A stretch of 58,470 nt of DNA, taken from assembly GCA_015067075.1 (NCBI GenBank), contig SVND01000006.1, positions 1 through 58,470 of the forward strand. The letters are read 5' to 3'. The notes under the pieces were generated by a model. The model had not been told where the DNA came from. It saw only the letters and a program-made list of their open reading frames with translations, and ran no database searches. This DNA is from Oscillospiraceae bacterium. GTDB lineage: Bacteria > Bacillota > Clostridia > Oscillospirales > SIG530. The stretch's first letter is position 1. The number at the start of each line of letters is the position of its first letter. Shown piece by piece: positions 1 to 58,470 of the stretch. A program made the translations under genes and the position numbers.

Positions 1-383
1 GGAGAAGAAATAGGCAAAAGAAGCCGCATAAGGGAGGGAAGTTTCGAATCCTCCCTCCCTTATGTATCCCTCCTACTAAATCGACTTTTTCATTATTTTA
101 CTTGCTCCAATTTTTCGGCATTGCGTTTATGAAAAAGTGCTTTTTGATTCGTCCGTAAGCTATGCTCGGTGGGTTTTGATGTAATTTTAAAGCTTAAATT
201 GTTGGTTTTTTAATTGAATTTTAACGGCAAAATTAGATGCTCCTATTATTCGCTCCGCAAATTTTCTACCATTTCACATTATTTGTTGAGCGTCGGGGAT
301 AAATGCTCCGCACGGAGATTTTTTACTGATAAAACAGCCGTAAAAAATGCTGTGATTTTCCTTGTTCGAAAGCATAGCGACTG
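1..383. repeat. Long direct repeat, copy A (continues off the left edge)
   Basis: Bases 1-383 match bases 629-1009 almost base for base, with scattered substitutions and small indels. The unit opens with a strong hairpin: a GGGAGGGA arm near 34 pairs with TCCCTCCC near 53, around a TTCGAA-containing loop. It ends at GCGACTG. No convincing reading frame runs through it; short open frames in the two copies have drifted apart. No transposase is present, so this is a non-autonomous or structural intergenic repeat. Its left boundary cannot be seen because the window begins exactly where copy B begins to match. Confidence 0.9.
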
Positions 384-432
384 CAGCTCCCTCTGGGAGG
401 GAACTGGATTTTTGCCGTAGGCAAAAAGACTG
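384..432. repeat. Small hairpin insertion flanked by GACTG duplication
   Basis: These 49 bases are present in repeat copy A and absent from copy B, where GCGACTG runs straight into AGGGAGAG. The inserted block ends with GACTG, the same five bases that precede it at 379-383, as a target-site duplication would. Inside are two inverted repeats: TCCCT/AGGGA near 388-401 and a perfect TTTTTGCC/GGCAAAAA hairpin at 409-427. This looks like a tiny MITE or REP-type element. Precise loss from copy B is the alternative. Confidence 0.6.
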
Positions 433-510
433 AGGGAGAGATAACATAGTCACCTATGCTGTGACGAAAGGGGGTTCTCAGACAAATGTCTCAACTGTCC
501 AAAAATCAAC

Positions 511-576
511 TCGTAGAAAGAGCCTTCCCCTTGAGGAGAAGGTGTCAGCTTTAGCTGACGGATGAGGTGTCTACGA
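511..576. repeat. MITE-like element with TCGTAGA/TCTACGA termini
   Basis: A 66-base block with terminal inverted repeats, TCGTAGA at 511-517 and TCTACGA at 570-576. Internally it has a CCTTC...GAAGG pairing near 523-542 and a TCAGCT/AGCTGA hairpin near 545-558. The GCCTTCCCCTTGAGG...GGATGAGGTG layout resembles an intergenic repeat that I recall as common in gut Oscillospirales genomes. That resemblance is from memory and not verified here. It sits between the two copies of the long repeat. Confidence 0.6.
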
Positions 577-613
577 TAGCTTTTTTACATTGATATTTTT
601 TATTGCTTTATAC

Positions 614-643
614 GCCTATTTCTTCTGCGGAGAAGAAATAGGC
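614..643. repeat. Perfect 13-bp inverted repeat at the left border of repeat copy B
   Basis: GCCTATTTCTTCT at 614-626 pairs perfectly with AGAAGAAATAGGC at 631-643 around a GCGG loop. The right arm is the first part of the long repeat, and the left arm lies just outside the region of copy A that is visible. It may be the true terminus of the repeat unit. It lacks a T-run, so it is not a canonical terminator. Confidence 0.6.
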
Positions 644-1009
644 AAAAGAAGCCGCATAAGGGAGGGAAGTTTCGAATCCTCCCTCCCTTATGTATCCCTC
701 CTACTAAATCGACTTTTTCATTATTTTGCTTGCTCCAATTTTTTACCTCACGTTTATGAAAAAGTGCTTTTTGCTCATCGGTATGATATGATCGGTAGGT
801 TTTGATGTAATTTTAAAGCTTAAATTGTTGGTTTTTTTATTGAATTTTAACGGCAAAATTAGATGCTCCTCTCCTTCGCTGCGCAGATTTTCTACCATTT
901 CACATTATTTGTTGAGCGTCGGGATAAATGCTCCGCACGGAGTCTTTTTTCCTGACAAAACAGCCGTAAAAAATGCTGTGATTTTCCTTGTTCGAAAGCA
1001 TAGCGACTG
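629..1009. repeat. Long direct repeat, copy B
   Basis: Second copy of the repeat seen at 1-383, with the same start (GGAGAAGAAATAGG) and the same end (GCGACTG). It lacks the small insertion that follows copy A. After the repeat, the AGGGAGAGATAA flank is also shared with copy A (433 onward), so the duplicated segment originally extended a few bases further. No gene is seen anywhere in 1-1057. The stretch holds only these repeats. Confidence 0.9.
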
Positions 1010-1057
1010 AGGGAGAGATAATATCGCCATATGCTGATATGGCACAAAACCACGCAA

Positions 1058-1085
1058 AAAGAGCAGGGATGAAACCCTGCTCTTT
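1058..1085 (-). terminator. Rho-independent terminator of the SLH protein gene
   Basis: AAAGAGCAGGG (1058-1068) pairs with CCCTGCTCTTT (1075-1085) around a six-base loop. Read on the minus strand the stem is followed by a T-run (TTTTTGCG). It lies ten bases past the stop codon of the minus-strand gene at 1096. Confidence 0.85.
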
Positions 1086-1095
1086 GCTTATTTAC

Positions 1096-2385
1096 TTATA
1101 TCGCATTGAAAAGTCTGTATACCGTAAGGATAGACTGTTCTCTCGTGTATGTGCGAAGGGGGCTGAAGTTGGGAGGTGTTGTCGTGCTTGTGCCGTTCAT
1201 TACACCTATTGTATTTACATAGTAAATAAATTCTTTTGCCCATGCATAGATATCGTCTGCATCTGCGAATGCTACTTCGCTTGCTGTGATGTCAGCACCA
1301 AGTACCTTTGCTGCAAGTGCAAGCATCTTTGCTGCTTCCTGTCTTGTGATGTTTGCTGTGGGATCGAATGCTCCGCTGCTGCGTCCGTTTACGATGCCAA
1401 GCTTTGCTGCTGCGATCACATTTGCGCTATCTGTATCGGGGAAGGATACCTCAGACTTTGCTTCTGCGTAGCCTGCGATCACGTCAGCAATAGCTTTGCC
1501 GCTCTTTTTCTCGATCATCTTGATGATAAGATCGCAGAAATCGCTTCTTGTGATATCTGTTGTGTAGTTGCTGTTAACGTGAGCAGGAACGAGGTCTGCT
1601 TCAAGAGCCTTGAGGATCTCTTCCTTTGCCCAGGCAGAAGGCTCGCCGTTAAGTGTGGGACCTGCAGGAGCAGGCGTGGGTTCTGCGGGAGCAGAGCCGT
1701 ATTCAATAGGTGTAAGGCTTGCATAGTCAGCAACGGGAGCATCGCCTTCAACGAGTGCAAGACCGTCAAACCATGCTGTACCTGCCATGGCAGCCCAAAG
1801 CATAACGCTGCAGTTTATACCAAAGCCAACATTTGTGTCAGGCATTGTGAAGGAAATGCTGATAAGAGTCCAATCCTTTGTACCTGTTACAAGCTCGCTT
1901 CGAACATCTGTAAATCCAGGAACGGCAGTATGGTCAAAAGTCTTAGCTTCAACGCCGACAGCTGCTCCCTCTTGAGCGAGAACCTTCTGTGTCTTTACGT
2001 ATGCCTGGAAGGTATATGTCTTGTTGGGCTCAAGAAGCTCAGAGTTGAACCAAACTTGTGCTGTTTCATGTGGCTTTGCCTTGTCAACGATCTTAAGTTT
2101 GATGGACTTTGTGCCGAACTTGACGTTTTCTGTGTCGAAATCCATGTAATCAGAGGGGAACCAACCGCCGTCGATCTTTTCTCCGTCAGCGATCCAGCTT
2201 CCGAACGCCGGAAGAGTAATAGATCCATTAGGACCAAAGGAGCCTGCATAAGCAGTCTGATGAATGATGTTTGTGCCTTCTTCGTCGAGAGGAAGAAAAT
2301 TCTTAACTTCTGCACTGCTTCCGAAACCAACTGTCATGGTGAGGAGCATTGCAATTGCGAGGATAAGGGATAATGCTTTTTTCAT
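1096..2385 (-). CDS. Secreted S-layer homology (SLH) domain protein with N-terminal carbohydrate-binding-like module
   Basis: A 429-residue exported protein. Residues 1-25 form a signal peptide (MKKALSLILAIAMLL, then a small-residue cleavage region). Residues about 40-230 look like a jelly-roll carbohydrate-binding module, with alternating beta strands and the motif WFNSELLEPNKTYTF. A Pro/Ala linker follows near 232-250. Residues about 250-429 hold SLH-type repeats, including FDPTANITRQEAAKML and FADADDIYAWAKEFI. SLH domains bind pyruvylated secondary cell-wall polysaccharide, so the protein should sit on the cell wall. The pyruvylating enzyme type (CsaB) is encoded at 50394-52607. The start is preceded by AGGAGG. 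It is monocistronic, with its own promoter and terminator. The ligand of the N-terminal module is unknown. Confidence 0.85.
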   Translation of the reverse strand: MKKALSLILAIAMLLTMTVGFGSSAEVKNFLPLDEEGTNIIHQTAYAGSFGPNGSITLPAFGSWIADGEKIDGGWFPSDYMDFDTENVKFGTKSIKLKIVDKAKPHETAQVWFNSELLEPNKTYTFQAYVKTQKVLAQEGAAVGVEAKTFDHTAVPGFTDVRSELVTGTKDWTLISISFTMPDTNVGFGINCSVMLWAAMAGTAWFDGLALVEGDAPVADYASLTPIEYGSAPAEPTPAPAGPTLNGEPSAWAKEEILKALEADLVPAHVNSNYTTDITRSDFCDLIIKMIEKKSGKAIADVIAGYAEAKSEVSFPDTDSANVIAAAKLGIVNGRSSGAFDPTANITRQEAAKMLALAAKVLGADITASEVAFADADDIYAWAKEFIYYVNTIGVMNGTSTTTPPNFSPLRTYTREQSILTVYRLFNAI

Positions 2386-2433
2386 TGGGTTTACCTCCTG
2401 TTTTGCTATTTAAAATAGCTTATTGTAGATATA

Positions 2434-2462
2434 ATGATACCATAATACTTTTTTCATGTCAA
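2434..2462 (-). promoter_or_regulatory. Sigma-A-type promoter of the SLH protein gene
   Basis: On the minus strand, TTGACA (2457-2462) and TATCAT (2434-2439) are separated by 17 bp, about 50 bases upstream of the start codon. The -35 box is a perfect consensus. Confidence 0.75.
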
Positions 2463-2482
2463 CTATAAAAAAATAAGTCATG

Positions 2483-2513
2483 TGAGAATTGTGCTAAATA
2501 TGAGAATTGTGCT
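2483..2513. promoter_or_regulatory. Tandem operator-like repeat upstream of the SLH gene
   Basis: On the plus strand TGAGAATTGTGCT occurs twice, at 2483-2495 and 2501-2513, an exact 13-base direct repeat with 18-bp spacing. The same core (TTGTGC preceded by GA and purines) occurs as a tandem pair upstream of four promoters at 29371, 31741, 36422 and 36708. Here the orientation relative to the gene is reversed and the site lies about 20 bp upstream of the -35 box instead of touching it. It is probably a binding site for the same regulator family. Confidence 0.6.
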
Positions 2514-2555
2514 TGTTTTTTCGTCTTTATGCTTATTGGGCTATAAAAAAACAAA

Positions 2556-2580
2556 AAAACGAAGCTGTTTGCCTCGTTTT
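2556..2580 (-). terminator. Terminator closing the lgt-to-CDF gene run
   Basis: On the minus strand AAAACGAGGC pairs with GCTTCGTTTT around a five-base loop (one G-T pair), followed by further T residues. The stem begins at the stop codon of the CDF transporter gene. Confidence 0.8.
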
Positions 2581-3745
2581 ATACATAGCTTCTTTCCAGC
2601 GTTGCCACCACATAGTAGCTTTCGCCGTTAGCCTTTATTCTCTTTTCAAGCTCATTTTTAATCTCATCGTCGCTCTTTTTCGTGTCCCACGGGACGACGA
2701 CGTCGAAGATCAGATTCGTATGGCTCGGTCCGCTGACGATGCGAAAATCATGGATAGTTGCTTGAATATCTATCTGCTTGACGGCGTTTTCCGTCATTTC
2801 TCGAAGCTCCTGCACTTTTTCGCTTTCGTTATCAATAGGGTCGATATGTACCGTCAGAAAAACGCCGAGCTTTTCCATTATCTCACGCTCCGCGCAGTCG
2901 ATAACATCATGTACCATGACAAAATCCTCGCTCTGCGGAACTTCCGCATGGACGGATGCAATATATTTGCCGGGGCCGTAGCTGTGAATTATCAGATCAT
3001 GCGCACCTAAAACAACGTCGTACTGCATCAGCATTTCCGTAACGCTCGCCACAAGCTCCTTATCGGGCTTTTCGCCAAGTAGCTGATTTATAACGTCGCG
3101 TGTTACCTTTATTCCGCTGTAAAGTATAAAAAGCGAAATTGCAATTCCCACAAAGCCGTCAACGGGCAGTGTAGTGAATCTTGCAACGATAAAACCCACA
3201 AGCGTTACAGCCGTAACGCAAGCGTCGCTCAAGCTGTCCACGGATGTGGCGCACAAGGAATCGGAGGATATCATGTTCCCGATTTTTTTAAAAAACACAG
3301 CCATCCACAGCTTCGCAAGTGCAGACAGCGCAAGAACCACGGCGCCTATCCATGAAAAAACTGTCGTTTCATCGGAAAAGATACGCTGAAACGAAGCTTT
3401 GAAAAACTCAAAGCCGATAAGTAATATCAAAAACGCAATGACCATTGCGGAAATAAGCTCATATCTGCCGTGTCCAAATGGATGTTCCTTGTCGGCAGGC
3501 TTGCCTGCAAGTTTAAAAGCCAAAATATTTATAATGCAGGATGCGCCGTCAAAAAGATTGTTCACCGCATCAGCGACGGCGGAAATACTTCCGCAAAGCA
3601 CGCCCACAAGCATTTTTACAGCAAACAGAGCTACGTTGCAAACGATTCCTATGGCCGATGCTGCCGTGCCGCACCGAGTGCGCACCGATTGCTCTTTCAA
3701 TTTGTCAGTATTTTTTACGATTTTTTTAATAATAAAGTTTGTCAT
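2579..3745 (-). CDS. Cation diffusion facilitator (CDF) family metal transporter
   Basis: A 388-residue membrane protein of the CDF family, which exports divalent metals such as Zn, Mn or Fe in exchange for protons. After a short basic cytoplasmic start, residues about 25-210 carry six hydrophobic segments. The metal-site motifs are ADAVNNLFD in the second helix and ATSVDSLSD in the fifth. HPFGHGRYE, typical of the family, lies between helices 2 and 3. Residues about 215-310 form the cytoplasmic dimerisation domain, and a further C-terminal stretch of about 70 residues is longer than the family minimum. The ATG directly follows the stop codon of the CPBP gene, suggesting translational coupling. 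Metal specificity cannot be told from sequence alone. Confidence 0.88.
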   Translation of the reverse strand: MTNFIIKKIVKNTDKLKEQSVRTRCGTAASAIGIVCNVALFAVKMLVGVLCGSISAVADAVNNLFDGASCIINILAFKLAGKPADKEHPFGHGRYELISAMVIAFLILLIGFEFFKASFQRIFSDETTVFSWIGAVVLALSALAKLWMAVFFKKIGNMISSDSLCATSVDSLSDACVTAVTLVGFIVARFTTLPVDGFVGIAISLFILYSGIKVTRDVINQLLGEKPDKELVASVTEMLMQYDVVLGAHDLIIHSYGPGKYIASVHAEVPQSEDFVMVHDVIDCAEREIMEKLGVFLTVHIDPIDNESEKVQELREMTENAVKQIDIQATIHDFRIVSGPSHTNLIFDVVVPWDTKKSDDEIKNELEKRIKANGESYYVVATLERSYV

Positions 3746-4702
3746 TTAAAAATCTGCCTGCTTTTTATGCGCTTTACTGAACGCGCAAAGATAAACCGTT
3801 GCCGCAATTGCAACGACCGCTGATACGGCGGCTGTTATGGCAAAGCTCATAGTCATAACATCGCTTACTATATATCCCATTACGCACGCCGTCGTGTTGA
3901 ATACAACGTGGAACAAGATCGGTATGAAAAGCGAGCGCGTTCTGTAATACGCAACGCCCATTATCAGTCCTACGGCGAAGGTGTAAAGCACCTGAACGGG
4001 TGCACCGTGTGCCACGCCGAAAAATACAGCCTGCAAAACTATTGCCGTTTTTATGGAAAACGATGACGATAACGCGCGGAAGGATATCTGACGGAAAGCA
4101 AGCTCCTCTATGATAGGGCCGACTATGCCGATTGCTAAAAATACCATTACAGGCGGCACAGCATTCATCGCGTCATTTGTCATTTGTGCCGACTGCTCCG
4201 TTATCTGTTTAAAATACTCACCGAGCCCCGGAATTATTTTATCAATGAACGATGAAATATCCAGCATTTTTGACAAAAGCTCCACAACAAACGTCAGTGC
4301 GACGTTAAGTCCCACCGCGGACACTATAGTTGCCGCCACGGAAGGCACAGTTGCCAAAAACATTTTAGGCTCAACACCGCGGGAAATGGGAATGTTTTTT
4401 ATTCCCTTGAAAAGGAAATAGAAAATGAGCGCCGTAGCACAAGCCGCAATGACCATTGACGGAAGCAACGTCGTTACAGTAAGATCAATTACGGCAGACT
4501 CCAAGAGCACTTCCAGATCCATTGACTCTGTCGCCACGGAAAACCCCATGACTACCGCCATCGGCACAAGCAAAATGATCTGTACCACCGATTGCATGGT
4601 AAGATAAATTATAGGTGCAAGCATCGCCAACAAAAAGCACACGACCTTGCCCGGCTTTTTCTTTATCGGCGCATATTGCGGTTGATATTGACCGTATTCC
4701 AT
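3746..4702 (-). CDS. CPBP family intramembrane metalloprotease (CAAX-protease-like)
   Basis: A 318-residue polytopic membrane protein. The C-terminal third holds the CPBP/ABI signature: EELAFR, then FFGVAHG, then HVVFN. These supply the Glu and His residues of the intramembrane glutamic/metallo protease family. The N-terminus is cytoplasmic and Tyr/Gln/Pro-rich, followed by a helix with many small residues. I chose the ATG at 4702 because it has GGAGG at a spacing of six or seven bases. A TTG 18 bases upstream is in frame but lies on the ribosome binding site. The gene lies between a glycosyltransferase and the CDF transporter in the same run. The substrate is unknown; relatives act in prenyl-protein, bacteriocin-immunity or envelope processes. 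Confidence 0.85.
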   Translation of the reverse strand: MEYGQYQPQYAPIKKKPGKVVCFLLAMLAPIIYLTMQSVVQIILLVPMAVVMGFSVATESMDLEVLLESAVIDLTVTTLLPSMVIAACATALIFYFLFKGIKNIPISRGVEPKMFLATVPSVAATIVSAVGLNVALTFVVELLSKMLDISSFIDKIIPGLGEYFKQITEQSAQMTNDAMNAVPPVMVFLAIGIVGPIIEELAFRQISFRALSSSFSIKTAIVLQAVFFGVAHGAPVQVLYTFAVGLIMGVAYYRTRSLFIPILFHVVFNTTACVMGYIVSDVMTMSFAITAAVSAVVAIAATVYLCAFSKAHKKQADF

Positions 4703-4723
4703 TGCCATCCTCCTTTTCAAGCG

Positions 4724-5647
4724 CTATCTTTTTTCGCTTATTATATATCGCGGTCTTCCTTTTACTTCATCGTATATTTTTGAAATGTAAACTCCGATTA
4801 TGCCAAGGCTTATCATAAGAGCTGAACCTGTAAGCAGTAAAAGCAAAATAACAGTTGTAAATCCGCTGACAGCCTGATGTGTAAAATACATTACCAGCGT
4901 TTGTATGCCCAGTGCCAGCGCCGCTATCAAAAATGCAACGCCGAGCCAAACGACAAAGTACAGCGGCAACGACGAAAATGACGTTACAGCGTTGAGCGCC
5001 AGCTTTGCAAGCTTCAGGGGAGACCATTTTGTTTTGCCATCGCGCCTTTCGTCCACCTCAAATTCCAGCTCAACTCTGTTGAAGCCAAGCCATGCGGACA
5101 TACCGCGGAAAAACGTATTTTTCTCATCAAGGCTATTATATGCCTCAATAACCTTTCGTGACATGAGCTTAAAATCCGATGCACCGTGCATATCAAAGCC
5201 TGAAAAGCCGTGCATAAGCTTGTAAAACAGCTTCGCCGTCACCTTTGAAAAAGCGCTTTCCTTGCCACGCGACTTTTTAACTCCGTCCACCACGTCAGCA
5301 CCTTGCTGCCACAAACGGTAAAATTCGGGGATATATCTTGGCGGATGCTGCAGGTCCGAGTCCATTATAAGACATGCGTCGCCCTTTACCGCCTCAATGC
5401 CTGCGCAAAGCGCCGCTTCCTTGCCGAAATTGCGGGACAGCCTGAGCGCGCGAACAGCTTCAAAATCCTTGCTTAAAAAGCAAAGCTGTTCCCACGTATT
5501 GTCCTTCGAGCCGTCATCGACTAAAATCACTTCATGCTCTATTTCATTTTCGCAAAGCACGCCGATGACTGTTTTTATGTTGTTGTAAATTGCGTTGCCT
5601 TCGTTGTAAACGGGTATTACAATGCTCAAAAGCTTGCCCTCGGACAT
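4724..5647 (-). CDS. GT2 family glycosyltransferase, GtrB/DPM1-like (polyprenyl-phosphate sugar synthase)
   Basis: A 307-residue protein with an N-terminal GT-A fold: SIVIPVYNEG near residue 8, EVILVDDGSKDNT near 38, and MDSDLQHPP near 95, which is the DxD region. R-G-M and related residues near 180 follow. Two C-terminal transmembrane helices (about 230-300) anchor it. This is the pattern of enzymes that load a sugar onto undecaprenyl or dolichyl phosphate at the inner face of the membrane. The next gene encodes GtrA, the usual flippase partner, 12 bases away, which supports a role in side-chain glycosylation of a wall polymer. The sugar cannot be inferred. Confidence 0.9.
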   Translation of the reverse strand: MSEGKLLSIVIPVYNEGNAIYNNIKTVIGVLCENEIEHEVILVDDGSKDNTWEQLCFLSKDFEAVRALRLSRNFGKEAALCAGIEAVKGDACLIMDSDLQHPPRYIPEFYRLWQQGADVVDGVKKSRGKESAFSKVTAKLFYKLMHGFSGFDMHGASDFKLMSRKVIEAYNSLDEKNTFFRGMSAWLGFNRVELEFEVDERRDGKTKWSPLKLAKLALNAVTSFSSLPLYFVVWLGVAFLIAALALGIQTLVMYFTHQAVSGFTTVILLLLLTGSALMISLGIIGVYISKIYDEVKGRPRYIISEKR

Positions 5648-5659
5648 CGGCTCGCCTCC

Positions 5660-6160
5660 TTATTTGAAAATGAATTTTTTGTACATAAAAAAGTTCCAAA
5701 GCACTATCATCGCCATGGTGAACAGCTTCACTATGAGATAATACACTCCGATTGAAGAGAATACGTAAATTATTATATCGGAAACAATGAGGTTGAAAAG
5801 GAAAAGCAAAATATATTTAATAAATTGCACCGAAAACTTTCCGTCACTTTTAAAGGAAACGCTTCTGTTTAAAAGAAAATTTGCGACGAAAGCCACAGTC
5901 GTTCCGAGCGTATTTCCCACAACGATCAAAACGTTTTCAGCGCTTTCCCTCCATGATGAAACGGAAAGCAAAATTTTCGAAAAAAGCCATACGAGAAAAA
6001 GCTCAAACAGCGCCGTTGCAACGCCAACGGTGAAATATTTTATAAATTGCCACAGACCTTGCTCCGACAGATACGGCGAGATAGTCTTGACTGTGCTAAG
6101 CTTTTCAAAAAATCTGAATTTTGATATTTTTCCGTAAATCTTCGTATAAAGCTTATACAT
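5660..6160 (-). CDS. GtrA family membrane protein (putative polyprenyl-linked sugar flippase)
   Basis: A 166-residue protein with four predicted transmembrane helices. The family hallmarks are FIKYFTVGVATALFE near residue 37 and the VANFLLNRSVSF motif near 95. GtrA proteins are thought to flip polyprenyl-phosphate sugars made by GtrB-type glycosyltransferases, and the partner lies directly downstream. The first eight bases overlap the end of tsaD in another frame, so translation is probably coupled. The first 30 residues are basic and cytoplasmic. Confidence 0.88.
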   Translation of the reverse strand: MYKLYTKIYGKISKFRFFEKLSTVKTISPYLSEQGLWQFIKYFTVGVATALFELFLVWLFSKILLSVSSWRESAENVLIVVGNTLGTTVAFVANFLLNRSVSFKSDGKFSVQFIKYILLFLFNLIVSDIIIYVFSSIGVYYLIVKLFTMAMIVLWNFFMYKKFIFK

Positions 6161-7169
6161 ACTGCGCGTCTATCCTTTTCGTCGGGCATCCGTTAAGCGC
6201 CGTGTCAGCGCGCACGCCCGCAAGAAATTCATAGTAGCCCTGCGATGCTATCATCGCTCCGTTATCGCCGCAAAGGGACAGCGGCGGAACGAATAATTTG
6301 CATTTTCTGTTCGCGCAAAGCTGCTCCGCTCTCACTCTTAAAAGGCTGTTTGCCGCAACACCGCCTGCCAAAACCACCTTTTCCATTCCCGTTTCCGTTA
6401 TCGCCGCGTCGAGCCGCGAAATAAGCATATCAACAACAGCCGCTCTGAACGATGCCGCAATATCAGCACCGTTAAAGGCTTCGCCCTTTTGCTCCGCATT
6501 GTGTATCATGTTTACAGCCGCCGTTTTAAGTCCTGAAAAGCTCAGATCAAGGGGCGCGCCGTCCACATGGGGACGTGGAAATTTTATTGCTTTATCATTG
6601 CCTTCGTTTGCCAATCTGTCGATTTTTGCACCGCCAGGGTATTCAAGCCCCAAAAGTCTGCCGACTTTATCAAAAGCTTCTCCTGCCGCATCGTCACGCG
6701 TCTGACCGAGGATCTTGAATTCAGTATAGCTTTCCACCTTGCAAAGCGTTGTATGACCGCCTGAAACAATAAGTGCAAGAAACGGCGGCTCAAGCTCAGG
6801 TGAAGCAAGATAATTTGCCGCCACATGACCACGGATGTGATGCACGGGCACAAGGGGCTTTTCCATAGCGTATGCAAAGGATTTTGCAAAGCCTATACCA
6901 ACTAAAAGTGCACCAATAAGTCCCGGAGCATACGTTACGGCGACAGCATCTATCATGTCAGCCGTAATACCCGCTTTTTTTATCGCCTCATCCGTTACGG
7001 ATACGATGCTTTCCGCATGACAGCGAGAGGCTATCTCGGGAACAACTCCGCCGAAACGCCTGTGTATATCAATTTGTGATGCGACAACGTCGGAAAGTAT
7101 CTCCCTTCCGTCGCGTACTACTGCTGCGGCAGTTTCGTCGCAAGAGCTTTCGATCCCAAGTATAAGCAT
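6153..7169 (-). CDS. tsaD: tRNA N6-adenosine threonylcarbamoyltransferase TsaD
   Basis: A 338-residue, full-length member of the Kae1/TsaD family. It transfers the threonylcarbamoyl group from the TsaC/TsaB-made adenylate to A37 of ANN-decoding tRNAs. It starts with LGIESSCDETAAAVV, has the metal-binding HxxxH motif in HHIRGHVAANYL near residue 110, SGGHT near 136, and the nucleotide-binding LAGGVAANSLLR near 268. The ATG directly abuts the mtlD stop codon. tsaB, tsaC and tsaE are not in the window. Confident call. Confidence 0.97.
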   Translation of the reverse strand: MLILGIESSCDETAAAVVRDGREILSDVVASQIDIHRRFGGVVPEIASRCHAESIVSVTDEAIKKAGITADMIDAVAVTYAPGLIGALLVGIGFAKSFAYAMEKPLVPVHHIRGHVAANYLASPELEPPFLALIVSGGHTTLCKVESYTEFKILGQTRDDAAGEAFDKVGRLLGLEYPGGAKIDRLANEGNDKAIKFPRPHVDGAPLDLSFSGLKTAAVNMIHNAEQKGEAFNGADIAASFRAAVVDMLISRLDAAITETGMEKVVLAGGVAANSLLRVRAEQLCANRKCKLFVPPLSLCGDNGAMIASQGYYEFLAGVRADTALNGCPTKRIDAQYV

Positions 7170-8357
7170 TTATTCCTCTGTCTCCGTCATTGAATTGCTC
7201 AAAAGTATGTTGTAATGCATTTCGATAGTGTTTACTATCTCATCATCTGTAAAATCAGAATATTTTTCAAGTGTCGCTTTAACGCCGTTTTCCGCCGCAA
7301 ATTCAGCAAGCTCGCAGGAGGATGCATCAGTTTCGGGTGCAAAAAGCATAGCCGCCGCAATGCCTATGGGAAGAGCATCGGAGCTTATCTTCTGTGACAG
7401 ACAGCATTTAAGCGCGCCCACAAGTCTGTCGTTGGAAGAAAGCTTGCGCTTTGTATCTCCGCCAACGCGAGTTATGGGGTCGCCCAGCAATTTATTCTTA
7501 AAACGCTTCTGAAGATCCGCCGCGTGCTCCTCAAGCTCCTTTTTTGCAACGCCGTGCTTTTTGGAAAGAGCGTTCGTTATGTCGCGAAGCGCATCTGCAA
7601 CGATAGCTGTAATAGCTTCGTCCTGTGCCGCCTCCCAAATATATGTGTAGCCCTTGAGATTACCGAGATATGCGGTCATGGCATGGCTCATGTTATGCAT
7701 AAACAGCTTGCGTTCAATATAGAAAGAAAACGGTGCAAAGGGCTTCATATTCGCAACGTACGGTATCTCACCCTTCATTGCATCCTTGTCAACAGGAAGC
7801 TCACAAAAAGCCTCAACGCAAACAGCGAGAGGATCCTGCTCCGTAATTTCCTTCGGTGCCGCAGGAACCATTCTTCCGACTGATGCCTCGGAAAATCCAA
7901 CATACTCGTCAAACCAAGCTTTTTCCTCATCGGAAAGCTTTTCCTTTACAAGGGATGCAAGATACTTGTCTGCATCTATCATATTTTCGCAGATTATTAC
8001 GTTAAGATAAGTTTCGGGCATCGCTTTCATACGCTTTGCCACTGCCTTTGCAAGTACGGGTGCGATAAAGGGCAATATTTTAACGCCAACAGCCGTTGCG
8101 CAAACGTCAGCGCTTGCTATCTCATCAGACGCCGCTTCCTCGTCGCGGGAGTTAACACCGCGCACGTTTTCGATAAGCGTTTTTGTATACACTTCGTTTT
8201 CTGCTATATAAAGAGGATACGATTTATCCTCGTTAAGCTTGTTGATAACAGGCTCGCTTATATCGAGGAAAACCGTTTCATAGCCTGATTTAAAGAAAAG
8301 CTGACCGATAAAACCGCGGCCAATATTTCCTGCACCGTACATTACTGCTTTTTTCAT
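7170..8357 (-). CDS. mtlD: Mannitol-1-phosphate 5-dehydrogenase
   Basis: A 395-residue NAD-dependent polyol-phosphate dehydrogenase that interconverts mannitol 1-phosphate and fructose 6-phosphate. The N-terminus has the Rossmann motif GAGNIGRGFIG, and the C-terminal helical domain carries KRKLFMHNMSHA, with the catalytic-region Lys and His of the long-chain mannitol dehydrogenase family. Length is typical. Oddly, it lies between a Clp ATPase and tsaD with no mannitol PTS genes nearby, so it may serve internal redox balance or mannitol synthesis. Closely related fructuronate or tagaturonate reductases are the alternative, but the N-terminal motif favours MtlD. Confidence 0.88.
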   Translation of the reverse strand: MKKAVMYGAGNIGRGFIGQLFFKSGYETVFLDISEPVINKLNEDKSYPLYIAENEVYTKTLIENVRGVNSRDEEAASDEIASADVCATAVGVKILPFIAPVLAKAVAKRMKAMPETYLNVIICENMIDADKYLASLVKEKLSDEEKAWFDEYVGFSEASVGRMVPAAPKEITEQDPLAVCVEAFCELPVDKDAMKGEIPYVANMKPFAPFSFYIERKLFMHNMSHAMTAYLGNLKGYTYIWEAAQDEAITAIVADALRDITNALSKKHGVAKKELEEHAADLQKRFKNKLLGDPITRVGGDTKRKLSSNDRLVGALKCCLSQKISSDALPIGIAAAMLFAPETDASSCELAEFAAENGVKATLEKYSDFTDDEIVNTIEMHYNILLSNSMTETEE

Positions 8358-8381
8358 TGAGATCCCGTTCTTTCTTCTACA

Positions 8382-10655
8382 TTATTTTTCAGTTGGACGA
8401 ACAACTATCGCTCCATCCTCTACGCTTGCCGTAAAATCCATATAATGCTTTTCATAGCTGCCGACAACCAGCGTAGCTATGGCATCCTCTATCTCCTTTT
8501 GGATTATACGGCGCAGATTTCGCGCACCGTAAAGGGCGCTTTCTCCTTTATCTGCAATTTTCGCGTAAACCTCTTCGTTGACCGTCAATTTAAAGCCCTT
8601 CTCCTCAAGGTTTTTCTGAAGGTCGCCTATCATTATTTTCGCAATGGATATGAGCGTTTCCATCGCAAGAGGCGCAAACGCCACTATCTCATCAACACGG
8701 TTGATAAACTCGGGACGCAAGAAATCCCGAAGTGCGTTCATTGCCTTTTCCTTTACAACAGCCGTCTCCGAAGTGTTAAAGCCAACGATGCCGCTCTTTT
8801 TCTCCGAGCCTGCGTTGGATGTCATGATTATAACCGTATTTTCAAAGTTTACAGTCTTTCCGTGTGCATCTGTAACTCTGCCGTCATCAAGTATCTGCAA
8901 AAGGATATTGAGCACATCCGGATGTGCCTTCTCTATCTCATCAAAAAGTATCACAGAATAAGGCTTGCGTCTTATTTTTTCCGTAAGCTGTCCTGCCTCG
9001 TCATATCCTACGTATCCCGGAGGCGCGCCGATTATACGGGAAACGGAATGCTTTTCCATAAATTCAGACATATCAAGTCTGATAAGGCTTTCCGGTGCAT
9101 CAAAAAGATCTGCCGCCAGCACCTTTACAAGCTCAGTTTTGCCCACACCTGTCGGACCTACGAAAATAAACGAAACAGGCTTTCTCTTGGGAGAAATGCC
9201 GATACGGCTTCTCGTTATCGCCGCAACAACAGCCGCAACTGCCTCATCCTGACCAACGATGCGCTCTTTAAGTCTGTCGCCCAGCTTTGCAAGGCGTGAA
9301 AATTCATCTTCCTTTATTTTTGTTGCGGGAATACCCGTCCAAAGCTCAATAACTCTGGCGATATGCTCAAGCGTAAGGCACGCAGGCTGAAGCTTCAGCG
9401 CCGCTATCTCCTTCTCAAGTCGGCTCTTTTCGCCGCTGAGCTGAGTTACCTTCTGATAATATTCATCCGTGCCGTCATCCGTCAAAAGCTCCTGCTTTGT
9501 CATAACGTCTTCAAGCTCAATGGTCTTTTCCTCAAGGGATGTGCAAAGCATATCCGTAAGGCTGAGATTGGAGCAAGCCTCGTCAAGCAGGTCGATGGCT
9601 TTATCGGGCAGATATCTATCTGTAATATATCTTTCGGAAAGCAGTACCATCTGATAAAGTAAGCCGTCATCAATTCGCACCTTATGATAGTTTTCATAAT
9701 AATGCTTAATGCCCTTGAGTATTTCCATTGTATCGCCGACAGAGGGCTCATTTACCGTAACGGGCTGGAAACGGCGCTCCAAGGCGGAGTCCTTTTCGAT
9801 ATATTTGCGGTATTCAGTCATGGTCGTTGCACCAATGACCTGAATTTCGCCGCGGGACAAGGCAGGCTTCATAATATTCGCCGCATTCATTGAGCCCTCC
9901 GCATCACCTGCGGAAACAAGGCTGTGTACCTCGTCGATAAATAAAATTATATTGCCAAGCTTTTTAACCTCGTCAATAAGACCTTTGATACGGCTTTCAA
10001 ACTGTCCGCGGAACTGAGTTCCCGCAACGAGCGCCGCAAGGTCAAGAAGATATATTTCCTTTGAACGAAGCTTCGGCGGAACATCGCCCGAAGCTATCTT
10101 AAGTGCAAGACCTTCAGCAATAGCTGTTTTACCTACGCCTGGATCGCCGATAAGACATGGGTTGTTTTTTGAACGGCGGTTAAGTATCTGAATTACGCGG
10201 AACGTCTCCTCGCTTCTTCCGATTATACGATCAAGCTTTCCGTTTTTAGCCTTTGCCGTAATATTCACGCAATATTGGTCAAGAAAGCGTCTTTTTTCTT
10301 CCTTGCTCTTTTTCTTTTTATCCTTTGCGCCGTCCTTACCGGCGTCGCCATCCTCAGCGGAATACTTTTCGCCAAAGGGGAACGCCGCCGTACCACCCGG
10401 TTCAAAGCTGTCTCCGTCCTCTTCGCCTTCCTCATTTCCGCCCATTCCGGCTTCATTCATAAAATTCATAAGCTGTTCATCCATACCGCTGAGCATTTCA
10501 TCGGTAATGCCCATTCGCTGCATCATGTCTTCAACGGGCTTTATACCAAGCTCCTTTGCGCATTGAATGCAGATACCCTCATTTATGGATTTATCGCCCT
10601 CCTGCCGTGTTATAAAAACGACTGCAGGGCGTTTTTTGCATCGTGAGCATATCAT
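8382..10655 (-). CDS. ClpE-like AAA+ chaperone ATPase with N-terminal zinc finger
   Basis: A 757-residue, double-AAA Clp ATPase that unfolds proteins for ClpP. The first 45 residues are a four-cysteine zinc finger (Cys3, Cys6, Cys29, Cys32). An acidic, Met/Gly-rich linker and then a Lys-rich stretch follow (KDKKKKSKEEKRR). AAA1 has Walker A GDPGVGKT and Walker B ILFIDEVHSL; AAA2 has GPTGVGKT and ILFDEIEKAHP. A ClpP-docking loop candidate (IVGFN) is present. There is no double Clp_N repeat, so it resembles ClpE more than ClpC. I chose ATG 10655 because the finger starts there and GGAG lies nine bases upstream. ATGs at 10670 and 10703 are alternatives. clpP is not in the window. Confidence 0.88.
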   Translation of the reverse strand: MICSRCKKRPAVVFITRQEGDKSINEGICIQCAKELGIKPVEDMMQRMGITDEMLSGMDEQLMNFMNEAGMGGNEEGEEDGDSFEPGGTAAFPFGEKYSAEDGDAGKDGAKDKKKKSKEEKRRFLDQYCVNITAKAKNGKLDRIIGRSEETFRVIQILNRRSKNNPCLIGDPGVGKTAIAEGLALKIASGDVPPKLRSKEIYLLDLAALVAGTQFRGQFESRIKGLIDEVKKLGNIILFIDEVHSLVSAGDAEGSMNAANIMKPALSRGEIQVIGATTMTEYRKYIEKDSALERRFQPVTVNEPSVGDTMEILKGIKHYYENYHKVRIDDGLLYQMVLLSERYITDRYLPDKAIDLLDEACSNLSLTDMLCTSLEEKTIELEDVMTKQELLTDDGTDEYYQKVTQLSGEKSRLEKEIAALKLQPACLTLEHIARVIELWTGIPATKIKEDEFSRLAKLGDRLKERIVGQDEAVAAVVAAITRSRIGISPKRKPVSFIFVGPTGVGKTELVKVLAADLFDAPESLIRLDMSEFMEKHSVSRIIGAPPGYVGYDEAGQLTEKIRRKPYSVILFDEIEKAHPDVLNILLQILDDGRVTDAHGKTVNFENTVIIMTSNAGSEKKSGIVGFNTSETAVVKEKAMNALRDFLRPEFINRVDEIVAFAPLAMETLISIAKIMIGDLQKNLEEKGFKLTVNEEVYAKIADKGESALYGARNLRRIIQKEIEDAIATLVVGSYEKHYMDFTASVEDGAIVVRPTEK

Positions 10656-10730
10656 AAAGTTTTTCTCCATTCTTCCGCATTTTCCAATCTGTCTTTCCGC
10701 CATGCGGCAAGCGGCAAACGCTTATTTGCA

Positions 10731-11291
10731 TTATTCAAAAGAGCGTCCCTGCTTCACGACAAGGTAAAACTCTCTTGCGTAACCGCAAAAAGCCGCCAAA
10801 GTCAATATTATCGGCACAAGCACAAGCGCCATTTTTACGTATTCGGACATTACACCCGCGCCTGCAAGGATAAGCACGAACATCACGTAAAACGCAAACG
10901 TCGCAAGCTTACCCATAATATTTGACTTAATTACTCTTCCGTATTTTTTAAGCATAACAGCGCCGCCAAGGAGCATAATAAACTCCTTGAGCACCAAAAA
11001 CACAGCCATCCAAAGCGGAAGCAGACCTACAACGAACATACATATAAAGGTCGCCGCCTGAGTTACCTTATCAGCGAGGGGATCAAGTATCTTTCCAAGC
11101 TCCGTTGTCAAGCCGTATTTTCTCGCAATATATCCGTCCAAAAAATCAGTCAGTCCCGACAATACAAGCAACGCAAGTATAGCCATGTTATACTGATTTA
11201 TCTCCCCGATAAAAAACAGCGCAATTATCACGGGAACCATCAGCAGTCTGACTATTGATAAAATATTCGGAATATTAAACAGTTTTTTCAT
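10731..11291 (-). CDS. pgsA: CDP-diacylglycerol--glycerol-3-phosphate 3-phosphatidyltransferase
   Basis: A 186-residue integral membrane enzyme that makes phosphatidylglycerol phosphate, the committed step to phosphatidylglycerol. The CDP-alcohol phosphotransferase motif (DG..AR, eight residues, G...D...D) is complete in DFLDGYIARKYG followed by LGKILDPLADK at residues about 46-75. About five hydrophobic helices surround it. The protein starts with MKKLFNIPNILSIVRL, typical of PgsA. It lies between gpmI and the Clp ATPase in the same run. Confidence 0.93.
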   Translation of the reverse strand: MKKLFNIPNILSIVRLLMVPVIIALFFIGEINQYNMAILALLVLSGLTDFLDGYIARKYGLTTELGKILDPLADKVTQAATFICMFVVGLLPLWMAVFLVLKEFIMLLGGAVMLKKYGRVIKSNIMGKLATFAFYVMFVLILAGAGVMSEYVKMALVLVPIILTLAAFCGYAREFYLVVKQGRSFE

Positions 11292-11348
11292 ATTTTCTCC
11301 GTTATTAACGAAAATAATCCTCTAATAAACTTTGCTTTTTTGGGCAAT

Positions 11349-12923
11349 TTATTTTACAATGCTCTTTTCCCAGCAATCAGGTGCCTCAATACCGAGAAGC
11401 TTTGCTACTGTAGGAGCAACGTTTGCAAGACCAAGGCCTTCATCGTCAATGAATTCATATTCCTTTTCGCTGTCATATATGATAAACGGAACAGGATTGA
11501 GAGAGTGAGCCGTTCTGGGCTGGATATTGCCCTTCTTATCCTTTTCAAGCATTTCATCGGCATTTCCGTGGTCAGCGGTGATAACAAGGATAAATCCAAG
11601 CTCGTCAGCCGCTTTTACAAGGCGTGCAAGTCCCAGGTCAACGGATTCCACAGCAACTATTGTCGCAGGCATACTTCCCGTATGTCCAACCATATCGCCG
11701 TTGGGGAAGTTGCAACGGATAAAATCGTATTTACCCGATGCTGCGGCTTCGATAACTGCGTCGGTTATGTCAGCAGACTTCATCCAGGGACGAAGGTCGA
11801 AGGATACGTTATCGGAGGGAATTTCAAGATATGTTTCAAGCTCTTCGCTGAACTTGCCGCTTCTGTTGCCGTTCCAGAAATACGTTACGTGACCGTATTT
11901 CTGCGTTTCAGATACTGCAAACTGGCGAAGTCCGTGCTTTACGAGAAGCTCGGAAAGTGTGTTTGTAATTTCAGGGGGAGATACGAGGTAATTTTTCGGA
12001 AGCTTCATGTCGCCGTCATATTCAAGCATACCTGCATACATGACCTTCGGCATATTGCCACGGTCAAACTCGCTGAAATTCGGGTCGTCAAATACCATAC
12101 TGAGCTCTATTGCTCTGTCGCCGCGGAAGTTGAACAGAATTACGCTGTCGCCGTCCTTCATCGCGCCGACGGGAGCATCGTTTTCAGCAATAACGAACGC
12201 GGGAAGATTCTGGTCGATTATGCCGTCCTGCTCATTGCGGTACGTTTCAATAGCTTCAGTTGCGCTGGCAAACTTTCTGCCTTCGCCGTAAACGTGTGTA
12301 TCAACGCCGCGCTTTACCATTGCCCAATCAGCCTTATAGCGGTCCATCGTTACCTTCATACGACCGCCGCCCGATGCGATACGGCAATCGAAATCAGCAG
12401 AGCGAAGCTCATTAAGCACATTTTCAAGCTGTTCAACGTAGATAAGTGCAGATGTTGCAGGCACGTCACGTCCGTCAAGAAGGATATGAACGCGAGCGGC
12501 TTTTACACCTTCAGCCTTCGCTTGACGAAGCATGGAGAAAAGGTGCGCAATATTAGAGTGGACGTTACCGTCGGAAAGCAAGCCGATAAAATGCATTGCA
12601 GAGCTGTTGTCCTTGCAGTTTGCAACGAGCTTTTTCCACGTCTCGGAAGCAAACATTTTGCCGCTTTCGATGGATTCGTTAACCAGCTTTGCTCCCTGAG
12701 AATATATCTGACCGCAGCCGAGAGCGTTATGACCGACCTCGCTGTTACCCATATCGTCGTCAGAGGGCAGACCGACCGCGCTTCCGTGCGCCGCAAGGCG
12801 TGCTACGGGACGTGTATTCATAAGCATATCCAATACAGGTGTATTTGCTGTTGTAACAGCATCACCAAGTCCAGTCTTTGAAAATCCGATGCCGTCCATG
12901 ACGACAAGTACAATAGGTTTCAT
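11349..12923 (-). CDS. gpmI: 2,3-bisphosphoglycerate-independent phosphoglycerate mutase
   Basis: A 524-residue Mn-dependent glycolytic enzyme that interconverts 3- and 2-phosphoglycerate. VVMDGIGFS at residue 6 gives the first metal-binding Asp, and DDDMGNSEVGH near 56 contains the phosphoserine nucleophile. ITADHGNADEM near 450 supplies further metal ligands. Length fits the family. It follows lgt by 39 bases, with no other glycolytic genes nearby, so it seems to have its own place in this housekeeping run. Confidence 0.96.
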   Translation of the reverse strand: MKPIVLVVMDGIGFSKTGLGDAVTTANTPVLDMLMNTRPVARLAAHGSAVGLPSDDDMGNSEVGHNALGCGQIYSQGAKLVNESIESGKMFASETWKKLVANCKDNSSAMHFIGLLSDGNVHSNIAHLFSMLRQAKAEGVKAARVHILLDGRDVPATSALIYVEQLENVLNELRSADFDCRIASGGGRMKVTMDRYKADWAMVKRGVDTHVYGEGRKFASATEAIETYRNEQDGIIDQNLPAFVIAENDAPVGAMKDGDSVILFNFRGDRAIELSMVFDDPNFSEFDRGNMPKVMYAGMLEYDGDMKLPKNYLVSPPEITNTLSELLVKHGLRQFAVSETQKYGHVTYFWNGNRSGKFSEELETYLEIPSDNVSFDLRPWMKSADITDAVIEAAASGKYDFIRCNFPNGDMVGHTGSMPATIVAVESVDLGLARLVKAADELGFILVITADHGNADEMLEKDKKGNIQPRTAHSLNPVPFIIYDSEKEYEFIDDEGLGLANVAPTVAKLLGIEAPDCWEKSIVK

Positions 12924-12962
12924 AATTTTTTCTTTCCTTTCACTGTCTCATTTATTTAGAAA

Positions 12963-13919
12963 TTATTCTTCTTTCGTTTCCGTTTCCTCTGTCACAGCCT
13001 CCGCCGTTACAGCTTCTTCCGCGGCAACTTGCTCCTCGGTTTCAGTATGCTCCTCAGCAGCTTCCGCGATTTCCGATTCGTTAGCTTCCTGTACGGGTAT
13101 CTCGCCGTCAGCCAAAGCCTCCTCCGGCGGCATTTTCGTGCGCAGCCATACTATGCGAAGAGCGCCTGCGAGGAAAAATACTGCGCCGAGGATAAGCGAT
13201 ACCTTAAAATCGCCTATCATAAGGCTGTCCGTGCGCAGATATTCGATGAACGCTCTGCCCAAACCGTACCAAGCCATATAGCCCCAGAATATCTCGCCGT
13301 TTTGCTTTTTCAGATATTTGCCCCACAAAAGAAGCAAAACGATACCAAGCACGTTCCACAGCGATTCATAGAAAAACGTGGGATGCCACGGGCCCGTACC
13401 GTTGATGGTCATGCCCCAGGGAAGCTGCGTTATTGCACCGAAGGCTTCGCCGTTTACGAAGTTGCCCCATCTGCCGACAGCCTGACCTATCATAAGGCTT
13501 ATGCAAAGGATATCAAACACCTTGCCGATGGAAAGCTTTTTGAATCTGCATACCAAAAGTGCAGTTATAACGCCGAAGATAACTCCGCCGTATATGGCAA
13601 GACCGCCGTCCCATATGGCGATAACTTCATAAAAGCTCGAAAACTGCGTATGGTTAAAAACAACGTAGTAAAGTCTTGCGCCGATTATACCGATAGGCAC
13701 GCTGAAAAGTGCAATGTCGAGCAGGTCGTCTGTTTTCATACCTTCTTTTTTAAATCGGTATGCGGCAAAAGCAAGGGCAAGAATAAATCCAACCGCGATT
13801 ATAACGCCGTACCAATATACATCCTTGCCAAAAACGTTGAAAGCCACGTTGTCGATCTTCATCGGGTCAATACCCAAGCCGGGGAATCCGATATTTCTTA
13901 TGGCGGCAAAAATATTCAT
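12963..13919 (-). CDS. lgt: Prolipoprotein diacylglyceryl transferase Lgt with acidic C-terminal tail
   Basis: A 318-residue membrane enzyme that attaches diacylglycerol to the lipobox cysteine of prolipoproteins. Family motifs are IIGARLYYV, GRWGNFVNGEAFG (the Lgt signature) and HPTFFYESLWN. Seven transmembrane helices end near residue 260. The last 55 residues or so are a Glu/Ala/Thr-rich acidic tail (EEHTETEEQVAAEE) that standard Lgt proteins lack. It is probably disordered and of unknown role. I start at ATG 13919, which has GGAGAG seven bases upstream; an in-frame upstream extension has no support. Its substrates here include the two lipoproteins at 25752 and 34933. Confidence 0.93.
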   Translation of the reverse strand: MNIFAAIRNIGFPGLGIDPMKIDNVAFNVFGKDVYWYGVIIAVGFILALAFAAYRFKKEGMKTDDLLDIALFSVPIGIIGARLYYVVFNHTQFSSFYEVIAIWDGGLAIYGGVIFGVITALLVCRFKKLSIGKVFDILCISLMIGQAVGRWGNFVNGEAFGAITQLPWGMTINGTGPWHPTFFYESLWNVLGIVLLLLWGKYLKKQNGEIFWGYMAWYGLGRAFIEYLRTDSLMIGDFKVSLILGAVFFLAGALRIVWLRTKMPPEEALADGEIPVQEANESEIAEAAEEHTETEEQVAAEEAVTAEAVTEETETKEE

Positions 13920-13948
13920 ACAAACTCTCCATTTCATATGCTTTTTAC

Positions 13949-13979
13949 GGGCAAAATACATACAGCACATAATTTGCCC
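13949..13979 (-). promoter_or_regulatory. Hairpin in the lgt leader
   Basis: GGGCAAA (13949-13955) pairs with TTTGCCC (13973-13979) across a 17-base loop in the untranslated leader between the lgt promoter and start codon. There is no T-run and no riboswitch that I recognise. It may stabilise the transcript or affect translation. Confidence 0.4.
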
Positions 13980-13992
13980 ACTATATCTGCTT

Positions 13993-14021
13993 ATTATAGC
14001 ACTTCCTAATTGTTTTGGCAA
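13993..14021 (-). promoter_or_regulatory. Promoter of the lgt-gpmI-pgsA-clp run
   Basis: On the minus strand TTGCCA (14016-14021) and TATAAT (13993-13998) are 17 bp apart, about 75 bases upstream of the lgt start. Confidence 0.75.
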
Positions 14022-14087
14022 GTATTTCATTAAATTTTTTCAAAAAATACGCTTAAAGTTTTTATAAATAAAAATTATAAAAATTAC

Positions 14088-14116
14088 TTTACGGATTTGT
14101 TTTCATGTGTTATAAT
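14088..14116 (+). promoter_or_regulatory. Promoter of the methyltransferase-ECF run
   Basis: TTTACG (14088-14093) and a perfect TATAAT (14111-14116), 17 bp apart, lie about 40 bases upstream of the GTG start at 14157 and divergent from the lgt promoter. Confidence 0.75.
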
Positions 14117-14156
14117 ATATTAATTAGAAGTATGTACGAAAGGCAAGGGTGCTTTT

Positions 14157-15014
14157 GTGAGAATAGCAGACAATTGGAAGGATTATGAGGTTTTGGACTC
14201 ATCTGACGGCGAAAAGCTTGAACGATGGGGAAAATATATATTGGTAAGACCTGACCCACAGATAATATGGCACGCACCTCGTGACCACAAGGGCTGGACA
14301 AACAACAACGGCAGATATCAGCGCTCCACCGAAGGCGGCGGCGCTTGGCACAATTGCCGTTTACCTCAGGTCTGGCAGATAAATTACGGCGAGCTTGCCT
14401 TCAACTTAAAGCCCATGGGCTTTAAGCATACGGGACTTTTCCCTGAGCAGGCTGTAAATTGGGACTATATGCAAAACAAGATCAAAAAAGCAGGCAGACC
14501 TGTTTCCGTACTCAATATGTTTGCTTATACAGGCGGCGCGACAGTTGCCTGCGCAGCGGCAGGCGCATCCGTATGCCACGTTGACGCATCCAAGGGTATG
14601 GTTCTTTGGGCAAAGGAAAACGCCGTTTCCTCGGGACTTGCCGACAAGCCCATAAGATATATCGTGGACGATTGCAAAAAATTTGCGGAGCGTGAAATAC
14701 GCCGCGGTCATAAATACGACGCTATCATCATGGACCCGCCCTCCTACGGAAGAGGTCCCGGCGGCGAGGTATGGAAGATAGAAAATTCTATCCACGACCT
14801 GCTCTCCCTTTGCGCTCAGCTTTTATCGGACGAGCCGCTGTTTTTCCTGCTCAACTCGTATACGACGGGGCTTTCCGCTTCCGTTATGACATATCTTTTA
14901 TCCCTGACAGCAGGCGATAAATTTTCAAAAATTTCCGCCGATGAGATCGGCTTACCTGTCACCTCAACAGGTCTTTATCTTCCCTGCGGCTGTACGGCGA
15001 TTGCAGAAAACTAA
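14157..15014 (+). CDS. Class I SAM-dependent methyltransferase, RlmI/RlmL-like
   Basis: A 285-residue methyltransferase. The SAM-binding loop is LNMFAYTGGATVAC near residue 120, and the acidic loop 2 is CHVDASKGM near 142. The catalytic-type motif MDPPSYGRG near 196 is the [DN]PP-[FY] motif of base methyltransferases. The layout matches the domain found in 23S rRNA methyltransferases of the RlmI/RlmK type, though the N-terminal PUA domain is missing, so the exact RNA target is uncertain. It starts with GTG, with an AAGGGTG-like ribosome binding site seven bases upstream. It is the first gene of a run that continues into ecfA1 16 bases later. Confidence 0.85.
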   Translation: MRIADNWKDYEVLDSSDGEKLERWGKYILVRPDPQIIWHAPRDHKGWTNNNGRYQRSTEGGGAWHNCRLPQVWQINYGELAFNLKPMGFKHTGLFPEQAVNWDYMQNKIKKAGRPVSVLNMFAYTGGATVACAAAGASVCHVDASKGMVLWAKENAVSSGLADKPIRYIVDDCKKFAEREIRRGHKYDAIIMDPPSYGRGPGGEVWKIENSIHDLLSLCAQLLSDEPLFFLLNSYTTGLSASVMTYLLSLTAGDKFSKISADEIGLPVTSTGLYLPCGCTAIAEN

Positions 15015-15029
15015 AAGGAGCGCTCGACC

Positions 15030-15872
15030 TTGCCCAATCATATAAAAACTGTAAATCTTGAATTTTCGTATAAAACAGACGATGGCGTTACCGACGTTCT
15101 CAAGGGTATCGACCTTGAAATAACGAGCGGAAGCTTCGTTGCCGTTATCGGTCATAACGGCTCGGGAAAATCTACCCTCGCCAAGCATTTCAACGGCGTT
15201 CTTCTCCCCTGCGGCGGCACAGTTTACGTCAACGGTATCGACACCCGCGACGATTCGCGCATTTTCGATATACGCCAGCGTGTTGGAATGGTTTTCCAAA
15301 ATCCCGACAATCAGATAGTTTCCTCCATCGTTGAGGAGGATGTGGCGTTTGCCCTTGAAAATCTCGGCGTTGAGCCTGCCGCCATGGAAAAACGCATAAG
15401 CGAAGCTCTTGCCGCCGTAAATATGACGGAATACCGCACCCACGCCACCTACAAGCTTTCAGGCGGACAAAAGCAGCGCATTGCTATTGCAGGCGTTATT
15501 GCCATGCGTCCAGATTGCATCGTTTTGGACGAGCCCACAGCCATGCTTGACCCTGTCGGAAGGCGCGAGGTCTTGCGCACCATTCGCTCGCTCAACCGTC
15601 AATTCGGCATAACGGTCATTCTTATTACTCACTATATGAACGAAGCCGCAGGCGCTGACAGAGTTATCGTTATGAATGACGGAAAAATAGTCATGGACGA
15701 TACGGCGCAAAGCGTATTTTCACAGGTGGATGAGCTTAAAAAGCTTCACCTTGACGTGCCGCAAGAAACAGAGCTGCTGTACGAGCTTGCCAAGGAGGGC
15801 ATTGACATCGGTACGGCAACGAACGTTGACGAATGTGTGACGCAAATAATGAAGGTTTTGGATAGAAAATGA
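15030..15872 (+). CDS. ecfA1: Energy-coupling factor transporter ATPase A1
   Basis: A 280-residue ABC ATPase, one of the two nucleotide-binding subunits of the shared ECF module that powers vitamin and micronutrient S components. Walker A is GHNGSGKST near residue 40, the Q-loop is FQNPDNQ, the signature is LSGGQKQR near 146, and Walker B is IVLDEPTAMLDP. The FQNPDNQ Q-loop and the C-terminal extension after residue 220 are typical of EcfA1. The start is TTG at 15030, with AAGGAG nine bases upstream. Its stop overlaps the ecfA2 start by four bases. Confidence 0.95.
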   Translation: MPNHIKTVNLEFSYKTDDGVTDVLKGIDLEITSGSFVAVIGHNGSGKSTLAKHFNGVLLPCGGTVYVNGIDTRDDSRIFDIRQRVGMVFQNPDNQIVSSIVEEDVAFALENLGVEPAAMEKRISEALAAVNMTEYRTHATYKLSGGQKQRIAIAGVIAMRPDCIVLDEPTAMLDPVGRREVLRTIRSLNRQFGITVILITHYMNEAAGADRVIVMNDGKIVMDDTAQSVFSQVDELKKLHLDVPQETELLYELAKEGIDIGTATNVDECVTQIMKVLDRK

Positions 15873-16729
15873 TACTTAAAGCAGAAAATATAACTCATAT
15901 ATATTCTCCGAAAACACCCTTTGAGAAAAAGGCTCTTGATGACGTTTCTTTTTCCATAGAAAAAGGGGAATTCGTCGGGCTCATCGGGCATACAGGCTCG
16001 GGAAAATCTACCCTTGCGCAAATGCTCAACGGTCTTTTGCGCCCTTCTTCGGGAAAGATATACCTTGACGGCGAGGATATATGGGCAAAGCCCAAGGAGA
16101 TACGCAAGGTGCGCTTTGCCGTCGGCGTTGTTTTCCAATATCCCGAATATCAGCTTTTCGGTGAAACCGTATACGCCGATATGGCCTTAGGCCCGCGCAA
16201 CATGGGCCTTTCGGAGCAGGAAATAAAGGAGCGCATCGAGGAAGCCGCCGATTTTGTCGGGCTTACAAACGAACAGCTTAAAAGATCGCCCTTTGAACTT
16301 TCAGGCGGTCAGAAGCGGCGCGCCGCTATCGGCTCCATCGTCGCCATGCGCCCGAAGGTTCTCGTTCTGGACGAGCCCACGGCAGGGCTTGACCCTTACG
16401 GCAGAGAGCGCTTGCTCCGCCGTATACGCCAATATCACGAAAGCGGCGATAAGACCGTTATCCTTATTTCGCACAGCATGGAGGAGATTGCGGAAAACGC
16501 TTCGCGCATTCTCGTTATGAACCACGGCAAGCTTGAGCTTTGCGATAAAACATCCGATGTATTCCGCCATGCACAGCGCCTTTCCGACATTGGGCTTTCC
16601 ATTCCCCATATCACACGCGTGATGCTCGCGCTGAAGGAAAAAGGCGTTGATGTGCGCACCGATATCTTCACGGTAGAAGATGCAAAGGCGGAGCTTTTAC
16701 GCGTTATGAGAGGAGCTGACATCGTATGA
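15869..16729 (+). CDS. ecfA2: Energy-coupling factor transporter ATPase A2
   Basis: A 286-residue ABC ATPase and partner of EcfA1. Walker A is GHTGSGKST, the Q-loop is FQYPEYQLF (the tyrosine form is characteristic of EcfA2), the signature is LSGGQKRR, and Walker B is LVLDEPTAGLDP. It starts inside the ecfA1 stop (ATGA overlap) and ends inside the ecfT start in the same way, so the three subunits are translationally coupled. No substrate-specific S component lies here, as expected for a shared group II module. Confidence 0.96.
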   Translation: MILKAENITHIYSPKTPFEKKALDDVSFSIEKGEFVGLIGHTGSGKSTLAQMLNGLLRPSSGKIYLDGEDIWAKPKEIRKVRFAVGVVFQYPEYQLFGETVYADMALGPRNMGLSEQEIKERIEEAADFVGLTNEQLKRSPFELSGGQKRRAAIGSIVAMRPKVLVLDEPTAGLDPYGRERLLRRIRQYHESGDKTVILISHSMEEIAENASRILVMNHGKLELCDKTSDVFRHAQRLSDIGLSIPHITRVMLALKEKGVDVRTDIFTVEDAKAELLRVMRGADIV

Positions 16730-17550
16730 AAGATATAACCTTCGGTCAGTATTTTCCCGGTGCTTCGCCTATTCATAAGCTTGACCCGCGATTTAAAATA
16801 CTTTTGACCATCGCGCTTATCGTCGGCGTTTATACTGCACAAAATATATACGGCTTTGTACTTGTTTCACTTTTTCTCGCCGTTATGATTTTTGTTTCGC
16901 AAATACGCGCATCGCTTATTTTTAAAAGTATAAAGCCCATCTTTTTCATCATTTGCTTCACCTCCGTTATAAATCTTTTTTACGGTAAAGGCGGTGCTGA
17001 ATTTGACCTTGGCTTTATCACTATAACGGAAAGAGGTATCTATACCGCCGTTTTCATGGCGCTTCGCCTTATTTTCATGGTTGTTACTGCATCGCTTTTA
17101 ACTTATACCACATCGCCCATCTCTCTTACGGGCGGTATAGAGCGATTGCTCTCACCCCTGAAGCTTATCCGTGTTCCCGTCCATGAAATTGCCATGATGA
17201 TGACCATCGCCCTGCGCTTTATCCCAACTCTTTCCGAGGAAGCGGATAAAATAATCATGGCGCAAAAATCACGCGGCGCAGATTTTGAGTCGGGAAGCAT
17301 TTTTAAGCGGATCGGCGCTCTTGTGCCTATTCTCGTACCGCTTATCGTATCAGCCTTCCGCCGTGCCGACGAGCTTGCCATGTCCATGGAATGCCGCTGT
17401 TATAACGGCGGCGATGGCAGGACTCGCCTTCACGAGTTCAAAGCCGTTACAAGCGATTACATCGCCGTACTCATTATTGCCGTGTTCATCGGAGCTATCC
17501 TTTGGACAAACTATTTCGGCGTCATTACGGGGGTGCGTATTTCGCTGTGA
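16726..17550 (+). CDS. ecfT: Energy-coupling factor transporter transmembrane protein EcfT
   Basis: A 274-residue membrane scaffold that joins the EcfA1A2 ATPases to S components. It has about five transmembrane helices, beginning with the family start FGQYFPG...SPIHKLDPRFKI. The two coupling-helix arginine motifs are QKSRGADFE near residue 184 and ECRCYNGGDGRTR near 222. It is coupled to ecfA2 upstream, and its stop overlaps the truA start, the gene order usual in Bacillota. Confidence 0.95.
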   Translation: MKDITFGQYFPGASPIHKLDPRFKILLTIALIVGVYTAQNIYGFVLVSLFLAVMIFVSQIRASLIFKSIKPIFFIICFTSVINLFYGKGGAEFDLGFITITERGIYTAVFMALRLIFMVVTASLLTYTTSPISLTGGIERLLSPLKLIRVPVHEIAMMMTIALRFIPTLSEEADKIIMAQKSRGADFESGSIFKRIGALVPILVPLIVSAFRRADELAMSMECRCYNGGDGRTRLHEFKAVTSDYIAVLIIAVFIGAILWTNYFGVITGVRISL

Positions 17551-18284
17551 AGCTTTTACTTACACTTTCTTTTGACGGCACAAATTACTGCGGTTGGCAG
17601 ATACAACCCAACGGTATGACCGTCCAACAGCGCCTTACGGACACTTTGACGCAAATTCTCGGCTCTCGCCCCACCGTCAACGGCTGCAGCCGTACAGACA
17701 GCGGTGTTCACGCGCGCAGATTTTGCTGTGATTTTATTATCCCCGAAGGCAAAGAGCATATGAGCGATAAGCTTATGCACGCGCTGAACGCTCTTTTGCC
17801 TCCCGATATTGCCGTGCTTTCCTGCGAGGAAAAGCCAGATTCATTTCACGCCCGATTCGACTGCAAGGGCAAGGAATACAGATACAATATCCGCCTTGGT
17901 ACACGCTCACCCTTTACTGAAAAATATTCATACCCGTACCGACGCGATATCGATGACGAACTTTGCCGCCGCGCACTGACCTGCTTTGTTGGGGAGCATG
18001 ATTTTTGCGGTTTTATGTCAGCAGGCTCATGTATAAAAGGCTCTACCGTGCGTAATATTTATAAGGCAGAGCTTTTGCGAAACGGTAACGACGTCACCTT
18101 TGCCGTTTCAGGAAACGGATTTTTATATAATATGGTTCGCATCATATGCGGCACTGTTTTGGCTGTCAACGAGGGCAAACTCGACGCAGACAGTCTGCCT
18201 CATATAATCGACGAGGGTAAGCGTATGCTTGCGGGCCCCACCTTACCGGCCAAGGGACTTTTCCTTTGGGATGTATTTTATTGA
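17547..18284 (+). CDS. truA: tRNA pseudouridine(38-40) synthase TruA
   Basis: A 245-residue enzyme that isomerises uridines 38, 39 and 40 in the anticodon arm. The catalytic Asp is in CSRTDSGVHARRF near residue 52, LSFDGTNYCGWQ at the N-terminus is the family opening, and NGFLYNMVRIICGT near 190 is the other conserved block. I start at GTG 17547, which overlaps the ecfT stop (GTGA). The conserved TruA N-terminus begins exactly there. Confidence 0.96.
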   Translation: MKLLLTLSFDGTNYCGWQIQPNGMTVQQRLTDTLTQILGSRPTVNGCSRTDSGVHARRFCCDFIIPEGKEHMSDKLMHALNALLPPDIAVLSCEEKPDSFHARFDCKGKEYRYNIRLGTRSPFTEKYSYPYRRDIDDELCRRALTCFVGEHDFCGFMSAGSCIKGSTVRNIYKAELLRNGNDVTFAVSGNGFLYNMVRIICGTVLAVNEGKLDADSLPHIIDEGKRMLAGPTLPAKGLFLWDVFY

Positions 18285-18293
18285 TGAAATAAT

Positions 18294-19496
18294 ATGGCAA
18301 AAAGGAACGACAAAACGCAGGAAAAGAAAAATAGCAGTATACGAATATGGCTCAGCATCTTAAGAGCCCTTATTTTGCTGTCCATTTTTGCGGCTCTTAT
18401 AATGTTCCTTTATATGAACAGGGAGAATATCTCCAACGACACCATCGGCAGGATATTTTCCGTATTCGACCCCGGCGGAGAGGTATCTGCCGATGGAAAT
18501 ATAACTATTTATTACGACAGCGGAGAAACGAACAGATATGCCGTGTTTAATAAAAGCTTTGCCGTATTGCACGACGGCAAGCTTGAGGTCTTTGACCGTT
18601 CAGGCAAGACCACGTTAAGCGAAAGGCTTGATTTTACAGCCGATACCATAAGCGCTGATTCACGGTTTATTGCCGCTTACTCTGTCGGCGGTACAAAGCT
18701 CTCCGTTTTCAACACGAAAAACGAGATATTTCATAAGACCTTCGACCATCCCATCTGCTTTGCCAATGTCACACATGGCGGCTACACCATTGTCGCCACA
18801 GCTGACGAAGGCTTTGCATACGCCGTGACCGTATTCGATACATCACAAAAGCAGATATACCGCGCGCGTATTGCTTCCACAAAGCATGTTGTTGCCGCCG
18901 ATATTTCGCCCGACAACCGTCAGCTTGCAGTCCTGTGGCTCAATTCCGCCGAGCCTGCAATCAAAACGGAGCTTGCAGTTTTTGACCTTAAAAGCGAAAA
19001 CGAACCAACTCCCATTCTTATCGGCTCGTCAACACCTATGTCCGTAGACTTTTCCGATAACAACTCAATTACAGTGATCACGGATTCAGACATACAGTTT
19101 ATCAGCGCCGAAGACAGCGTTTTTTCCGTAAAAAGCACATACGATTTCGGCGGCGAGATACTTTGGAAAACTGCAAGCGGCGATGTAACAGCCGTTATGC
19201 TTGATAAATACGGCTTTGGCGATACCTGCCGCCTTATCATTTTTGATAAAGATGGTTCTGTTTTGTGTAGCCAATCACTCAACTTTGAGATCCGTCATTT
19301 ATCTGTTTACGGTGAGCGCATTTTCATTCTCGACCAATCGCGCCAGCTTATACTCAATTCATCAGGTGAAATAGAGCACGAAACAAAAGCCGACGGCGAT
19401 TCCATTGCATTTTTCGGTATGGACGACGATACTGCTGTTGCCGCTTCCGTCGGTCATGCTATGATTGAGCCAATTCGTCTTTTCGGTATTGAATAA
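18294..19496 (+). CDS. DUF5711-like membrane-anchored beta-propeller protein
   Basis: A 400-residue protein with a basic N-terminus, one transmembrane helix at about residues 16-40 and a long extracellular region. That region is made of repeated short beta strands with patterns such as AVFNKSFAVLHDGKLEVFDRSG and LAVFDLKSENEP, suggesting a WD40/PQQ-like propeller of six or seven blades. From memory it matches the Bacillota family DUF5711, which often lies beside a CvpA-like gene as here. No catalytic motif is visible. The function is unknown; a scaffold role at the cell surface is a guess. It is ten bases from truA and 14 from the next gene. Confidence 0.7.
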   Translation: MAKRNDKTQEKKNSSIRIWLSILRALILLSIFAALIMFLYMNRENISNDTIGRIFSVFDPGGEVSADGNITIYYDSGETNRYAVFNKSFAVLHDGKLEVFDRSGKTTLSERLDFTADTISADSRFIAAYSVGGTKLSVFNTKNEIFHKTFDHPICFANVTHGGYTIVATADEGFAYAVTVFDTSQKQIYRARIASTKHVVAADISPDNRQLAVLWLNSAEPAIKTELAVFDLKSENEPTPILIGSSTPMSVDFSDNNSITVITDSDIQFISAEDSVFSVKSTYDFGGEILWKTASGDVTAVMLDKYGFGDTCRLIIFDKDGSVLCSQSLNFEIRHLSVYGERIFILDQSRQLILNSSGEIEHETKADGDSIAFFGMDDDTAVAASVGHAMIEPIRLFGIE

Positions 19497-19510
19497 AAAG
19501 GAGAATTTAT

Positions 19511-20320
19511 ATGAACGCACTGCTTGACCTTATTATAATCGCAATTTTTATTGTTATAGTCGTTATTTCCGCAAAACGCGGCTTAGTAAAAAGCTTACTC
19601 GGTCTTTTTTGCGTAATAGTAGCGTTTTTAGTAGCCCAGAATTTTTGCAACCCCTTGGGAGATTATTTTGAAGAAAAATGCTTTGGCCCTATGTTTGCAG
19701 ACCAAGTCGCTGTACAGCTCGGCTCCGTTACAAACGAGCAAAGCACTACCGAAGAGCTTTTAAACGGCTCCAGCTTTTCCAAGCTTTTTGAGGATGCCCC
19801 TGAGGCACTCGACGGCATTCTTGCCTCTTGGGGCACAGATATGGAAACTATCGGCGAGCAGATCATTTCCGCAGGCAACTCCGCTGAAACGGCAATTAAC
19901 GAGTTTATCGCAAATACCGTTACAAAGGGCGCTGCCCACGCCATAAGCATCTCTGCCGCATTCATCGTTTTATTCCTTGCCGCCTTTGCTCTTTGTACCC
20001 TTGCCGTCGTTATTGTGGATGCGATCTGCAAGCTCCCCGTTTTGAAAACGCTCAACAAAGTCGGCGGTGCTCTTTTCGGCATCGTCAAGGGCGGTATCGT
20101 TGCGATCCTGGTAACAGCTATAATCTGCTTTGCATCTCCTTATATCAGCCATAACGGCGAGCGCGTTATTACCGACGACGCCATTAATGCCACAATGGTC
20201 TTTAAATATCTGACTCCTCAATCGCTTTTTGCGGAAAAATCTCCTTCTGAGATATATAATTCTCTGTTCCATGCGGACAGTACCGATACCCCATCCCCCG
20301 CCCCGCAAAGCGAACAATAA
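19511..20320 (+). CDS. CvpA family membrane protein
   Basis: A 269-residue protein with hydrophobic segments at about residues 1-20, 25-45, 140-170 and 185-210. The opening DLIIIAIFIVIVVISAKRGLVKSLLGL is close to the CvpA/colicin V production family. A periplasmic-type loop of about 90 residues separates helices 2 and 3, and the tail is Pro/Ser-rich. CvpA proteins have been linked to colicin export and envelope stress, but in Gram-positive bacteria their role is not settled. A good AAGGAG site precedes the ATG. Confidence 0.82.
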   Translation: MNALLDLIIIAIFIVIVVISAKRGLVKSLLGLFCVIVAFLVAQNFCNPLGDYFEEKCFGPMFADQVAVQLGSVTNEQSTTEELLNGSSFSKLFEDAPEALDGILASWGTDMETIGEQIISAGNSAETAINEFIANTVTKGAAHAISISAAFIVLFLAAFALCTLAVVIVDAICKLPVLKTLNKVGGALFGIVKGGIVAILVTAIICFASPYISHNGERVITDDAINATMVFKYLTPQSLFAEKSPSEIYNSLFHADSTDTPSPAPQSEQ

Positions 20321-20338
20321 ACAGGAAAGGAAAAACTA

Positions 20339-21382
20339 ATGGGTAAAGTAACGATTTACGACATTGCAGAAAAGCTCGGCGTTTCCACCGCTACGGTAAA
20401 CCGCGCACTTAACAATAAAGGCCGTATCAGCCCAAAAACAAAAAAGCTTGTTATCGAAACGGCAAACACAATGGGATATACTGCAAATAAAGCGGCAAAA
20501 AGCATGGCGCGCAAGACTATCCGCCTTGCGGCAGTAATGGCTTGCTCGTTCCCCGAATTTGATGACAAGCTCATTTACGGCATGAATGACGCTTTTAATG
20601 AGCTTCGCGATTTCAACGTGGATTTCCGTATATTCAAAAGCGACAATTCATCCGCTAAAAATCAGCTTCTTACCACGGAATTTTTGCAAAGCTCCCTTGA
20701 TACCATTATCGGCGGTGATTTCAACGGTGTTATCGTTTTCGGCGCGCGTAACTGTCCCGAGCACATCAAGGCGCTGGAGCTTGCAAAGCAAGCAGGTCTC
20801 ACCGTTGCAACCCTCGTTACAGACGTGCCTTGTGACCGAGATTTTCATATCAGCCCCAACGGCGAGCTTGCAGGGCGCATGGCAGCCCAGCTTTTGAGCC
20901 TTTGCGGTAAAAATACACCTGTCGCCGTTTTCTCGGGCTTCAGCGATATACGCATACATAACGATACAACGCGCGGCTTCGTGGAAGAAGCAAAAGCATG
21001 GGGTTTAGAGCTTGTTGGCGTTTTCGAAAACAAGGATAATCCTGAATACACTTATGAAAATACAAGGAGCATTCTCACCTCTCACCCCGAAATAAGAGGT
21101 ATTTACATAAACTCCGCCAACTCCTCTGCGGTATGCCGACAGCTTCACGATATGGGACTTACGGATAAAGTGACGGTTATTGCCTCCGACCTTTTCCCCG
21201 AAATGAAAAGCAACCTTGAAAGCGGTGCTGTCCGCGCAACTCTTTATCAAAATCCCCATCAGCAAGGCTTTCTCGCCCTTAAGTATCTGTATCAGACTGT
21301 CAGCGGCGAACAGATACACGGCGGAGATGAATTTATAAGTCCGCAGATAATATTGCGTGGCAATATGGATCTGTTCGATTAA
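20339..21382 (+). CDS. LacI family transcriptional regulator
   Basis: A 347-residue regulator. Residues 1-55 form the LacI helix-turn-helix with hinge (TIYDIAEKLGVSTATVNRALN). Residues about 60-345 form the type 1 periplasmic-binding-like sensor domain, with motifs such as GVIVFGAR and the C-terminal QNPHQQGFLALKYL. These repressors bind sugars or sugar derivatives. The next gene, 24 bases downstream, is a SGNH hydrolase, so the two may form a sensing and deacylation pair. No clear palindromic operator was seen directly upstream, where the gene continues an existing run. Confidence 0.9.
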   Translation: MGKVTIYDIAEKLGVSTATVNRALNNKGRISPKTKKLVIETANTMGYTANKAAKSMARKTIRLAAVMACSFPEFDDKLIYGMNDAFNELRDFNVDFRIFKSDNSSAKNQLLTTEFLQSSLDTIIGGDFNGVIVFGARNCPEHIKALELAKQAGLTVATLVTDVPCDRDFHISPNGELAGRMAAQLLSLCGKNTPVAVFSGFSDIRIHNDTTRGFVEEAKAWGLELVGVFENKDNPEYTYENTRSILTSHPEIRGIYINSANSSAVCRQLHDMGLTDKVTVIASDLFPEMKSNLESGAVRATLYQNPHQQGFLALKYLYQTVSGEQIHGGDEFISPQIILRGNMDLFD

Positions 21383-21405
21383 AAAAATATAAGGAATGAT
21401 AAATT

Positions 21406-22065
21406 ATGCTTATTTTTGATGACAGAACAAAAATCGTTTTTACAGGCGACTCCGTAACAGATGCAGGCAGAGGCAGACCTGTCGGCGAAGGCTTATGGGA
21501 CGGCGTTGGCTCGGGCTTTGTGCGCGATATAGACACGATGCTCAACGTATACTACCCCGAAAAGCTCATACATATCGCCAACACAGGCATCGGCGGTAAC
21601 ACAAGCCAAAACCTTTTGGACCGTATTAAACCCGATCTTCTTGACCTCGCCCCCGATTACGCCGTTATCTGCATCGGCTTTAACGACGTATGGCGTCAGT
21701 TCGACACACCGGCTCTCGTAACACATCACATTTTGCCAGAGCAGTTTGAGAAAAATATCTGCGCAATTATCGAAGCTGTAAAGGATAACGTCCGCAAGCT
21801 CATCTTCCTCACTCCTTATTATATGGAGCCGCTGAAGGAGGATGCTATGCGTGCGCGCATGGATGAATACGGCGAGATAGTGAAAAAATGCTGTGAAAAA
21901 TACGATGTACAGTGCATTGACCTGCAAAAGGAATTTGACGAGTATCTTAAATATCGTCATTCTTCCTTCATTATGTGGGACAGAGTACATCCCGGCCACG
22001 TGGGCAGTATGATAATCGCCCGCGCATTCCTTCGTGAAACAGGCTTCGACCGACAGCTTGTATGA
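21406..22065 (+). CDS. SGNH/GDSL family hydrolase (putative carbohydrate esterase)
   Basis: A 219-residue cytoplasmic hydrolase with the four SGNH blocks: GDSVTDAGR (nucleophile Ser, residue about 15), the Gly of NTGIGGNT, GFNDVW (Asn) and DRVHPGHVG (catalytic Asp and His). There is no signal peptide. The block I form GDSVTD with the following Arg/Gly residues resembles rhamnogalacturonan or xylan acetylesterases. The LacI gene upstream points to sugar-dependent control. The substrate is not determined, and a lipase-like or acyl-CoA role is less likely. Confidence 0.85.
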   Translation: MLIFDDRTKIVFTGDSVTDAGRGRPVGEGLWDGVGSGFVRDIDTMLNVYYPEKLIHIANTGIGGNTSQNLLDRIKPDLLDLAPDYAVICIGFNDVWRQFDTPALVTHHILPEQFEKNICAIIEAVKDNVRKLIFLTPYYMEPLKEDAMRARMDEYGEIVKKCCEKYDVQCIDLQKEFDEYLKYRHSSFIMWDRVHPGHVGSMIIARAFLRETGFDRQLV

Positions 22066-22072
22066 TAAACGT

Positions 22073-22106
22073 AAAAAGGCTGAACGAGTTTTCGTTCAGC
22101 CTTTAT
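22073..22106. terminator. Bidirectional terminator between the SGNH hydrolase and livF
   Basis: AAAGGCTGAACGA (22075-22087) pairs with TCGTTCAGCCTTT (22092-22104) across a four-base loop, with A and T runs on either side. It serves the convergent genes at 22065 and 22119. Confidence 0.88.
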
Positions 22107-22118
22107 TTTTCACTTATT

Positions 22119-22829
22119 TTAGCCGCCGAGATACGCTTTGCGTACCATTTCGCTGGCGGCAAGCTCCTGACCTGTACCCGTCAGCACGATATTTCCGTTT
22201 TCCAGCACGTACGCTCTGTCGGATATGGCAAGGGATTTGCCTGCGTTTTGCTCTACCAAAAGAATTGTAGTGCCGTCGCGGTTGATATCCTTGATTATCT
22301 CGAATACCTGATCGACCAGCAGCGGAGACAAGCCCATGGAGGGTTCGTCCAGCATCAAAAGCTTGGGATGGCTCATGATAGCGCGTCCCATTGCCAGCAT
22401 CTGCTGTTCACCGCCCGACAGCGTTCCCGCAATCTGATTTTTACGCTCGTAAAGACGGGGGAATCGTGTGTAGATCGCTTCAAGATCGTTTTTAAAGCCT
22501 GACTTATCCTTTATGGAATAAGCGCCCATAAGCAGATTTTCATAAACGGTCAGCTCCTGGAAAATGCGTCGTCCCTCGGGAACCTGAGTCATGCCGAGAT
22601 GGACTATCTTATGACATGATGTCTTTGTAATATCGTGACCGTCAAAGGTTACCGTTCCCACTTTTTTGGGGATAAGCCCGACTACGCTTTGCATAGTCGT
22701 GGTCTTTCCTGCACCGTTTGCGCCGATAAGAGTAACGATCTCACCCTCGTTTACCTCGAAGCTGATACCTTTCAGGGCACATATGACGCCGTAGTAGACT
22801 TCAAGATTATGTACTTCCAACATTGCCAT
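22119..22829 (-). CDS. livF: Branched-chain amino acid ABC transporter ATPase LivF
   Basis: A 236-residue ABC ATPase. Walker A is GANGAGKTT, the signature is LSGGEQQMLA, and Walker B is LLMLDEPSMGLSP, the LivF form. It pairs with LivG to energise import of Leu/Ile/Val or related amino acids and amides. I start at ATG 22829, with GGAGG nine bases upstream; a GTG at 22838 overlaps the livG stop and is an alternative. It is the last gene of livJHMGF. Confidence 0.93.
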   Translation of the reverse strand: MAMLEVHNLEVYYGVICALKGISFEVNEGEIVTLIGANGAGKTTTMQSVVGLIPKKVGTVTFDGHDITKTSCHKIVHLGMTQVPEGRRIFQELTVYENLLMGAYSIKDKSGFKNDLEAIYTRFPRLYERKNQIAGTLSGGEQQMLAMGRAIMSHPKLLMLDEPSMGLSPLLVDQVFEIIKDINRDGTTILLVEQNAGKSLAISDRAYVLENGNIVLTGTGQELAASEMVRKAYLGG

Positions 22830-22834
22830 ATCAT

Positions 22835-23605
22835 TCACCCTCCAATGTACGCCTTAATGACCTCGGGGTCGTTAAGCGCTGTTTTGGTGTCGCCCTCTGC
22901 CAAAACAGTACCGAAATTCAGTACCGTTATCTCATCGCAAAGTCCCGCAACAAACTTCATATCGTGCTCAATAAGCAGGATAGTCATGTCAAAATTGTCG
23001 CGAATAAAACGAATCGTCTTGACAAGATCCTCAGTTTCATGGGGGTTCATGCCTGCGGCAGGCTCGTCAAGGAGCAAAAGCTTGGGATTTGTAGCCAAAG
23101 CACGGGCAATCTCCAGCTTCCTCTGCTTACCGTACGGTAAATTGCAAGCTAAATTGTTGCGCTCTTGCTCAAGATCAAAGATGCGAAGCAACTCCTTCGC
23201 CCTCTCGCGCATCGCCTTTTCAACCTTGAAATGGCGCGGCAAGCGCAAAAGCGTTTCAAAAACTGTACAGTTATATTCAGGCTGGTTATGCAAACCTACC
23301 ATGACGTTACGAACGACCGTCATATTGTTGAAAAGACGAATATTCTGGAACGTGCGGGCAATGCCTTTATGGTTTATCTTATCCTGAGACAAGCCTTTAA
23401 GCTCCTCACCGTCAAGATAAAACGTACCCGTGGTGGGCTTATAAACGCCTGTCAAAAGATTGAATATGGTTGTCTTACCTGCGCCGTTAGGGCCGATAAG
23501 TCCGTAGATCTGATTTTTCTTGATACGAACGTTTACATCCTGCGCCGCTTTCAAACCGCCGAAGGAGATACCGAGACCTTTTGTTTCCAAAATATATTCA
23601 GCCAT
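22835..23605 (-). CDS. livG: Branched-chain amino acid ABC transporter ATPase LivG
   Basis: A 256-residue ABC ATPase. Walker A is GPNGAGKTT, the signature region is NLPYGKQRKLEIARAL (the degenerate LivG form without SGG), and Walker B is LLLLDEPAAGMNP. The C-terminus ends in the LivG-typical DPEVIKAYIGG. I start at ATG 23605, which overlaps the livM stop by one base. An in-frame upstream extension lies inside livM and has no family similarity. Confidence 0.94.
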   Translation of the reverse strand: MAEYILETKGLGISFGGLKAAQDVNVRIKKNQIYGLIGPNGAGKTTIFNLLTGVYKPTTGTFYLDGEELKGLSQDKINHKGIARTFQNIRLFNNMTVVRNVMVGLHNQPEYNCTVFETLLRLPRHFKVEKAMRERAKELLRIFDLEQERNNLACNLPYGKQRKLEIARALATNPKLLLLDEPAAGMNPHETEDLVKTIRFIRDNFDMTILLIEHDMKFVAGLCDEITVLNFGTVLAEGDTKTALNDPEVIKAYIGG

Positions 23606-24741
23606 TAGACGTCCCCTCCGTTTCCTGTGTTGTCCTTCATTTCGGGAGGTACTACGTCGATGGACAGGACCTCGTTCATCTCGATCTTTGTGGGAACTAC
23701 ATCCCATTTTGCCGCGTCATCTGTAATCACGGATGGATCACTTTTATGGCGCGCAAGCTTTCTCCAAAGAACGCCGAGATTGAATCTTTCGCGGAAGCTC
23801 TTAAGTGCAGGAGCGTTATTATAAATAACGATGACGATCAGAATGAGTGCATAAAGCAAATTCTGAAGTACAGCCAAATCGCCTGTAAGCACCGTTGCAA
23901 GCTTCGTGTTAAGGAAGGTGATGAGCGTTGCTGCGATGATAGCGCCGTTGATGTTACCCATACCGCCGAGAACTACCATAACCAATATCTCGATAGAATA
24001 GTTATATCCGAACTTGGCGCTTTGCACCGTGTAATTACTGAAGCTGTAAAGCACGCCCGCGATACCTGCAAAGGTAGCCGACAGCGTAAACGCCAACAGC
24101 TTATATTTCGTTACGTTGATACCACTTGCTCTGGCGGCAATTTCGTTATCGCGGATAGCAGTAACGGCTCTGCCATGCTTTGAGCGGATGAAGTTTTGCA
24201 CAACGGCAAGCGTGATGAGCACGAGCACGAATGCGACAATAAACAGATATTTTTTGTCGAAGCGCGGAGTGTCCAGACCAAGCGCACCGCCAAAGGTCTC
24301 GTCCGATGTGTTCTGGAACAAGGACTTGACTATCTCGCCGAAGGCGAGCGTTACGATGGCAAGATAGTCACCGCGCAGGCGAAGGGCAGGTATACTTATG
24401 ATAATCCCGCATATTGCGGCAATACCTCCGCCAACAAGCAAAGCAATGACAAAGGTTAAAACGCCGTTACCAAGCATCGGCTCAAGCAAAGCCGCGACCT
24501 TACCTCCAATGTATGCGCCAACGCACATAAAGCCTGCATGGCCGAGTGAAAGCTCTCCGAGAAAGCCTACTACCAAGGACAGCGATACGGCAAGAATAAT
24601 GCTGATAGCTATCTTTTCAAGCAGGAACAAGGTAGAGCTGTCGATACGGCCGCCCGAAAAAGTGATGACCGCAAGGACTATTGTAATAATACCTATTACA
24701 ATATAATTTATGTAATGTCCGAGGTTGAATTTCTTTAACAT
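23605..24741 (-). CDS. livM: Branched-chain amino acid ABC transporter permease LivM
   Basis: A 378-residue permease with about nine transmembrane helices. Family motifs are LSLGHAGFMCVGAY near residue 68, LRLRGDYLAIVTLAFGEI near 121 and RDNEIAARASGINV near 197. After the last helix (about residue 310) there is a cytoplasmic tail of about 65 residues that is charged and unlike the usual short LivM end. Its start overlaps the livH stop by one base (TAATG). Confidence 0.94.
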   Translation of the reverse strand: MLKKFNLGHYINYIVIGIITIVLAVITFSGGRIDSSTLFLLEKIAISIILAVSLSLVVGFLGELSLGHAGFMCVGAYIGGKVAALLEPMLGNGVLTFVIALLVGGGIAAICGIIISIPALRLRGDYLAIVTLAFGEIVKSLFQNTSDETFGGALGLDTPRFDKKYLFIVAFVLVLITLAVVQNFIRSKHGRAVTAIRDNEIAARASGINVTKYKLLAFTLSATFAGIAGVLYSFSNYTVQSAKFGYNYSIEILVMVVLGGMGNINGAIIAATLITFLNTKLATVLTGDLAVLQNLLYALILIVIVIYNNAPALKSFRERFNLGVLWRKLARHKSDPSVITDDAAKWDVVPTKIEMNEVLSIDVVPPEMKDNTGNGGDV

Positions 24742-25613
24742 TATACCTTCTCCCTCCGTTTCTTGCCGAGGAATCCGGTAGGTCTGACAAGCAAAATGAT
24801 TATGAGGATGGAAAATTCAATGGCATCCGTATAAGGCGCGATAGCCGTTATCTTGTAAGAGATGCATTCTACCATACCTAAAAGGATACCGCCGAGCATA
24901 GCACCCGGAATTGAACCGATACCTCCGATAACTGCGGCTGTGAACGCCTTTATACCGGGCATTGCACCGAGCGTTGAGGAAATGCTGGGTGCTTTCAGCA
25001 GGTAAAAAAGACCTGCCAATGCCGCAAGGGCAGAGCCGATGGCAAAGGTAATAGTGATAATACCGTTAACGTTGATACCCATCAGCTGAGCCGCGCCCTT
25101 ATCCTCAGATACGGCGATCATGGCGCGTCCGATACGCGTATACTTGATGAACATCGTCAAAGCAATCATGACGACGACAGTTACACCCAGCGTTACAAGT
25201 GCCGAAACCTGCATATGTACGCCGAAAATAGTAACCGAGCCGAACTCATACACTGTGACCATTTTGTTTGCAGAACCGAAGATTATCTGCGCCAAGCTTT
25301 GAAGCAGATAGCTGACACCGATAGCCGTAATAAGGACAGCCAAAGGCGATGCACCGCGCAGGGGCTTGTACGCTAACTTTTCGATGGTGATACCGAGCAA
25401 TACACATCCGATGATCGCCATTAAAATAGCAAGCCAAGGATTTTTCAGTGCCATGAAAACGTATATGATATAGCCACCGACCATAATAACGTCACCATGG
25501 GCAAAATTCAGCATTTTAGCGATACCGTATACCATGGTGTAGCCCAATGCTATCATAGCATAGATGCCACCAAGGCTCAGACCGTTGATCAATGTTGATA
25601 AAAACAGTTCCAT
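24741..25613 (-). CDS. livH: Branched-chain amino acid ABC transporter permease LivH
   Basis: A 290-residue permease with eight or so transmembrane helices. The start LINGLSLGGIYAMIALGYTMVYG and the motif LNFAHGDVIMVGGY near residue 37 are diagnostic of LivH. The conserved late block GIKAFTAAVIGGIGSIPGAMLGG follows near 222. I start at ATG 25613, preceded by GGAAAG, because the conserved N-terminus begins there. An in-frame extension upstream runs through a hairpin region and is not credible. Confidence 0.94.
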   Translation of the reverse strand: MELFLSTLINGLSLGGIYAMIALGYTMVYGIAKMLNFAHGDVIMVGGYIIYVFMALKNPWLAILMAIIGCVLLGITIEKLAYKPLRGASPLAVLITAIGVSYLLQSLAQIIFGSANKMVTVYEFGSVTIFGVHMQVSALVTLGVTVVVMIALTMFIKYTRIGRAMIAVSEDKGAAQLMGINVNGIITITFAIGSALAALAGLFYLLKAPSISSTLGAMPGIKAFTAAVIGGIGSIPGAMLGGILLGMVECISYKITAIAPYTDAIEFSILIIILLVRPTGFLGKKRREKV

Positions 25614-25669
25614 ATTCTTTCCTAACTTCGGAAAGCCGGGGGTATGCCGACTCTCCGCAATAAAATCAC

Positions 25670-25716
25670 AACTGCATATACCGAAATCTGCCAAGGGCAA
25701 ACCGATATATGCAGTT
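25670..25716 (-). promoter_or_regulatory. Intercistronic hairpin between livJ and livH
   Basis: AACTGCATATA (25670-25680) pairs with TATATGCAGTT (25706-25716) across 25 bases that contain a smaller TGCC/GGCA hairpin. There is no T-run. Such stem-loops after binding-protein genes commonly protect the upstream message and reduce read-through, giving more binding protein than permease. That role is inferred. Confidence 0.5.
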
Positions 25717-25751
25717 ATTCTGTTATAAAATCTTTGTTACGTCAGTTTTGC

Positions 25752-26918
25752 TTAGTTAGCTTCTTTGATAACGTACTGGATAGCACCCTTGTTAACGTAA
25801 CCGCTTGTTTCCCACTTGATGTTCTGACCTGTTACACCGTTTTCAAAAGTGTAACCGCCGCTGAACTGCTCTTTGAGAATTTCGCAAAGGTCGGAAGCAC
25901 TGATAGTTACAGTGATCTCCTTACCTTCATCAACTGCCTTCTTCATTGCGCCGTAGATAGCGTATACGCAGTCGTATGCGGAAGCACCGAACTGGTTAAG
26001 TGTATCTGCGCCAAACTTAGCAACATACTTGTCGATGTATTCCTTAGCTAAACCCTCCGTAGCCTTGGAGCTGAAGTGAGAAAGCATTGTAACCTTCTGA
26101 GGAATTGTGCTGATGTCAAAGCCTTCGATATTGTCGATGCCATCGAAGCCGTCGCATCCGTAGTATACAGCGTCAGCGGCAAGGATGTCCTTTGCCTGTG
26201 TCATGAAAAGGGACGCAGGTGTGTAGTACGTGGGCATAAAGATGAAGCCACAGGACTTGAGAGTGTCTATCTGTGCAGAGAAGTCAGATGCGTTTGCATC
26301 GGTAAAGCTTGTTTCAACAACTGTTACAGAAGAGTCAAGATTTGCCTTGAACTGATCGTAGATGCCCTTGGAGTAAGCTTCGTCGGACTTGTAAACAGCG
26401 CCGATAGTCTGACCCGCATAGTTTGCGTTAACAAACTCCGCCGCAACCTTACCCTGGTTACCGTCAGCGAAGCACATCTGATATCCGTTGTCGTTTGCGG
26501 GGATGTCATCACCGGTGGCAGAGGGTGTAAGGAAAAATACGTTGTCATCAGCGGAAAGGTTCTTGAATTCAAGACCGGGCTGAGTGGTAACAGTACCAAG
26601 AGATACCTGCATACCGCCCTCAAAGAGAGATGAATAGTTGGTGGATATCTTTGTAGCGTCATTCATATCGTCCATAGCAACAAGCTTGAACATAACGCCA
26701 TTGAGACCGCCTGCTGCGTTTATTTCGTCAACAGCCAACTGAGCGGAGTTAGCAACTGCAACACCGTACATTGCGGCGCCGCCTGTGAGAGGGCCTGATA
26801 CGCCGATTACATATTCTGTGTTTTCTGCAGCATAGTTAACTGCTCCTGTGCAGGAAGCGAGGAGTCCAATGCAGAGTACGAGGGACATAACGAGTGCGAG
26901 AACTTTTGTGAATTTCAT
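25752..26918 (-). CDS. livJ: Branched-chain amino acid ABC transporter substrate-binding lipoprotein LivJ-like
   Basis: A 388-residue lipoprotein. The signal peptide ends in the lipobox LLASC, with acylated Cys at about residue 23. The mature protein is a type 1 periplasmic-binding fold with the family opening VIGVSGPLTGGAAMYG and the block VDEINAAGGLNG. Later the family-typical PTYYTPASLF and YDCVYAIYGAMKKA appear. It heads livJHMGF and is separated from livH by a hairpin. The ligand is probably a branched-chain amino acid, but the family also binds other amino acids and amides. Confidence 0.92.
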   Translation of the reverse strand: MKFTKVLALVMSLVLCIGLLASCTGAVNYAAENTEYVIGVSGPLTGGAAMYGVAVANSAQLAVDEINAAGGLNGVMFKLVAMDDMNDATKISTNYSSLFEGGMQVSLGTVTTQPGLEFKNLSADDNVFFLTPSATGDDIPANDNGYQMCFADGNQGKVAAEFVNANYAGQTIGAVYKSDEAYSKGIYDQFKANLDSSVTVVETSFTDANASDFSAQIDTLKSCGFIFMPTYYTPASLFMTQAKDILAADAVYYGCDGFDGIDNIEGFDISTIPQKVTMLSHFSSKATEGLAKEYIDKYVAKFGADTLNQFGASAYDCVYAIYGAMKKAVDEGKEITVTISASDLCEILKEQFSGGYTFENGVTGQNIKWETSGYVNKGAIQYVIKEAN

Positions 26919-26951
26919 AGTAAAAAACCTCCTAATATAATGTATAATATA

Positions 26952-26979
26952 AGTATACAGTTTTTTTTTGCAAAGTCAA
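26952..26979 (-). promoter_or_regulatory. Promoter of the liv operon
   Basis: On the minus strand TTGACT (26974-26979) and TATACT (26952-26957) are 16 bp apart across an A-rich spacer, about 35 bases upstream of the livJ start, which has AGGAGG. Confidence 0.65.
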
Positions 26980-27100
26980 GAGTAATTCGCGTTTTTTTCG
27001 AAGATATTTCTCTTTTTTTGCCTCAAAATCTCTGATTTTATTACAATTTTACCATAAACGACTGCATTGCACCTCAAAACTGTGTCTTGCAATTTCAAGG

Positions 27101-27129
27101 AAAAAGCCAAGTCAAATAAGACTCGGCTT
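27101..27129 (-). terminator. Terminator of glycyl radical enzyme gene 1
   Basis: On the minus strand AAAGCCGAGTC pairs with GACTTGGCTTT (one G-T pair) around a six-base loop, followed by T residues. It starts nine bases past the stop codon at 27138. Confidence 0.85.
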
Positions 27130-27137
27130 TCGCTTTT

Positions 27138-29309
27138 TTATTCATGCTCTGTTCTTGCAAGGATATCTTGCTGCACCTCACGGGCAAGCTTTACATAGAA
27201 AGCGGAAAATCCCGAAACGCGAGTCATGAGGCTCTGATAATGCTCGGGGCGTTCCATAGCATCAATGAGTGCTTCGCGGGCAACACAGTTGATCTGGATC
27301 TCCTGACCGCCTCTTTTGAAGTAAACCTGAATGAGGGAAACGAGCTTTTGGAACTCCTCCTCATTTGTGAAGGTGCTTGCGCTGTAACGCTGGTTGCAGA
27401 CCGTTCCGCAAGCAGACGTTGTATAATCAGGCTTTGTGAGAGATTTTACAGCAGCCGTCGGACCCGATACATCTCTGCCCTGTGCGGGAGATGCGGCGTC
27501 ACTCATGGGAAGCTTTGAGTTTCTGCCGTCAGGTGTTGCGCCGAGCTCAAGACCTGCGTAAATATTTGCGCGGTTCGATGCAATGGCAATAAAATATCTT
27601 CCGCCGTTATATGTGCGCTTATCGTCAAACGCCTTTGATGTGTAATCGCAGAACCAGCGAGCGTACTTATCGACTTCGTCAACGTCGTTGCCATACTTGG
27701 GAAGCGAAAGGAGAAGCGCCTGAACCGTTTCATATCCCTTGAAATCAGCCTCCAAAGCCTTGATAAGCGTATCCATTGTGATAAGCTTTTTGTTGAAAAC
27801 AGCTTCCTCTACAGCGTAAAGGCTGTCAGCCACAGTTGCAATGCCCATATTGCCTGAGCCGTGAGCCGCAGGATAATGCGCTCCGCCGTCGTTTATGTCA
27901 AGACCGCGTTCAATGCAATCGTCCATAAGCGCAGAAAGCAAGGGCGCCGTCGCCTGCTTGGGATCGGGCATGCTTTGCATATGGTTTATCGCCTGAACGT
28001 ATTTTACAGCGCCGACATCTATCTGCTTTTCAAACGCGCGCATAAGCTCATCCATGGACTTAAACTCGCGCGGATCGCCCGTATCTATACCTACCATTTC
28101 GCCCGTAACAAGTGATCTGCCGCGAGTAAACACGTATTCAAGATAAAGCGGAGTGTTAAATCTTCCGTCACTCCAAGGCGCTTGTCTGCCCTGCAAATAA
28201 TTTTCGATACATCCGACGAAGCAATGGTCGCGGCAGTCCTCTATGTCATAGCCCATTCGTGCAAGAGCGGGGATGTTCACGTCATCGTTCATAAGTGCGG
28301 GATAGCCTATCCCCGTTCCGATTACGCGAAGGCAGGCTTCAAGGAAATCACGGCGCACGTTGCCCCATACACGGGCGGAAAGATTCGGACCTGGAATCTT
28401 ACATATTCCAACGGCGCGAAGCACGCAGAAGGAAAGGTCGTTTATAGCGTCGTTGCCCTGTCTGTCGTGTCCTCCGATACAAATATTGCAGACGGCATCA
28501 TCTTTGAGCACATACGTTGACTCGGCAAACTTCATAAAGACGTTTTGCAAAAGAAGACACGCCTCATCGTCGGTCAAAATGCCTTTTTCGATATCGTTTT
28601 TATAGAAGGGATACAGATATTGGTCGATACGGCCCAAAGCCATGGCATAGCGCCCTTCCGTGCGGAAGCAAATATGAAGCATCCAGACAAGCTGTAAAGC
28701 TTCGCGGAACGTGTCGGGCTTTTCGTAGGAGACCTTATCGCAAGTGCGCGCTATCTCCGTAAGACGGTCGATCTCGTCTGCATCCGTTTCATCCTTCATA
28801 AGCTCGCGGGCAAGGTCAGCGTAGCTTTTGATATATGCGCTTGCGGCGTTTACGGCGATTTTAACAGAAGTAAGGAAATCAATTTTATCCTTGTCATCTG
28901 CGTATTTTGCCATAGAAGTGTCAATATCTAATAAAATACCGCCGAGCCCCTTTTCAACGAGCTTTTTGTAATTCGGAGCAGAATGGTCGGCACTCGTGCC
29001 GAAGTGGCGGAAACCTGTTTCGCGGAATTTTAAAAAAGCCGCATCGAAAGTCTCTTGACTAATGTGGTCAACGCCATCCTTTATCAGTCCCCATATACCG
29101 CCGACGATAATATCACCCTTATGAATATGCTTTTCAATATCCTCAAACAGCGAGCGCAAAGCATACGCCTTACGAATAGTCGCAGGCTGTCCCTCTGCCT
29201 CGCCCTGCATAAAGCCGCGATACATATAGTAGTACATCATATACTGTCCAGGCTTATATTCACCTAAAGGAATTTCCTCTCGCAAAATTTCCGTCATCGT
29301 TTTCGACAT
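27138..29309 (-). CDS. Glycyl radical enzyme of unknown substrate (paralogue 1)
   Basis: A 723-residue glycyl radical enzyme. The PFL-type barrel spans most of the protein. The thiyl-radical cysteine is Cys367 in CFVGCIEN, with Glu369 two residues on. The C-terminal glycyl radical motif is RVSGFSAF, with the radical on Gly700. Cys-x-Glu is the arrangement of eliminases and lyases such as choline TMA-lyase and diol dehydratases. Pyruvate formate-lyase has Cys-Cys, so formate lyase activity is unlikely. The start is ATG 29309, with AAAGGAG eight bases upstream; a longer N-terminus has no site. The next gene upstream is a close paralogue. No radical-SAM activase is in the window. Its promoter carries the shared tandem operator. 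Confidence 0.9.
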   Translation of the reverse strand: MSKTMTEILREEIPLGEYKPGQYMMYYYMYRGFMQGEAEGQPATIRKAYALRSLFEDIEKHIHKGDIIVGGIWGLIKDGVDHISQETFDAAFLKFRETGFRHFGTSADHSAPNYKKLVEKGLGGILLDIDTSMAKYADDKDKIDFLTSVKIAVNAASAYIKSYADLARELMKDETDADEIDRLTEIARTCDKVSYEKPDTFREALQLVWMLHICFRTEGRYAMALGRIDQYLYPFYKNDIEKGILTDDEACLLLQNVFMKFAESTYVLKDDAVCNICIGGHDRQGNDAINDLSFCVLRAVGICKIPGPNLSARVWGNVRRDFLEACLRVIGTGIGYPALMNDDVNIPALARMGYDIEDCRDHCFVGCIENYLQGRQAPWSDGRFNTPLYLEYVFTRGRSLVTGEMVGIDTGDPREFKSMDELMRAFEKQIDVGAVKYVQAINHMQSMPDPKQATAPLLSALMDDCIERGLDINDGGAHYPAAHGSGNMGIATVADSLYAVEEAVFNKKLITMDTLIKALEADFKGYETVQALLLSLPKYGNDVDEVDKYARWFCDYTSKAFDDKRTYNGGRYFIAIASNRANIYAGLELGATPDGRNSKLPMSDAASPAQGRDVSGPTAAVKSLTKPDYTTSACGTVCNQRYSASTFTNEEEFQKLVSLIQVYFKRGGQEIQINCVAREALIDAMERPEHYQSLMTRVSGFSAFYVKLAREVQQDILARTEHE

Positions 29310-29341
29310 AATCAGCACTCCTTTGAGCAAAGTCTATAACC

Positions 29342-29370
29342 ATTATATCTAATCTATGCAAAAATGTAAA
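29342..29370 (-). promoter_or_regulatory. Promoter of glycyl radical enzyme gene 1
   Basis: On the minus strand TTTACA (29365-29370) and TATAAT (29342-29347), 17 bp apart. The -35 box is joined one base away to the tandem operator at 29371-29401. It is the same construction as the promoters at 36393 and 36740. Confidence 0.82.
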
Positions 29371-29401
29371 GGGACAAAACTACGAAACAAGCACAAACTC
29401 A
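29371..29401 (-). promoter_or_regulatory. Tandem activator site, glycyl radical enzyme 1
   Basis: Minus strand: distal half TGAGTTTGTGCTTG (rc of 29388-29401) and proximal half TAGTTTTGTCCC (up to 29371). The GTGC and GTCC cores are 19 bp apart and the proximal one ends one base before the -35 box. Direct repeats touching -35 are typical of AraC-family activators. No regulator assignment is possible from the sequence. Confidence 0.65.
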
Positions 29402-29411
29402 CTACAAACAT

Positions 29412-29447
29412 AAAAAAACAGTCGGAAAAATTTCCGACTGTTTTTTT
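29412..29447 (-). terminator. Terminator of glycyl radical enzyme gene 2
   Basis: ACAGTCGGAAA pairs with TTTCCGACTGT almost without a loop, flanked by A and T runs. It lies just past the stop of the gene at 29456 and could work in both directions. Confidence 0.85.
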
Positions 29448-29455
29448 ATCATATA

Positions 29456-31624
29456 TTATTCATGCTCTGTTCTTGCAAGGATATCTTCCTGAACTTCGTG
29501 AGAAAGCTTTACATAGAATGCGGAGAAGCCGGAAACACGAGTCATAAGGCTCTGATAATGTTCGGGGCGTTCCATTGCATCAATAAGCGTTTCACGGGCA
29601 ACACAGTTGATCTGGATCTCCTGACCGCCTCTCTGGAAGTAAACCTGAATGAGGGAAACGAGCTTCTGGAACTCTTCCTCATTTGTGAAGGTGTTGGAGC
29701 TGTAACGCTGGTTGCAAACCGTTCCGCAAGCAGACGTTGTATAATCGGGCTTTGTGAGAGATTTTACAGCAGCCGTCGGGCCGGAGGTATCTCTGCCCTG
29801 TGCGGGAGATGCGGCATCGCTCATGGGAAGCGTTGCGTTTCTGCCGTCAGGTGTTGCACCGAGCTCAAGACCTGCGGGAATATTGCTGATGTTGGAAGCG
29901 ATAGCGATGAATACACGACCGCCGTCGTATGTGCGCTTGTCGTCGAATACCTTGGAGGTATAATCGCAGAACCAAACGGCATACTTGTCGACTTCGTCAA
30001 CGTCGTTACCGTACTTGGGAAGTGAAAGGAGAAGAGCCTGAACGTCTTCGTATCCCTTGAAGTCAGCTTCCAAAGCCTTGATAAGCGTATCCATTGTGAT
30101 AAGCTTTTTGTTGAAAACAACTTCTTCTACAGCGTAGAGGCTGTCTGCAACAGTTGCAATACCCATGTTGCCGGAGCCGTGAGCACCGGGGTAATGAGCA
30201 CCGCCGTTATTGATGTCAAGACCGCGTTCGATGCAGTCGTCCGTAAGAGCGGAAAGGAAGGGAGACGTTGCTTCCTCGGGGTTGGGCTGACGCTGCATAC
30301 CGAGGAGCCAATTCATGTACTGCTCTGCGCCGTAAGCGATCTGCTTTTCAAGTGCGCGCATAAACTCGTCCATAGACTTAAATTCGCGCGGATCGCCTGT
30401 GTCAAGACCGACAGTTTGACCTGTGATAAGGGATCTGCCCTGTGTAAATACGTATTCAAGATAAAGCGGGGTGTTAAATCTTCCGTCGCTCCAAGGAGCC
30501 TGTCTTCCCTGAAGGAAGTTTTCGATACAGCCGACAAAGCAATGGTCGCGGCAATCCTCAATGTCATAACCCATACGTTCAAGAGCGGGGATGTTGACGT
30601 CGTCGTTCATAAGTGCGGGATAGCCGATACCCGTGCCGATTACGCGAAGGCAAGCTTCAAGGAAATCACGGCGCACACTGCCCCATACACGGGCAGAAAG
30701 GTTCGGGCCGGGAATCTTGCATATTCCAACAGCGCGAAGCACGCAGAAAGAAAGATCGTTTACAGCATCGTTGCCCTGTCTGTCGTGACCGCCGATACAA
30801 ATGTTGACCGTGTCGTCGCCGCCGCGAACGTAACGTGCTTCACCTATCTTCATAAATACGTTCTGAAGGAGAAGGCAAGCTTCATCATCTGTCATGATAC
30901 CTTTTTCGATATCATTCTTATAGAAGGGGTACAAATATTGGTCGATACGGCCGAGAGCCATAGCGTCGCGTCCTTCAAGACGGAAGCAAACGTGAGCTGC
31001 CCAAACGAGCTGTAAAGCTTCACGGAACGTGTCGGGCTTTTCATAGGAGACCTTATCGCAAACGCGAGCGATCTCTGTAAGACGTGCGATCTCGTCTGCA
31101 TCCGTTTCATCCTTCATAAGCTCGCGGGCAAGGTCTGCATAGCTCTTGATGAATGCGGCGTAAGCTTCGATCTCGATCTTGACGGACTTAAGAAAGTCGA
31201 TCTTCTTCTGATCGTCAGCGTATTTTGCCATAGACTGCTCAACGTCTGCCAAAAGACCGCAAACGCCTTTTTCGACGAGCTTCTTATAGCCGGGAGCAGC
31301 ATGGTCGTTGTCTGTGCCGAAATGACGGAAGCCTGTGTTTATAAATTTTGCATATGCAGGGTCAAAAAGAGATGTGTCAATATCTGTTCTCTCACTCTTA
31401 AGTCCCCAGATGCCGCAAGGAATAAGATCGCCTTTGTAAATGTGCTTTTCAATATCCTCAAGTAAAGAGCGGAAAGCATATGCTCTCTGGATCGTTACAG
31501 GCTGACCTTCTGCCTCGCCCTGCATAAAGCCGCGATACATATAGTAGAAAAGCATATGATTGCCGGGCTTATACTGACCTACGGGCATTTCTTCTTTCAA
31601 AATATCTGTCATTGTTTTTGCCAT
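29456..31624 (-). CDS. Glycyl radical enzyme of unknown substrate (paralogue 2)
   Basis: A 722-residue glycyl radical enzyme, closely similar to its neighbour over the whole length and nearly identical in the last 170 residues or so, so the pair arose by tandem duplication. Cys366 and Glu368 lie in FVGCIENF, and Gly699 in RVSGFSAF. The paralogues differ most at residues about 60-135, 150-160, 209-221 and 261-275, and again around the linker before 430, which may alter substrate fit. The start is ATG 31624, with GGAGAG eight bases upstream. It has its own terminator and its own promoter with the shared operator, so it is transcribed separately from paralogue 1. Confidence 0.9.
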   Translation of the reverse strand: MAKTMTDILKEEMPVGQYKPGNHMLFYYMYRGFMQGEAEGQPVTIQRAYAFRSLLEDIEKHIYKGDLIPCGIWGLKSERTDIDTSLFDPAYAKFINTGFRHFGTDNDHAAPGYKKLVEKGVCGLLADVEQSMAKYADDQKKIDFLKSVKIEIEAYAAFIKSYADLARELMKDETDADEIARLTEIARVCDKVSYEKPDTFREALQLVWAAHVCFRLEGRDAMALGRIDQYLYPFYKNDIEKGIMTDDEACLLLQNVFMKIGEARYVRGGDDTVNICIGGHDRQGNDAVNDLSFCVLRAVGICKIPGPNLSARVWGSVRRDFLEACLRVIGTGIGYPALMNDDVNIPALERMGYDIEDCRDHCFVGCIENFLQGRQAPWSDGRFNTPLYLEYVFTQGRSLITGQTVGLDTGDPREFKSMDEFMRALEKQIAYGAEQYMNWLLGMQRQPNPEEATSPFLSALTDDCIERGLDINNGGAHYPGAHGSGNMGIATVADSLYAVEEVVFNKKLITMDTLIKALEADFKGYEDVQALLLSLPKYGNDVDEVDKYAVWFCDYTSKVFDDKRTYDGGRVFIAIASNISNIPAGLELGATPDGRNATLPMSDAASPAQGRDTSGPTAAVKSLTKPDYTTSACGTVCNQRYSSNTFTNEEEFQKLVSLIQVYFQRGGQEIQINCVARETLIDAMERPEHYQSLMTRVSGFSAFYVKLSHEVQEDILARTEHE

Positions 31625-31710
31625 AATTAACACTCTCCTTAAAAGGAAAATTAAATATAATCAAAAGGAACGGCTATGGAAATTTTGCGTTACCTTTAGC
31701 TTACGATGAT

Positions 31711-31739
31711 ATTATACTATCTTTTTTCGGATTTGTACA
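31711..31739 (-). promoter_or_regulatory. Promoter of glycyl radical enzyme gene 2
   Basis: On the minus strand TGTACA (31734-31739) and TATAAT (31711-31716) are 17 bp apart. The leader to the ATG is about 80 bases, longer than for paralogue 1. Confidence 0.75.
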
Positions 31740-31740
31740 T

Positions 31741-31772
31741 GCACAAATTCAACAAACAAGCACAAATCTCAT
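31741..31772 (-). promoter_or_regulatory. Tandem activator site, glycyl radical enzyme 2
   Basis: Minus strand: distal half ATGAGATTTGTGCTTG and proximal half TTGAATTTGTGC, with ATTTGTGC repeated exactly at 19-bp spacing. The proximal half ends one base before the TGTACA -35 box, matching the sites at 29371, 36422 and 36708. Confidence 0.7.
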
Positions 31773-31804
31773 ATTATTTTTTAGCTTTTTTAAAAATTTT
31801 TTTT

Positions 31805-31825
31805 GGGCGCACCGTCGGTACGCCC
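31805..31825 (-). terminator. Terminator of the GDPD protein gene
   Basis: GGGCGTACC pairs with GGTGCGCCC (minus strand, one G-T pair) around a three-base loop, eight bases past the stop codon. A-rich and T-rich flanks extend the stem before a T-run. Confidence 0.65.
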
Positions 31826-31832
31826 TCAAAAA

Positions 31833-34661
31833 TCACTTTTTCTTTGATTTTACAACAAGGACAACTACAACTGCAGCAGCAATAACAGCCGCCGCGATAA
31901 CAGCGATAATGATACCGCCCATATCAGAGCCGCCTTCACCGTCGGAGGGAGCTTCGGTCGGAGTATCTTCAGCAGGTACATCCGTGGGTGTATCCTCAGG
32001 AGCTTCAGTAGGTGTATCCTCTGCAGGCGTCTGAGTGGGTGTCGCTGCGGGAGCTTCAGCCGCTGTGAACGTTACGGCAATAGGCTGAGTATAAAGCGTA
32101 TACGGTGTGCCGTCGCCGAGAATGTAAGCTTTTTTCGCCATGATGCTTGCCGTACCTGCCGCTGTAGCGGAAACAACGCCTTCCGCGGAAACAGTAACGC
32201 CTGTGCCGCCGTCGTCAAGCACGATGTACTCGTCAGCCGCAACGTCTTCAACGAGGTTGTCGTATGTAGTTTCGGTTACAACCAGCTGACCGCCCTGTGC
32301 CGCGTCAAAGGAGTATGCCAAAGGTGCAGAAAGGTCGTATACGATAGAGCCGCCCCAATAAGCGTGATCAGTTGTAACGGCTGTAGCGCCGATTGCAATA
32401 AGCTTATAAAAATCTGCGGCAGTATTGACTGTCCACGGCCAAGACGTGATACCTCTGTGGCGAAGTGCGCTGAGAAGGTTGGGACCGAGACCGCCGTAGC
32501 TTGTATTGTGAGTTGCGTTCATGGGACGAAGAGATTTAATGAGGCTCAAAACCGTGGAGCCGACCGTCTGCTCACCTGTAGCAGTGCAAAGGAAACCGCC
32601 TGACATTTCAGGGTAAGTCATGGCAAGGTACTTGAGCTGATTTGAGTTAAAGGAGATAAATACAGCCTGATCCTCCATTTCAAGCTCGCGAAGAAGCTCA
32701 ACCGTAGCATCTATAACAGCAGTTCTGCCGCTCTTTATTTCGATAACGGCAATACCGTTTGTTTCCTTGAGCGCTGTGAGATATTCACGTAATTCGGGAA
32801 TCTTGAGATTCTGATATTCGCTGAAGCTTGATTTAAGATTAAGCTCCTTAAGCTGTTCCAGAGTAGAGCCTTCGATCGGTAAGTTTCTGTCAGCAGTTCT
32901 CGAGGTGTTTCCGTCGTGCATTATAACGACGTAGCCGTCAGTTGTGATGTATATATCGGACTCAACGTGCGTTGCACCCGATTCAACGGCGAGGATAGTT
33001 CCTTCGATGCTGTTTTCGGGAGCGCGGGAGGGCATTCCGCGGTGACCGATAATAAAGCTCTTTCTCACGAAAGTACGCTCATCAAACGTCTTGTAAAGAC
33101 GGAAAAGCTGTTCAACGTCATTTGTCATAATGCCGTTTGCACCGGATGTGATAATAGTATAAGCCTCAACGTCCGTGGGATTTTCCGTTACGAACCAGAC
33201 AGATGTGGCAAGCTTCTGCAAGAAATCAACGTTGTCCTTTGTCGCAAACTTTGCATCAAGGAAAACTATCTTGGACATAGCCGTATTGGATTTTGCGCGG
33301 ATGTCAAGGAGCGTCGCCTCGTCAAGGTCACCTTCTCCCTCAGGCTGTGCAATATAAATACTGCCAACCTCCTGATATTCAAGGCGCATCTGCTGCAAAA
33401 GAGCGTGATCTGTGCTTGCGATGAAGGAGTCGAAAAGACCGCGCTCGTTGATAAAATCAACTGCCGCGTAGCAAGCCGCCTCATCTGTTACACAGAAAAT
33501 GGGGATAACGTAGCCAACGAAGCCGTCGATACCTGCCATAGGGCAGATAACAGCTCCGCTTTCATCCAGCACGTTCATCTCTGCGTCAACGCGGAAAAAC
33601 GCAGATGCGGGAGTTTCATCCTTTTCGAGAGCTTTTATATCATCCATATTGCGGATATTCTTGATGGTTGTGGGTGCAAGAACGATATTGCTTTCAGGCT
33701 CATAGACCTCGGCAACAGGGCTGAATACAACGTCGTCAAGACTGTCAACGATAGCATCGCTTACAACAACGCGGATATTATCGTAATAAGCAAGGCTTCC
33801 GTTTGCCTGCATACCGATATTACCGTTTACGTATTCCGTAAGGTTCGTGGCAATATTACTCTCCTCGCCGTTAATGGTCTGGATAACAAACGCCTGCATA
33901 ACGGAAATGTTGAGCTCATACATTTTTTCGGGATCCATCTTTTCTTCATAGCTGTATGTGGAAACGACGTTCCAGCCGTTTGCACGCTTTGCAAATTCAA
34001 CACCGTTGGAGGCTGTGGCATTTTGACGGATAGCCATCTGATAATAAGTTTCTATACCCTGATAGCGGTACATAAGAGAAGCCCAGCGAGTGCCTTCATT
34101 CGCCATAGCTATGCCGAAATCAACAGTTATATCATAATCGGTAAAAACATTGAGATATTGGGGAAGAATAACGCCTGCCGTACCGCCGAGACCGTTAAGC
34201 ATGAGCTTGCCGCCATCGATCTGAACAGTTTCGGGATCCTCGTTGAAAACGAGCGTGTATCCAAGCTCCTCGGGCAGATCGCCGTCAGCATAACCGTCGA
34301 AGTTTTCTTCATAAATAACGAACTGATCCTCAGATGCTTCCTTGACAAAAAGATACACCGTAAAAGATAAATCATCGGACGACATGTCGATGGCAAAAGT
34401 GCCTTTTTCGGAAGCCGTTATGCCGTCAGCATCAACAGTAACAGCATCATCTGCACAGGAAAAAGTAAAATTCTCCGCATTGATAACGTATTTTTTCACC
34501 TTCACAAAAATATCCGAAAACTCAAGCTTTTCGTTAACGTCGGCAAAAAGCACGTTTTTCTTTTCGGATATGTACGTTACATCATCCTCGGCAGAAACAG
34601 GAACAACTACCATAGAAAAAAGAAGCGCGACAGAAATCAGGAGTGCTAAAATTTTTTTCAT
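31833..34661 (-). CDS. Surface-anchored glycerophosphodiester phosphodiesterase (GDPD) multidomain protein
   Basis: A 942-residue exported protein. Residues 1-24 are a signal peptide. Residues about 110-305 look like a laminin-G/DUF1080-type jelly roll (NFDGYADGDLPEELG onward). Residues about 330-535 resemble a degenerate GDPD barrel. Residues about 537-790 are an intact GDPD domain: GHRGMPSRAPENS, ESDIYITTDG and MHDG give the catalytic His, Arg, Glu, Asp and His. A Big2-like domain follows near 800-885, then a Pro/Thr/Glu stalk, a transmembrane helix and a KSKKK tail. GDPD enzymes cleave glycerophosphodiesters, for instance from lipids or teichoic acid. Its promoter lacks the operator shared by its neighbours. 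Confidence 0.88.
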   Translation of the reverse strand: MKKILALLISVALLFSMVVVPVSAEDDVTYISEKKNVLFADVNEKLEFSDIFVKVKKYVINAENFTFSCADDAVTVDADGITASEKGTFAIDMSSDDLSFTVYLFVKEASEDQFVIYEENFDGYADGDLPEELGYTLVFNEDPETVQIDGGKLMLNGLGGTAGVILPQYLNVFTDYDITVDFGIAMANEGTRWASLMYRYQGIETYYQMAIRQNATASNGVEFAKRANGWNVVSTYSYEEKMDPEKMYELNISVMQAFVIQTINGEESNIATNLTEYVNGNIGMQANGSLAYYDNIRVVVSDAIVDSLDDVVFSPVAEVYEPESNIVLAPTTIKNIRNMDDIKALEKDETPASAFFRVDAEMNVLDESGAVICPMAGIDGFVGYVIPIFCVTDEAACYAAVDFINERGLFDSFIASTDHALLQQMRLEYQEVGSIYIAQPEGEGDLDEATLLDIRAKSNTAMSKIVFLDAKFATKDNVDFLQKLATSVWFVTENPTDVEAYTIITSGANGIMTNDVEQLFRLYKTFDERTFVRKSFIIGHRGMPSRAPENSIEGTILAVESGATHVESDIYITTDGYVVIMHDGNTSRTADRNLPIEGSTLEQLKELNLKSSFSEYQNLKIPELREYLTALKETNGIAVIEIKSGRTAVIDATVELLRELEMEDQAVFISFNSNQLKYLAMTYPEMSGGFLCTATGEQTVGSTVLSLIKSLRPMNATHNTSYGGLGPNLLSALRHRGITSWPWTVNTAADFYKLIAIGATAVTTDHAYWGGSIVYDLSAPLAYSFDAAQGGQLVVTETTYDNLVEDVAADEYIVLDDGGTGVTVSAEGVVSATAAGTASIMAKKAYILGDGTPYTLYTQPIAVTFTAAEAPAATPTQTPAEDTPTEAPEDTPTDVPAEDTPTEAPSDGEGGSDMGGIIIAVIAAAVIAAAVVVVLVVKSKKK

Positions 34662-34706
34662 TTACAAAACCTCCAACGATTTATATAATGTAATATATGT
34701 GTTTTT

Positions 34707-34735
34707 ATTATACCAAAATAAGCATACGCGGTCAA
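34707..34735 (-). promoter_or_regulatory. Promoter of the GDPD protein gene
   Basis: On the minus strand TTGACC (34730-34735) and TATAAT (34707-34712), 17 bp apart, about 45 bases upstream of the ATG. No TTTGTGC half-sites are present. Confidence 0.72.
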
Positions 34736-34886
34736 TATAAAATTTTGTTGCTTTTCTGTAAAATTACTATATATACTCGAAAAATGACGAAAAACTTTTT
34801 AAGGCGGAATTATGCAAGCACTTTTGCTTCGATGGAATATAAGCTGCTTTGAGACAGCAAGCAAGATACAAAATAATGGCGCAATA

Positions 34887-34919
34887 CAAAAAAGAACCCG
34901 TGTGATCATTCACACGGGT
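34887..34919 (-). terminator. Terminator of the solute-binding protein gene
   Basis: On the minus strand ACCCGTGTGA pairs perfectly with TCACACGGGT around a four-base loop, followed by TCTTTTTTG. It starts 14 bases past the stop codon. Confidence 0.9.
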
Positions 34920-34932
34920 CCATCTTTACTTT

Positions 34933-36339
34933 TTAGTTAGCTTCAAGAGCTTCCTCGATGATAGCCTGATATGCAGGATATACTTCTTCAACTACAGTAG
35001 CCCAAGGCTCACCTGTAAGAGGACGGAAGTACATATCGCCAAGTAATGTGGAGATTCTGAATGTGCTTGCCCATACATGTACGGGATAATATTCTTCAGC
35101 ATAGATGGTGTTGAGCTTATCTTCAAGAGCAACTGTCCAGCCTGTCTTTTCGATCTGCTCCTCGATAGTCAAAGCTTCAAGCTCCGCTCTCTTTTCAGGA
35201 TCGTTCGCATTTGCGATCTTCATGAACTTCTGGCTTGTTACGTATGCAGCAGCGCCCCAAGGATTCTTTGCATTGGAGGGAAGAGACATACCGCCAAAGG
35301 TTTCTTCTATGTAATACTTGTCAGCCTGAGGATCACGGGGAGTGGGAACGAGACCGAGAGCATCTCTCTTAATAAGGTCATGGCAGCTGATTCTGTACCA
35401 AACAGGTGCCTGCATCATAGCGATGGAGCCCTGACCGAAGGGTGTACGGTTGTCTCCTGCATAGGAAACGCCGTCCATATTGACGATATCAACGAACTTA
35501 TTGATACCTCTTGCGACGTTTTCGCTGCGCATATTGTTGATTACGTTGTCTCCGTCAACGATAACAAATTCTTCACCTGTTGTGAAAGCAAGGAATTCGG
35601 GGTTATCAACGGAAAGACCGTATATTTCGGGGATACCGTCAGCGTCGCTGTCAACAGTAAGCTGCGGTACGAGCTCTGTGAACGTATCCCAATTCCAGTT
35701 GCCTTCTTCAAGGTATTCGTCGGGAGTCTTAACGCCGAGCTCTTCAAATATTTCCTTATTGTAGAAGATCATGTAACTGCCGCGGCTGGGAGAGACTGCC
35801 ATACCGTAAAGTCCGCCTTTGAAAAGGGACTCCTCGATGGAGGTGCGGATATCAGCCCAAAGGTCGAGCTCTGTATCAATGTAATCGAGCCAGTTAGAAA
35901 GATAGCCCTTGTTTACAAGGTTTGTTTCGTAGTTAAACAAACATACGTCGGGTGAATCATCTGCCATATAAAGAGCAATAAACTTTGTGATGCAATCTGT
36001 TGCAGAAGCGATAGTCGTCTTATACTGGAGCTCATATGCATCATAGAAAGGATCAAATGTGTCGAAGTCCTCACGAATTATTTCGCTGTTTGCCATAACA
36101 ACGACTTCTTTGGATGTAAATTCAAACTTCGGAAGTCTGTATTCCATGCCGCCTGTTGCACCGGGAAGGTTAAGATACTTGCCACCTTCGGAATAGTCTA
36201 TTTCATCTGTTCCTGTAGGTTCTGCTGACGGTGTGGGTGTTGCATCATCGTCGCCGGACTGATTGTTTCCGCATGCAATGAAAGTAAATGCCATTACAAA
36301 CGCAAGAATGAGTGCCAAAATTGATCTGAGTTTTTTCAT
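34933..36339 (-). CDS. Extracellular solute-binding lipoprotein, family 1 (carbohydrate ABC transporter type)
   Basis: A 468-residue lipoprotein. The signal peptide ends in a lipobox with acylated Cys at about residue 23 (TFIAC). A Thr/Pro/Ser linker follows, then a two-lobed binding fold with the family block GSYMIFYNKEIFEELG near 200 and the Trp-rich GNWNWDTFTELV near 225. Such proteins capture sugars or oligosaccharides. The partner permeases and ATPase are not in the window, so it is an orphan here. The promoter has the shared tandem operator, and the divergent gene is an esterase-like hydrolase under the same operator. Confidence 0.88.
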   Translation of the reverse strand: MKKLRSILALILAFVMAFTFIACGNNQSGDDDATPTPSAEPTGTDEIDYSEGGKYLNLPGATGGMEYRLPKFEFTSKEVVVMANSEIIREDFDTFDPFYDAYELQYKTTIASATDCITKFIALYMADDSPDVCLFNYETNLVNKGYLSNWLDYIDTELDLWADIRTSIEESLFKGGLYGMAVSPSRGSYMIFYNKEIFEELGVKTPDEYLEEGNWNWDTFTELVPQLTVDSDADGIPEIYGLSVDNPEFLAFTTGEEFVIVDGDNVINNMRSENVARGINKFVDIVNMDGVSYAGDNRTPFGQGSIAMMQAPVWYRISCHDLIKRDALGLVPTPRDPQADKYYIEETFGGMSLPSNAKNPWGAAAYVTSQKFMKIANANDPEKRAELEALTIEEQIEKTGWTVALEDKLNTIYAEEYYPVHVWASTFRISTLLGDMYFRPLTGEPWATVVEEVYPAYQAIIEEALEAN

Positions 36340-36392
36340 TTTCTCATACCCTTTCTTAGGTTTTTTCAGGCTTTTCGCCCGTTACGTTTTTC

Positions 36393-36421
36393 ATTATAAA
36401 GCAAATTTCATTTTTTGTAAA
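36393..36421 (-). promoter_or_regulatory. Promoter of the solute-binding lipoprotein gene
   Basis: On the minus strand TTTACA (36416-36421) and TATAAT (36393-36398), 17 bp apart, the same construction as at 29342. Confidence 0.82.
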
Positions 36422-36452
36422 TGGACAAATCTCATACACAAGCACAATTCTA
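36422..36452 (-). promoter_or_regulatory. Tandem activator site, solute-binding lipoprotein
   Basis: Minus strand: distal half TAGAATTGTGCTTG and proximal half GAGATTTGTCCA, cores 19 bp apart, one base from the -35 box. A stretch of 25 bases of this site recurs in inverted orientation at 36714-36738, upstream of the divergent esterase. Confidence 0.72.
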
Positions 36453-36707
36453 CTCTAATTTTAGGCTTTTTCCCGATTTTTTTAAAATTTTTTTTGCCAA
36501 AAGGCTTGTTTTTGCATTTCAATCCCTTTTCACCCGTTACAACGCCGCAAAAAACAGCGGATGAAAATTTTCGCTTCGCAACAGCGATTTTTGCTGACAA
36601 AACAGCCGTAAACCTTGCCGTATTTGTAGATACAGGCATCCTCGACTGTCCAAAAAAGCAAATCCGCTGACGAAGATCATATTTCACCTTCATCACCGTA
36701 AAAAATG
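36453..36707. other. Intergenic region between the two inverted activator sites
   Basis: About 255 bases with no supported gene. It is AT-rich, with a CTGACAAAACAGCCGTAAA block (36594-36612) that resembles part of the long repeat at the left edge (about 953-971). A short open frame on either strand looks random. Confidence 0.6.
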
Positions 36708-36739
36708 TGAGTTTTGTGCTTGTGTATGAGATTTGTCCC
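36708..36739 (+). promoter_or_regulatory. Tandem activator site, esterase gene
   Basis: Distal half GAGTTTTGTGCTTG and proximal half TGAGATTTGTCCC, cores 19 bp apart, one base upstream of the TTTACA -35 box. It is nearly identical to the site at 36422-36452 in reverse. Confidence 0.75.
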
Positions 36740-36768
36740 TTTACACATCACATGGTATGTTATATAAT
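36740..36768 (+). promoter_or_regulatory. Promoter of the esterase gene
   Basis: TTTACA (36740-36745) and TATAAT (36763-36768), 17 bp apart, about 35 bases upstream of the ATG at 36803. Confidence 0.82.
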
Positions 36769-36802
36769 ATAAACATATTTAATATGAAGCGAGGAAAATA
36801 TC

Positions 36803-37591
36803 ATGGTAAAGCTTTTTAAACTTAACGAAGAAATTGACGAGGCGAGAAAATATTGGCTCGAGGCTTTAGAGCCCTGCGAATTTATATCCTCCGACGGCAC
36901 TCGCCTTCCCTACCGTTTATACGTTCCGCCCACCTACTCGCCCGAAAACAAATATCCTCTGCAAATACACCTGCATGGCGGCGGCATTCGCGGCACGGAT
37001 AACAGCTTCCAGCTTTATCACGATTGCAAGCAGACGCAAATGATGTTTGCTTATCAGCATTACGAGCCGTTCATTTTTGCCATACCGCAATGCCCACCGG
37101 AGTATTTATGGAGTAATCAGCGTTTTGACGAGGTAGACAAAACGCTGAAGGTTTTGCACCTTGATACGACCGATGAATACCACATGACGAAGGTCGTATT
37201 TGAGCTTGTAGAGCATCTTTCCGAAAAATACAGCGTTGACAAGTGCCGCCGATACGTCAGCGGTGCTTCCATGGGCGGTGCAGGCTCATACGAGATGCTC
37301 TACCGCCACAGCGACGCTTTCGCAGGCGCTATAATCGGCTGTGCCGTAAGCGACCCCCACACGGCGCACGCTATTGCACACATTCCGATGTATTTGATGC
37401 ACGGCGCAGACGACCCGACGATTCCCGTGGAAAACTCACGCAAAATGGCAGAAAAGCTTCGTGAGCTTGGCGCAGATTTTGTCTACAAGGAATTTGAAGG
37501 CAGAATACATGATTTTACATCCGCACCTACAGGCGATGCGGAATTCGGCGATGCAATGCGCTGGATGTTCTCGAAAAAACGCAAGGATTGA
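36803..37591 (+). CDS. Alpha/beta-hydrolase fold esterase (feruloyl-esterase/dienelactone-hydrolase-like)
   Basis: A 262-residue hydrolase without a signal peptide, so probably cytoplasmic. The oxyanion-hole region is IHLHGGGIRG near residue 54. The nucleophile elbow is SGASMGGAGSYE near 150, the acid is in HGADDPTIPVENS near 208, and the catalytic His is in GRIHDFTS near 236. The pattern matches esterases and peptidases of the prolyl-oligopeptidase/PHB-depolymerase group, which include feruloyl and acetyl esterases. It lies back-to-back with the sugar-type binding protein and shares its operator. It probably deacylates an imported glycoside, but this is inference. Confidence 0.82.
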   Translation: MVKLFKLNEEIDEARKYWLEALEPCEFISSDGTRLPYRLYVPPTYSPENKYPLQIHLHGGGIRGTDNSFQLYHDCKQTQMMFAYQHYEPFIFAIPQCPPEYLWSNQRFDEVDKTLKVLHLDTTDEYHMTKVVFELVEHLSEKYSVDKCRRYVSGASMGGAGSYEMLYRHSDAFAGAIIGCAVSDPHTAHAIAHIPMYLMHGADDPTIPVENSRKMAEKLRELGADFVYKEFEGRIHDFTSAPTGDAEFGDAMRWMFSKKRKD

Positions 37592-37653
37592 GGAATTTTA
37601 GCCAAAAAGCATCTTTTGACAAACAAATAGACAAGCGTGACGAAAAAATTTTA

Positions 37654-37682
37654 TTGAAAACGCGGAAAAACTCCTTTATAAT
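37654..37682 (+). promoter_or_regulatory. Promoter of the secreted Pro-Thr repeat protein gene
   Basis: TTGAAA (37654-37659) and TATAAT (37677-37682), 17 bp apart, about 40 bases upstream of the ATG, which has AAAGGAG. It has no TTTGTGC half-sites. Confidence 0.7.
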
Positions 37683-37722
37683 ATAATCAGGCTAAAAATT
37701 AAATTTTAAAGGAGAATGACAA

Positions 37723-38565
37723 ATGAAAAAAGTACTCAGCCTTGTCCTTGCAGTAATGCTTCTCGTTTCTGCTTTAAGCATGACAGCATCCGCTGCGGAC
37801 TACACAAACTACCTCTATGTAAAGAACACAGACAGAACCATCGAGCAGGCACAGATCTCTCATTTCATTGATGGCTCTCTCATCACTCCCGGTCAGCTTT
37901 ACACCGTTACAGTAGTATATCAGGCACAGAAGGTCATGCCCTTCGGCGGACACGCTTTCGTTTCCTGCTATTCCTACAAGAGCTACAATCCCGACAACTT
38001 CGACGGTCTCGGCACTTGGAAAGACTTCGCCGTTGTTGGAAGCGGTACACAGAGATGGACTGAAATGTCCTACGAATATACAGCTGACGAGCCGACAGAT
38101 AAGGTTCTTATCAGCCTTGGCTTCTACAAAGCTTTAGGTACTATCGCTATCGCAGAGCTTACCTTCAAGGGGCCCGACGGAACAGTTATTTACGAAGCTG
38201 ATTTCTCCAAGGGTCTTAACAAGGAAGAATGGGTAGTTACAATGGCTAAGGAAGGCGTTGTTTTCGAGTACGGCGTTGAAGGCGCAACAGAAGCTCCCGC
38301 AGAGCCCACACCCGAACCGACAGCTGAACCCACACCTGAACCGACAGCTGAACCCACACCCGAACCGACTGCAGAGCCTACACCTGAACCGACAGCCGCT
38401 CCCACAGCTACACCGACAACAGCACCCACAAAGGCTCCCGAACCGACAAAGGCTCCTGTTGTTGACAACCCCAACAGCGGTGACTTTGCTACGATCGCAT
38501 TCGTAGCTCTCGCAATCGCAGCTGCAGGCGTTCTTCTCGTTTCCATGAAAAAGCGCGAAGCATAA
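37723..38565 (+). CDS. Secreted protein with beta-rich domain, Pro-Thr-Glu repeats and C-terminal anchor
   Basis: A 280-residue surface protein. Residues 1-25 are a signal peptide ending in SAA. Residues about 27-190 are beta-rich and resemble a carbohydrate-binding jelly roll, similar in style to the domain of the SLH protein at 1096. Residues 195-226 are four perfect or near-perfect PTPEPTAE octapeptides, followed by a Pro/Thr/Ala stalk. The C-terminus has NPNSGD, a hydrophobic helix and a basic tail KKREA, the layout of an LPXTG-like sortase signal. No sortase is in the window. The function is unknown; display of a binding module is likely. Confidence 0.75.
   Translation: MKKVLSLVLAVMLLVSALSMTASAADYTNYLYVKNTDRTIEQAQISHFIDGSLITPGQLYTVTVVYQAQKVMPFGGHAFVSCYSYKSYNPDNFDGLGTWKDFAVVGSGTQRWTEMSYEYTADEPTDKVLISLGFYKALGTIAIAELTFKGPDGTVIYEADFSKGLNKEEWVVTMAKEGVVFEYGVEGATEAPAEPTPEPTAEPTPEPTAEPTPEPTAEPTPEPTAAPTATPTTAPTKAPEPTKAPVVDNPNSGDFATIAFVALAIAAAGVLLVSMKKREA
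38305..38400 (+). repeat. In-frame tandem repeat of 24 bases, four copies
   Basis: Four 24-base units encode PTPEPTAE, PTPEPTAE, PTPEPTAE and PTPEPTAA. The first two units differ at one base, and the later ones at a few synonymous positions. Length variation between strains would change the stalk without breaking the frame. Confidence 0.85.
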
Positions 38566-38583
38566 TTACATAAGCTGATACAC

Positions 38584-38616
38584 GATCCGCAGAAAAGCCT
38601 TCTGCGGATCTTTTTT
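38584..38616 (+). terminator. Terminator of the Pro-Thr repeat protein gene
   Basis: GATCCGCAGAA (38584-38594) pairs perfectly with TTCTGCGGATC (38600-38610) around a five-base loop, followed by six T residues. Confidence 0.93.
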
Positions 38617-38647
38617 GCTTAAAATATATTTTTTAAAACTTTTTTAA

Positions 38648-38677
38648 TTGACATATACACATATTGTATGGTATAAT
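38648..38677 (+). promoter_or_regulatory. Promoter of the purE-purM-purN run
   Basis: TTGACA (38648-38653) and TATAAT (38672-38677), both perfect, 18 bp apart, about 45 bases upstream of purE. No purine riboswitch is seen in the short leader. Confidence 0.82.
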
Positions 38678-38723
38678 TTATACTGAATAATAATACAAAG
38701 ATATACAGAAAGGTATTGATATA

Positions 38724-39224
38724 ATGTATAAAGTTGCTATTATCATGGGCAGCGACAGCGATCTTCCCGTAATGAAGGATTGCGCAAAGATGCTCGGCAA
38801 GTTCGGTATCGAATACGATGTCAAGGTCATTTCAGCCCACAGAACACCCCAAGCCGCGGAGGATTTCGCTAAAAACGCTCGCAAAAATGGTTATGGCGTT
38901 ATCATCGCCGCCGCAGGAAAAGCGGCTCATTTGGCAGGCGTTATCGCATCAATGACAACGCTTCCCGTTATCGGTGTTCCCATAAAAACATCCATGATGG
39001 GCGGACTTGATTCTCTCCTCTCAACGGTGCAAATGCCCAAGGGCATACCCGTTGCCACGGTTGCGGTTGACGGCGCAGACAACGCCGCTATTCTCGCCGC
39101 ACAGATAATGGCTGTATACGACGAGACCTTGGCTGAAAAGCTGGCGTCACACAAAGCAAACATGGTCGCTGAAATAGAAGCGAAAAATAATACTATCGAT
39201 GAAAAATTAAAGGAAATGATCTGA
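38724..39224 (+). CDS. purE: 5-(carboxyamino)imidazole ribonucleotide mutase PurE
   Basis: A 166-residue class I PurE, which moves the carboxylate of N5-CAIR to make CAIR in purine synthesis. It opens with [14 protein letters not shown] and has SAHRTPQ near residue 38, [13 protein letters not shown] near 67 and the [13 protein letters not shown] block near 92. The class I form normally needs PurK, which is not in this window. It is followed 14 bases later by purM. Confidence 0.95.
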
Positions 39225-39238
39225 AAGGAACGATAAAT

Positions 39239-40276
39239 ATGGAAAAGAGCCATTCTGAAAGCTACAAAGCGGCAGGCGTTGACGTAACCGCAGGTTACAG
39301 AGCCGTTGAGCTTATGAAAAGTCACATCAAGCGTACAAACATCCCCGGTGTTGTTTCGGGCATAGGCGGCTTCGGCGGTCTGTTCGAGCTTGGCGACATC
39401 AAATCTTATGAAAACCCCGTGCTCGTTTCAGGTACGGACGGTGTAGGAACAAAGCTTAAGCTTGCTTTCCTGCTTGACAAGCATGATACAGTCGGTCAGG
39501 ACTGCGTTGCCATGTGCGTAAACGACGTTATTTGCGCAGGCGCAAAGCCGCTTTTCTTCCTTGACTATATCGCAACCGGCAAAAACTTTCCCGAAAAGAT
39601 AGCCGCTATCGTTAAAGGCGTTGCCGACGGATGCGTCGCCGCAAACTGCGCACTTATCGGCGGTGAAACGGCTGAAATGCCGGGATTTTATCCCGAAGAC
39701 GAATACGACCTTGCAGGCTTTACCGTCGGCATCGTTGACAAGTCAAAAATAGTTGACAACAAGACGGTAAAAGCAGGCGATGTTATCATCGGTCTGCCCT
39801 CGTCAGGCGTACATTCCAACGGCTTTTCTCTCGTAAGAAAGGTTTTCAACATCGGCTCAAGTGATCTTTCCGCTTACAGCGACGAGCTTGGCGCAGGTAT
39901 CGGCGAAACGCTTCTCACCCCCACCAGAATTTACGTAAAGCCCGTGCTCGAAATGCTCAAGCAGGTAAACGTCGGCGGTATCTCCCACATCACGGGCGGC
40001 GGCTTTTATGAAAACATTCCCAGAGCTCTTCCCGACGGAATTACGGCGAAGATCGATAAATCCGCTCTCAATATCCTTCCCATCTTCTCTCTTTTGCAGA
40101 AGGTCGGCAACATTCCTGAGCGAGATATGTTCAACACCTTCAACATGGGTATCGGTATGTGCATCGTTTTACCGAAGGAAAACGCAGACAAGGCTCTCGC
40201 TATACTCAACGAATGCGGCGAAAAGGCTTACGTTATCGGTGAAACCGTTGCAGGCGACGATATTATCATTAAGTAA
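39239..40276 (+). CDS. purM: Phosphoribosylformylglycinamidine cyclo-ligase PurM
   Basis: A 345-residue AIR synthetase that closes the imidazole ring using ATP. Motifs include [14 protein letters not shown] near residue 63, the [17 protein letters not shown] block near 95, [12 protein letters not shown] near 141 and [13 protein letters not shown] near 188. Length is standard. The following purN start is 13 bases away. Confidence 0.96.
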
Positions 40277-40288
40277 ACGAGGACTTTT

Positions 40289-40921
40289 ATGGAAATAAAA
40301 AAAGTAGCTGTTTTCGTTTCAGGCGGTGGCACTAATCTGCAAGCGATAATTGACGCGAAAAATGCAGGCAAGCTTCCTTTTTGCGAGCTTTCTCTCGTGC
40401 TCTCCTCCAATGACAGCGCGTATGCTCTTACAAGAGCAAAGGACAACGGCATAGCCTCCGTCGTCGTTTCTCCCAAAGCATACGCCAGTAAAGCCGATTA
40501 CGCAAAGGCGCTTATCGAAACTCTTGAGGGATATGGTATTGATATTATCGTTTTGGCAGGCTTTATGTCCATACTTGACGAAAGCTTTATCCAAAGATAT
40601 GAAAACCGCATTTTAAACGTGCACCCTTCTCTTATCCCGTCCTTTTGCGGCGACGGCTTTTACGGGCTTCGCGTGCATGAAGCGGCGCTTATGCGCGGCG
40701 TAAAGCTGACGGGCGCAACGGTACATTTTGTAAATGAGGTAGCTGACGGCGGTCCGATAATTATTCAGCGCGCCGTTCAGGTACTCGACGGCGACACTCC
40801 GCAGGTCCTTCAAAAACGAGTTATGGAGCAGGCAGAATGGGATATTTTGCCCCGAGCTTTAGCTTTGCTGTCTGAGGAAAAGATAACCGTTGAAAATGAC
40901 AAGGTGTTTATTAAGCAATAA
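40289..40921 (+). CDS. purN: Phosphoribosylglycinamide formyltransferase PurN
   Basis: A 210-residue folate-dependent GAR transformylase. The phosphate loop is VSGGGTNLQAI near residue 10, and the catalytic block NVHPSLIPSF near 110 contains the His. The late GATVHFVNEVADGGPII provides the catalytic Asp. Purine genes beyond E, M and N are not in the window, so the pathway is split on this chromosome. Confidence 0.96.
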   Translation: MEIKKVAVFVSGGGTNLQAIIDAKNAGKLPFCELSLVLSSNDSAYALTRAKDNGIASVVVSPKAYASKADYAKALIETLEGYGIDIIVLAGFMSILDESFIQRYENRILNVHPSLIPSFCGDGFYGLRVHEAALMRGVKLTGATVHFVNEVADGGPIIIQRAVQVLDGDTPQVLQKRVMEQAEWDILPRALALLSEEKITVENDKVFIKQ

Positions 40922-40965
40922 GCGGTAAATAATATAAATATACTTTTTGGGAAGGATATATTAAA

Positions 40966-42756
40966 ATGCAAATAACAAACGATATTAAATATATCGGCGT
41001 AAACGACTATGCCATCGATCTTTTTGAAGGTCAGTACGTCGTACCGAACGGTATGTCCTATAACTCATACATCATATTGGATGAAAAAACAGCCGTTATG
41101 GACACTGTTGACGCTCGTTTTACCCATGAATGGCTCGACAATATACAGAATGTGCTCGGCGGCAAACAGCCCGACTATCTTATCGTTCAGCATATGGAAC
41201 CCGATCACTCGGCAAATATACTGAATTTCGCAAAAACATATACCGATACGATTATCGTATCCTCTGCAAAAGCTTTTGCGATGATGAAAAACTTTTTCGG
41301 TACGGATTTTGCTGACAGACGCATTGTTGTCGGCGAAGGCGACACACTTTCCCTCGGCAAGCATCAGCTCACTTTTGTAACAGCACCTATGGTACATTGG
41401 CCCGAGGTCATCGTAACGTACGACAGCACCGATAAGGTACTGTTTTCTGCGGACGGTTTCGGTAAATTCGGCGCAATGGATGCAGACGAGCCGTGGGCAG
41501 AAGAAGCTCGCCGCTACTATATCGGCATAGTCGGCAAATACGGCGCACAGGTACAAAGCCTTCTTAAAAAAGCAGCGACACTTGATATCGCAATTATCTG
41601 CCCACTTCACGGCCCTATTCTCACGGAAAATCTCGGCTACTATCTCAATCTTTACAATACGTGGTCCAGCTATGAATCCGAGTCCGACGGCATCGTTGTT
41701 GCGTATACATCCGTTTACGGAAATACGAAAAAAGCCGTACTCACTCTCGCTGATAAGCTTAAGGCGAACGGATGCCCCAACGTCATCGTTCACGACCTTG
41801 CGCGCTGCGATATGGCGCAGGCGACTGCTGATGCGTTCAAATACAGCAAGCTGGTTTTGGCTACAACAACGTATAATGCCGACATTTTCCCGTTCATGCG
41901 CGAATTTATCGACCATTTGACGGAGCGTAATTTCCAAAACAGAACCGTTGCTCTCATTGAAAACGGAAGCTGGGCTCCTCTTGCGGCGAAGATAATGAAG
42001 GATAAGCTTGAAAAGTGCAAGAATATCAAATATATAGAAACCACCGTAAGGATCATGTCTTCTCTCAACGAGGACAGCTCCACTCAGCTTAACTCGCTGG
42101 CTGATGAGCTTTGCAAGGATTATCTTGCCAAACAAGATTCCACAGCAAATAAAAACGACCTTACAGCTCTTTTCAACATCGGCTACGGCTTGTACGTCGT
42201 AACGTGCAACGACGGCAAAAAGGATAACGGACTTATCGTCAATACCGTTACACAGGTCACAAATACACCGAACAGATTGGCTGTTACCATAAACAAGGAA
42301 AATTATTCTCACCACGTTATCAAGCAAACGGGAATAATGAACATCAACTGCCTGTCGATCGATGCACCCTTTGCCGTATTTGAAAAATTCGGCTTCCAAA
42401 GCGGACGCAACGTGGATAAATTCAAGGATTGCACTCCTCTTCGCTCCGATAACGGTCTTGTGTTTTTACCGAAGCATATCAACTCCTTCATGTCCCTGAA
42501 GGTCGAACAGTATATCGACCTTGATACACACGGAATGTTTATCTGCTCCGTAACGGAGGCTCGCGTTATCTCCGACAGACCGACAATGACATATTCATAT
42601 TATCACAGCGACGTAAAACCGAAGCCGCAGACAGAAGGTAAAAAAGGCTACGTCTGCAAAATATGCGGATATGTCCATGAAGGCGATGAGCTGCCCGATG
42701 ATTTCATCTGCCCGCTTTGCAAGCACGGCGCGTCAGATTTCGAGCCAATTCAGTAA
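40966..42756 (+). CDS. Multidomain flavodiiron protein (flavin reductase and rubredoxin fused)
   Basis: A 596-residue protein in four modules. Residues about 1-250 are the metallo-beta-lactamase-like diiron domain, with ligands in HMEPDH, VHWPEV, SADGFG and PLHGP. Residues about 255-390 are a flavodoxin domain (AYTSVYGNTKKA). Residues about 395-545 are a flavin-reductase-like domain (VNTVTQVTNTPNRLAVTI). Residues 555-596 are a rubredoxin with two CxxC pairs (CKICGY and CPLC). Flavodiiron proteins reduce O2 to water or NO to N2O, and fusing the donors shortens the electron route. It is 44 bases after purN and has its own AAGGA site, so it may be separately expressed. Confidence 0.92.
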   Translation: MQITNDIKYIGVNDYAIDLFEGQYVVPNGMSYNSYIILDEKTAVMDTVDARFTHEWLDNIQNVLGGKQPDYLIVQHMEPDHSANILNFAKTYTDTIIVSSAKAFAMMKNFFGTDFADRRIVVGEGDTLSLGKHQLTFVTAPMVHWPEVIVTYDSTDKVLFSADGFGKFGAMDADEPWAEEARRYYIGIVGKYGAQVQSLLKKAATLDIAIICPLHGPILTENLGYYLNLYNTWSSYESESDGIVVAYTSVYGNTKKAVLTLADKLKANGCPNVIVHDLARCDMAQATADAFKYSKLVLATTTYNADIFPFMREFIDHLTERNFQNRTVALIENGSWAPLAAKIMKDKLEKCKNIKYIETTVRIMSSLNEDSSTQLNSLADELCKDYLAKQDSTANKNDLTALFNIGYGLYVVTCNDGKKDNGLIVNTVTQVTNTPNRLAVTINKENYSHHVIKQTGIMNINCLSIDAPFAVFEKFGFQSGRNVDKFKDCTPLRSDNGLVFLPKHINSFMSLKVEQYIDLDTHGMFICSVTEARVISDRPTMTYSYYHSDVKPKPQTEGKKGYVCKICGYVHEGDELPDDFICPLCKHGASDFEPIQ

Positions 42757-42759
42757 AAC

Positions 42760-42798
42760 AAAAAATGCGCTGTATCCTAAAGGACACAGCGCATTTTT
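42760..42798. terminator. Bidirectional terminator between the flavodiiron gene and glycyl radical enzyme 3
   Basis: AAAAAATGCGCTGT (from 42761) pairs with ACAGCGCATTTTTT (to 42798) around TATCCTAAAGGAC, which itself pairs in part (TCCT/AGGA). The A and T runs on both sides suit the two convergent genes. Confidence 0.9.
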
Positions 42799-42800
42799 TA

Positions 42801-45083
42801 TCAGTATATCATTCTTTCAAGCACTTCTTTTTTGTGCATATCGGGCAAGTCTATAAATCTTGCCGACCAACCGCCGACACGCACGATAATGTGAGAATAC
42901 TTTCCAGGCTCAACCATAGCTTTTTCAAGGTCACCTTTATTTACAACAGTTATGTTAAGCTGTGCTCCGCCCTTTTTCCAGAACGTCTCAAGAATTTTTT
43001 CAAGAAGATCTCTGTGCTCCTTGAAAAACTCCGACGACAGCTTAAGATTCGTAATATTACCGCCGTTTTCCGAGCTCACCTTCGCAACGGAGCTAAAAAG
43101 CGCCGTAAGACCCTGCTTATCGTTGCCTGCCGTGGGAGAATTTCCGACGGCAAACGCCGTTGCATTTTTTCTGCCGTCAGGCGTTGCACCGCATACGGGA
43201 CCGTGCTCAATACCGCCAGGGTTTACGCTACTTATGAAGAAAAAGTCAAGTCCTGCTTCCTTGCCCGCTCTGTTTGCTTCCTTATTCGTAAAATCGGAAA
43301 GGTCAGCTACTATCTCGTCAACCTCCTTGCAGTCGTTTCCGTACTTAGGAAGTGACCGCATCATAGCAAGCTCAGCTTCGTAGCCTTCATAATTTGCATC
43401 GAGAATATGCACAAGCTGCTCAAGCGTCAGCTTTTTATCCTCATATACAAGCTTTTTGATTGCATAAAAGCTGTCCGCAGTATTTGTCAATCCGAAGCCC
43501 TCCGTACAGCCGCCCATATAGCGCAATCCACCGTTTACAAGGCTTTTACCCTTTTCTATGCAATCGTCAAGCAATATTGACGGGTACAAAAAAGCACACT
43601 GTGTCCGTTCCGCTTCATATTCCTTTACATGTACGTCTGCGGCAACGCGTATAAGGAAGGAATAGGCCTTTTTATAGGCGTTATAAAGACTTTCAAACGT
43701 GTCAAAATCGGAAAGCTTGCCCATGCTCGGCGCTATCTGCGCGCCCGTCTTCGCGTCGCAACCCTCGTGCAACAACGCCTCCAACAGCTTCGGCAAAATA
43801 AACGCCGTATTCGGAGAAGCAATAGCAACCTTCGACAGATTCATTTCTCCGCAGCCAAGTGGCAAATAATGTATGGCATCCTCAAAAGGAATGTCAAGCA
43901 GCTTTGACAAGCCCTTTACATACATATCGTCATTATATAAAAGCGGATACAAGCATCCCTCGCCTATGCAGTCGAGAGCCTTTTCCATAAGAAGCGGATT
44001 TTGTCCCTCATAAAAGCGAAGTGTAAGCGTCGGCAGTATGCGCTTATATCTACGTGTCGTTTCTATTGCCGCCAGCGCAAATCTATCGCATTGCTCCTCG
44101 TTTTCTCTGCCCATACCGCCGATGAAAATACGACCGTCGGAGCTGATTATAGTTTCATCAATAAGATTCCAAAGGGAAGTCAGTATGCGTATGGCTTCCT
44201 CCTCCGTAAGTCTTCCGCTGTCGATGTCATTGCAGTAAAATTCGCTGAGGTATGTGTCCATTCTCGTAAAGCTTCCAACGCTGGACACCACGTTGTATAT
44301 CCATACAAGCTGAATAGCCTCCTTCATTGTTTCAGGCTTTTCATGAGCAATTTTTTCAAGTATTTTTGCCATATCATAAAGGTCACCGCGCCACACGTCA
44401 TTATCGGTGGTCTTTGCTTTTTCAATTGCCATATCGCGGTAGTAAAAGCAAACATCCGTCAGCGTATCAAGGGCAGAGATCATACCTGCATAAAACTCGT
44501 CATCCTTGCCCTTTCCCATTTCCGCGCGTATCATATCACGCAAGCCGTCAAGACCGTTTCGCACAAGCTTGCGATAATCCAGCATAATACCACCAATACG
44601 TATGCATTGACCGCGCACAACGTAACCTTTGCCGTCGCCCCATTTTCCGCGCGGCTCAATATAGCTTGCGTTTTCATATTCGTCTATCAGCTTTCTCGTG
44701 CGATCAAAGGTACATTCACCGCGCCAAAAATCCAAAAGCCATTGCATATCATCCTTAAGCTCCTCGTCGCTGTCGCGAATGGTGCGAAGCAAAAAGGGAT
44801 TTATACAGTAGCCGCTTTGCTGGAATTTGTAATCGTCAAAGCTTTCCATGTCAGCCGTGGGGCTGCCGAAGTCAAAGCCTTGAGGAGAGCTACGCACAAC
44901 GTAGCCGTGCATATCAAATCTTCCCGCAAAAATATCGCCTTCTTTTATATCGTCAAGCAGTACGGGCCATTGCTTACCAAGACATTCCGCCTCGCGCACG
45001 GCAATATGCTTGTCACGGTTTTCAATATATGTTTTAGTAAATTCAATACCTGCTTTTGCTATTTTTCTGTTTCGTGCGTCCAT
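42801..45083 (-). CDS. Glycyl radical enzyme of unknown substrate (third, divergent type)
   Basis: A 760-residue glycyl radical enzyme, only distantly similar to the pair at 27138-31624. The thiyl cysteine is Cys411 in LPLGCGEMN, with Glu413, again Cys-x-Glu. The glycyl motif is RVGGWSARF with Gly738, where Trp replaces the usual Tyr. The N-terminal 250 residues follow the PFL-like barrel start. The start is ATG 45083, with GGAG nearby. It is transcribed away from an AraC regulator at 45227, which most likely controls it. No activase is adjacent, so it must use one encoded elsewhere. The substrate cannot be named. Confidence 0.88.
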   Translation of the reverse strand: MDARNRKIAKAGIEFTKTYIENRDKHIAVREAECLGKQWPVLLDDIKEGDIFAGRFDMHGYVVRSSPQGFDFGSPTADMESFDDYKFQQSGYCINPFLLRTIRDSDEELKDDMQWLLDFWRGECTFDRTRKLIDEYENASYIEPRGKWGDGKGYVVRGQCIRIGGIMLDYRKLVRNGLDGLRDMIRAEMGKGKDDEFYAGMISALDTLTDVCFYYRDMAIEKAKTTDNDVWRGDLYDMAKILEKIAHEKPETMKEAIQLVWIYNVVSSVGSFTRMDTYLSEFYCNDIDSGRLTEEEAIRILTSLWNLIDETIISSDGRIFIGGMGRENEEQCDRFALAAIETTRRYKRILPTLTLRFYEGQNPLLMEKALDCIGEGCLYPLLYNDDMYVKGLSKLLDIPFEDAIHYLPLGCGEMNLSKVAIASPNTAFILPKLLEALLHEGCDAKTGAQIAPSMGKLSDFDTFESLYNAYKKAYSFLIRVAADVHVKEYEAERTQCAFLYPSILLDDCIEKGKSLVNGGLRYMGGCTEGFGLTNTADSFYAIKKLVYEDKKLTLEQLVHILDANYEGYEAELAMMRSLPKYGNDCKEVDEIVADLSDFTNKEANRAGKEAGLDFFFISSVNPGGIEHGPVCGATPDGRKNATAFAVGNSPTAGNDKQGLTALFSSVAKVSSENGGNITNLKLSSEFFKEHRDLLEKILETFWKKGGAQLNITVVNKGDLEKAMVEPGKYSHIIVRVGGWSARFIDLPDMHKKEVLERMIY

Positions 45084-45111
45084 AGCAAAGCTCCTTTCTG
45101 TTTGTATTTGT

Positions 45112-45140
45112 ATTATATACGCTTTTTTTCACAATTTCAA
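45112..45140 (-). promoter_or_regulatory. Promoter of glycyl radical enzyme gene 3
   Basis: On the minus strand TTGAAA (45135-45140) and TATAAT (45112-45117), 17 bp apart, about 30 bases upstream of the ATG. It lacks the operator shared by the other two glycyl radical enzyme genes. Confidence 0.72.
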
Positions 45141-45170
45141 CTGTAAAAATTATTTTTTTATTCGCAAAAG

Positions 45171-45200
45171 TTGACATGTTGATTTTTTTTGTGCTATAAT
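45171..45200 (+). promoter_or_regulatory. Promoter of the AraC regulator gene
   Basis: TTGACA (45171-45176) and TATAAT (45195-45200), 18 bp apart. TTTTGTGCT at 45187-45195, inside the spacer, resembles a single half-site of the shared tandem operator, so weak autoregulation is possible. TTGACATGTTGA also repeats TTGA at short spacing. Confidence 0.72.
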
Positions 45201-45226
45201 ATAAAAAAAACGAAAGGCGCGGTTTT

Positions 45227-45961
45227 ATGGTATTCGAGTACGGAATAGGCACAACTATGCCAAATTGGTTTGTAAAAGAAGACAAAGCTCCCGGTTATAC
45301 AAGAATTTATTATGTATACAGCGGCTCCGCCATTTACTCCGACGGTGAAAGTACAGTCGCACTGCAGGAAGGAAAACTGTACGTTTTTCCTACTACCTTC
45401 CCTTATTCAATTGATTACGATTCAAAAGCTCCCCTTCGTTGCCTTTTTGTACATATCAGACCGCCTTCCTCCTGCGTTCCAAACCTTTTTTGCTTCGATA
45501 TTTCCGAAAACAAGGTTCTCAAGCACTGCGTTGAACTTTTTGAATTATCCATCGCCAACGAAAATCAAGATATGTTAAATTGTACCGCCGAGCTTTTTTG
45601 CATATACGGCAGACAAAATCATATCATAGAAACTGTCGGCGCATCCTTTGCAAAGGTGCTTGAATATATAGATAATAACTTGGAAAACGATATCCGCGTT
45701 GAATATCTGGCAAAGCTTGCGGGATACAACCGTCAGTATTTTATTCGCCTTTTCAATCAACATATGGGTGTAACGCCTCATCAGTATATAATGAATCAGC
45801 GGTTTAAAACCGCCGTTAAACTCATCCTTTCCAATACAAGCATCACCGCCGTGTCTCTTGCTTGCGGCTATAAGGATCTTAAAACCTTCAGTCGCGCATT
45901 TAAGGAAAGATACGGACTTTCTCCTAATGAATGGAAAAAACAATACCAGCCCACGCCATAA
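45227..45961 (+). CDS. AraC family transcriptional regulator
   Basis: A 244-residue regulator. Residues about 1-95 form a cupin-like sensing domain (RIYYVYSGSAIYSDGE). Residues about 140-243 are the two helix-turn-helix DNA-binding domain, with YLAKLAGYNRQYFIRLFNQHMGVTPHQYI and the family signature ACGYKDLKTFSRAFKERYGLSPNEWKK. It is divergent from glycyl radical enzyme 3 with 143 bases between, the usual arrangement for a local activator. It could also be the protein that reads the tandem sites at 29371, 31741, 36422 and 36708, but nothing in the sequence proves this. Confidence 0.9.
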   Translation: MVFEYGIGTTMPNWFVKEDKAPGYTRIYYVYSGSAIYSDGESTVALQEGKLYVFPTTFPYSIDYDSKAPLRCLFVHIRPPSSCVPNLFCFDISENKVLKHCVELFELSIANENQDMLNCTAELFCIYGRQNHIIETVGASFAKVLEYIDNNLENDIRVEYLAKLAGYNRQYFIRLFNQHMGVTPHQYIMNQRFKTAVKLILSNTSITAVSLACGYKDLKTFSRAFKERYGLSPNEWKKQYQPTP

Positions 45962-45994
45962 CAAAAATTTTTTTAAAATTTTTTAAAAAAAGGC

Positions 45995-46024
45995 TTGACA
46001 AACGGTATGGTTTTGTGGTATTAT
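45995..46024 (+). promoter_or_regulatory. Promoter of the tRNA pair
   Basis: TTGACA (45995-46000) and TATTAT (46019-46024), 18 bp apart, about 33 bases upstream of the first tRNA. Confidence 0.7.
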
Positions 46025-46057
46025 AACAAACGTCGTCAGCGCGACGGCGAAAAAAGT

Positions 46058-46132
46058 GCTGGTGTGGCTCAACGGTAGAGCAGCTGATTTGTAATCAGCA
46101 GGTTGTTGGTTCGATTCCGATCACCAGCTCCA
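46058..46132 (+). tRNA. tRNA-Thr (anticodon TGT)
   Basis: The acceptor arms GCTGGTG and CACCAGC pair perfectly. The anticodon stem GCTGA/TCAGC encloses TTTGTAA, with anticodon TGT. The T loop has TTCGATT, and CCA is encoded at 46130-46132. It reads ACA and, by wobble, other Thr codons. It is the first gene of a two-tRNA transcript. Confidence 0.96.
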
Positions 46133-46218
46133 GGGAGGTTTCCCGAGTGGCCAAAGGGGGCAGACTGTAAATCTGTTGCTTTTCAGCTTCGGTGGTCCGA
46201 ATCCACCACCTCCCACCA
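46133..46218 (+). tRNA. tRNA-Tyr (anticodon GTA)
   Basis: The acceptor arms GGGAGGT and ACCTCCC pair perfectly. The anticodon stem CAGA/TCTG encloses CTGTAAA, with anticodon GTA. A long variable arm makes it class II, as usual for Tyr. The T stem is GGTGG/CCACC, and CCA is encoded at 46216-46218. It begins on the very base after the CCA of tRNA-Thr, so processing must separate them without a spacer. Confidence 0.96.
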
Positions 46219-46258
46219 AAAATCCTCGTAACGAAAGTTGCGAGGATTTTTATTTTTT
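46219..46258 (+). terminator. Terminator of the tRNA pair
   Basis: AAAATCCTCG pairs with CGAGGATTTT around a TAACGAAAGTTG segment that extends the stem, followed by T residues, directly after the tRNA-Tyr CCA. Confidence 0.9.
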
Positions 46259-46282
46259 CACTATTCCCTCTTCACTTTTCAC

Positions 46283-46400
46283 TCATCTACTCGGATTTTT
46301 AAAGTAACGGTAAAGATGCTTGATCCGCCATTCACCAAAATCGCTATCAGTGTATGTTCCGATAACCAATTTTTTCTTGACCGAGCGTTTGCTTAATGAT
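46283..46400 (-). pseudogene. Possible C-terminal gene remnant
   Basis: On the minus strand an open stretch without a start reads SKRSVKKKLVIGTY, then TDSDFGEWRIKHLYRYF, and ends at a TGA (46283-46285). It looks protein-like but is cut off by the promoter and start of the unknown gene on the plus strand. It may be the tail of a gene lost by rearrangement. Chance is a real alternative, because the opposite strand also reads open here. Confidence 0.22.
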
Positions 46401-46405
46401 ATAAT
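46377..46405 (+). promoter_or_regulatory. Promoter of the unknown protein gene
   Basis: TTGACC (46377-46382) and TATAAT (46400-46405), 17 bp apart. The expected start of transcription is only about 12 bases before the ATG, so the leader carries little beyond AAAGGAG. Confidence 0.7.
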
Positions 46406-46424
46406 TATATAAAGGAGTGATGTG

Positions 46425-46967
46425 ATGAATCGCGAACAAGCATATTATTTTAAAATTTTATTAATCAATGGAATATCGGACGGATATGACGAATGGCTTA
46501 CCTCATGCTTGGAAGCAGAAGATCCTTTGAGTGATATTACAATTGACTTAGCCTTGTGCAACTCAAATATCAGTCAAACCATTTCACTTTTACATAATTA
46601 TTGCTCAGAGCAGACTTTTGATGAAAAAACTGTTTGCCGCTTGCTGAGAGAATATTTAAAGGAGCAGTATCACTCTCAAAAGCTGTCAATGGAGCAGGTC
46701 TGCATTTTAATGTCGAACTTCATTCCGACGCATGGAAGTCCTCACCTCCTCAATTTTGATATATGGGGCGATATGTTTTACATAAGTGATTTCTACTCCA
46801 TTGCCGAGGAAGGTATCATTTCGAAAGAGCTCTTTGATAAAGCTTTTCATGATTATCTTGATTACGAAACTCCCGTCCTCGATGCTTTAGGATTTATGGC
46901 GGTTGAGCCTCAGCCACCCAAAAAAACATGGCTTGATAAACTCAAAGGAATATTTAAAAAGCAATAG
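46425..46967 (+). CDS. Hypothetical protein of 180 residues, alpha-helical, AT-rich gene
   Basis: I do not recognise a family with confidence. The protein starts MNREQAYYFKILL, is predicted mostly helical, soluble and acidic, and ends in a basic tail (WLDKLKGIFKKQ). It has no signal peptide. The pattern of short helices with YDEWLTSCLEAEDPLSDI recalls small immunity-type or adaptor proteins, but this is weak. The start is ATG 46425, with AAAGGAG seven bases upstream; a GTG one codon earlier is possible. Base composition is more AT-rich than in flanking genes, and possible gene fragments lie on both sides, so it may be part of a small acquired or decaying patch next to a tRNA locus. Confidence 0.7.
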   Translation: MNREQAYYFKILLINGISDGYDEWLTSCLEAEDPLSDITIDLALCNSNISQTISLLHNYCSEQTFDEKTVCRLLREYLKEQYHSQKLSMEQVCILMSNFIPTHGSPHLLNFDIWGDMFYISDFYSIAEEGIISKELFDKAFHDYLDYETPVLDALGFMAVEPQPPKKTWLDKLKGIFKKQ

Positions 46968-47016
46968 TGCCAATCTGTACCTTTTCTTGTTGCAGCCAGA
47001 ATAACATGATATAAGC

Positions 47017-47142
47017 ATGAGGTTGTGGATGAAAACTTTAATTGAAAAATCTTTAAAGCTTTTTCCCAATACAATTGATTTTTCCGATGGTGAATTGAGA
47101 AACGACAATGGTTTCTATTCAGCTAATTTATCTGCCGCTTAG
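47017..47142 (+). CDS. Possible small ORF or gene fragment (41 residues)
   Basis: The frame reads MRLWMKTLIEKSLKL and continues FPNTIDFSDGELRND to a TAG at 47140-47142. There is no good ribosome binding site. It looks more like the remnant of a longer, helical protein than a functional peptide. It lies in the AT-rich patch downstream of the unknown gene and upstream of a terminator. The rest of 46968-47202 holds nothing I can support. Confidence 0.25.
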   Translation: MRLWMKTLIEKSLKLFPNTIDFSDGELRNDNGFYSANLSAA

Positions 47143-47202
47143 ATAAAAGCGGAATCACAAAATACATCACAAGATTTCGAATAAATCGCGGCAATCGGGA
47201 TA

Positions 47203-47234
47203 AAAGCAAGTCATAGCACTTGCTTTTTATTATA
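47203..47234 (+). terminator. Terminator after the unknown-protein patch
   Basis: AAAGCAAGT (47203-47211) pairs with ACTTGCTTT (47218-47226) around a six-base loop, followed by a T-rich tail. Confidence 0.82.
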
Positions 47235-47246
47235 TTTTAATGTTAC

Positions 47247-47275
47247 TTGACACGCAGGCGCTTTTGTTATATAAT
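47247..47275 (+). promoter_or_regulatory. Promoter of the pyrophosphatase gene
   Basis: TTGACA (47247-47252) and TATAAT (47270-47275), both perfect, 17 bp apart, about 32 bases upstream of the ATG. Confidence 0.85.
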
Positions 47276-47307
47276 GGAATATATAATCCTCCGAAAGGAC
47301 AAAAAAT

Positions 47308-47841
47308 ATGAGTAATATCTGGCACGACATTTCCCCGAAAAGGATAACTCCGACCGATTTTATTTGCGTCGTGGAAATATCCAAGGGAAGCCGAAAAAAA
47401 TATGAGCTTGACAAGGAAACGGGACTTATTATCCTTGACCGTGTTCTTTACACCTCTACCCATTATCCCGCAAACTACGGCTTCATTCCCCGTACATACG
47501 GCGATGACGAAGACCCTCTTGACGTTCTGCTTCTTTGCGCAGAGCCTCTTGAGCCGCTGACTTTAGTTCGTGCGTATCCCATCGGCGTTATATCCATGAT
47601 AGACAACGGACGCAACGACGAAAAAATAATTGCAATTCCCTTCAATGATCCCAATTACAATCTGTATACCGATATTGACCAGCTTCCTGCCCACATTTTC
47701 GATGAAATGCGGCACTTTTTCACAGTATATAAAAATTTGGAGAACAAGGCTACTGCCGTCAACGAGGTCAGTGGGCGCGAAACAGCAGTCTGTATTATCA
47801 AAGATGCCATCGAGCATTATGTGGATATCTTTTGCAAGTAA
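47308..47841 (+). CDS. ppa: Inorganic diphosphatase, family I
   Basis: A 177-residue soluble pyrophosphatase that hydrolyses PPi to phosphate. The family I signature DDEDPLDVLL near residue 69 gives the metal-binding Asp residues. YPANYGFIPRTYG precedes it, and IDNGRNDEKIIAIP follows near 91. Length fits bacterial family I enzymes. It is monocistronic or co-transcribed with the membrane protein 27 bases downstream. Confidence 0.95.
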   Translation: MSNIWHDISPKRITPTDFICVVEISKGSRKKYELDKETGLIILDRVLYTSTHYPANYGFIPRTYGDDEDPLDVLLLCAEPLEPLTLVRAYPIGVISMIDNGRNDEKIIAIPFNDPNYNLYTDIDQLPAHIFDEMRHFFTVYKNLENKATAVNEVSGRETAVCIIKDAIEHYVDIFCK

Positions 47842-47868
47842 CAGCTGACTCTGAACGGCGGTGATATT

Positions 47869-48414
47869 GTGAACCCTTTTGAAATAACAGCCCAAGCCAT
47901 TGGCATATTGGCAATGGCCTTCAATATTCTTTCCTTTCAACAAAAAACATATAAAAAAGCTGTGTTTTTTCAGTTTTTCGGCGCGTCGCTTTTCGCCGTA
48001 AACTTTTTTATGCTCGGCGCTATAGTCGGCGGCATCATGAACGTCATTGCCGTTTTCCGCGCCTTTGTCTATATGAACAAGAAAAAATTTCACACCGACC
48101 ATATCGCGTGGCTCCTTAGCTTCATTCTCTTTTACATCACGTCGTATATCCTCACCTTCACCGTCTTCGGCAAGGATTTTACGCTTTTCAACGCTGTAAT
48201 CGAGCTTTTGCCCGTCGTGGGCATGACAGCCACTAACATCGGGCTTCGCCTTGAAAACGCAAGAGCCATCCGCCGTTTCGGTCTTATCAGCTCGCCCTCA
48301 TGGCTCGCCTATAACATTGCAAATTTCGCTGTCGGTGCAATCATTTGCGAGGTGCTCAGCCTTATCTCCATATTTATCGGCATCATAAGATTCGACGTAA
48401 AAAAAGAAAAATGA
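47869..48414 (+). CDS. YgjV-like inner membrane protein
   Basis: A 181-residue membrane protein with about five or six hydrophobic helices. The opening AQAIGILAMAFNILSFQQKTYKK and the block IVGGIMNVIAVFRAFVYM are characteristic of the YgjV family of small membrane proteins of unknown function. The start is GTG 47869, with only a weak GGCGGTG site upstream. It probably follows the pyrophosphatase gene on one transcript. No transport motif is recognised. Confidence 0.8.
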   Translation: MNPFEITAQAIGILAMAFNILSFQQKTYKKAVFFQFFGASLFAVNFFMLGAIVGGIMNVIAVFRAFVYMNKKKFHTDHIAWLLSFILFYITSYILTFTVFGKDFTLFNAVIELLPVVGMTATNIGLRLENARAIRRFGLISSPSWLAYNIANFAVGAIICEVLSLISIFIGIIRFDVKKEK

Positions 48415-48458
48415 TCGCATGCGCTCTCAAGACGATCATATCATAACGCTTGCAAGCA

Positions 48459-48493
48459 AAGAAGGCAGAGAATGTCAATTTCTCTGCCTTCTT
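48459..48493. terminator. Bidirectional terminator between the YgjV-like and acetyltransferase genes
   Basis: GAAGGCAGAGAA (48461-48472) pairs with TTCTCTGCCTTC (48480-48491) around a seven-base loop, with AA and TT on the outer sides. It serves two convergent genes. Confidence 0.88.
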
Positions 48494-48498
48494 ATTAT

Positions 48499-48978
48499 TC
48501 AAATATCTTTTTCCGCCATTGCTTTCAGCGTATCCCCCGTAAGCCTGTACGTTGTCCAAATATCCATAGGCTGAGCGCCCAGCGAGCGATAAAACTTTAT
48601 GGACGGCTCATTCCAATCAAGGCACGCCCATTCAAGTCTGCCACAGCCCATTTCAACGGCTATCGCGGCAAGCCTTGCGAGAAGCGCCTTGCCGATTCCT
48701 CTGCCTCTGAATTCAGGCTGTACGAAAAGGTCCTCAAGATAAATTCCCGCACGCCCCAAAAACGTGGAAAAATTATTGAAAAACAGCGCAAATCCGCAGG
48801 GTGTTCCTTCCCATTCCGCTATGAGCACCTGTGCCTTACCCTTTTCAAATATCCATTCATTCAAAAGAGCTTCATCGGCAACGACCTGGTCAAGCATATG
48901 CTCATAATCTGCAAGCTGTTTTATAAATTCAAGTATCAGCGCCGTATCGTTTTTTTCGGCAAATCGTATATTTATCAT
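48499..48978 (-). CDS. GNAT family N-acetyltransferase (diamine/thialysine acetyltransferase-like)
   Basis: A 159-residue GNAT enzyme that moves acetyl from acetyl-CoA to an amine. The CoA pyrophosphate loop is FRGRGIGKALL near residue 98. The sequence LEDLFVQPEFRGRGIG and then WNEPSIKFYRSLGA closely resembles spermidine/thialysine acetyltransferases, whose catalytic Tyr follows the Asn-Glu-Pro-Ser block. A polyamine or lysine analogue substrate is likely. I start at ATG 48978, with AAAGGATG upstream; a longer start would overlap the preceding gene. It is the last gene of the surface glycan cluster. Confidence 0.87.
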   Translation of the reverse strand: MINIRFAEKNDTALILEFIKQLADYEHMLDQVVADEALLNEWIFEKGKAQVLIAEWEGTPCGFALFFNNFSTFLGRAGIYLEDLFVQPEFRGRGIGKALLARLAAIAVEMGCGRLEWACLDWNEPSIKFYRSLGAQPMDIWTTYRLTGDTLKAMAEKDI

Positions 48979-48982
48979 AGCT

Positions 48983-49234
48983 TCATCCTTTAAGTCCGCG
49001 GGACTGTCTGTCCATATCCTCAACGATTATATCGTATATCTCACCAATACTTGCACAGTATTCAAGCACCAACCACGGCTCATTTGTATGATAATGTACC
49101 TTTATCAAATCATCATCACCTACAGCCAAAAGGCTGTCACCTTTGAAATTTGCCACAAAATAATCGTATATTGCATCCTCATCAAGTCCTTTTCCCTCGA
49201 TAAGAAGCTGTACGTCATATCTAAATTCTATCAT
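48983..49234 (-). CDS. Stand-alone FakA-type middle domain protein (DAK/DegV-associated)
   Basis: An 83-residue protein that matches the domain between the DhaL-like kinase domain and the C-terminal part of fatty acid kinase FakA. The opening YDVQLLIEGKGLDEDAI and the block VGDDDLIKVHYHTNEPW, followed by GEIYDIIVEDM, are the hallmarks, and the two His residues are conserved. There is no kinase domain, so it cannot phosphorylate anything alone. It is complete, with a start two bases after the previous stop and its own stop four bases before the next gene. It may bind an acyl chain or another FakA-like partner. Its role among glycosyltransferases is unknown. Confidence 0.72.
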   Translation of the reverse strand: MIEFRYDVQLLIEGKGLDEDAIYDYFVANFKGDSLLAVGDDDLIKVHYHTNEPWLVLEYCASIGEIYDIIVEDMDRQSRGLKG

Positions 49235-49236
49235 TT

Positions 49237-50382
49237 TTATACACCGTGCTTTTTCAAAATATTGCGCATATTTTCAACGCGTTTATCCCATGATGCCCTC
49301 TCCGCATATTCAAGCTGTTTTTGCTTTCTCTGCTCGTTTACTTCCAAAACAGCCGTATTACAGCACTTGACAAACTGCTCGCCGTCGGAAGCGATATATA
49401 TAACGTCCGCATATTCCGTCACCTGTGCAGGCTGCTCCGTTGAAACTATTGGTTTGCCCGTTGCCATGTACTCGTAAAATTTCAGCGGACTTACGTCCTT
49501 TGAAAGCTTGCTTTTTCTGAACACGTTAAGGCACACGTCAAATTGACGTATGTACGCAGGAAGCTCCTTTTGCGGCTTTGCACCGATGGCTACCACATTC
49601 GGATTTTCAAGCAGCTTATCCACGTTCGCTTTATCCGCTATCGGCCCTATCAAAAGAACGGTTCCGTCGGGACGCTCCTTGGCAAGCTTGTCCAATATCT
49701 CGTAATCCACCCACTCCTGCAAATATCCCACAAAGCCAAATATGGGATGGGCAAGCTGTTCAATCTCCTCGGGACACTCCAGCGGCTGTGTATACGCGCT
49801 GTTAAAAAGGTTAAAATCAACGCCGTTTGGTGTATAATAAGTGTTCGGATTGTAGGGTGCAAGCGTTTCGTAAAGCCCTGTAGCCGTAGTGAAAACCACG
49901 TCAGCTTTTTCACAAAGCTCCTTCTCCTCACCGTCCACCACCTCGGCAGAAATCATACCCTTATAAGCGGAATGTCTGTCAACGCAATGATAGACCAGCT
50001 TACTTTTTTCGGTTTTGTCTATCACGTCAGCCGCCGTCGGCGTATAAGTCCAAAGCACAGCATCTTCAAAGCCCTGCTCCTTTTTTATCTTTGCGATAAG
50101 CGGTTTTACAAACAACATTTGATTAAGCTTATTTATCCATCTGTACTTGTTGTAAAAAGGGAAAAACAGCGGCAGGCGATAAACGGTAAAATTATCGTTT
50201 ATCTGCTCCTTTTTCGATTGTTTCCCATAGTCTTTCAGCGATTTGTCCTTAAATCTTGCGATCATCGTTACAGGTGGATCAATATACGCAATTTTACAGT
50301 CCGTAAGCCGTGACATTACCTGCTGTTTGCTTGTAAAATGCGCCTTCCACGGAGTGGTCGATATACATATAATGCTTTTCAT
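49237..50382 (-). CDS. Glycosyltransferase, GT4/TuaH-like
   Basis: A 381-residue cytoplasmic glycosyltransferase of the GT-B fold. The N-terminal lobe begins SIICISTTPWKAHFTSKQQ, and the C-terminal lobe has IFGFVGYLQEWVDYEIL near 215. The donor-site block is VSPLKFYEYMATGKPIVST near 310, where the E of KFYEY binds the nucleotide sugar ribose in the GT4 family. It resembles TuaH of teichuronic acid synthesis. It follows the GT4-CsaB fusion gene by 11 bases. The sugar and acceptor are unknown. Confidence 0.86.
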   Translation of the reverse strand: MKSIICISTTPWKAHFTSKQQVMSRLTDCKIAYIDPPVTMIARFKDKSLKDYGKQSKKEQINDNFTVYRLPLFFPFYNKYRWINKLNQMLFVKPLIAKIKKEQGFEDAVLWTYTPTAADVIDKTEKSKLVYHCVDRHSAYKGMISAEVVDGEEKELCEKADVVFTTATGLYETLAPYNPNTYYTPNGVDFNLFNSAYTQPLECPEEIEQLAHPIFGFVGYLQEWVDYEILDKLAKERPDGTVLLIGPIADKANVDKLLENPNVVAIGAKPQKELPAYIRQFDVCLNVFRKSKLSKDVSPLKFYEYMATGKPIVSTEQPAQVTEYADVIYIASDGEQFVKCCNTAVLEVNEQRKQKQLEYAERASWDKRVENMRNILKKHGV

Positions 50383-50393
50383 ATCAGTTTCCT

Positions 50394-52607
50394 TTATTTG
50401 CGAATATTTTTCTCATATATATTAAGATTCATATGTGCCGCCTGTTGCAAAGCCGCCACAGTTTCCTTTGCCGTTTCATCGCATTTTTTCCGCGTTGCAA
50501 AAAGCGTATCAAGCATTTGACAAAGCTTTTCTCCGTTTATCTGCTCAACGGGAATGCAAAGCTCACTTTTTATGGAACGCATAAAGCCAAGCGCCTTGAC
50601 ATCATAGGCTATGCCCACAGCAGGCACCTGCCGTGATGATGCAAAAATAAGGGAGTGAAGGCGCATACCGAGTATATAGTCCATTTTCCCGATTATGCCT
50701 ATAGTAACGTCAACACTGCATTTTTCGGAAATAACGTACGCCCTGTTTTTCATCATTCTCGCTATGCTCTCCGATACGCGCACATCATCCGTATGCATAG
50801 GTATAAAAACGGGAACAAAGCCGTATTTTTCACAAGCATGATCCGCCGCAAAAGCCACGCTTTTCGCCGTTTCCTCGGCATTTTTCCAATCTCTTACGGA
50901 TATGCCGAGCAGTTTTTGTTCAGGCAAGCCTGCGCGGATAAGCACCGCATCCACAGCCTGCTCATCGGCGGGATGAAGATTGACCGCAGGGTCAGCACCT
51001 ACAGATATTTCAGGCTTCGTTACGCCAAGTGCAGAAAGCTCCTGAAATGCTCTTTCCTCACGCAACGCTATACCGCAAACGCTCTTATTGAGCACCTTTG
51101 CCGCAAGCTTTCTGTTGCGTGTTTTTGTTATAGGACCGATACCGCAACCGTACATGATTACATTTGCACCGCAAAGCTTTGCAAGTCGAATGGTGAAAAG
51201 ATAAAAGATGATGGAACGCGTACTCGTTATATCCTGAATAAGATTTCCGCCGCCGTTTACAAAAACATCAGAGCGCAAAAGCCTGAAAAATACGCGCGGT
51301 ATATCAAAGCTGTGTATGGCGTATACTCTTTGCACAGCCTTTGTTATTTTCGGTCTGCGCGACATTACCGTAATATCGGCGTTTGGCGTAACGCTTCGTA
51401 TATCCTCAATTATCGCAGATAAAATCGCTTCGTCACCGCTGTTACCTATACCGTATGAGCCGCAAATACAAACACGCTGCGGTTTTCCCATTGCGGCGTT
51501 TGCAAGTATTTTTTCATACAGCGAAAGCTGGCTTTCGCACATTTTCTCCATATTGAAGCATTTTCTCGCTTTTTCATAAAGTCTTTCGCCGAAAAGCTTT
51601 GTTTTTTCGGGATTTTCAGCGAAAAACACAAGCTTTTCCGCAAGCGCCGCATTCTCACCCGGCATGAATAAAAATCCGTTGACACCGCTGTCAATGAGTG
51701 CGGGAATACCTCCTACAGCCGTCGATACCGTCGCCTTTTTTGCCGCCGCGCCCTCCAAAAGCGCATACGGAAAGCCCTCACTGAGCGATGTCATTACGTG
51801 GACGTCAATAAGGCTGAAAAAGCTCGACATATCGCTTACCCAGCCGATAAAGCTCACATATTTGTCAAGCTCTAACGTCTTTGCAAGCTTTTCAAGGCTC
51901 TTTCGCTCCTCGCCGTCGCCGCCGATGATAAATCTGAGCTTATCGTTCTTTTTTACCGCCGTCGCCGCCGCGTTAAGTAGCGTCTTTACATCCTTTATCG
52001 CACAAAGACGCGCCGCAATTCCTATATATACACAGTCCTTTTCATATTCAATGCCGTATTTTTCAGCCGCCTGCTCCTTTGAGCACTGCACAGCTTCGTC
52101 GCTGTAATCAATGCCGTTATATACAGTATACATCGCTTGCGGATTAAAATTACGCTTTATCAGCGTATTTGCCATGGCATCTGATACGACAGTATAGTAG
52201 TCGATGGAGCGAAGGGAAACTGCATTCATAAGTCCGAAGGTTATCTGCTTTAATGGGTTGTCCATATAGTCAAGTCGGTAATCGCTGTGTATCGTTGAAA
52301 CGAGCTTGACCTTTACCTTGCGCTTGACAAAAGCCGCAGTAAGATTTGCCTTTGCGCCGTGAGAATGAACTATCTCATATCCCTCTGCGCGCACCATCTC
52401 CGCAACCTTTTTCGCAACGGTCAAAACATTTTTATCGGCAATCACCCTTGTATTTATACCAAGCTTCTTTGCATCCTCTGCAAAATCACCGTGGCGCAGA
52501 CATATGAGCGTTATTTCTGCTTTTTCCTTAAGTCTTGATAAAAGCGATAATACGTGAGTCTTTGCGCCGCCAACATCGCCGCCGCCTATAATATGCAATA
52601 TTTTCAT
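50394..52607 (-). CDS. GT4 glycosyltransferase fused to CsaB-type polysaccharide pyruvyl transferase
   Basis: A 737-residue fusion. Residues about 1-375 are a GT4 glycosyltransferase (IIGGGDVGGAKTHVLSL at the start, GRLYEKARKCF region at the end, with donor-site motif SLSEGFPYALLEGAAAKK near 290). Residues about 380-737 are a CsaB-like domain: ICGSYGIGNSGDEAILSAI near 385, VNGGGNLIQDITSTRS near 455 and GMRLHSLIFASSRQVP near 650. CsaB adds pyruvate ketals to secondary cell-wall polysaccharide, making the ligand for SLH domains, and an SLH protein is encoded at 1096-2385. The fusion suggests that sugar addition and pyruvylation are coupled on one polymer. Confidence 0.88.
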   Translation of the reverse strand: MKILHIIGGGDVGGAKTHVLSLLSRLKEKAEITLICLRHGDFAEDAKKLGINTRVIADKNVLTVAKKVAEMVRAEGYEIVHSHGAKANLTAAFVKRKVKVKLVSTIHSDYRLDYMDNPLKQITFGLMNAVSLRSIDYYTVVSDAMANTLIKRNFNPQAMYTVYNGIDYSDEAVQCSKEQAAEKYGIEYEKDCVYIGIAARLCAIKDVKTLLNAAATAVKKNDKLRFIIGGDGEERKSLEKLAKTLELDKYVSFIGWVSDMSSFFSLIDVHVMTSLSEGFPYALLEGAAAKKATVSTAVGGIPALIDSGVNGFLFMPGENAALAEKLVFFAENPEKTKLFGERLYEKARKCFNMEKMCESQLSLYEKILANAAMGKPQRVCICGSYGIGNSGDEAILSAIIEDIRSVTPNADITVMSRRPKITKAVQRVYAIHSFDIPRVFFRLLRSDVFVNGGGNLIQDITSTRSIIFYLFTIRLAKLCGANVIMYGCGIGPITKTRNRKLAAKVLNKSVCGIALREERAFQELSALGVTKPEISVGADPAVNLHPADEQAVDAVLIRAGLPEQKLLGISVRDWKNAEETAKSVAFAADHACEKYGFVPVFIPMHTDDVRVSESIARMMKNRAYVISEKCSVDVTIGIIGKMDYILGMRLHSLIFASSRQVPAVGIAYDVKALGFMRSIKSELCIPVEQINGEKLCQMLDTLFATRKKCDETAKETVAALQQAAHMNLNIYEKNIRK

Positions 52608-52627
52608 AAAACAAATCTCATTTCTTT

Positions 52628-53953
52628 TTAAACTTTAGGACCTTTGTTTTTCATCAACAAAAACGCCGAAAGACCTATCATCATAACTGCACCTGTCAGG
52701 TAAACGAAGCGGAATTGCCACATTCCCGATAAAAGCACCTCATTCCCGCTGTTTTCGATAAGCTGCTTAATCTGCGTACCTAAAAATGAGCCAAGCGCCG
52801 TCGCGCCGCCGAAGACAGCGCCCTGTATTCCGATAAATACCGTCATATTCTCTTCAGGTATTATCTCAAACTTTCGCGAAAACAACGATATGGTCATGGA
52901 CGAGCCTGCCGCCGCCGCAAGTGCATACGGCACAAAAAACAGAAATTTGAGAGCCACAGGCGGTATAAGCACCCACGAAAGCGCTTCCGCCACTCTCAAA
53001 AGTATCGAGATAAAAAGCACTTTTCCGCCGCCTACACGATCAGAAAGCCTGCCCCATTTGCTATATAAAAACGCCATTACAAGCGTTGAGCAAACACTCG
53101 TTGCCGTTATGAGTGTGTAGGAAAAATTGTTGTATTTCATCAGATACATCGTATTAAATGATGCGCTGATATAGATGAAAACATACATAAGGAACATTTC
53201 TGCCGTGAACACACAAAAAGGAATATTCCCCTTCAAAAGCTTTGGAAGAACTTTGAAGCTGAATTTTTTCGAGGGCGGATATATCGGCTCATTTACCCTT
53301 GAAAGCATTATCGCCTCACATATTATCAGAATACCGCCGATGGAGTATATAACGATAAAGCCCGTATAGCTACCTCCGAATCTGTCGAGATACGCCGCCG
53401 CAGTCAGCGATATAACAGGTACGACTATCTGCATTACCTTGTTTCTCACCGCAAAAACCCTTCCGCGGCTGTCAATGGGAATAAGTCCCACAAGAATGGA
53501 ATTGTACCCCGTATCTGCAAGAGCCGTCACAACGTAACAAAAAGCTACGACACCAACGATCGTCGGTATAACGTAGGGCGAGTTTTTCGGGAATAAAAGC
53601 GGCATGAAAACCACAAGAGAACAAGTAAGCCTTGCCATGAGTATCATTGCAACGATTATACCCTTTCTTCGCTGTCTTCCCTCAAAAATGTAACCACCGA
53701 ATATTGCCGATGCACCTGCCACAACACCCACAATGGATATGAAGGAAAGCACTGCATCCGTTGCGCCGAGGTATATTAAAAGCCCCTGCAAAAAGTTACC
53801 CTGTATGAGCGTCAGTCCGCATATGGCAATAACAGCTTCAATAGTCAGTATGCTTTGGTCGCGTCTTGTCGGACTGTTTATAAGCTGCGGATCATTTCCG
53901 TAAACAAGATGTGCCACCCTTTCACGAAAAGTTATTCCTTTTTGATATTTCAT
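52628..53953 (-). CDS. Major facilitator superfamily transporter
   Basis: A 441-residue membrane protein with 12 predicted transmembrane helices. A loop with FEGRQRRKG lies between helices 2 and 3, the position of the MFS motif A, and SKWGRLSDRVGGGK lies in the second half. The cytoplasmic N-terminus is about 40 residues. I start at ATG 53953, with GGGGG seven bases upstream; an in-frame TTG 21 bases earlier is less likely. It heads the glycan cluster, but the substrate is unknown. A DUF-like MFS of this kind is also found near cell-wall polymer genes, so a precursor exporter is possible. Confidence 0.82.
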   Translation of the reverse strand: MKYQKGITFRERVAHLVYGNDPQLINSPTRRDQSILTIEAVIAICGLTLIQGNFLQGLLIYLGATDAVLSFISIVGVVAGASAIFGGYIFEGRQRRKGIIVAMILMARLTCSLVVFMPLLFPKNSPYVIPTIVGVVAFCYVVTALADTGYNSILVGLIPIDSRGRVFAVRNKVMQIVVPVISLTAAAYLDRFGGSYTGFIVIYSIGGILIICEAIMLSRVNEPIYPPSKKFSFKVLPKLLKGNIPFCVFTAEMFLMYVFIYISASFNTMYLMKYNNFSYTLITATSVCSTLVMAFLYSKWGRLSDRVGGGKVLFISILLRVAEALSWVLIPPVALKFLFFVPYALAAAAGSSMTISLFSRKFEIIPEENMTVFIGIQGAVFGGATALGSFLGTQIKQLIENSGNEVLLSGMWQFRFVYLTGAVMMIGLSAFLLMKNKGPKV

Positions 53954-54023
53954 ATTAAGGCCCCCGTTTTTCAAAGAAAAACAAAAAAACTTCGTCCGTT
54001 TCCTTCTACTTATTAAAAAAGCA

Positions 54024-54052
54024 TTGACAAATAAAAATGCTGATGCTATAAT
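54024..54052 (+). promoter_or_regulatory. Promoter of the asd-dapA-dapB run
   Basis: TTGACA (54024-54029) and TATAAT (54047-54052), both perfect, 17 bp apart. The leader to the asd ATG at 54206 is about 145 bases. It contains a TTATCG/CGATAA hairpin near 54148-54165, but I see no lysine riboswitch. Confidence 0.8.
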
Positions 54053-54205
54053 AATTAGTCGAAGGATAGATGATACAATAGCGTAAATTTCCTCTCACGG
54101 AATATATTATACTCTCTTTGCTTTCATCTTGCAAGCCCTTTTTATCGTATTTTCGATAATAAAATTATCAAAACAAACATAATATATAAGAAAGAAGAAT
54201 TTGTC

Positions 54206-55201
54206 ATGAAAAACTACAAAGTTGCCGTTGTCGGCGCGACCGGTATGGTCGGAAGAACATTTTTGAAGGTGCTCGAAGAATACAAGCTTCCCGTTTCGGA
54301 ATATGTGCTTTTTGCTTCTGCTCGTTCCGCAGGAAGTGAGATCGACTTCATGGGCAAAAAATACACAATAAAAGAGCTGAACGAATCCAGCTTTGACGAA
54401 GGCTTTGATATTGCCCTTTTCTCCGCAGGCGGCTCCACAAGCGAAAAGTTTGCTCCCATTGCAGCTTCCAAAGGCTGTGTTGTTATTGACAACAGCTCCG
54501 CTTGGCGTATGGATCCCAACGTCCCCCTCGTTATTCCCGAGGTAAACCCCGAGGATATCAAGCTCAACAAGGGTATTATCGCAAATCCCAACTGCTCCAC
54601 GATCCAGGCTATCGTTGCTCTCAAGCCGCTTCACGATAAGTATAAGATCAAGCGCATCGTTTACTCCACATATCAGGCTGTTTCCGGCGCAGGCGTTGCA
54701 GGCTGGAACGATCTTGAAAACGGAATAAAGGGTGAACAACCCAAGAAATTCCCCCATCCCATTTTCAATAACTGCATTCCTCACATTGACGTTTTCACGG
54801 AAAACGGCTACACAAAGGAAGAAATGAAGATGGTCAACGAGACCAAGAAGATACTCCACGACGATTCTCTTCGCATTACTGTAACAACAGTTCGCGTTCC
54901 TGTTTTCAACAGCCACAGCGAAGCTATCAACGTTGAATTTGAAAAGCCCTTCGATCTTGACGAGCTCAAGGCTCTTCTCGCTTCCTCCGAAGGCATCGTT
55001 GTTCAGGACGATCCGCAAAACAACGTATATCCTCTCGCCGCTGAAGCTACAGGCACAGACAGCGTTTACGTCGGCCGTATCAGACGCGACTTCAGCGTTG
55101 ACAGCGGTATCAATATGTGGGTAGTTGCAGACAACATCCGCAAGGGCGCTGCAGCTAACGCTGTTCAGATTGCAAAGAAAATGATGGAAATGGACGCATA
55201 A
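54206..55201 (+). CDS. asd: Aspartate-semialdehyde dehydrogenase
   Basis: A 331-residue NADP-dependent enzyme that reduces aspartyl phosphate to the semialdehyde for lysine, diaminopimelate, threonine and methionine synthesis. The N-terminal Rossmann motif is VVGATGMVGRTFL. The catalytic Cys is in ANPNCSTIQ near residue 130, and the conserved His/Arg region TVRVPVFNSHSEA follows near 230. It begins a dap run with dapA and dapB. Confidence 0.96.
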   Translation: MKNYKVAVVGATGMVGRTFLKVLEEYKLPVSEYVLFASARSAGSEIDFMGKKYTIKELNESSFDEGFDIALFSAGGSTSEKFAPIAASKGCVVIDNSSAWRMDPNVPLVIPEVNPEDIKLNKGIIANPNCSTIQAIVALKPLHDKYKIKRIVYSTYQAVSGAGVAGWNDLENGIKGEQPKKFPHPIFNNCIPHIDVFTENGYTKEEMKMVNETKKILHDDSLRITVTTVRVPVFNSHSEAINVEFEKPFDLDELKALLASSEGIVVQDDPQNNVYPLAAEATGTDSVYVGRIRRDFSVDSGINMWVVADNIRKGAAANAVQIAKKMMEMDA

Positions 55202-55213
55202 AGCCACTCTATG

Positions 55214-55257
55214 CAATTTCCGCCGGCAAGGAAATTGTATTCTCTCCCCTTTGCCGG
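55214..55257 (+). promoter_or_regulatory. Overlapping alternative hairpins in the asd-dapA gap
   Basis: CAATTTCC (55214-55221) can pair with GGAAATTG (55230-55237), an 8-bp stem whose loop contains CCGGCAA. CCGGCAA (55223-55229) can instead pair with TTGCCGG (55251-55257). The two pairings cannot form together. The second lies just before the dapA ribosome binding site (GGAG 55264-55267). There is no T-run, so a translational switch or message processing is more likely than termination. Confidence 0.45.
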
Positions 55258-55273
55258 AGAATTGGAGACTAAC

Positions 55274-56161
55274 ATGAGAACACCTATTTTTACAGGCGCA
55301 GGTGTCGCTATCGTCACCCCCTTTACCGCTGACGGCAAGGTTAATTACCCCAAGCTCGGCGAGATCATTGAGGCTCAGATAGCAGGTCATACAGATGCTA
55401 TCATTATCTGCGGCACAACAGGTGAAGCTTGCACTCTTACCGACGAGGAGCATAAGGAATGCATCCGCTACACAGTCGAAAAGGTCGCAGGCCGCATTCC
55501 CGTTATCGCAGGCACAGGAAGCAACGACACAGATTATGCTATCCAGCTTTCCGTTTATGCCGCCGAGGTTGGCGCTGACGGTCTGCTTCTTGTCACACCC
55601 TATTACAACAAAGCAACACAAAAGGGTCTTGTTATGCATTTTAATGCTATTGCAAATGCCGCAAAGATCCCCTGCATAATCTACAACGTACCTTCAAGAA
55701 CAGGCGTTAATATTGCGCCCGAAACGTATCTTGAAATGTCCAAAAACCCCTACATAGTTGCCTGCAAGGAAGCAAGCGGAAATATCTCCGCTGTAGCTAA
55801 GACTGCGGCACTTTGCGGCGACGATTTTGCTATCTATTCAGGCAACGACGACCAGATAACTGCTATTCTTTCCCTCGGCGGTAAGGGCGTTATCTCCGTT
55901 TTGTCAAACGTTTGCCCGAAGGAAACTCACGATATCTGCCAATCCTACTTCGACGGCGACGTTGAAACAAGCAGAAAGCTTCAGCTTAAATATATTGCTC
56001 TTTGCGATGCACTCTTTTGCGAGGTAAACCCCATTCCCGTAAAGACTGCCATGAACATGATGGGCATGGAAGTCGGCGGACTTCGCCTTCCCCTTTGCGA
56101 GATGAGCGAGCAAAACGCTGAAAAGCTTCGCAAAACACTTAAGGACTACGACCTTATTTGA
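55274..56161 (+). CDS. dapA: 4-hydroxy-tetrahydrodipicolinate synthase
   Basis: A 295-residue aldolase-family enzyme that condenses pyruvate with aspartate semialdehyde. [10 protein letters not shown] near residue 42, [10 protein letters not shown] near 132 and the Schiff-base lysine in VACKEASG near 160 are all present. I start at ATG 55274, with GGAG seven bases upstream, because the family N-terminus begins there. An in-frame extension would run through the intercistronic hairpins. Confidence 0.96.
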
Positions 56162-56174
56162 TAAACCCCTGAAG

Positions 56175-56221
56175 AAAGGAAGGCATAAGCAAGCTTTTTG
56201 CTCATGCCGCACATAAAAATG
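56175..56221 (+). promoter_or_regulatory. Ribosome binding site separated from the dapB start by a hairpin
   Basis: AAAGGAAGG (56175-56183) is followed by a stem: GGCAT (56182-56186) with ATGCC (56204-56208), and AGCAA (56188-56192) with TTGCT (56198-56202). The likely ATG is at 56219. Unfolded, the spacing is far too long. Folded, the SD lies about 11 bases from the ATG. An in-frame ATG at 56204 lies within the stem. Confidence 0.4.
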
Positions 56222-56992
56222 AAAGTTTTGGATATACTTCTTTGCGGCTGTAACGGACGCATGGGAAGAGCTGTCGCACAGCAGGTAGCAGCTTCCGATA
56301 AAATGCGCATCGTTGCAGGTATAGATATTATGGCAACACAGAACGACAGCTTCCCTGTTTTCTCAAGCTTCAGCGATTTTACAGGCAAGGCTGACGTTAT
56401 AATCGACTTTTCCAATCCCAAGGGACTTGCTTCCCTGCTCGATTATGCCGTGACAACAGGCACACCCGCCGTTGTTTGCACGACAGGTCTTGACGAGCAG
56501 CAAAAGCAATCGCTTCGCGATGCTTCCGAAAAGGTCGCCATCTTCTTTTCCGCAAATATGTCTATCGGTATCAATCTCATATGCGAGCTTGCAAAAAAGG
56601 CAGCAGCTTTGCTCGGCACTCAATACGATATCGAGATAATCGAAAAGCATCACAACCAGAAGCTTGACGCGCCCAGCGGAACAGCTTTACTTATCGCTGA
56701 TGAAATATCTACCGTTTTCGACGAGCCTCGTGAATACGTTTACGACCGCCACTCTGTGCGCCGTAAGCGCGACACACGCGAGATAGGTATTCACGCTATC
56801 CGCGGCGGTAATATTATAGGCGAGCACGAGGTTATTTTTGCAGGTCCTAACGAGGTCATTGAATTAAGCCACAGCGCCGCTTCCCGCGAGGTCTTCGCTC
56901 TCGGCGCCGTCCGCGCCGCTGAGTTTACTGCAGGCAAAGGCGCAGGTATGTACAATATGTCTATGCTTATTGCTCAGACCGAAGCAAAATAA
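56219..56992 (+). CDS. dapB: 4-hydroxy-tetrahydrodipicolinate reductase
   Basis: A 257-residue NAD(P)H-dependent enzyme that reduces the DapA product. The nucleotide loop is CGCNGRMGRAV near residue 9. The catalytic block EKHHNQKLDAPSGTALLIADEI near 142 gives His and Lys. RGGNIIGEHEV near 195 is also conserved. ATG 56219 places the glycine-rich loop at the usual distance from the start. Earlier in-frame starts (56198 TTG, 56204 ATG) are possible. It is followed by rseP after about 70 bases. Confidence 0.93.
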   Translation: MKVLDILLCGCNGRMGRAVAQQVAASDKMRIVAGIDIMATQNDSFPVFSSFSDFTGKADVIIDFSNPKGLASLLDYAVTTGTPAVVCTTGLDEQQKQSLRDASEKVAIFFSANMSIGINLICELAKKAAALLGTQYDIEIIEKHHNQKLDAPSGTALLIADEISTVFDEPREYVYDRHSVRRKRDTREIGIHAIRGGNIIGEHEVIFAGPNEVIELSHSAASREVFALGAVRAAEFTAGKGAGMYNMSMLIAQTEAK

Positions 56993-57061
56993 CGCACGTT
57001 AAATCTCACAGGACTGTTAATCGGGGGAAAACAAATTACATATCCCGACAGGAGTGATTTT

Positions 57062-58129
57062 TTGATACTTGATATCCTTGTGGCAATATTGCTTTTCGGC
57101 TTCATGATTTTTATCCATGAATTCGGTCACTATATTACCGCAAAAATGTTTGGCGTCACTGTCCACGAATTTGCAGTGGGCATGGGACCCGCTATTTTCA
57201 AGAAAAAAATAAAGGAAACGACATATTCCCTTCGCATTCTTCCCCTCGGCGGTTATACCGCCATGGCAGAGGACGAGGAGGACAACGACGACCCCAACGG
57301 CTTTAATAAAAAAAGCTGGTGGAAAAGATTTATTATCCTTTTCGCAGGCTCTTTTATGAATCTTCTTTGCGGTCTGATAGTCGTAATGATAATGCTTTTG
57401 ACAAACGGCTCCGACCTTGTCGGTACACCGACCATCCACAGTTTCCGTGAAAACGCTGTTTCCTGTGAAACGGGGCTTATGGCAGGTGATACAGTCGTAA
57501 GCGTCAACGGCTACCGCGTTCTTATCTATTCAGATATTGCTTTTGCCGTCTCCTTGGAAAATCAAGAAAGCTACACCATTGTCGTAGACCGTAAAAACGA
57601 AAGCGGTAAAACGGAAAGGCTTACTCTTGAAAACGTCCGCTTTCCGCGTACGACGATTGAGGATGGCGGTGACAAGCTTTACTCCTATCCCGACATTATA
57701 TATTTAGGTGTGCCGAAAAATATCGGCAACATCATAACCTCGACCTTCGGTGAAACTATCTCCGTCGTGCGTACGGTATACAAATCTCTTTTGTATATGA
57801 TCACGGGCAAGGTGGATTTTGCTGAAGTATCGGGTCCCGTCGGCATAACGGAAGCCGTAGGTGAAGCTGTGCAGACCGCGCGGAAAACTCACGATTTCAC
57901 TATGGTCTTTTCCCTTTTCAAGATGCTGACCATAAATCTCGGCGTTATGAATCTTCTTCCCATTCCCGCTCTCGACGGCGGACGCATACTTTTCGTGCTT
58001 GTGGAGGCCGTTATTCGTAAGCCCATCAATAAAAAATACGAGGGGATCATTCACCTTGTCGGCATGGCGTTGTTGTTGATACTAATGGCCGTCGTTGCCG
58101 TAAACGACCTTATCAAAATTTTTTCCTGA
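57062..58129 (+). CDS. rseP: RIP metalloprotease RseP (site-2 protease)
   Basis: A 355-residue intramembrane zinc protease. The active-site HExxH is in FIHEFGHYITAK near residue 19, and the third ligand is in NLLPIPALDGGRIL near 300. One PDZ domain lies between (about 120-210). It cleaves membrane-bound anti-sigma factors or remnant signal peptides. The start is TTG 57062, with AGGAGTG before it. The usual upstream neighbour dxr is absent, replaced by dapB, while ispG follows in the usual place. Confidence 0.93.
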   Translation: MILDILVAILLFGFMIFIHEFGHYITAKMFGVTVHEFAVGMGPAIFKKKIKETTYSLRILPLGGYTAMAEDEEDNDDPNGFNKKSWWKRFIILFAGSFMNLLCGLIVVMIMLLTNGSDLVGTPTIHSFRENAVSCETGLMAGDTVVSVNGYRVLIYSDIAFAVSLENQESYTIVVDRKNESGKTERLTLENVRFPRTTIEDGGDKLYSYPDIIYLGVPKNIGNIITSTFGETISVVRTVYKSLLYMITGKVDFAEVSGPVGITEAVGEAVQTARKTHDFTMVFSLFKMLTINLGVMNLLPIPALDGGRILFVLVEAVIRKPINKKYEGIIHLVGMALLLILMAVVAVNDLIKIFS

Positions 58130-58154
58130 CGTATTTTCATCCGCTAAAACAACC

Positions 58155-58184
58155 AAGCTCCGCGCTTTTTTTGCCGCGGAGCTT
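58155..58184. other. Hairpin between rseP and ispG
   Basis: AAGCTCCGCG (58155-58164) pairs with CGCGGAGCTT (58175-58184) across a T-rich loop. No T-run follows, so it is a weak terminator at best. A smaller AAGCTG/CAGCTT hairpin follows at about 58195-58211. Confidence 0.55.
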
Positions 58185-58231
58185 AAACATTCGTAAGCTG
58201 TTTTTCAGCTTTAAATCAGAGAGGCATTGAT

Positions 58232-58470
58232 ATGAACAGACGACTTTCAAGAGAAATAAAAATACGCGATCTGGTTATCGGCGCCGGCGCACCCGTTGCC
58301 GTGCAAACCATGAGCAACGTGCCAATGACGGACAGCGATGCCGTTTTAACTCAGATAAAAGCTATGCAAGCTGCAGGCGCAAAGCTCGTTCGCGTTTCCG
58401 TACCGGACAAAACAGCCGTGCAAACACTTGCCGAGCTTCGCAAAAAAACAGATATGCCTCTTTGCGCCGA
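58232..58470 (+). CDS. ispG: 4-hydroxy-3-methylbut-2-en-1-yl diphosphate synthase IspG (partial, runs off the right edge)
   Basis: The first 79 codons of IspG (GcpE), the iron-sulfur enzyme of the MEP isoprenoid pathway. The N-terminus has the family block APVAVQTMSNVPMTD, with the TIM-barrel continuation AGAKLVRVSVPD. The catalytic Fe-S cysteines lie beyond the window. GAGG is nine bases upstream of the ATG. Its position after rseP is usual in Bacillota. Confidence 0.94.
   Translation, partial: MNRRLSREIKIRDLVIGAGAPVAVQTMSNVPMTDSDAVLTQIKAMQAAGAKLVRVSVPDKTAVQTLAELRKKTDMPLCA

Follow-up and report, generated by a model that had tools for sequence, protein, structure and literature searches.

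Introduction

Class II activators of the AraC/XylS family (AraC at araI1-I2, XylS at Pm, MekR, MtlR) act on two direct half-sites upstream of a sigma-70-type promoter, with the inner half-site placed at the −35 box, and serve sugar or carbon-source genes. The repeats of the AraC family normally have a period of 21–22 bp (PMC4514859, PMC3870299). In Caldicellulosiruptor, AraC-type activators of carbohydrate genes use tandem direct repeats upstream of promoters; in C. bescii, likewise a Gram-positive-type anaerobe, these repeats are widely spaced, belong to AraC or AraC-type two-component activators that are mostly local to one or few loci, and serve polysaccharide-use genes (PMC8579813). The AraC-family rhamnose regulons of Bacillales, Bacteroides and Enterococcus join several operons through a lineage-specific direct repeat, with 21-bp periodicity, a known sugar and the regulator beside its targets (PMC3870299).

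The operator described here was found in a 58,470-nt stretch of DNA, the whole of which was analysed and is called the window below. It shares with the class II systems the paired direct half-sites, their position at the promoter and the sugar-type targets, with C. bescii the wide tandem spacing, and with the rhamnose regulons the lineage-specific, multi-operon repeat. Unlike in the class II systems, its period is mainly 19 bp (18–21 bp), the half-site (TTTGTGC) is unrelated and the putative regulator lies away from most targets; unlike in C. bescii, at least 15 scattered units carry it.

Results and discussion

The tandem operator and its promoters in the window

Pattern search over the whole window located four copies of the tandem operator TTTGTGCTTGTKT-N6-TTTGTSC, each with a core-to-core distance of 19 bp (Table 1), against 0.00 expected from 100 dinucleotide shuffles; even when 3 mismatches were allowed, the whole window contained no fifth copy. 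Each proximal core is followed by one base, a −35 box (TTTACA or TGTACA), 17 bp and TATAAT, exactly as the preliminary description had it. The same description gave the distal core as TTTGTGC throughout, which is correct for three sites, whereas the lipoprotein site reads ATTGTGC; it also named 7-bp cores, and these are present, but the conserved block is longer and comprises TTTGTGCTTGTKT. The intervening GDPD gene, said to lack the sites, carries no operator and has a promoter of its own, so that it serves as internal negative control. Hairpin terminators follow the gene of glycyl radical enzyme 2 (GRE2) and the lipoprotein gene, in support of separate transcription units.

Both glycyl radical enzymes are PFL-like with a glycine-radical domain and score far under all NCBIfam cut-offs; among solved structures, B12-independent glycerol dehydratase comes nearest. 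The GDPD protein is secreted, and its N-terminal half weakly matches a 3-keto-disaccharide hydrolase-like family. Directly downstream of GRE1, branched-chain-amino-acid-type ABC transporter genes (22119–26918) have their own promoter-like site. A third, more distant glycyl radical enzyme (42801–45083) is divergent from an AraC gene (45227–45961) and has no operator.

Table 1 Features of the window (contig C12) and operator sites in the remainder of the genome; site sequences are given on their own strand
Feature	Contig	Position	Strand	Remark
Glycyl radical enzyme 1 (GRE1)	C12	27138–29330	−	PFL-like + Gly_radical; below every NCBIfam cut-off
GRE1 promoter	C12	29342–29370	−	TTTACA-17-TATAAT
GRE1 operator site	C12	29365–29397	−	TTTGTGCTTGTTTCGTAGTTTTGTCCCTTTACA, then 17 bases + TATAAT
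GRE1 proximal core	C12	29372–29378	−	TTTGTCC
GRE1 distal core	C12	29391–29397	−	TTTGTGC
Terminator hairpin after GRE2	C12	29410–29449	−	between the two GRE units
Glycyl radical enzyme 2 (GRE2)	C12	29456–31633	−	
GRE2 promoter	C12	31711–31739	−	TGTACA-17-TATAAT
GRE2 operator site	C12	31734–31766	−	TTTGTGCTTGTTTGTTGAATTTGTGCATGTACA, then 17 bases + TATAAT
GRE2 proximal core	C12	31741–31747	−	TTTGTGC
GRE2 distal core	C12	31760–31766	−	TTTGTGC
GDPD gene promoter	C12	34707–34735	−	TTGACC-17-TATAAT; operator-free; gene 31833–34661
Terminator hairpin 3' of lipoprotein gene	C12	34894–34921	−	
Orphan sugar-type solute-binding lipoprotein	C12	34933–36339	−	one of ~25 genomic paralogues
Lipoprotein gene promoter	C12	36393–36421	−	TTTACA-17-TATAAT
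Lipoprotein operator site	C12	36416–36448	−	ATTGTGCTTGTGTATGAGATTTGTCCATTTACA, then 17 bases + TATAAT
Lipoprotein proximal core	C12	36423–36429	−	TTTGTCC
Lipoprotein distal core	C12	36442–36448	−	ATTGTGC
Esterase distal core	C12	36713–36719	+	TTTGTGC
Esterase operator site	C12	36713–36745	+	TTTGTGCTTGTGTATGAGATTTGTCCCTTTACA, then 17 bases + TATAAT
Esterase proximal core	C12	36732–36738	+	TTTGTCC
Esterase gene promoter	C12	36740–36768	+	TTTACA-17-TATAAT
Alpha/beta-hydrolase esterase	C12	36803–37591	+	
Operator site	C39	36090		19 bp
Operator site	C75	2682		19 bp
Operator site	C82	10521		19 bp
Operator site	C51	28562		19 bp
Operator site	C52	3684		19 bp
Operator site	C64	7121		19 bp
Operator site	C67	3968		19 bp
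Operator site	C77	6777		19 bp
Operator site	C31	45071		20 bp
Operator site	C30	4265		20 bp
Operator site	C69	74131		18 bp
Operator site	C25	32746		21 bp

Copies of the operator in the genome

The draft genome to which the window belongs comprises 2.26 Mb in 85 contigs and is 96% complete. Searched in full with up to 3 mismatches, it gave 17 matches to the operator pattern and 1 to the reversed pattern. When the core spacing was left free between 4 and 32 bp, 19 bp dominated, with promoter-placed copies also at 18, 20, 20 and 21 bp, and the genome total came to 16 sites (12 at 19 bp and four at 18–21 bp). At 15 of these 16, a −10 box with at least 5/6 matches lies 30–32 bp, and a start codon accompanied by a ribosome-binding site 66–123 bp, downstream of the first base of the proximal core. 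The geometry that had been called rigid is so in the four copies of the window, but across the genome core spacing and −10 offset vary within these limits; the core spacing is preferred, not rigid.

Under a weight matrix built from 11 sites, members scored 31.5–41.5 bits when each was left out in turn; the reversed-sequence control never exceeded 18 bits in 326 kb of genome, and the best forward non-member reached 20.4 bits in the stretches read, genome-wide near misses included. High scorers of the genome scan sat at promoters, and random scatter was not seen; the refuting outcome named in the preliminary description, similar scores at random places, thus did not occur. The shared operator most likely joins at least 15 separate transcription units genome-wide. 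The proposal that one activator co-controls a pathway made of separate units is thereby upheld as to shared control, but not as to a single pathway of four promoters.

Several further repeats were recorded. At C77:6777–6803, a perfect copy separates ftsH from the gene of a DHHW protein, and neither a promoter nor a gene follows in its direction; RNA families detected in C77 and in the window were T-box and tRNA only. Weaker copies in reverse orientation occur upstream of a lipoprotein gene (C84:8955–8981), where the half-sites number three (AACAAGCACA) and a promoter with consensus TTGACA follows, and upstream of a secreted-protein gene (C24:4015–4041). These two copies and that of C77 speak against the activator reading. 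An identical 38-base stretch at C7:16, C18:7619, C74:45 and C74:14826, mostly contig ends, is probably a repeated element that broke the assembly.

Conservation and the sign of control

Numbered from the proximal core, the near-invariant positions are −19 to −7 (TTTGTGCTTGTTT) and 0 to +8 (TTTGTSCnT). The operator carries about 1.6 bits per position, whereas the stretch from −35 to −10 lacks such conservation; this indicates a binding site under selection rather than promoter copying. That gene duplication recently multiplied these promoters, without any shared control today, is therefore very improbable: several targets are indeed paralogous, namely lipoproteins and CBM/SLH proteins, and certain 5' leaders resemble one another, but the operator is common to unrelated genes (GREs, esterase, lipoprotein), it has stayed constant where the spacers diverged, and the other readable paralogous lipoprotein genes do without it, as detailed below.

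Six promoters (C39, C75, C82, C51, C64, C67) match the −35 consensus at only 2–3 of 6 positions, and near-absent −35 boxes fit an activator that replaces −35 contacts. Good −35 and −10 boxes are present in the window promoters and in C30, C31 and C52. These might fire unaided and, together with the abutment of the proximal half-site on the −35 box, would suit repressor operators, whose bound factor keeps RNA polymerase off the −35 box. We consider repression improbable, since the site lies mostly upstream of the −35 box rather than in the interval from there to +1, and since the six promoters keep the operator despite their poor −35 boxes, which suits activation.

Content of the regulon

Five of the first genes encode orphan sugar-type solute-binding lipoproteins (window, C75, C52, C64, C25), and the nearest solved relatives include an arabino-oligosaccharide-binding protein. 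The family has about 25 members in the genome; beyond these five genes, no forward operator was found among the other paralogues with readable upstream DNA, in a survey in which automatic start choice or gene finding failed for a few paralogues. The targets in C39 and C51 are secreted proteins with CBM_4_9 and SLH domains, to which the C82 target, cut by the contig end, is related. The C67 target, large and likewise secreted, carries a GH42-type domain, and those in C30, C31 and C69 are lipoproteins of about 800–870 residues, the one scanned being without Pfam match. GRE1, GRE2 and the esterase complete the first genes. Judged by these domains, the theme of the regulon would be cell-surface carbohydrate capture together with two GREs.

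The candidate regulator

As in AraC/XylS class II operators, each site pairs two half-sites in direct repeat, and its inner half-site abuts or overlaps −35; the regulator probably belongs to the AraC family. The modal period of 19 bp departs from the 21–22 bp typical of AraC. This difference, and an AraC regulator gene that is only a candidate, would speak for an activator of another family on direct repeats (an OmpR/PhoB-type response regulator, DeoR-type, LytTR or other), which appears unlikely overall. PhoB-type repeats have a period of about 11 bp, against 18–21 bp here. For LytTR (PF04397) no match was obtained in the 96% complete genome, in which control profiles matched. DeoR operators show 10–11 bp periodicity (PMC3870299), again against 18–21 bp.

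The genome holds 28 AraC-type genes, two of which adjoin sites: C52:4034–4891, divergent from its target with a strong site in between, and C64:6241–7050, which lies upstream in the same direction. Two such neighbours, compared with about 0.4 expected by a rough estimate, are little above chance with 28 genes. The two proteins are unlike in their DNA-binding domains (26% identity). Among the AraC genes tested, that of C52 was the only one to exceed 9 bits at its own promoter, the best operator-like 30-mer scoring 9.4 bits, which is near background, and the next gene 5.9 bits; a TATAAT lies 29 bases past the proximal core of this weak self-site. The C52 subfamily numbers seven genes, and across 117 genomes of the order just one relative, of 27% identity, was found; the subfamily is thus lineage-restricted like the operator, which favours C52 as the regulator. 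The C64 protein has relatives in 67 of the 117 genomes at a looser cut-off and in about three near the cut-off used for C52, so the contrast is weak. It was rejected as the regulator, although it adjoins a site, being unlike the C52 protein and having widespread relatives at the looser cut-off. The AraC gene of the window at 45227 was likewise rejected, as its own promoter is without a site (best 2.8 bits). The C52 AraC gene or a near paralogue is the likeliest candidate, though a tentative one.

Two adjacent AraC genes at C33:6700–8300 are close paralogues of the C52 gene (50–53% identity). A second operator, ATTTCGTATT repeated at 21 bp upstream of TATAAT, was noticed beside the C39 AraC gene (reverse strand) and before the lipoprotein gene C67:92247, and is probably that of another AraC regulon; it keeps the usual AraC period, from which most copies of the present operator depart.

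Distribution in other genomes

Exact scanning for the operator in about 85,000 genomes gave 25 matches, at most 2 per genome and nearly all inside long open frames; they were rejected as chance. Outside the window's genome, the 394 genomes searched from this order yielded nothing but isolated matches with 2 mismatches, and the set compared contains no other member of the host family. The operator is private to its lineage in the sense of beyond near kin, since the window's own genome and those closest to it may be missing from the collection of about 85,000. A literature search for the core sequence found no relevant report. The kind of switch is known; the regulon itself is new and lineage-specific.

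Proposed mechanism and implications

The sites probably form the tandem operator of a single class II, AraC-type activator that co-activates at least 15 units; activation itself, like the AraC family membership, is what we infer. The activator would bind the two direct half-sites as a dimer or as two monomers, occupy the inner one at or over the −35 box and contact RNA polymerase in the manner of class II AraC proteins. Lipoproteins, CBM/SLH surface proteins, secreted glycosidase-like proteins, two GREs and the esterase would thereby be switched on together.

For an uncultured bacterium, a predicted regulon of this kind offers the co-regulated genes as clues to the GRE substrate. It also exemplifies a tandem operator whose period departs from 21 bp, and demonstrates that geometry alone suffices to recover a lineage-specific operator from a single genome. 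A further reading, which we regard as speculative, is that the lineage-private expansion of seven AraC genes, with its 19-bp-period operator, supplies a master activator for a programme of surface glycan capture that is dispersed over the genome and includes the two GREs. Were this true, the GREs would act on a product of that glycan.
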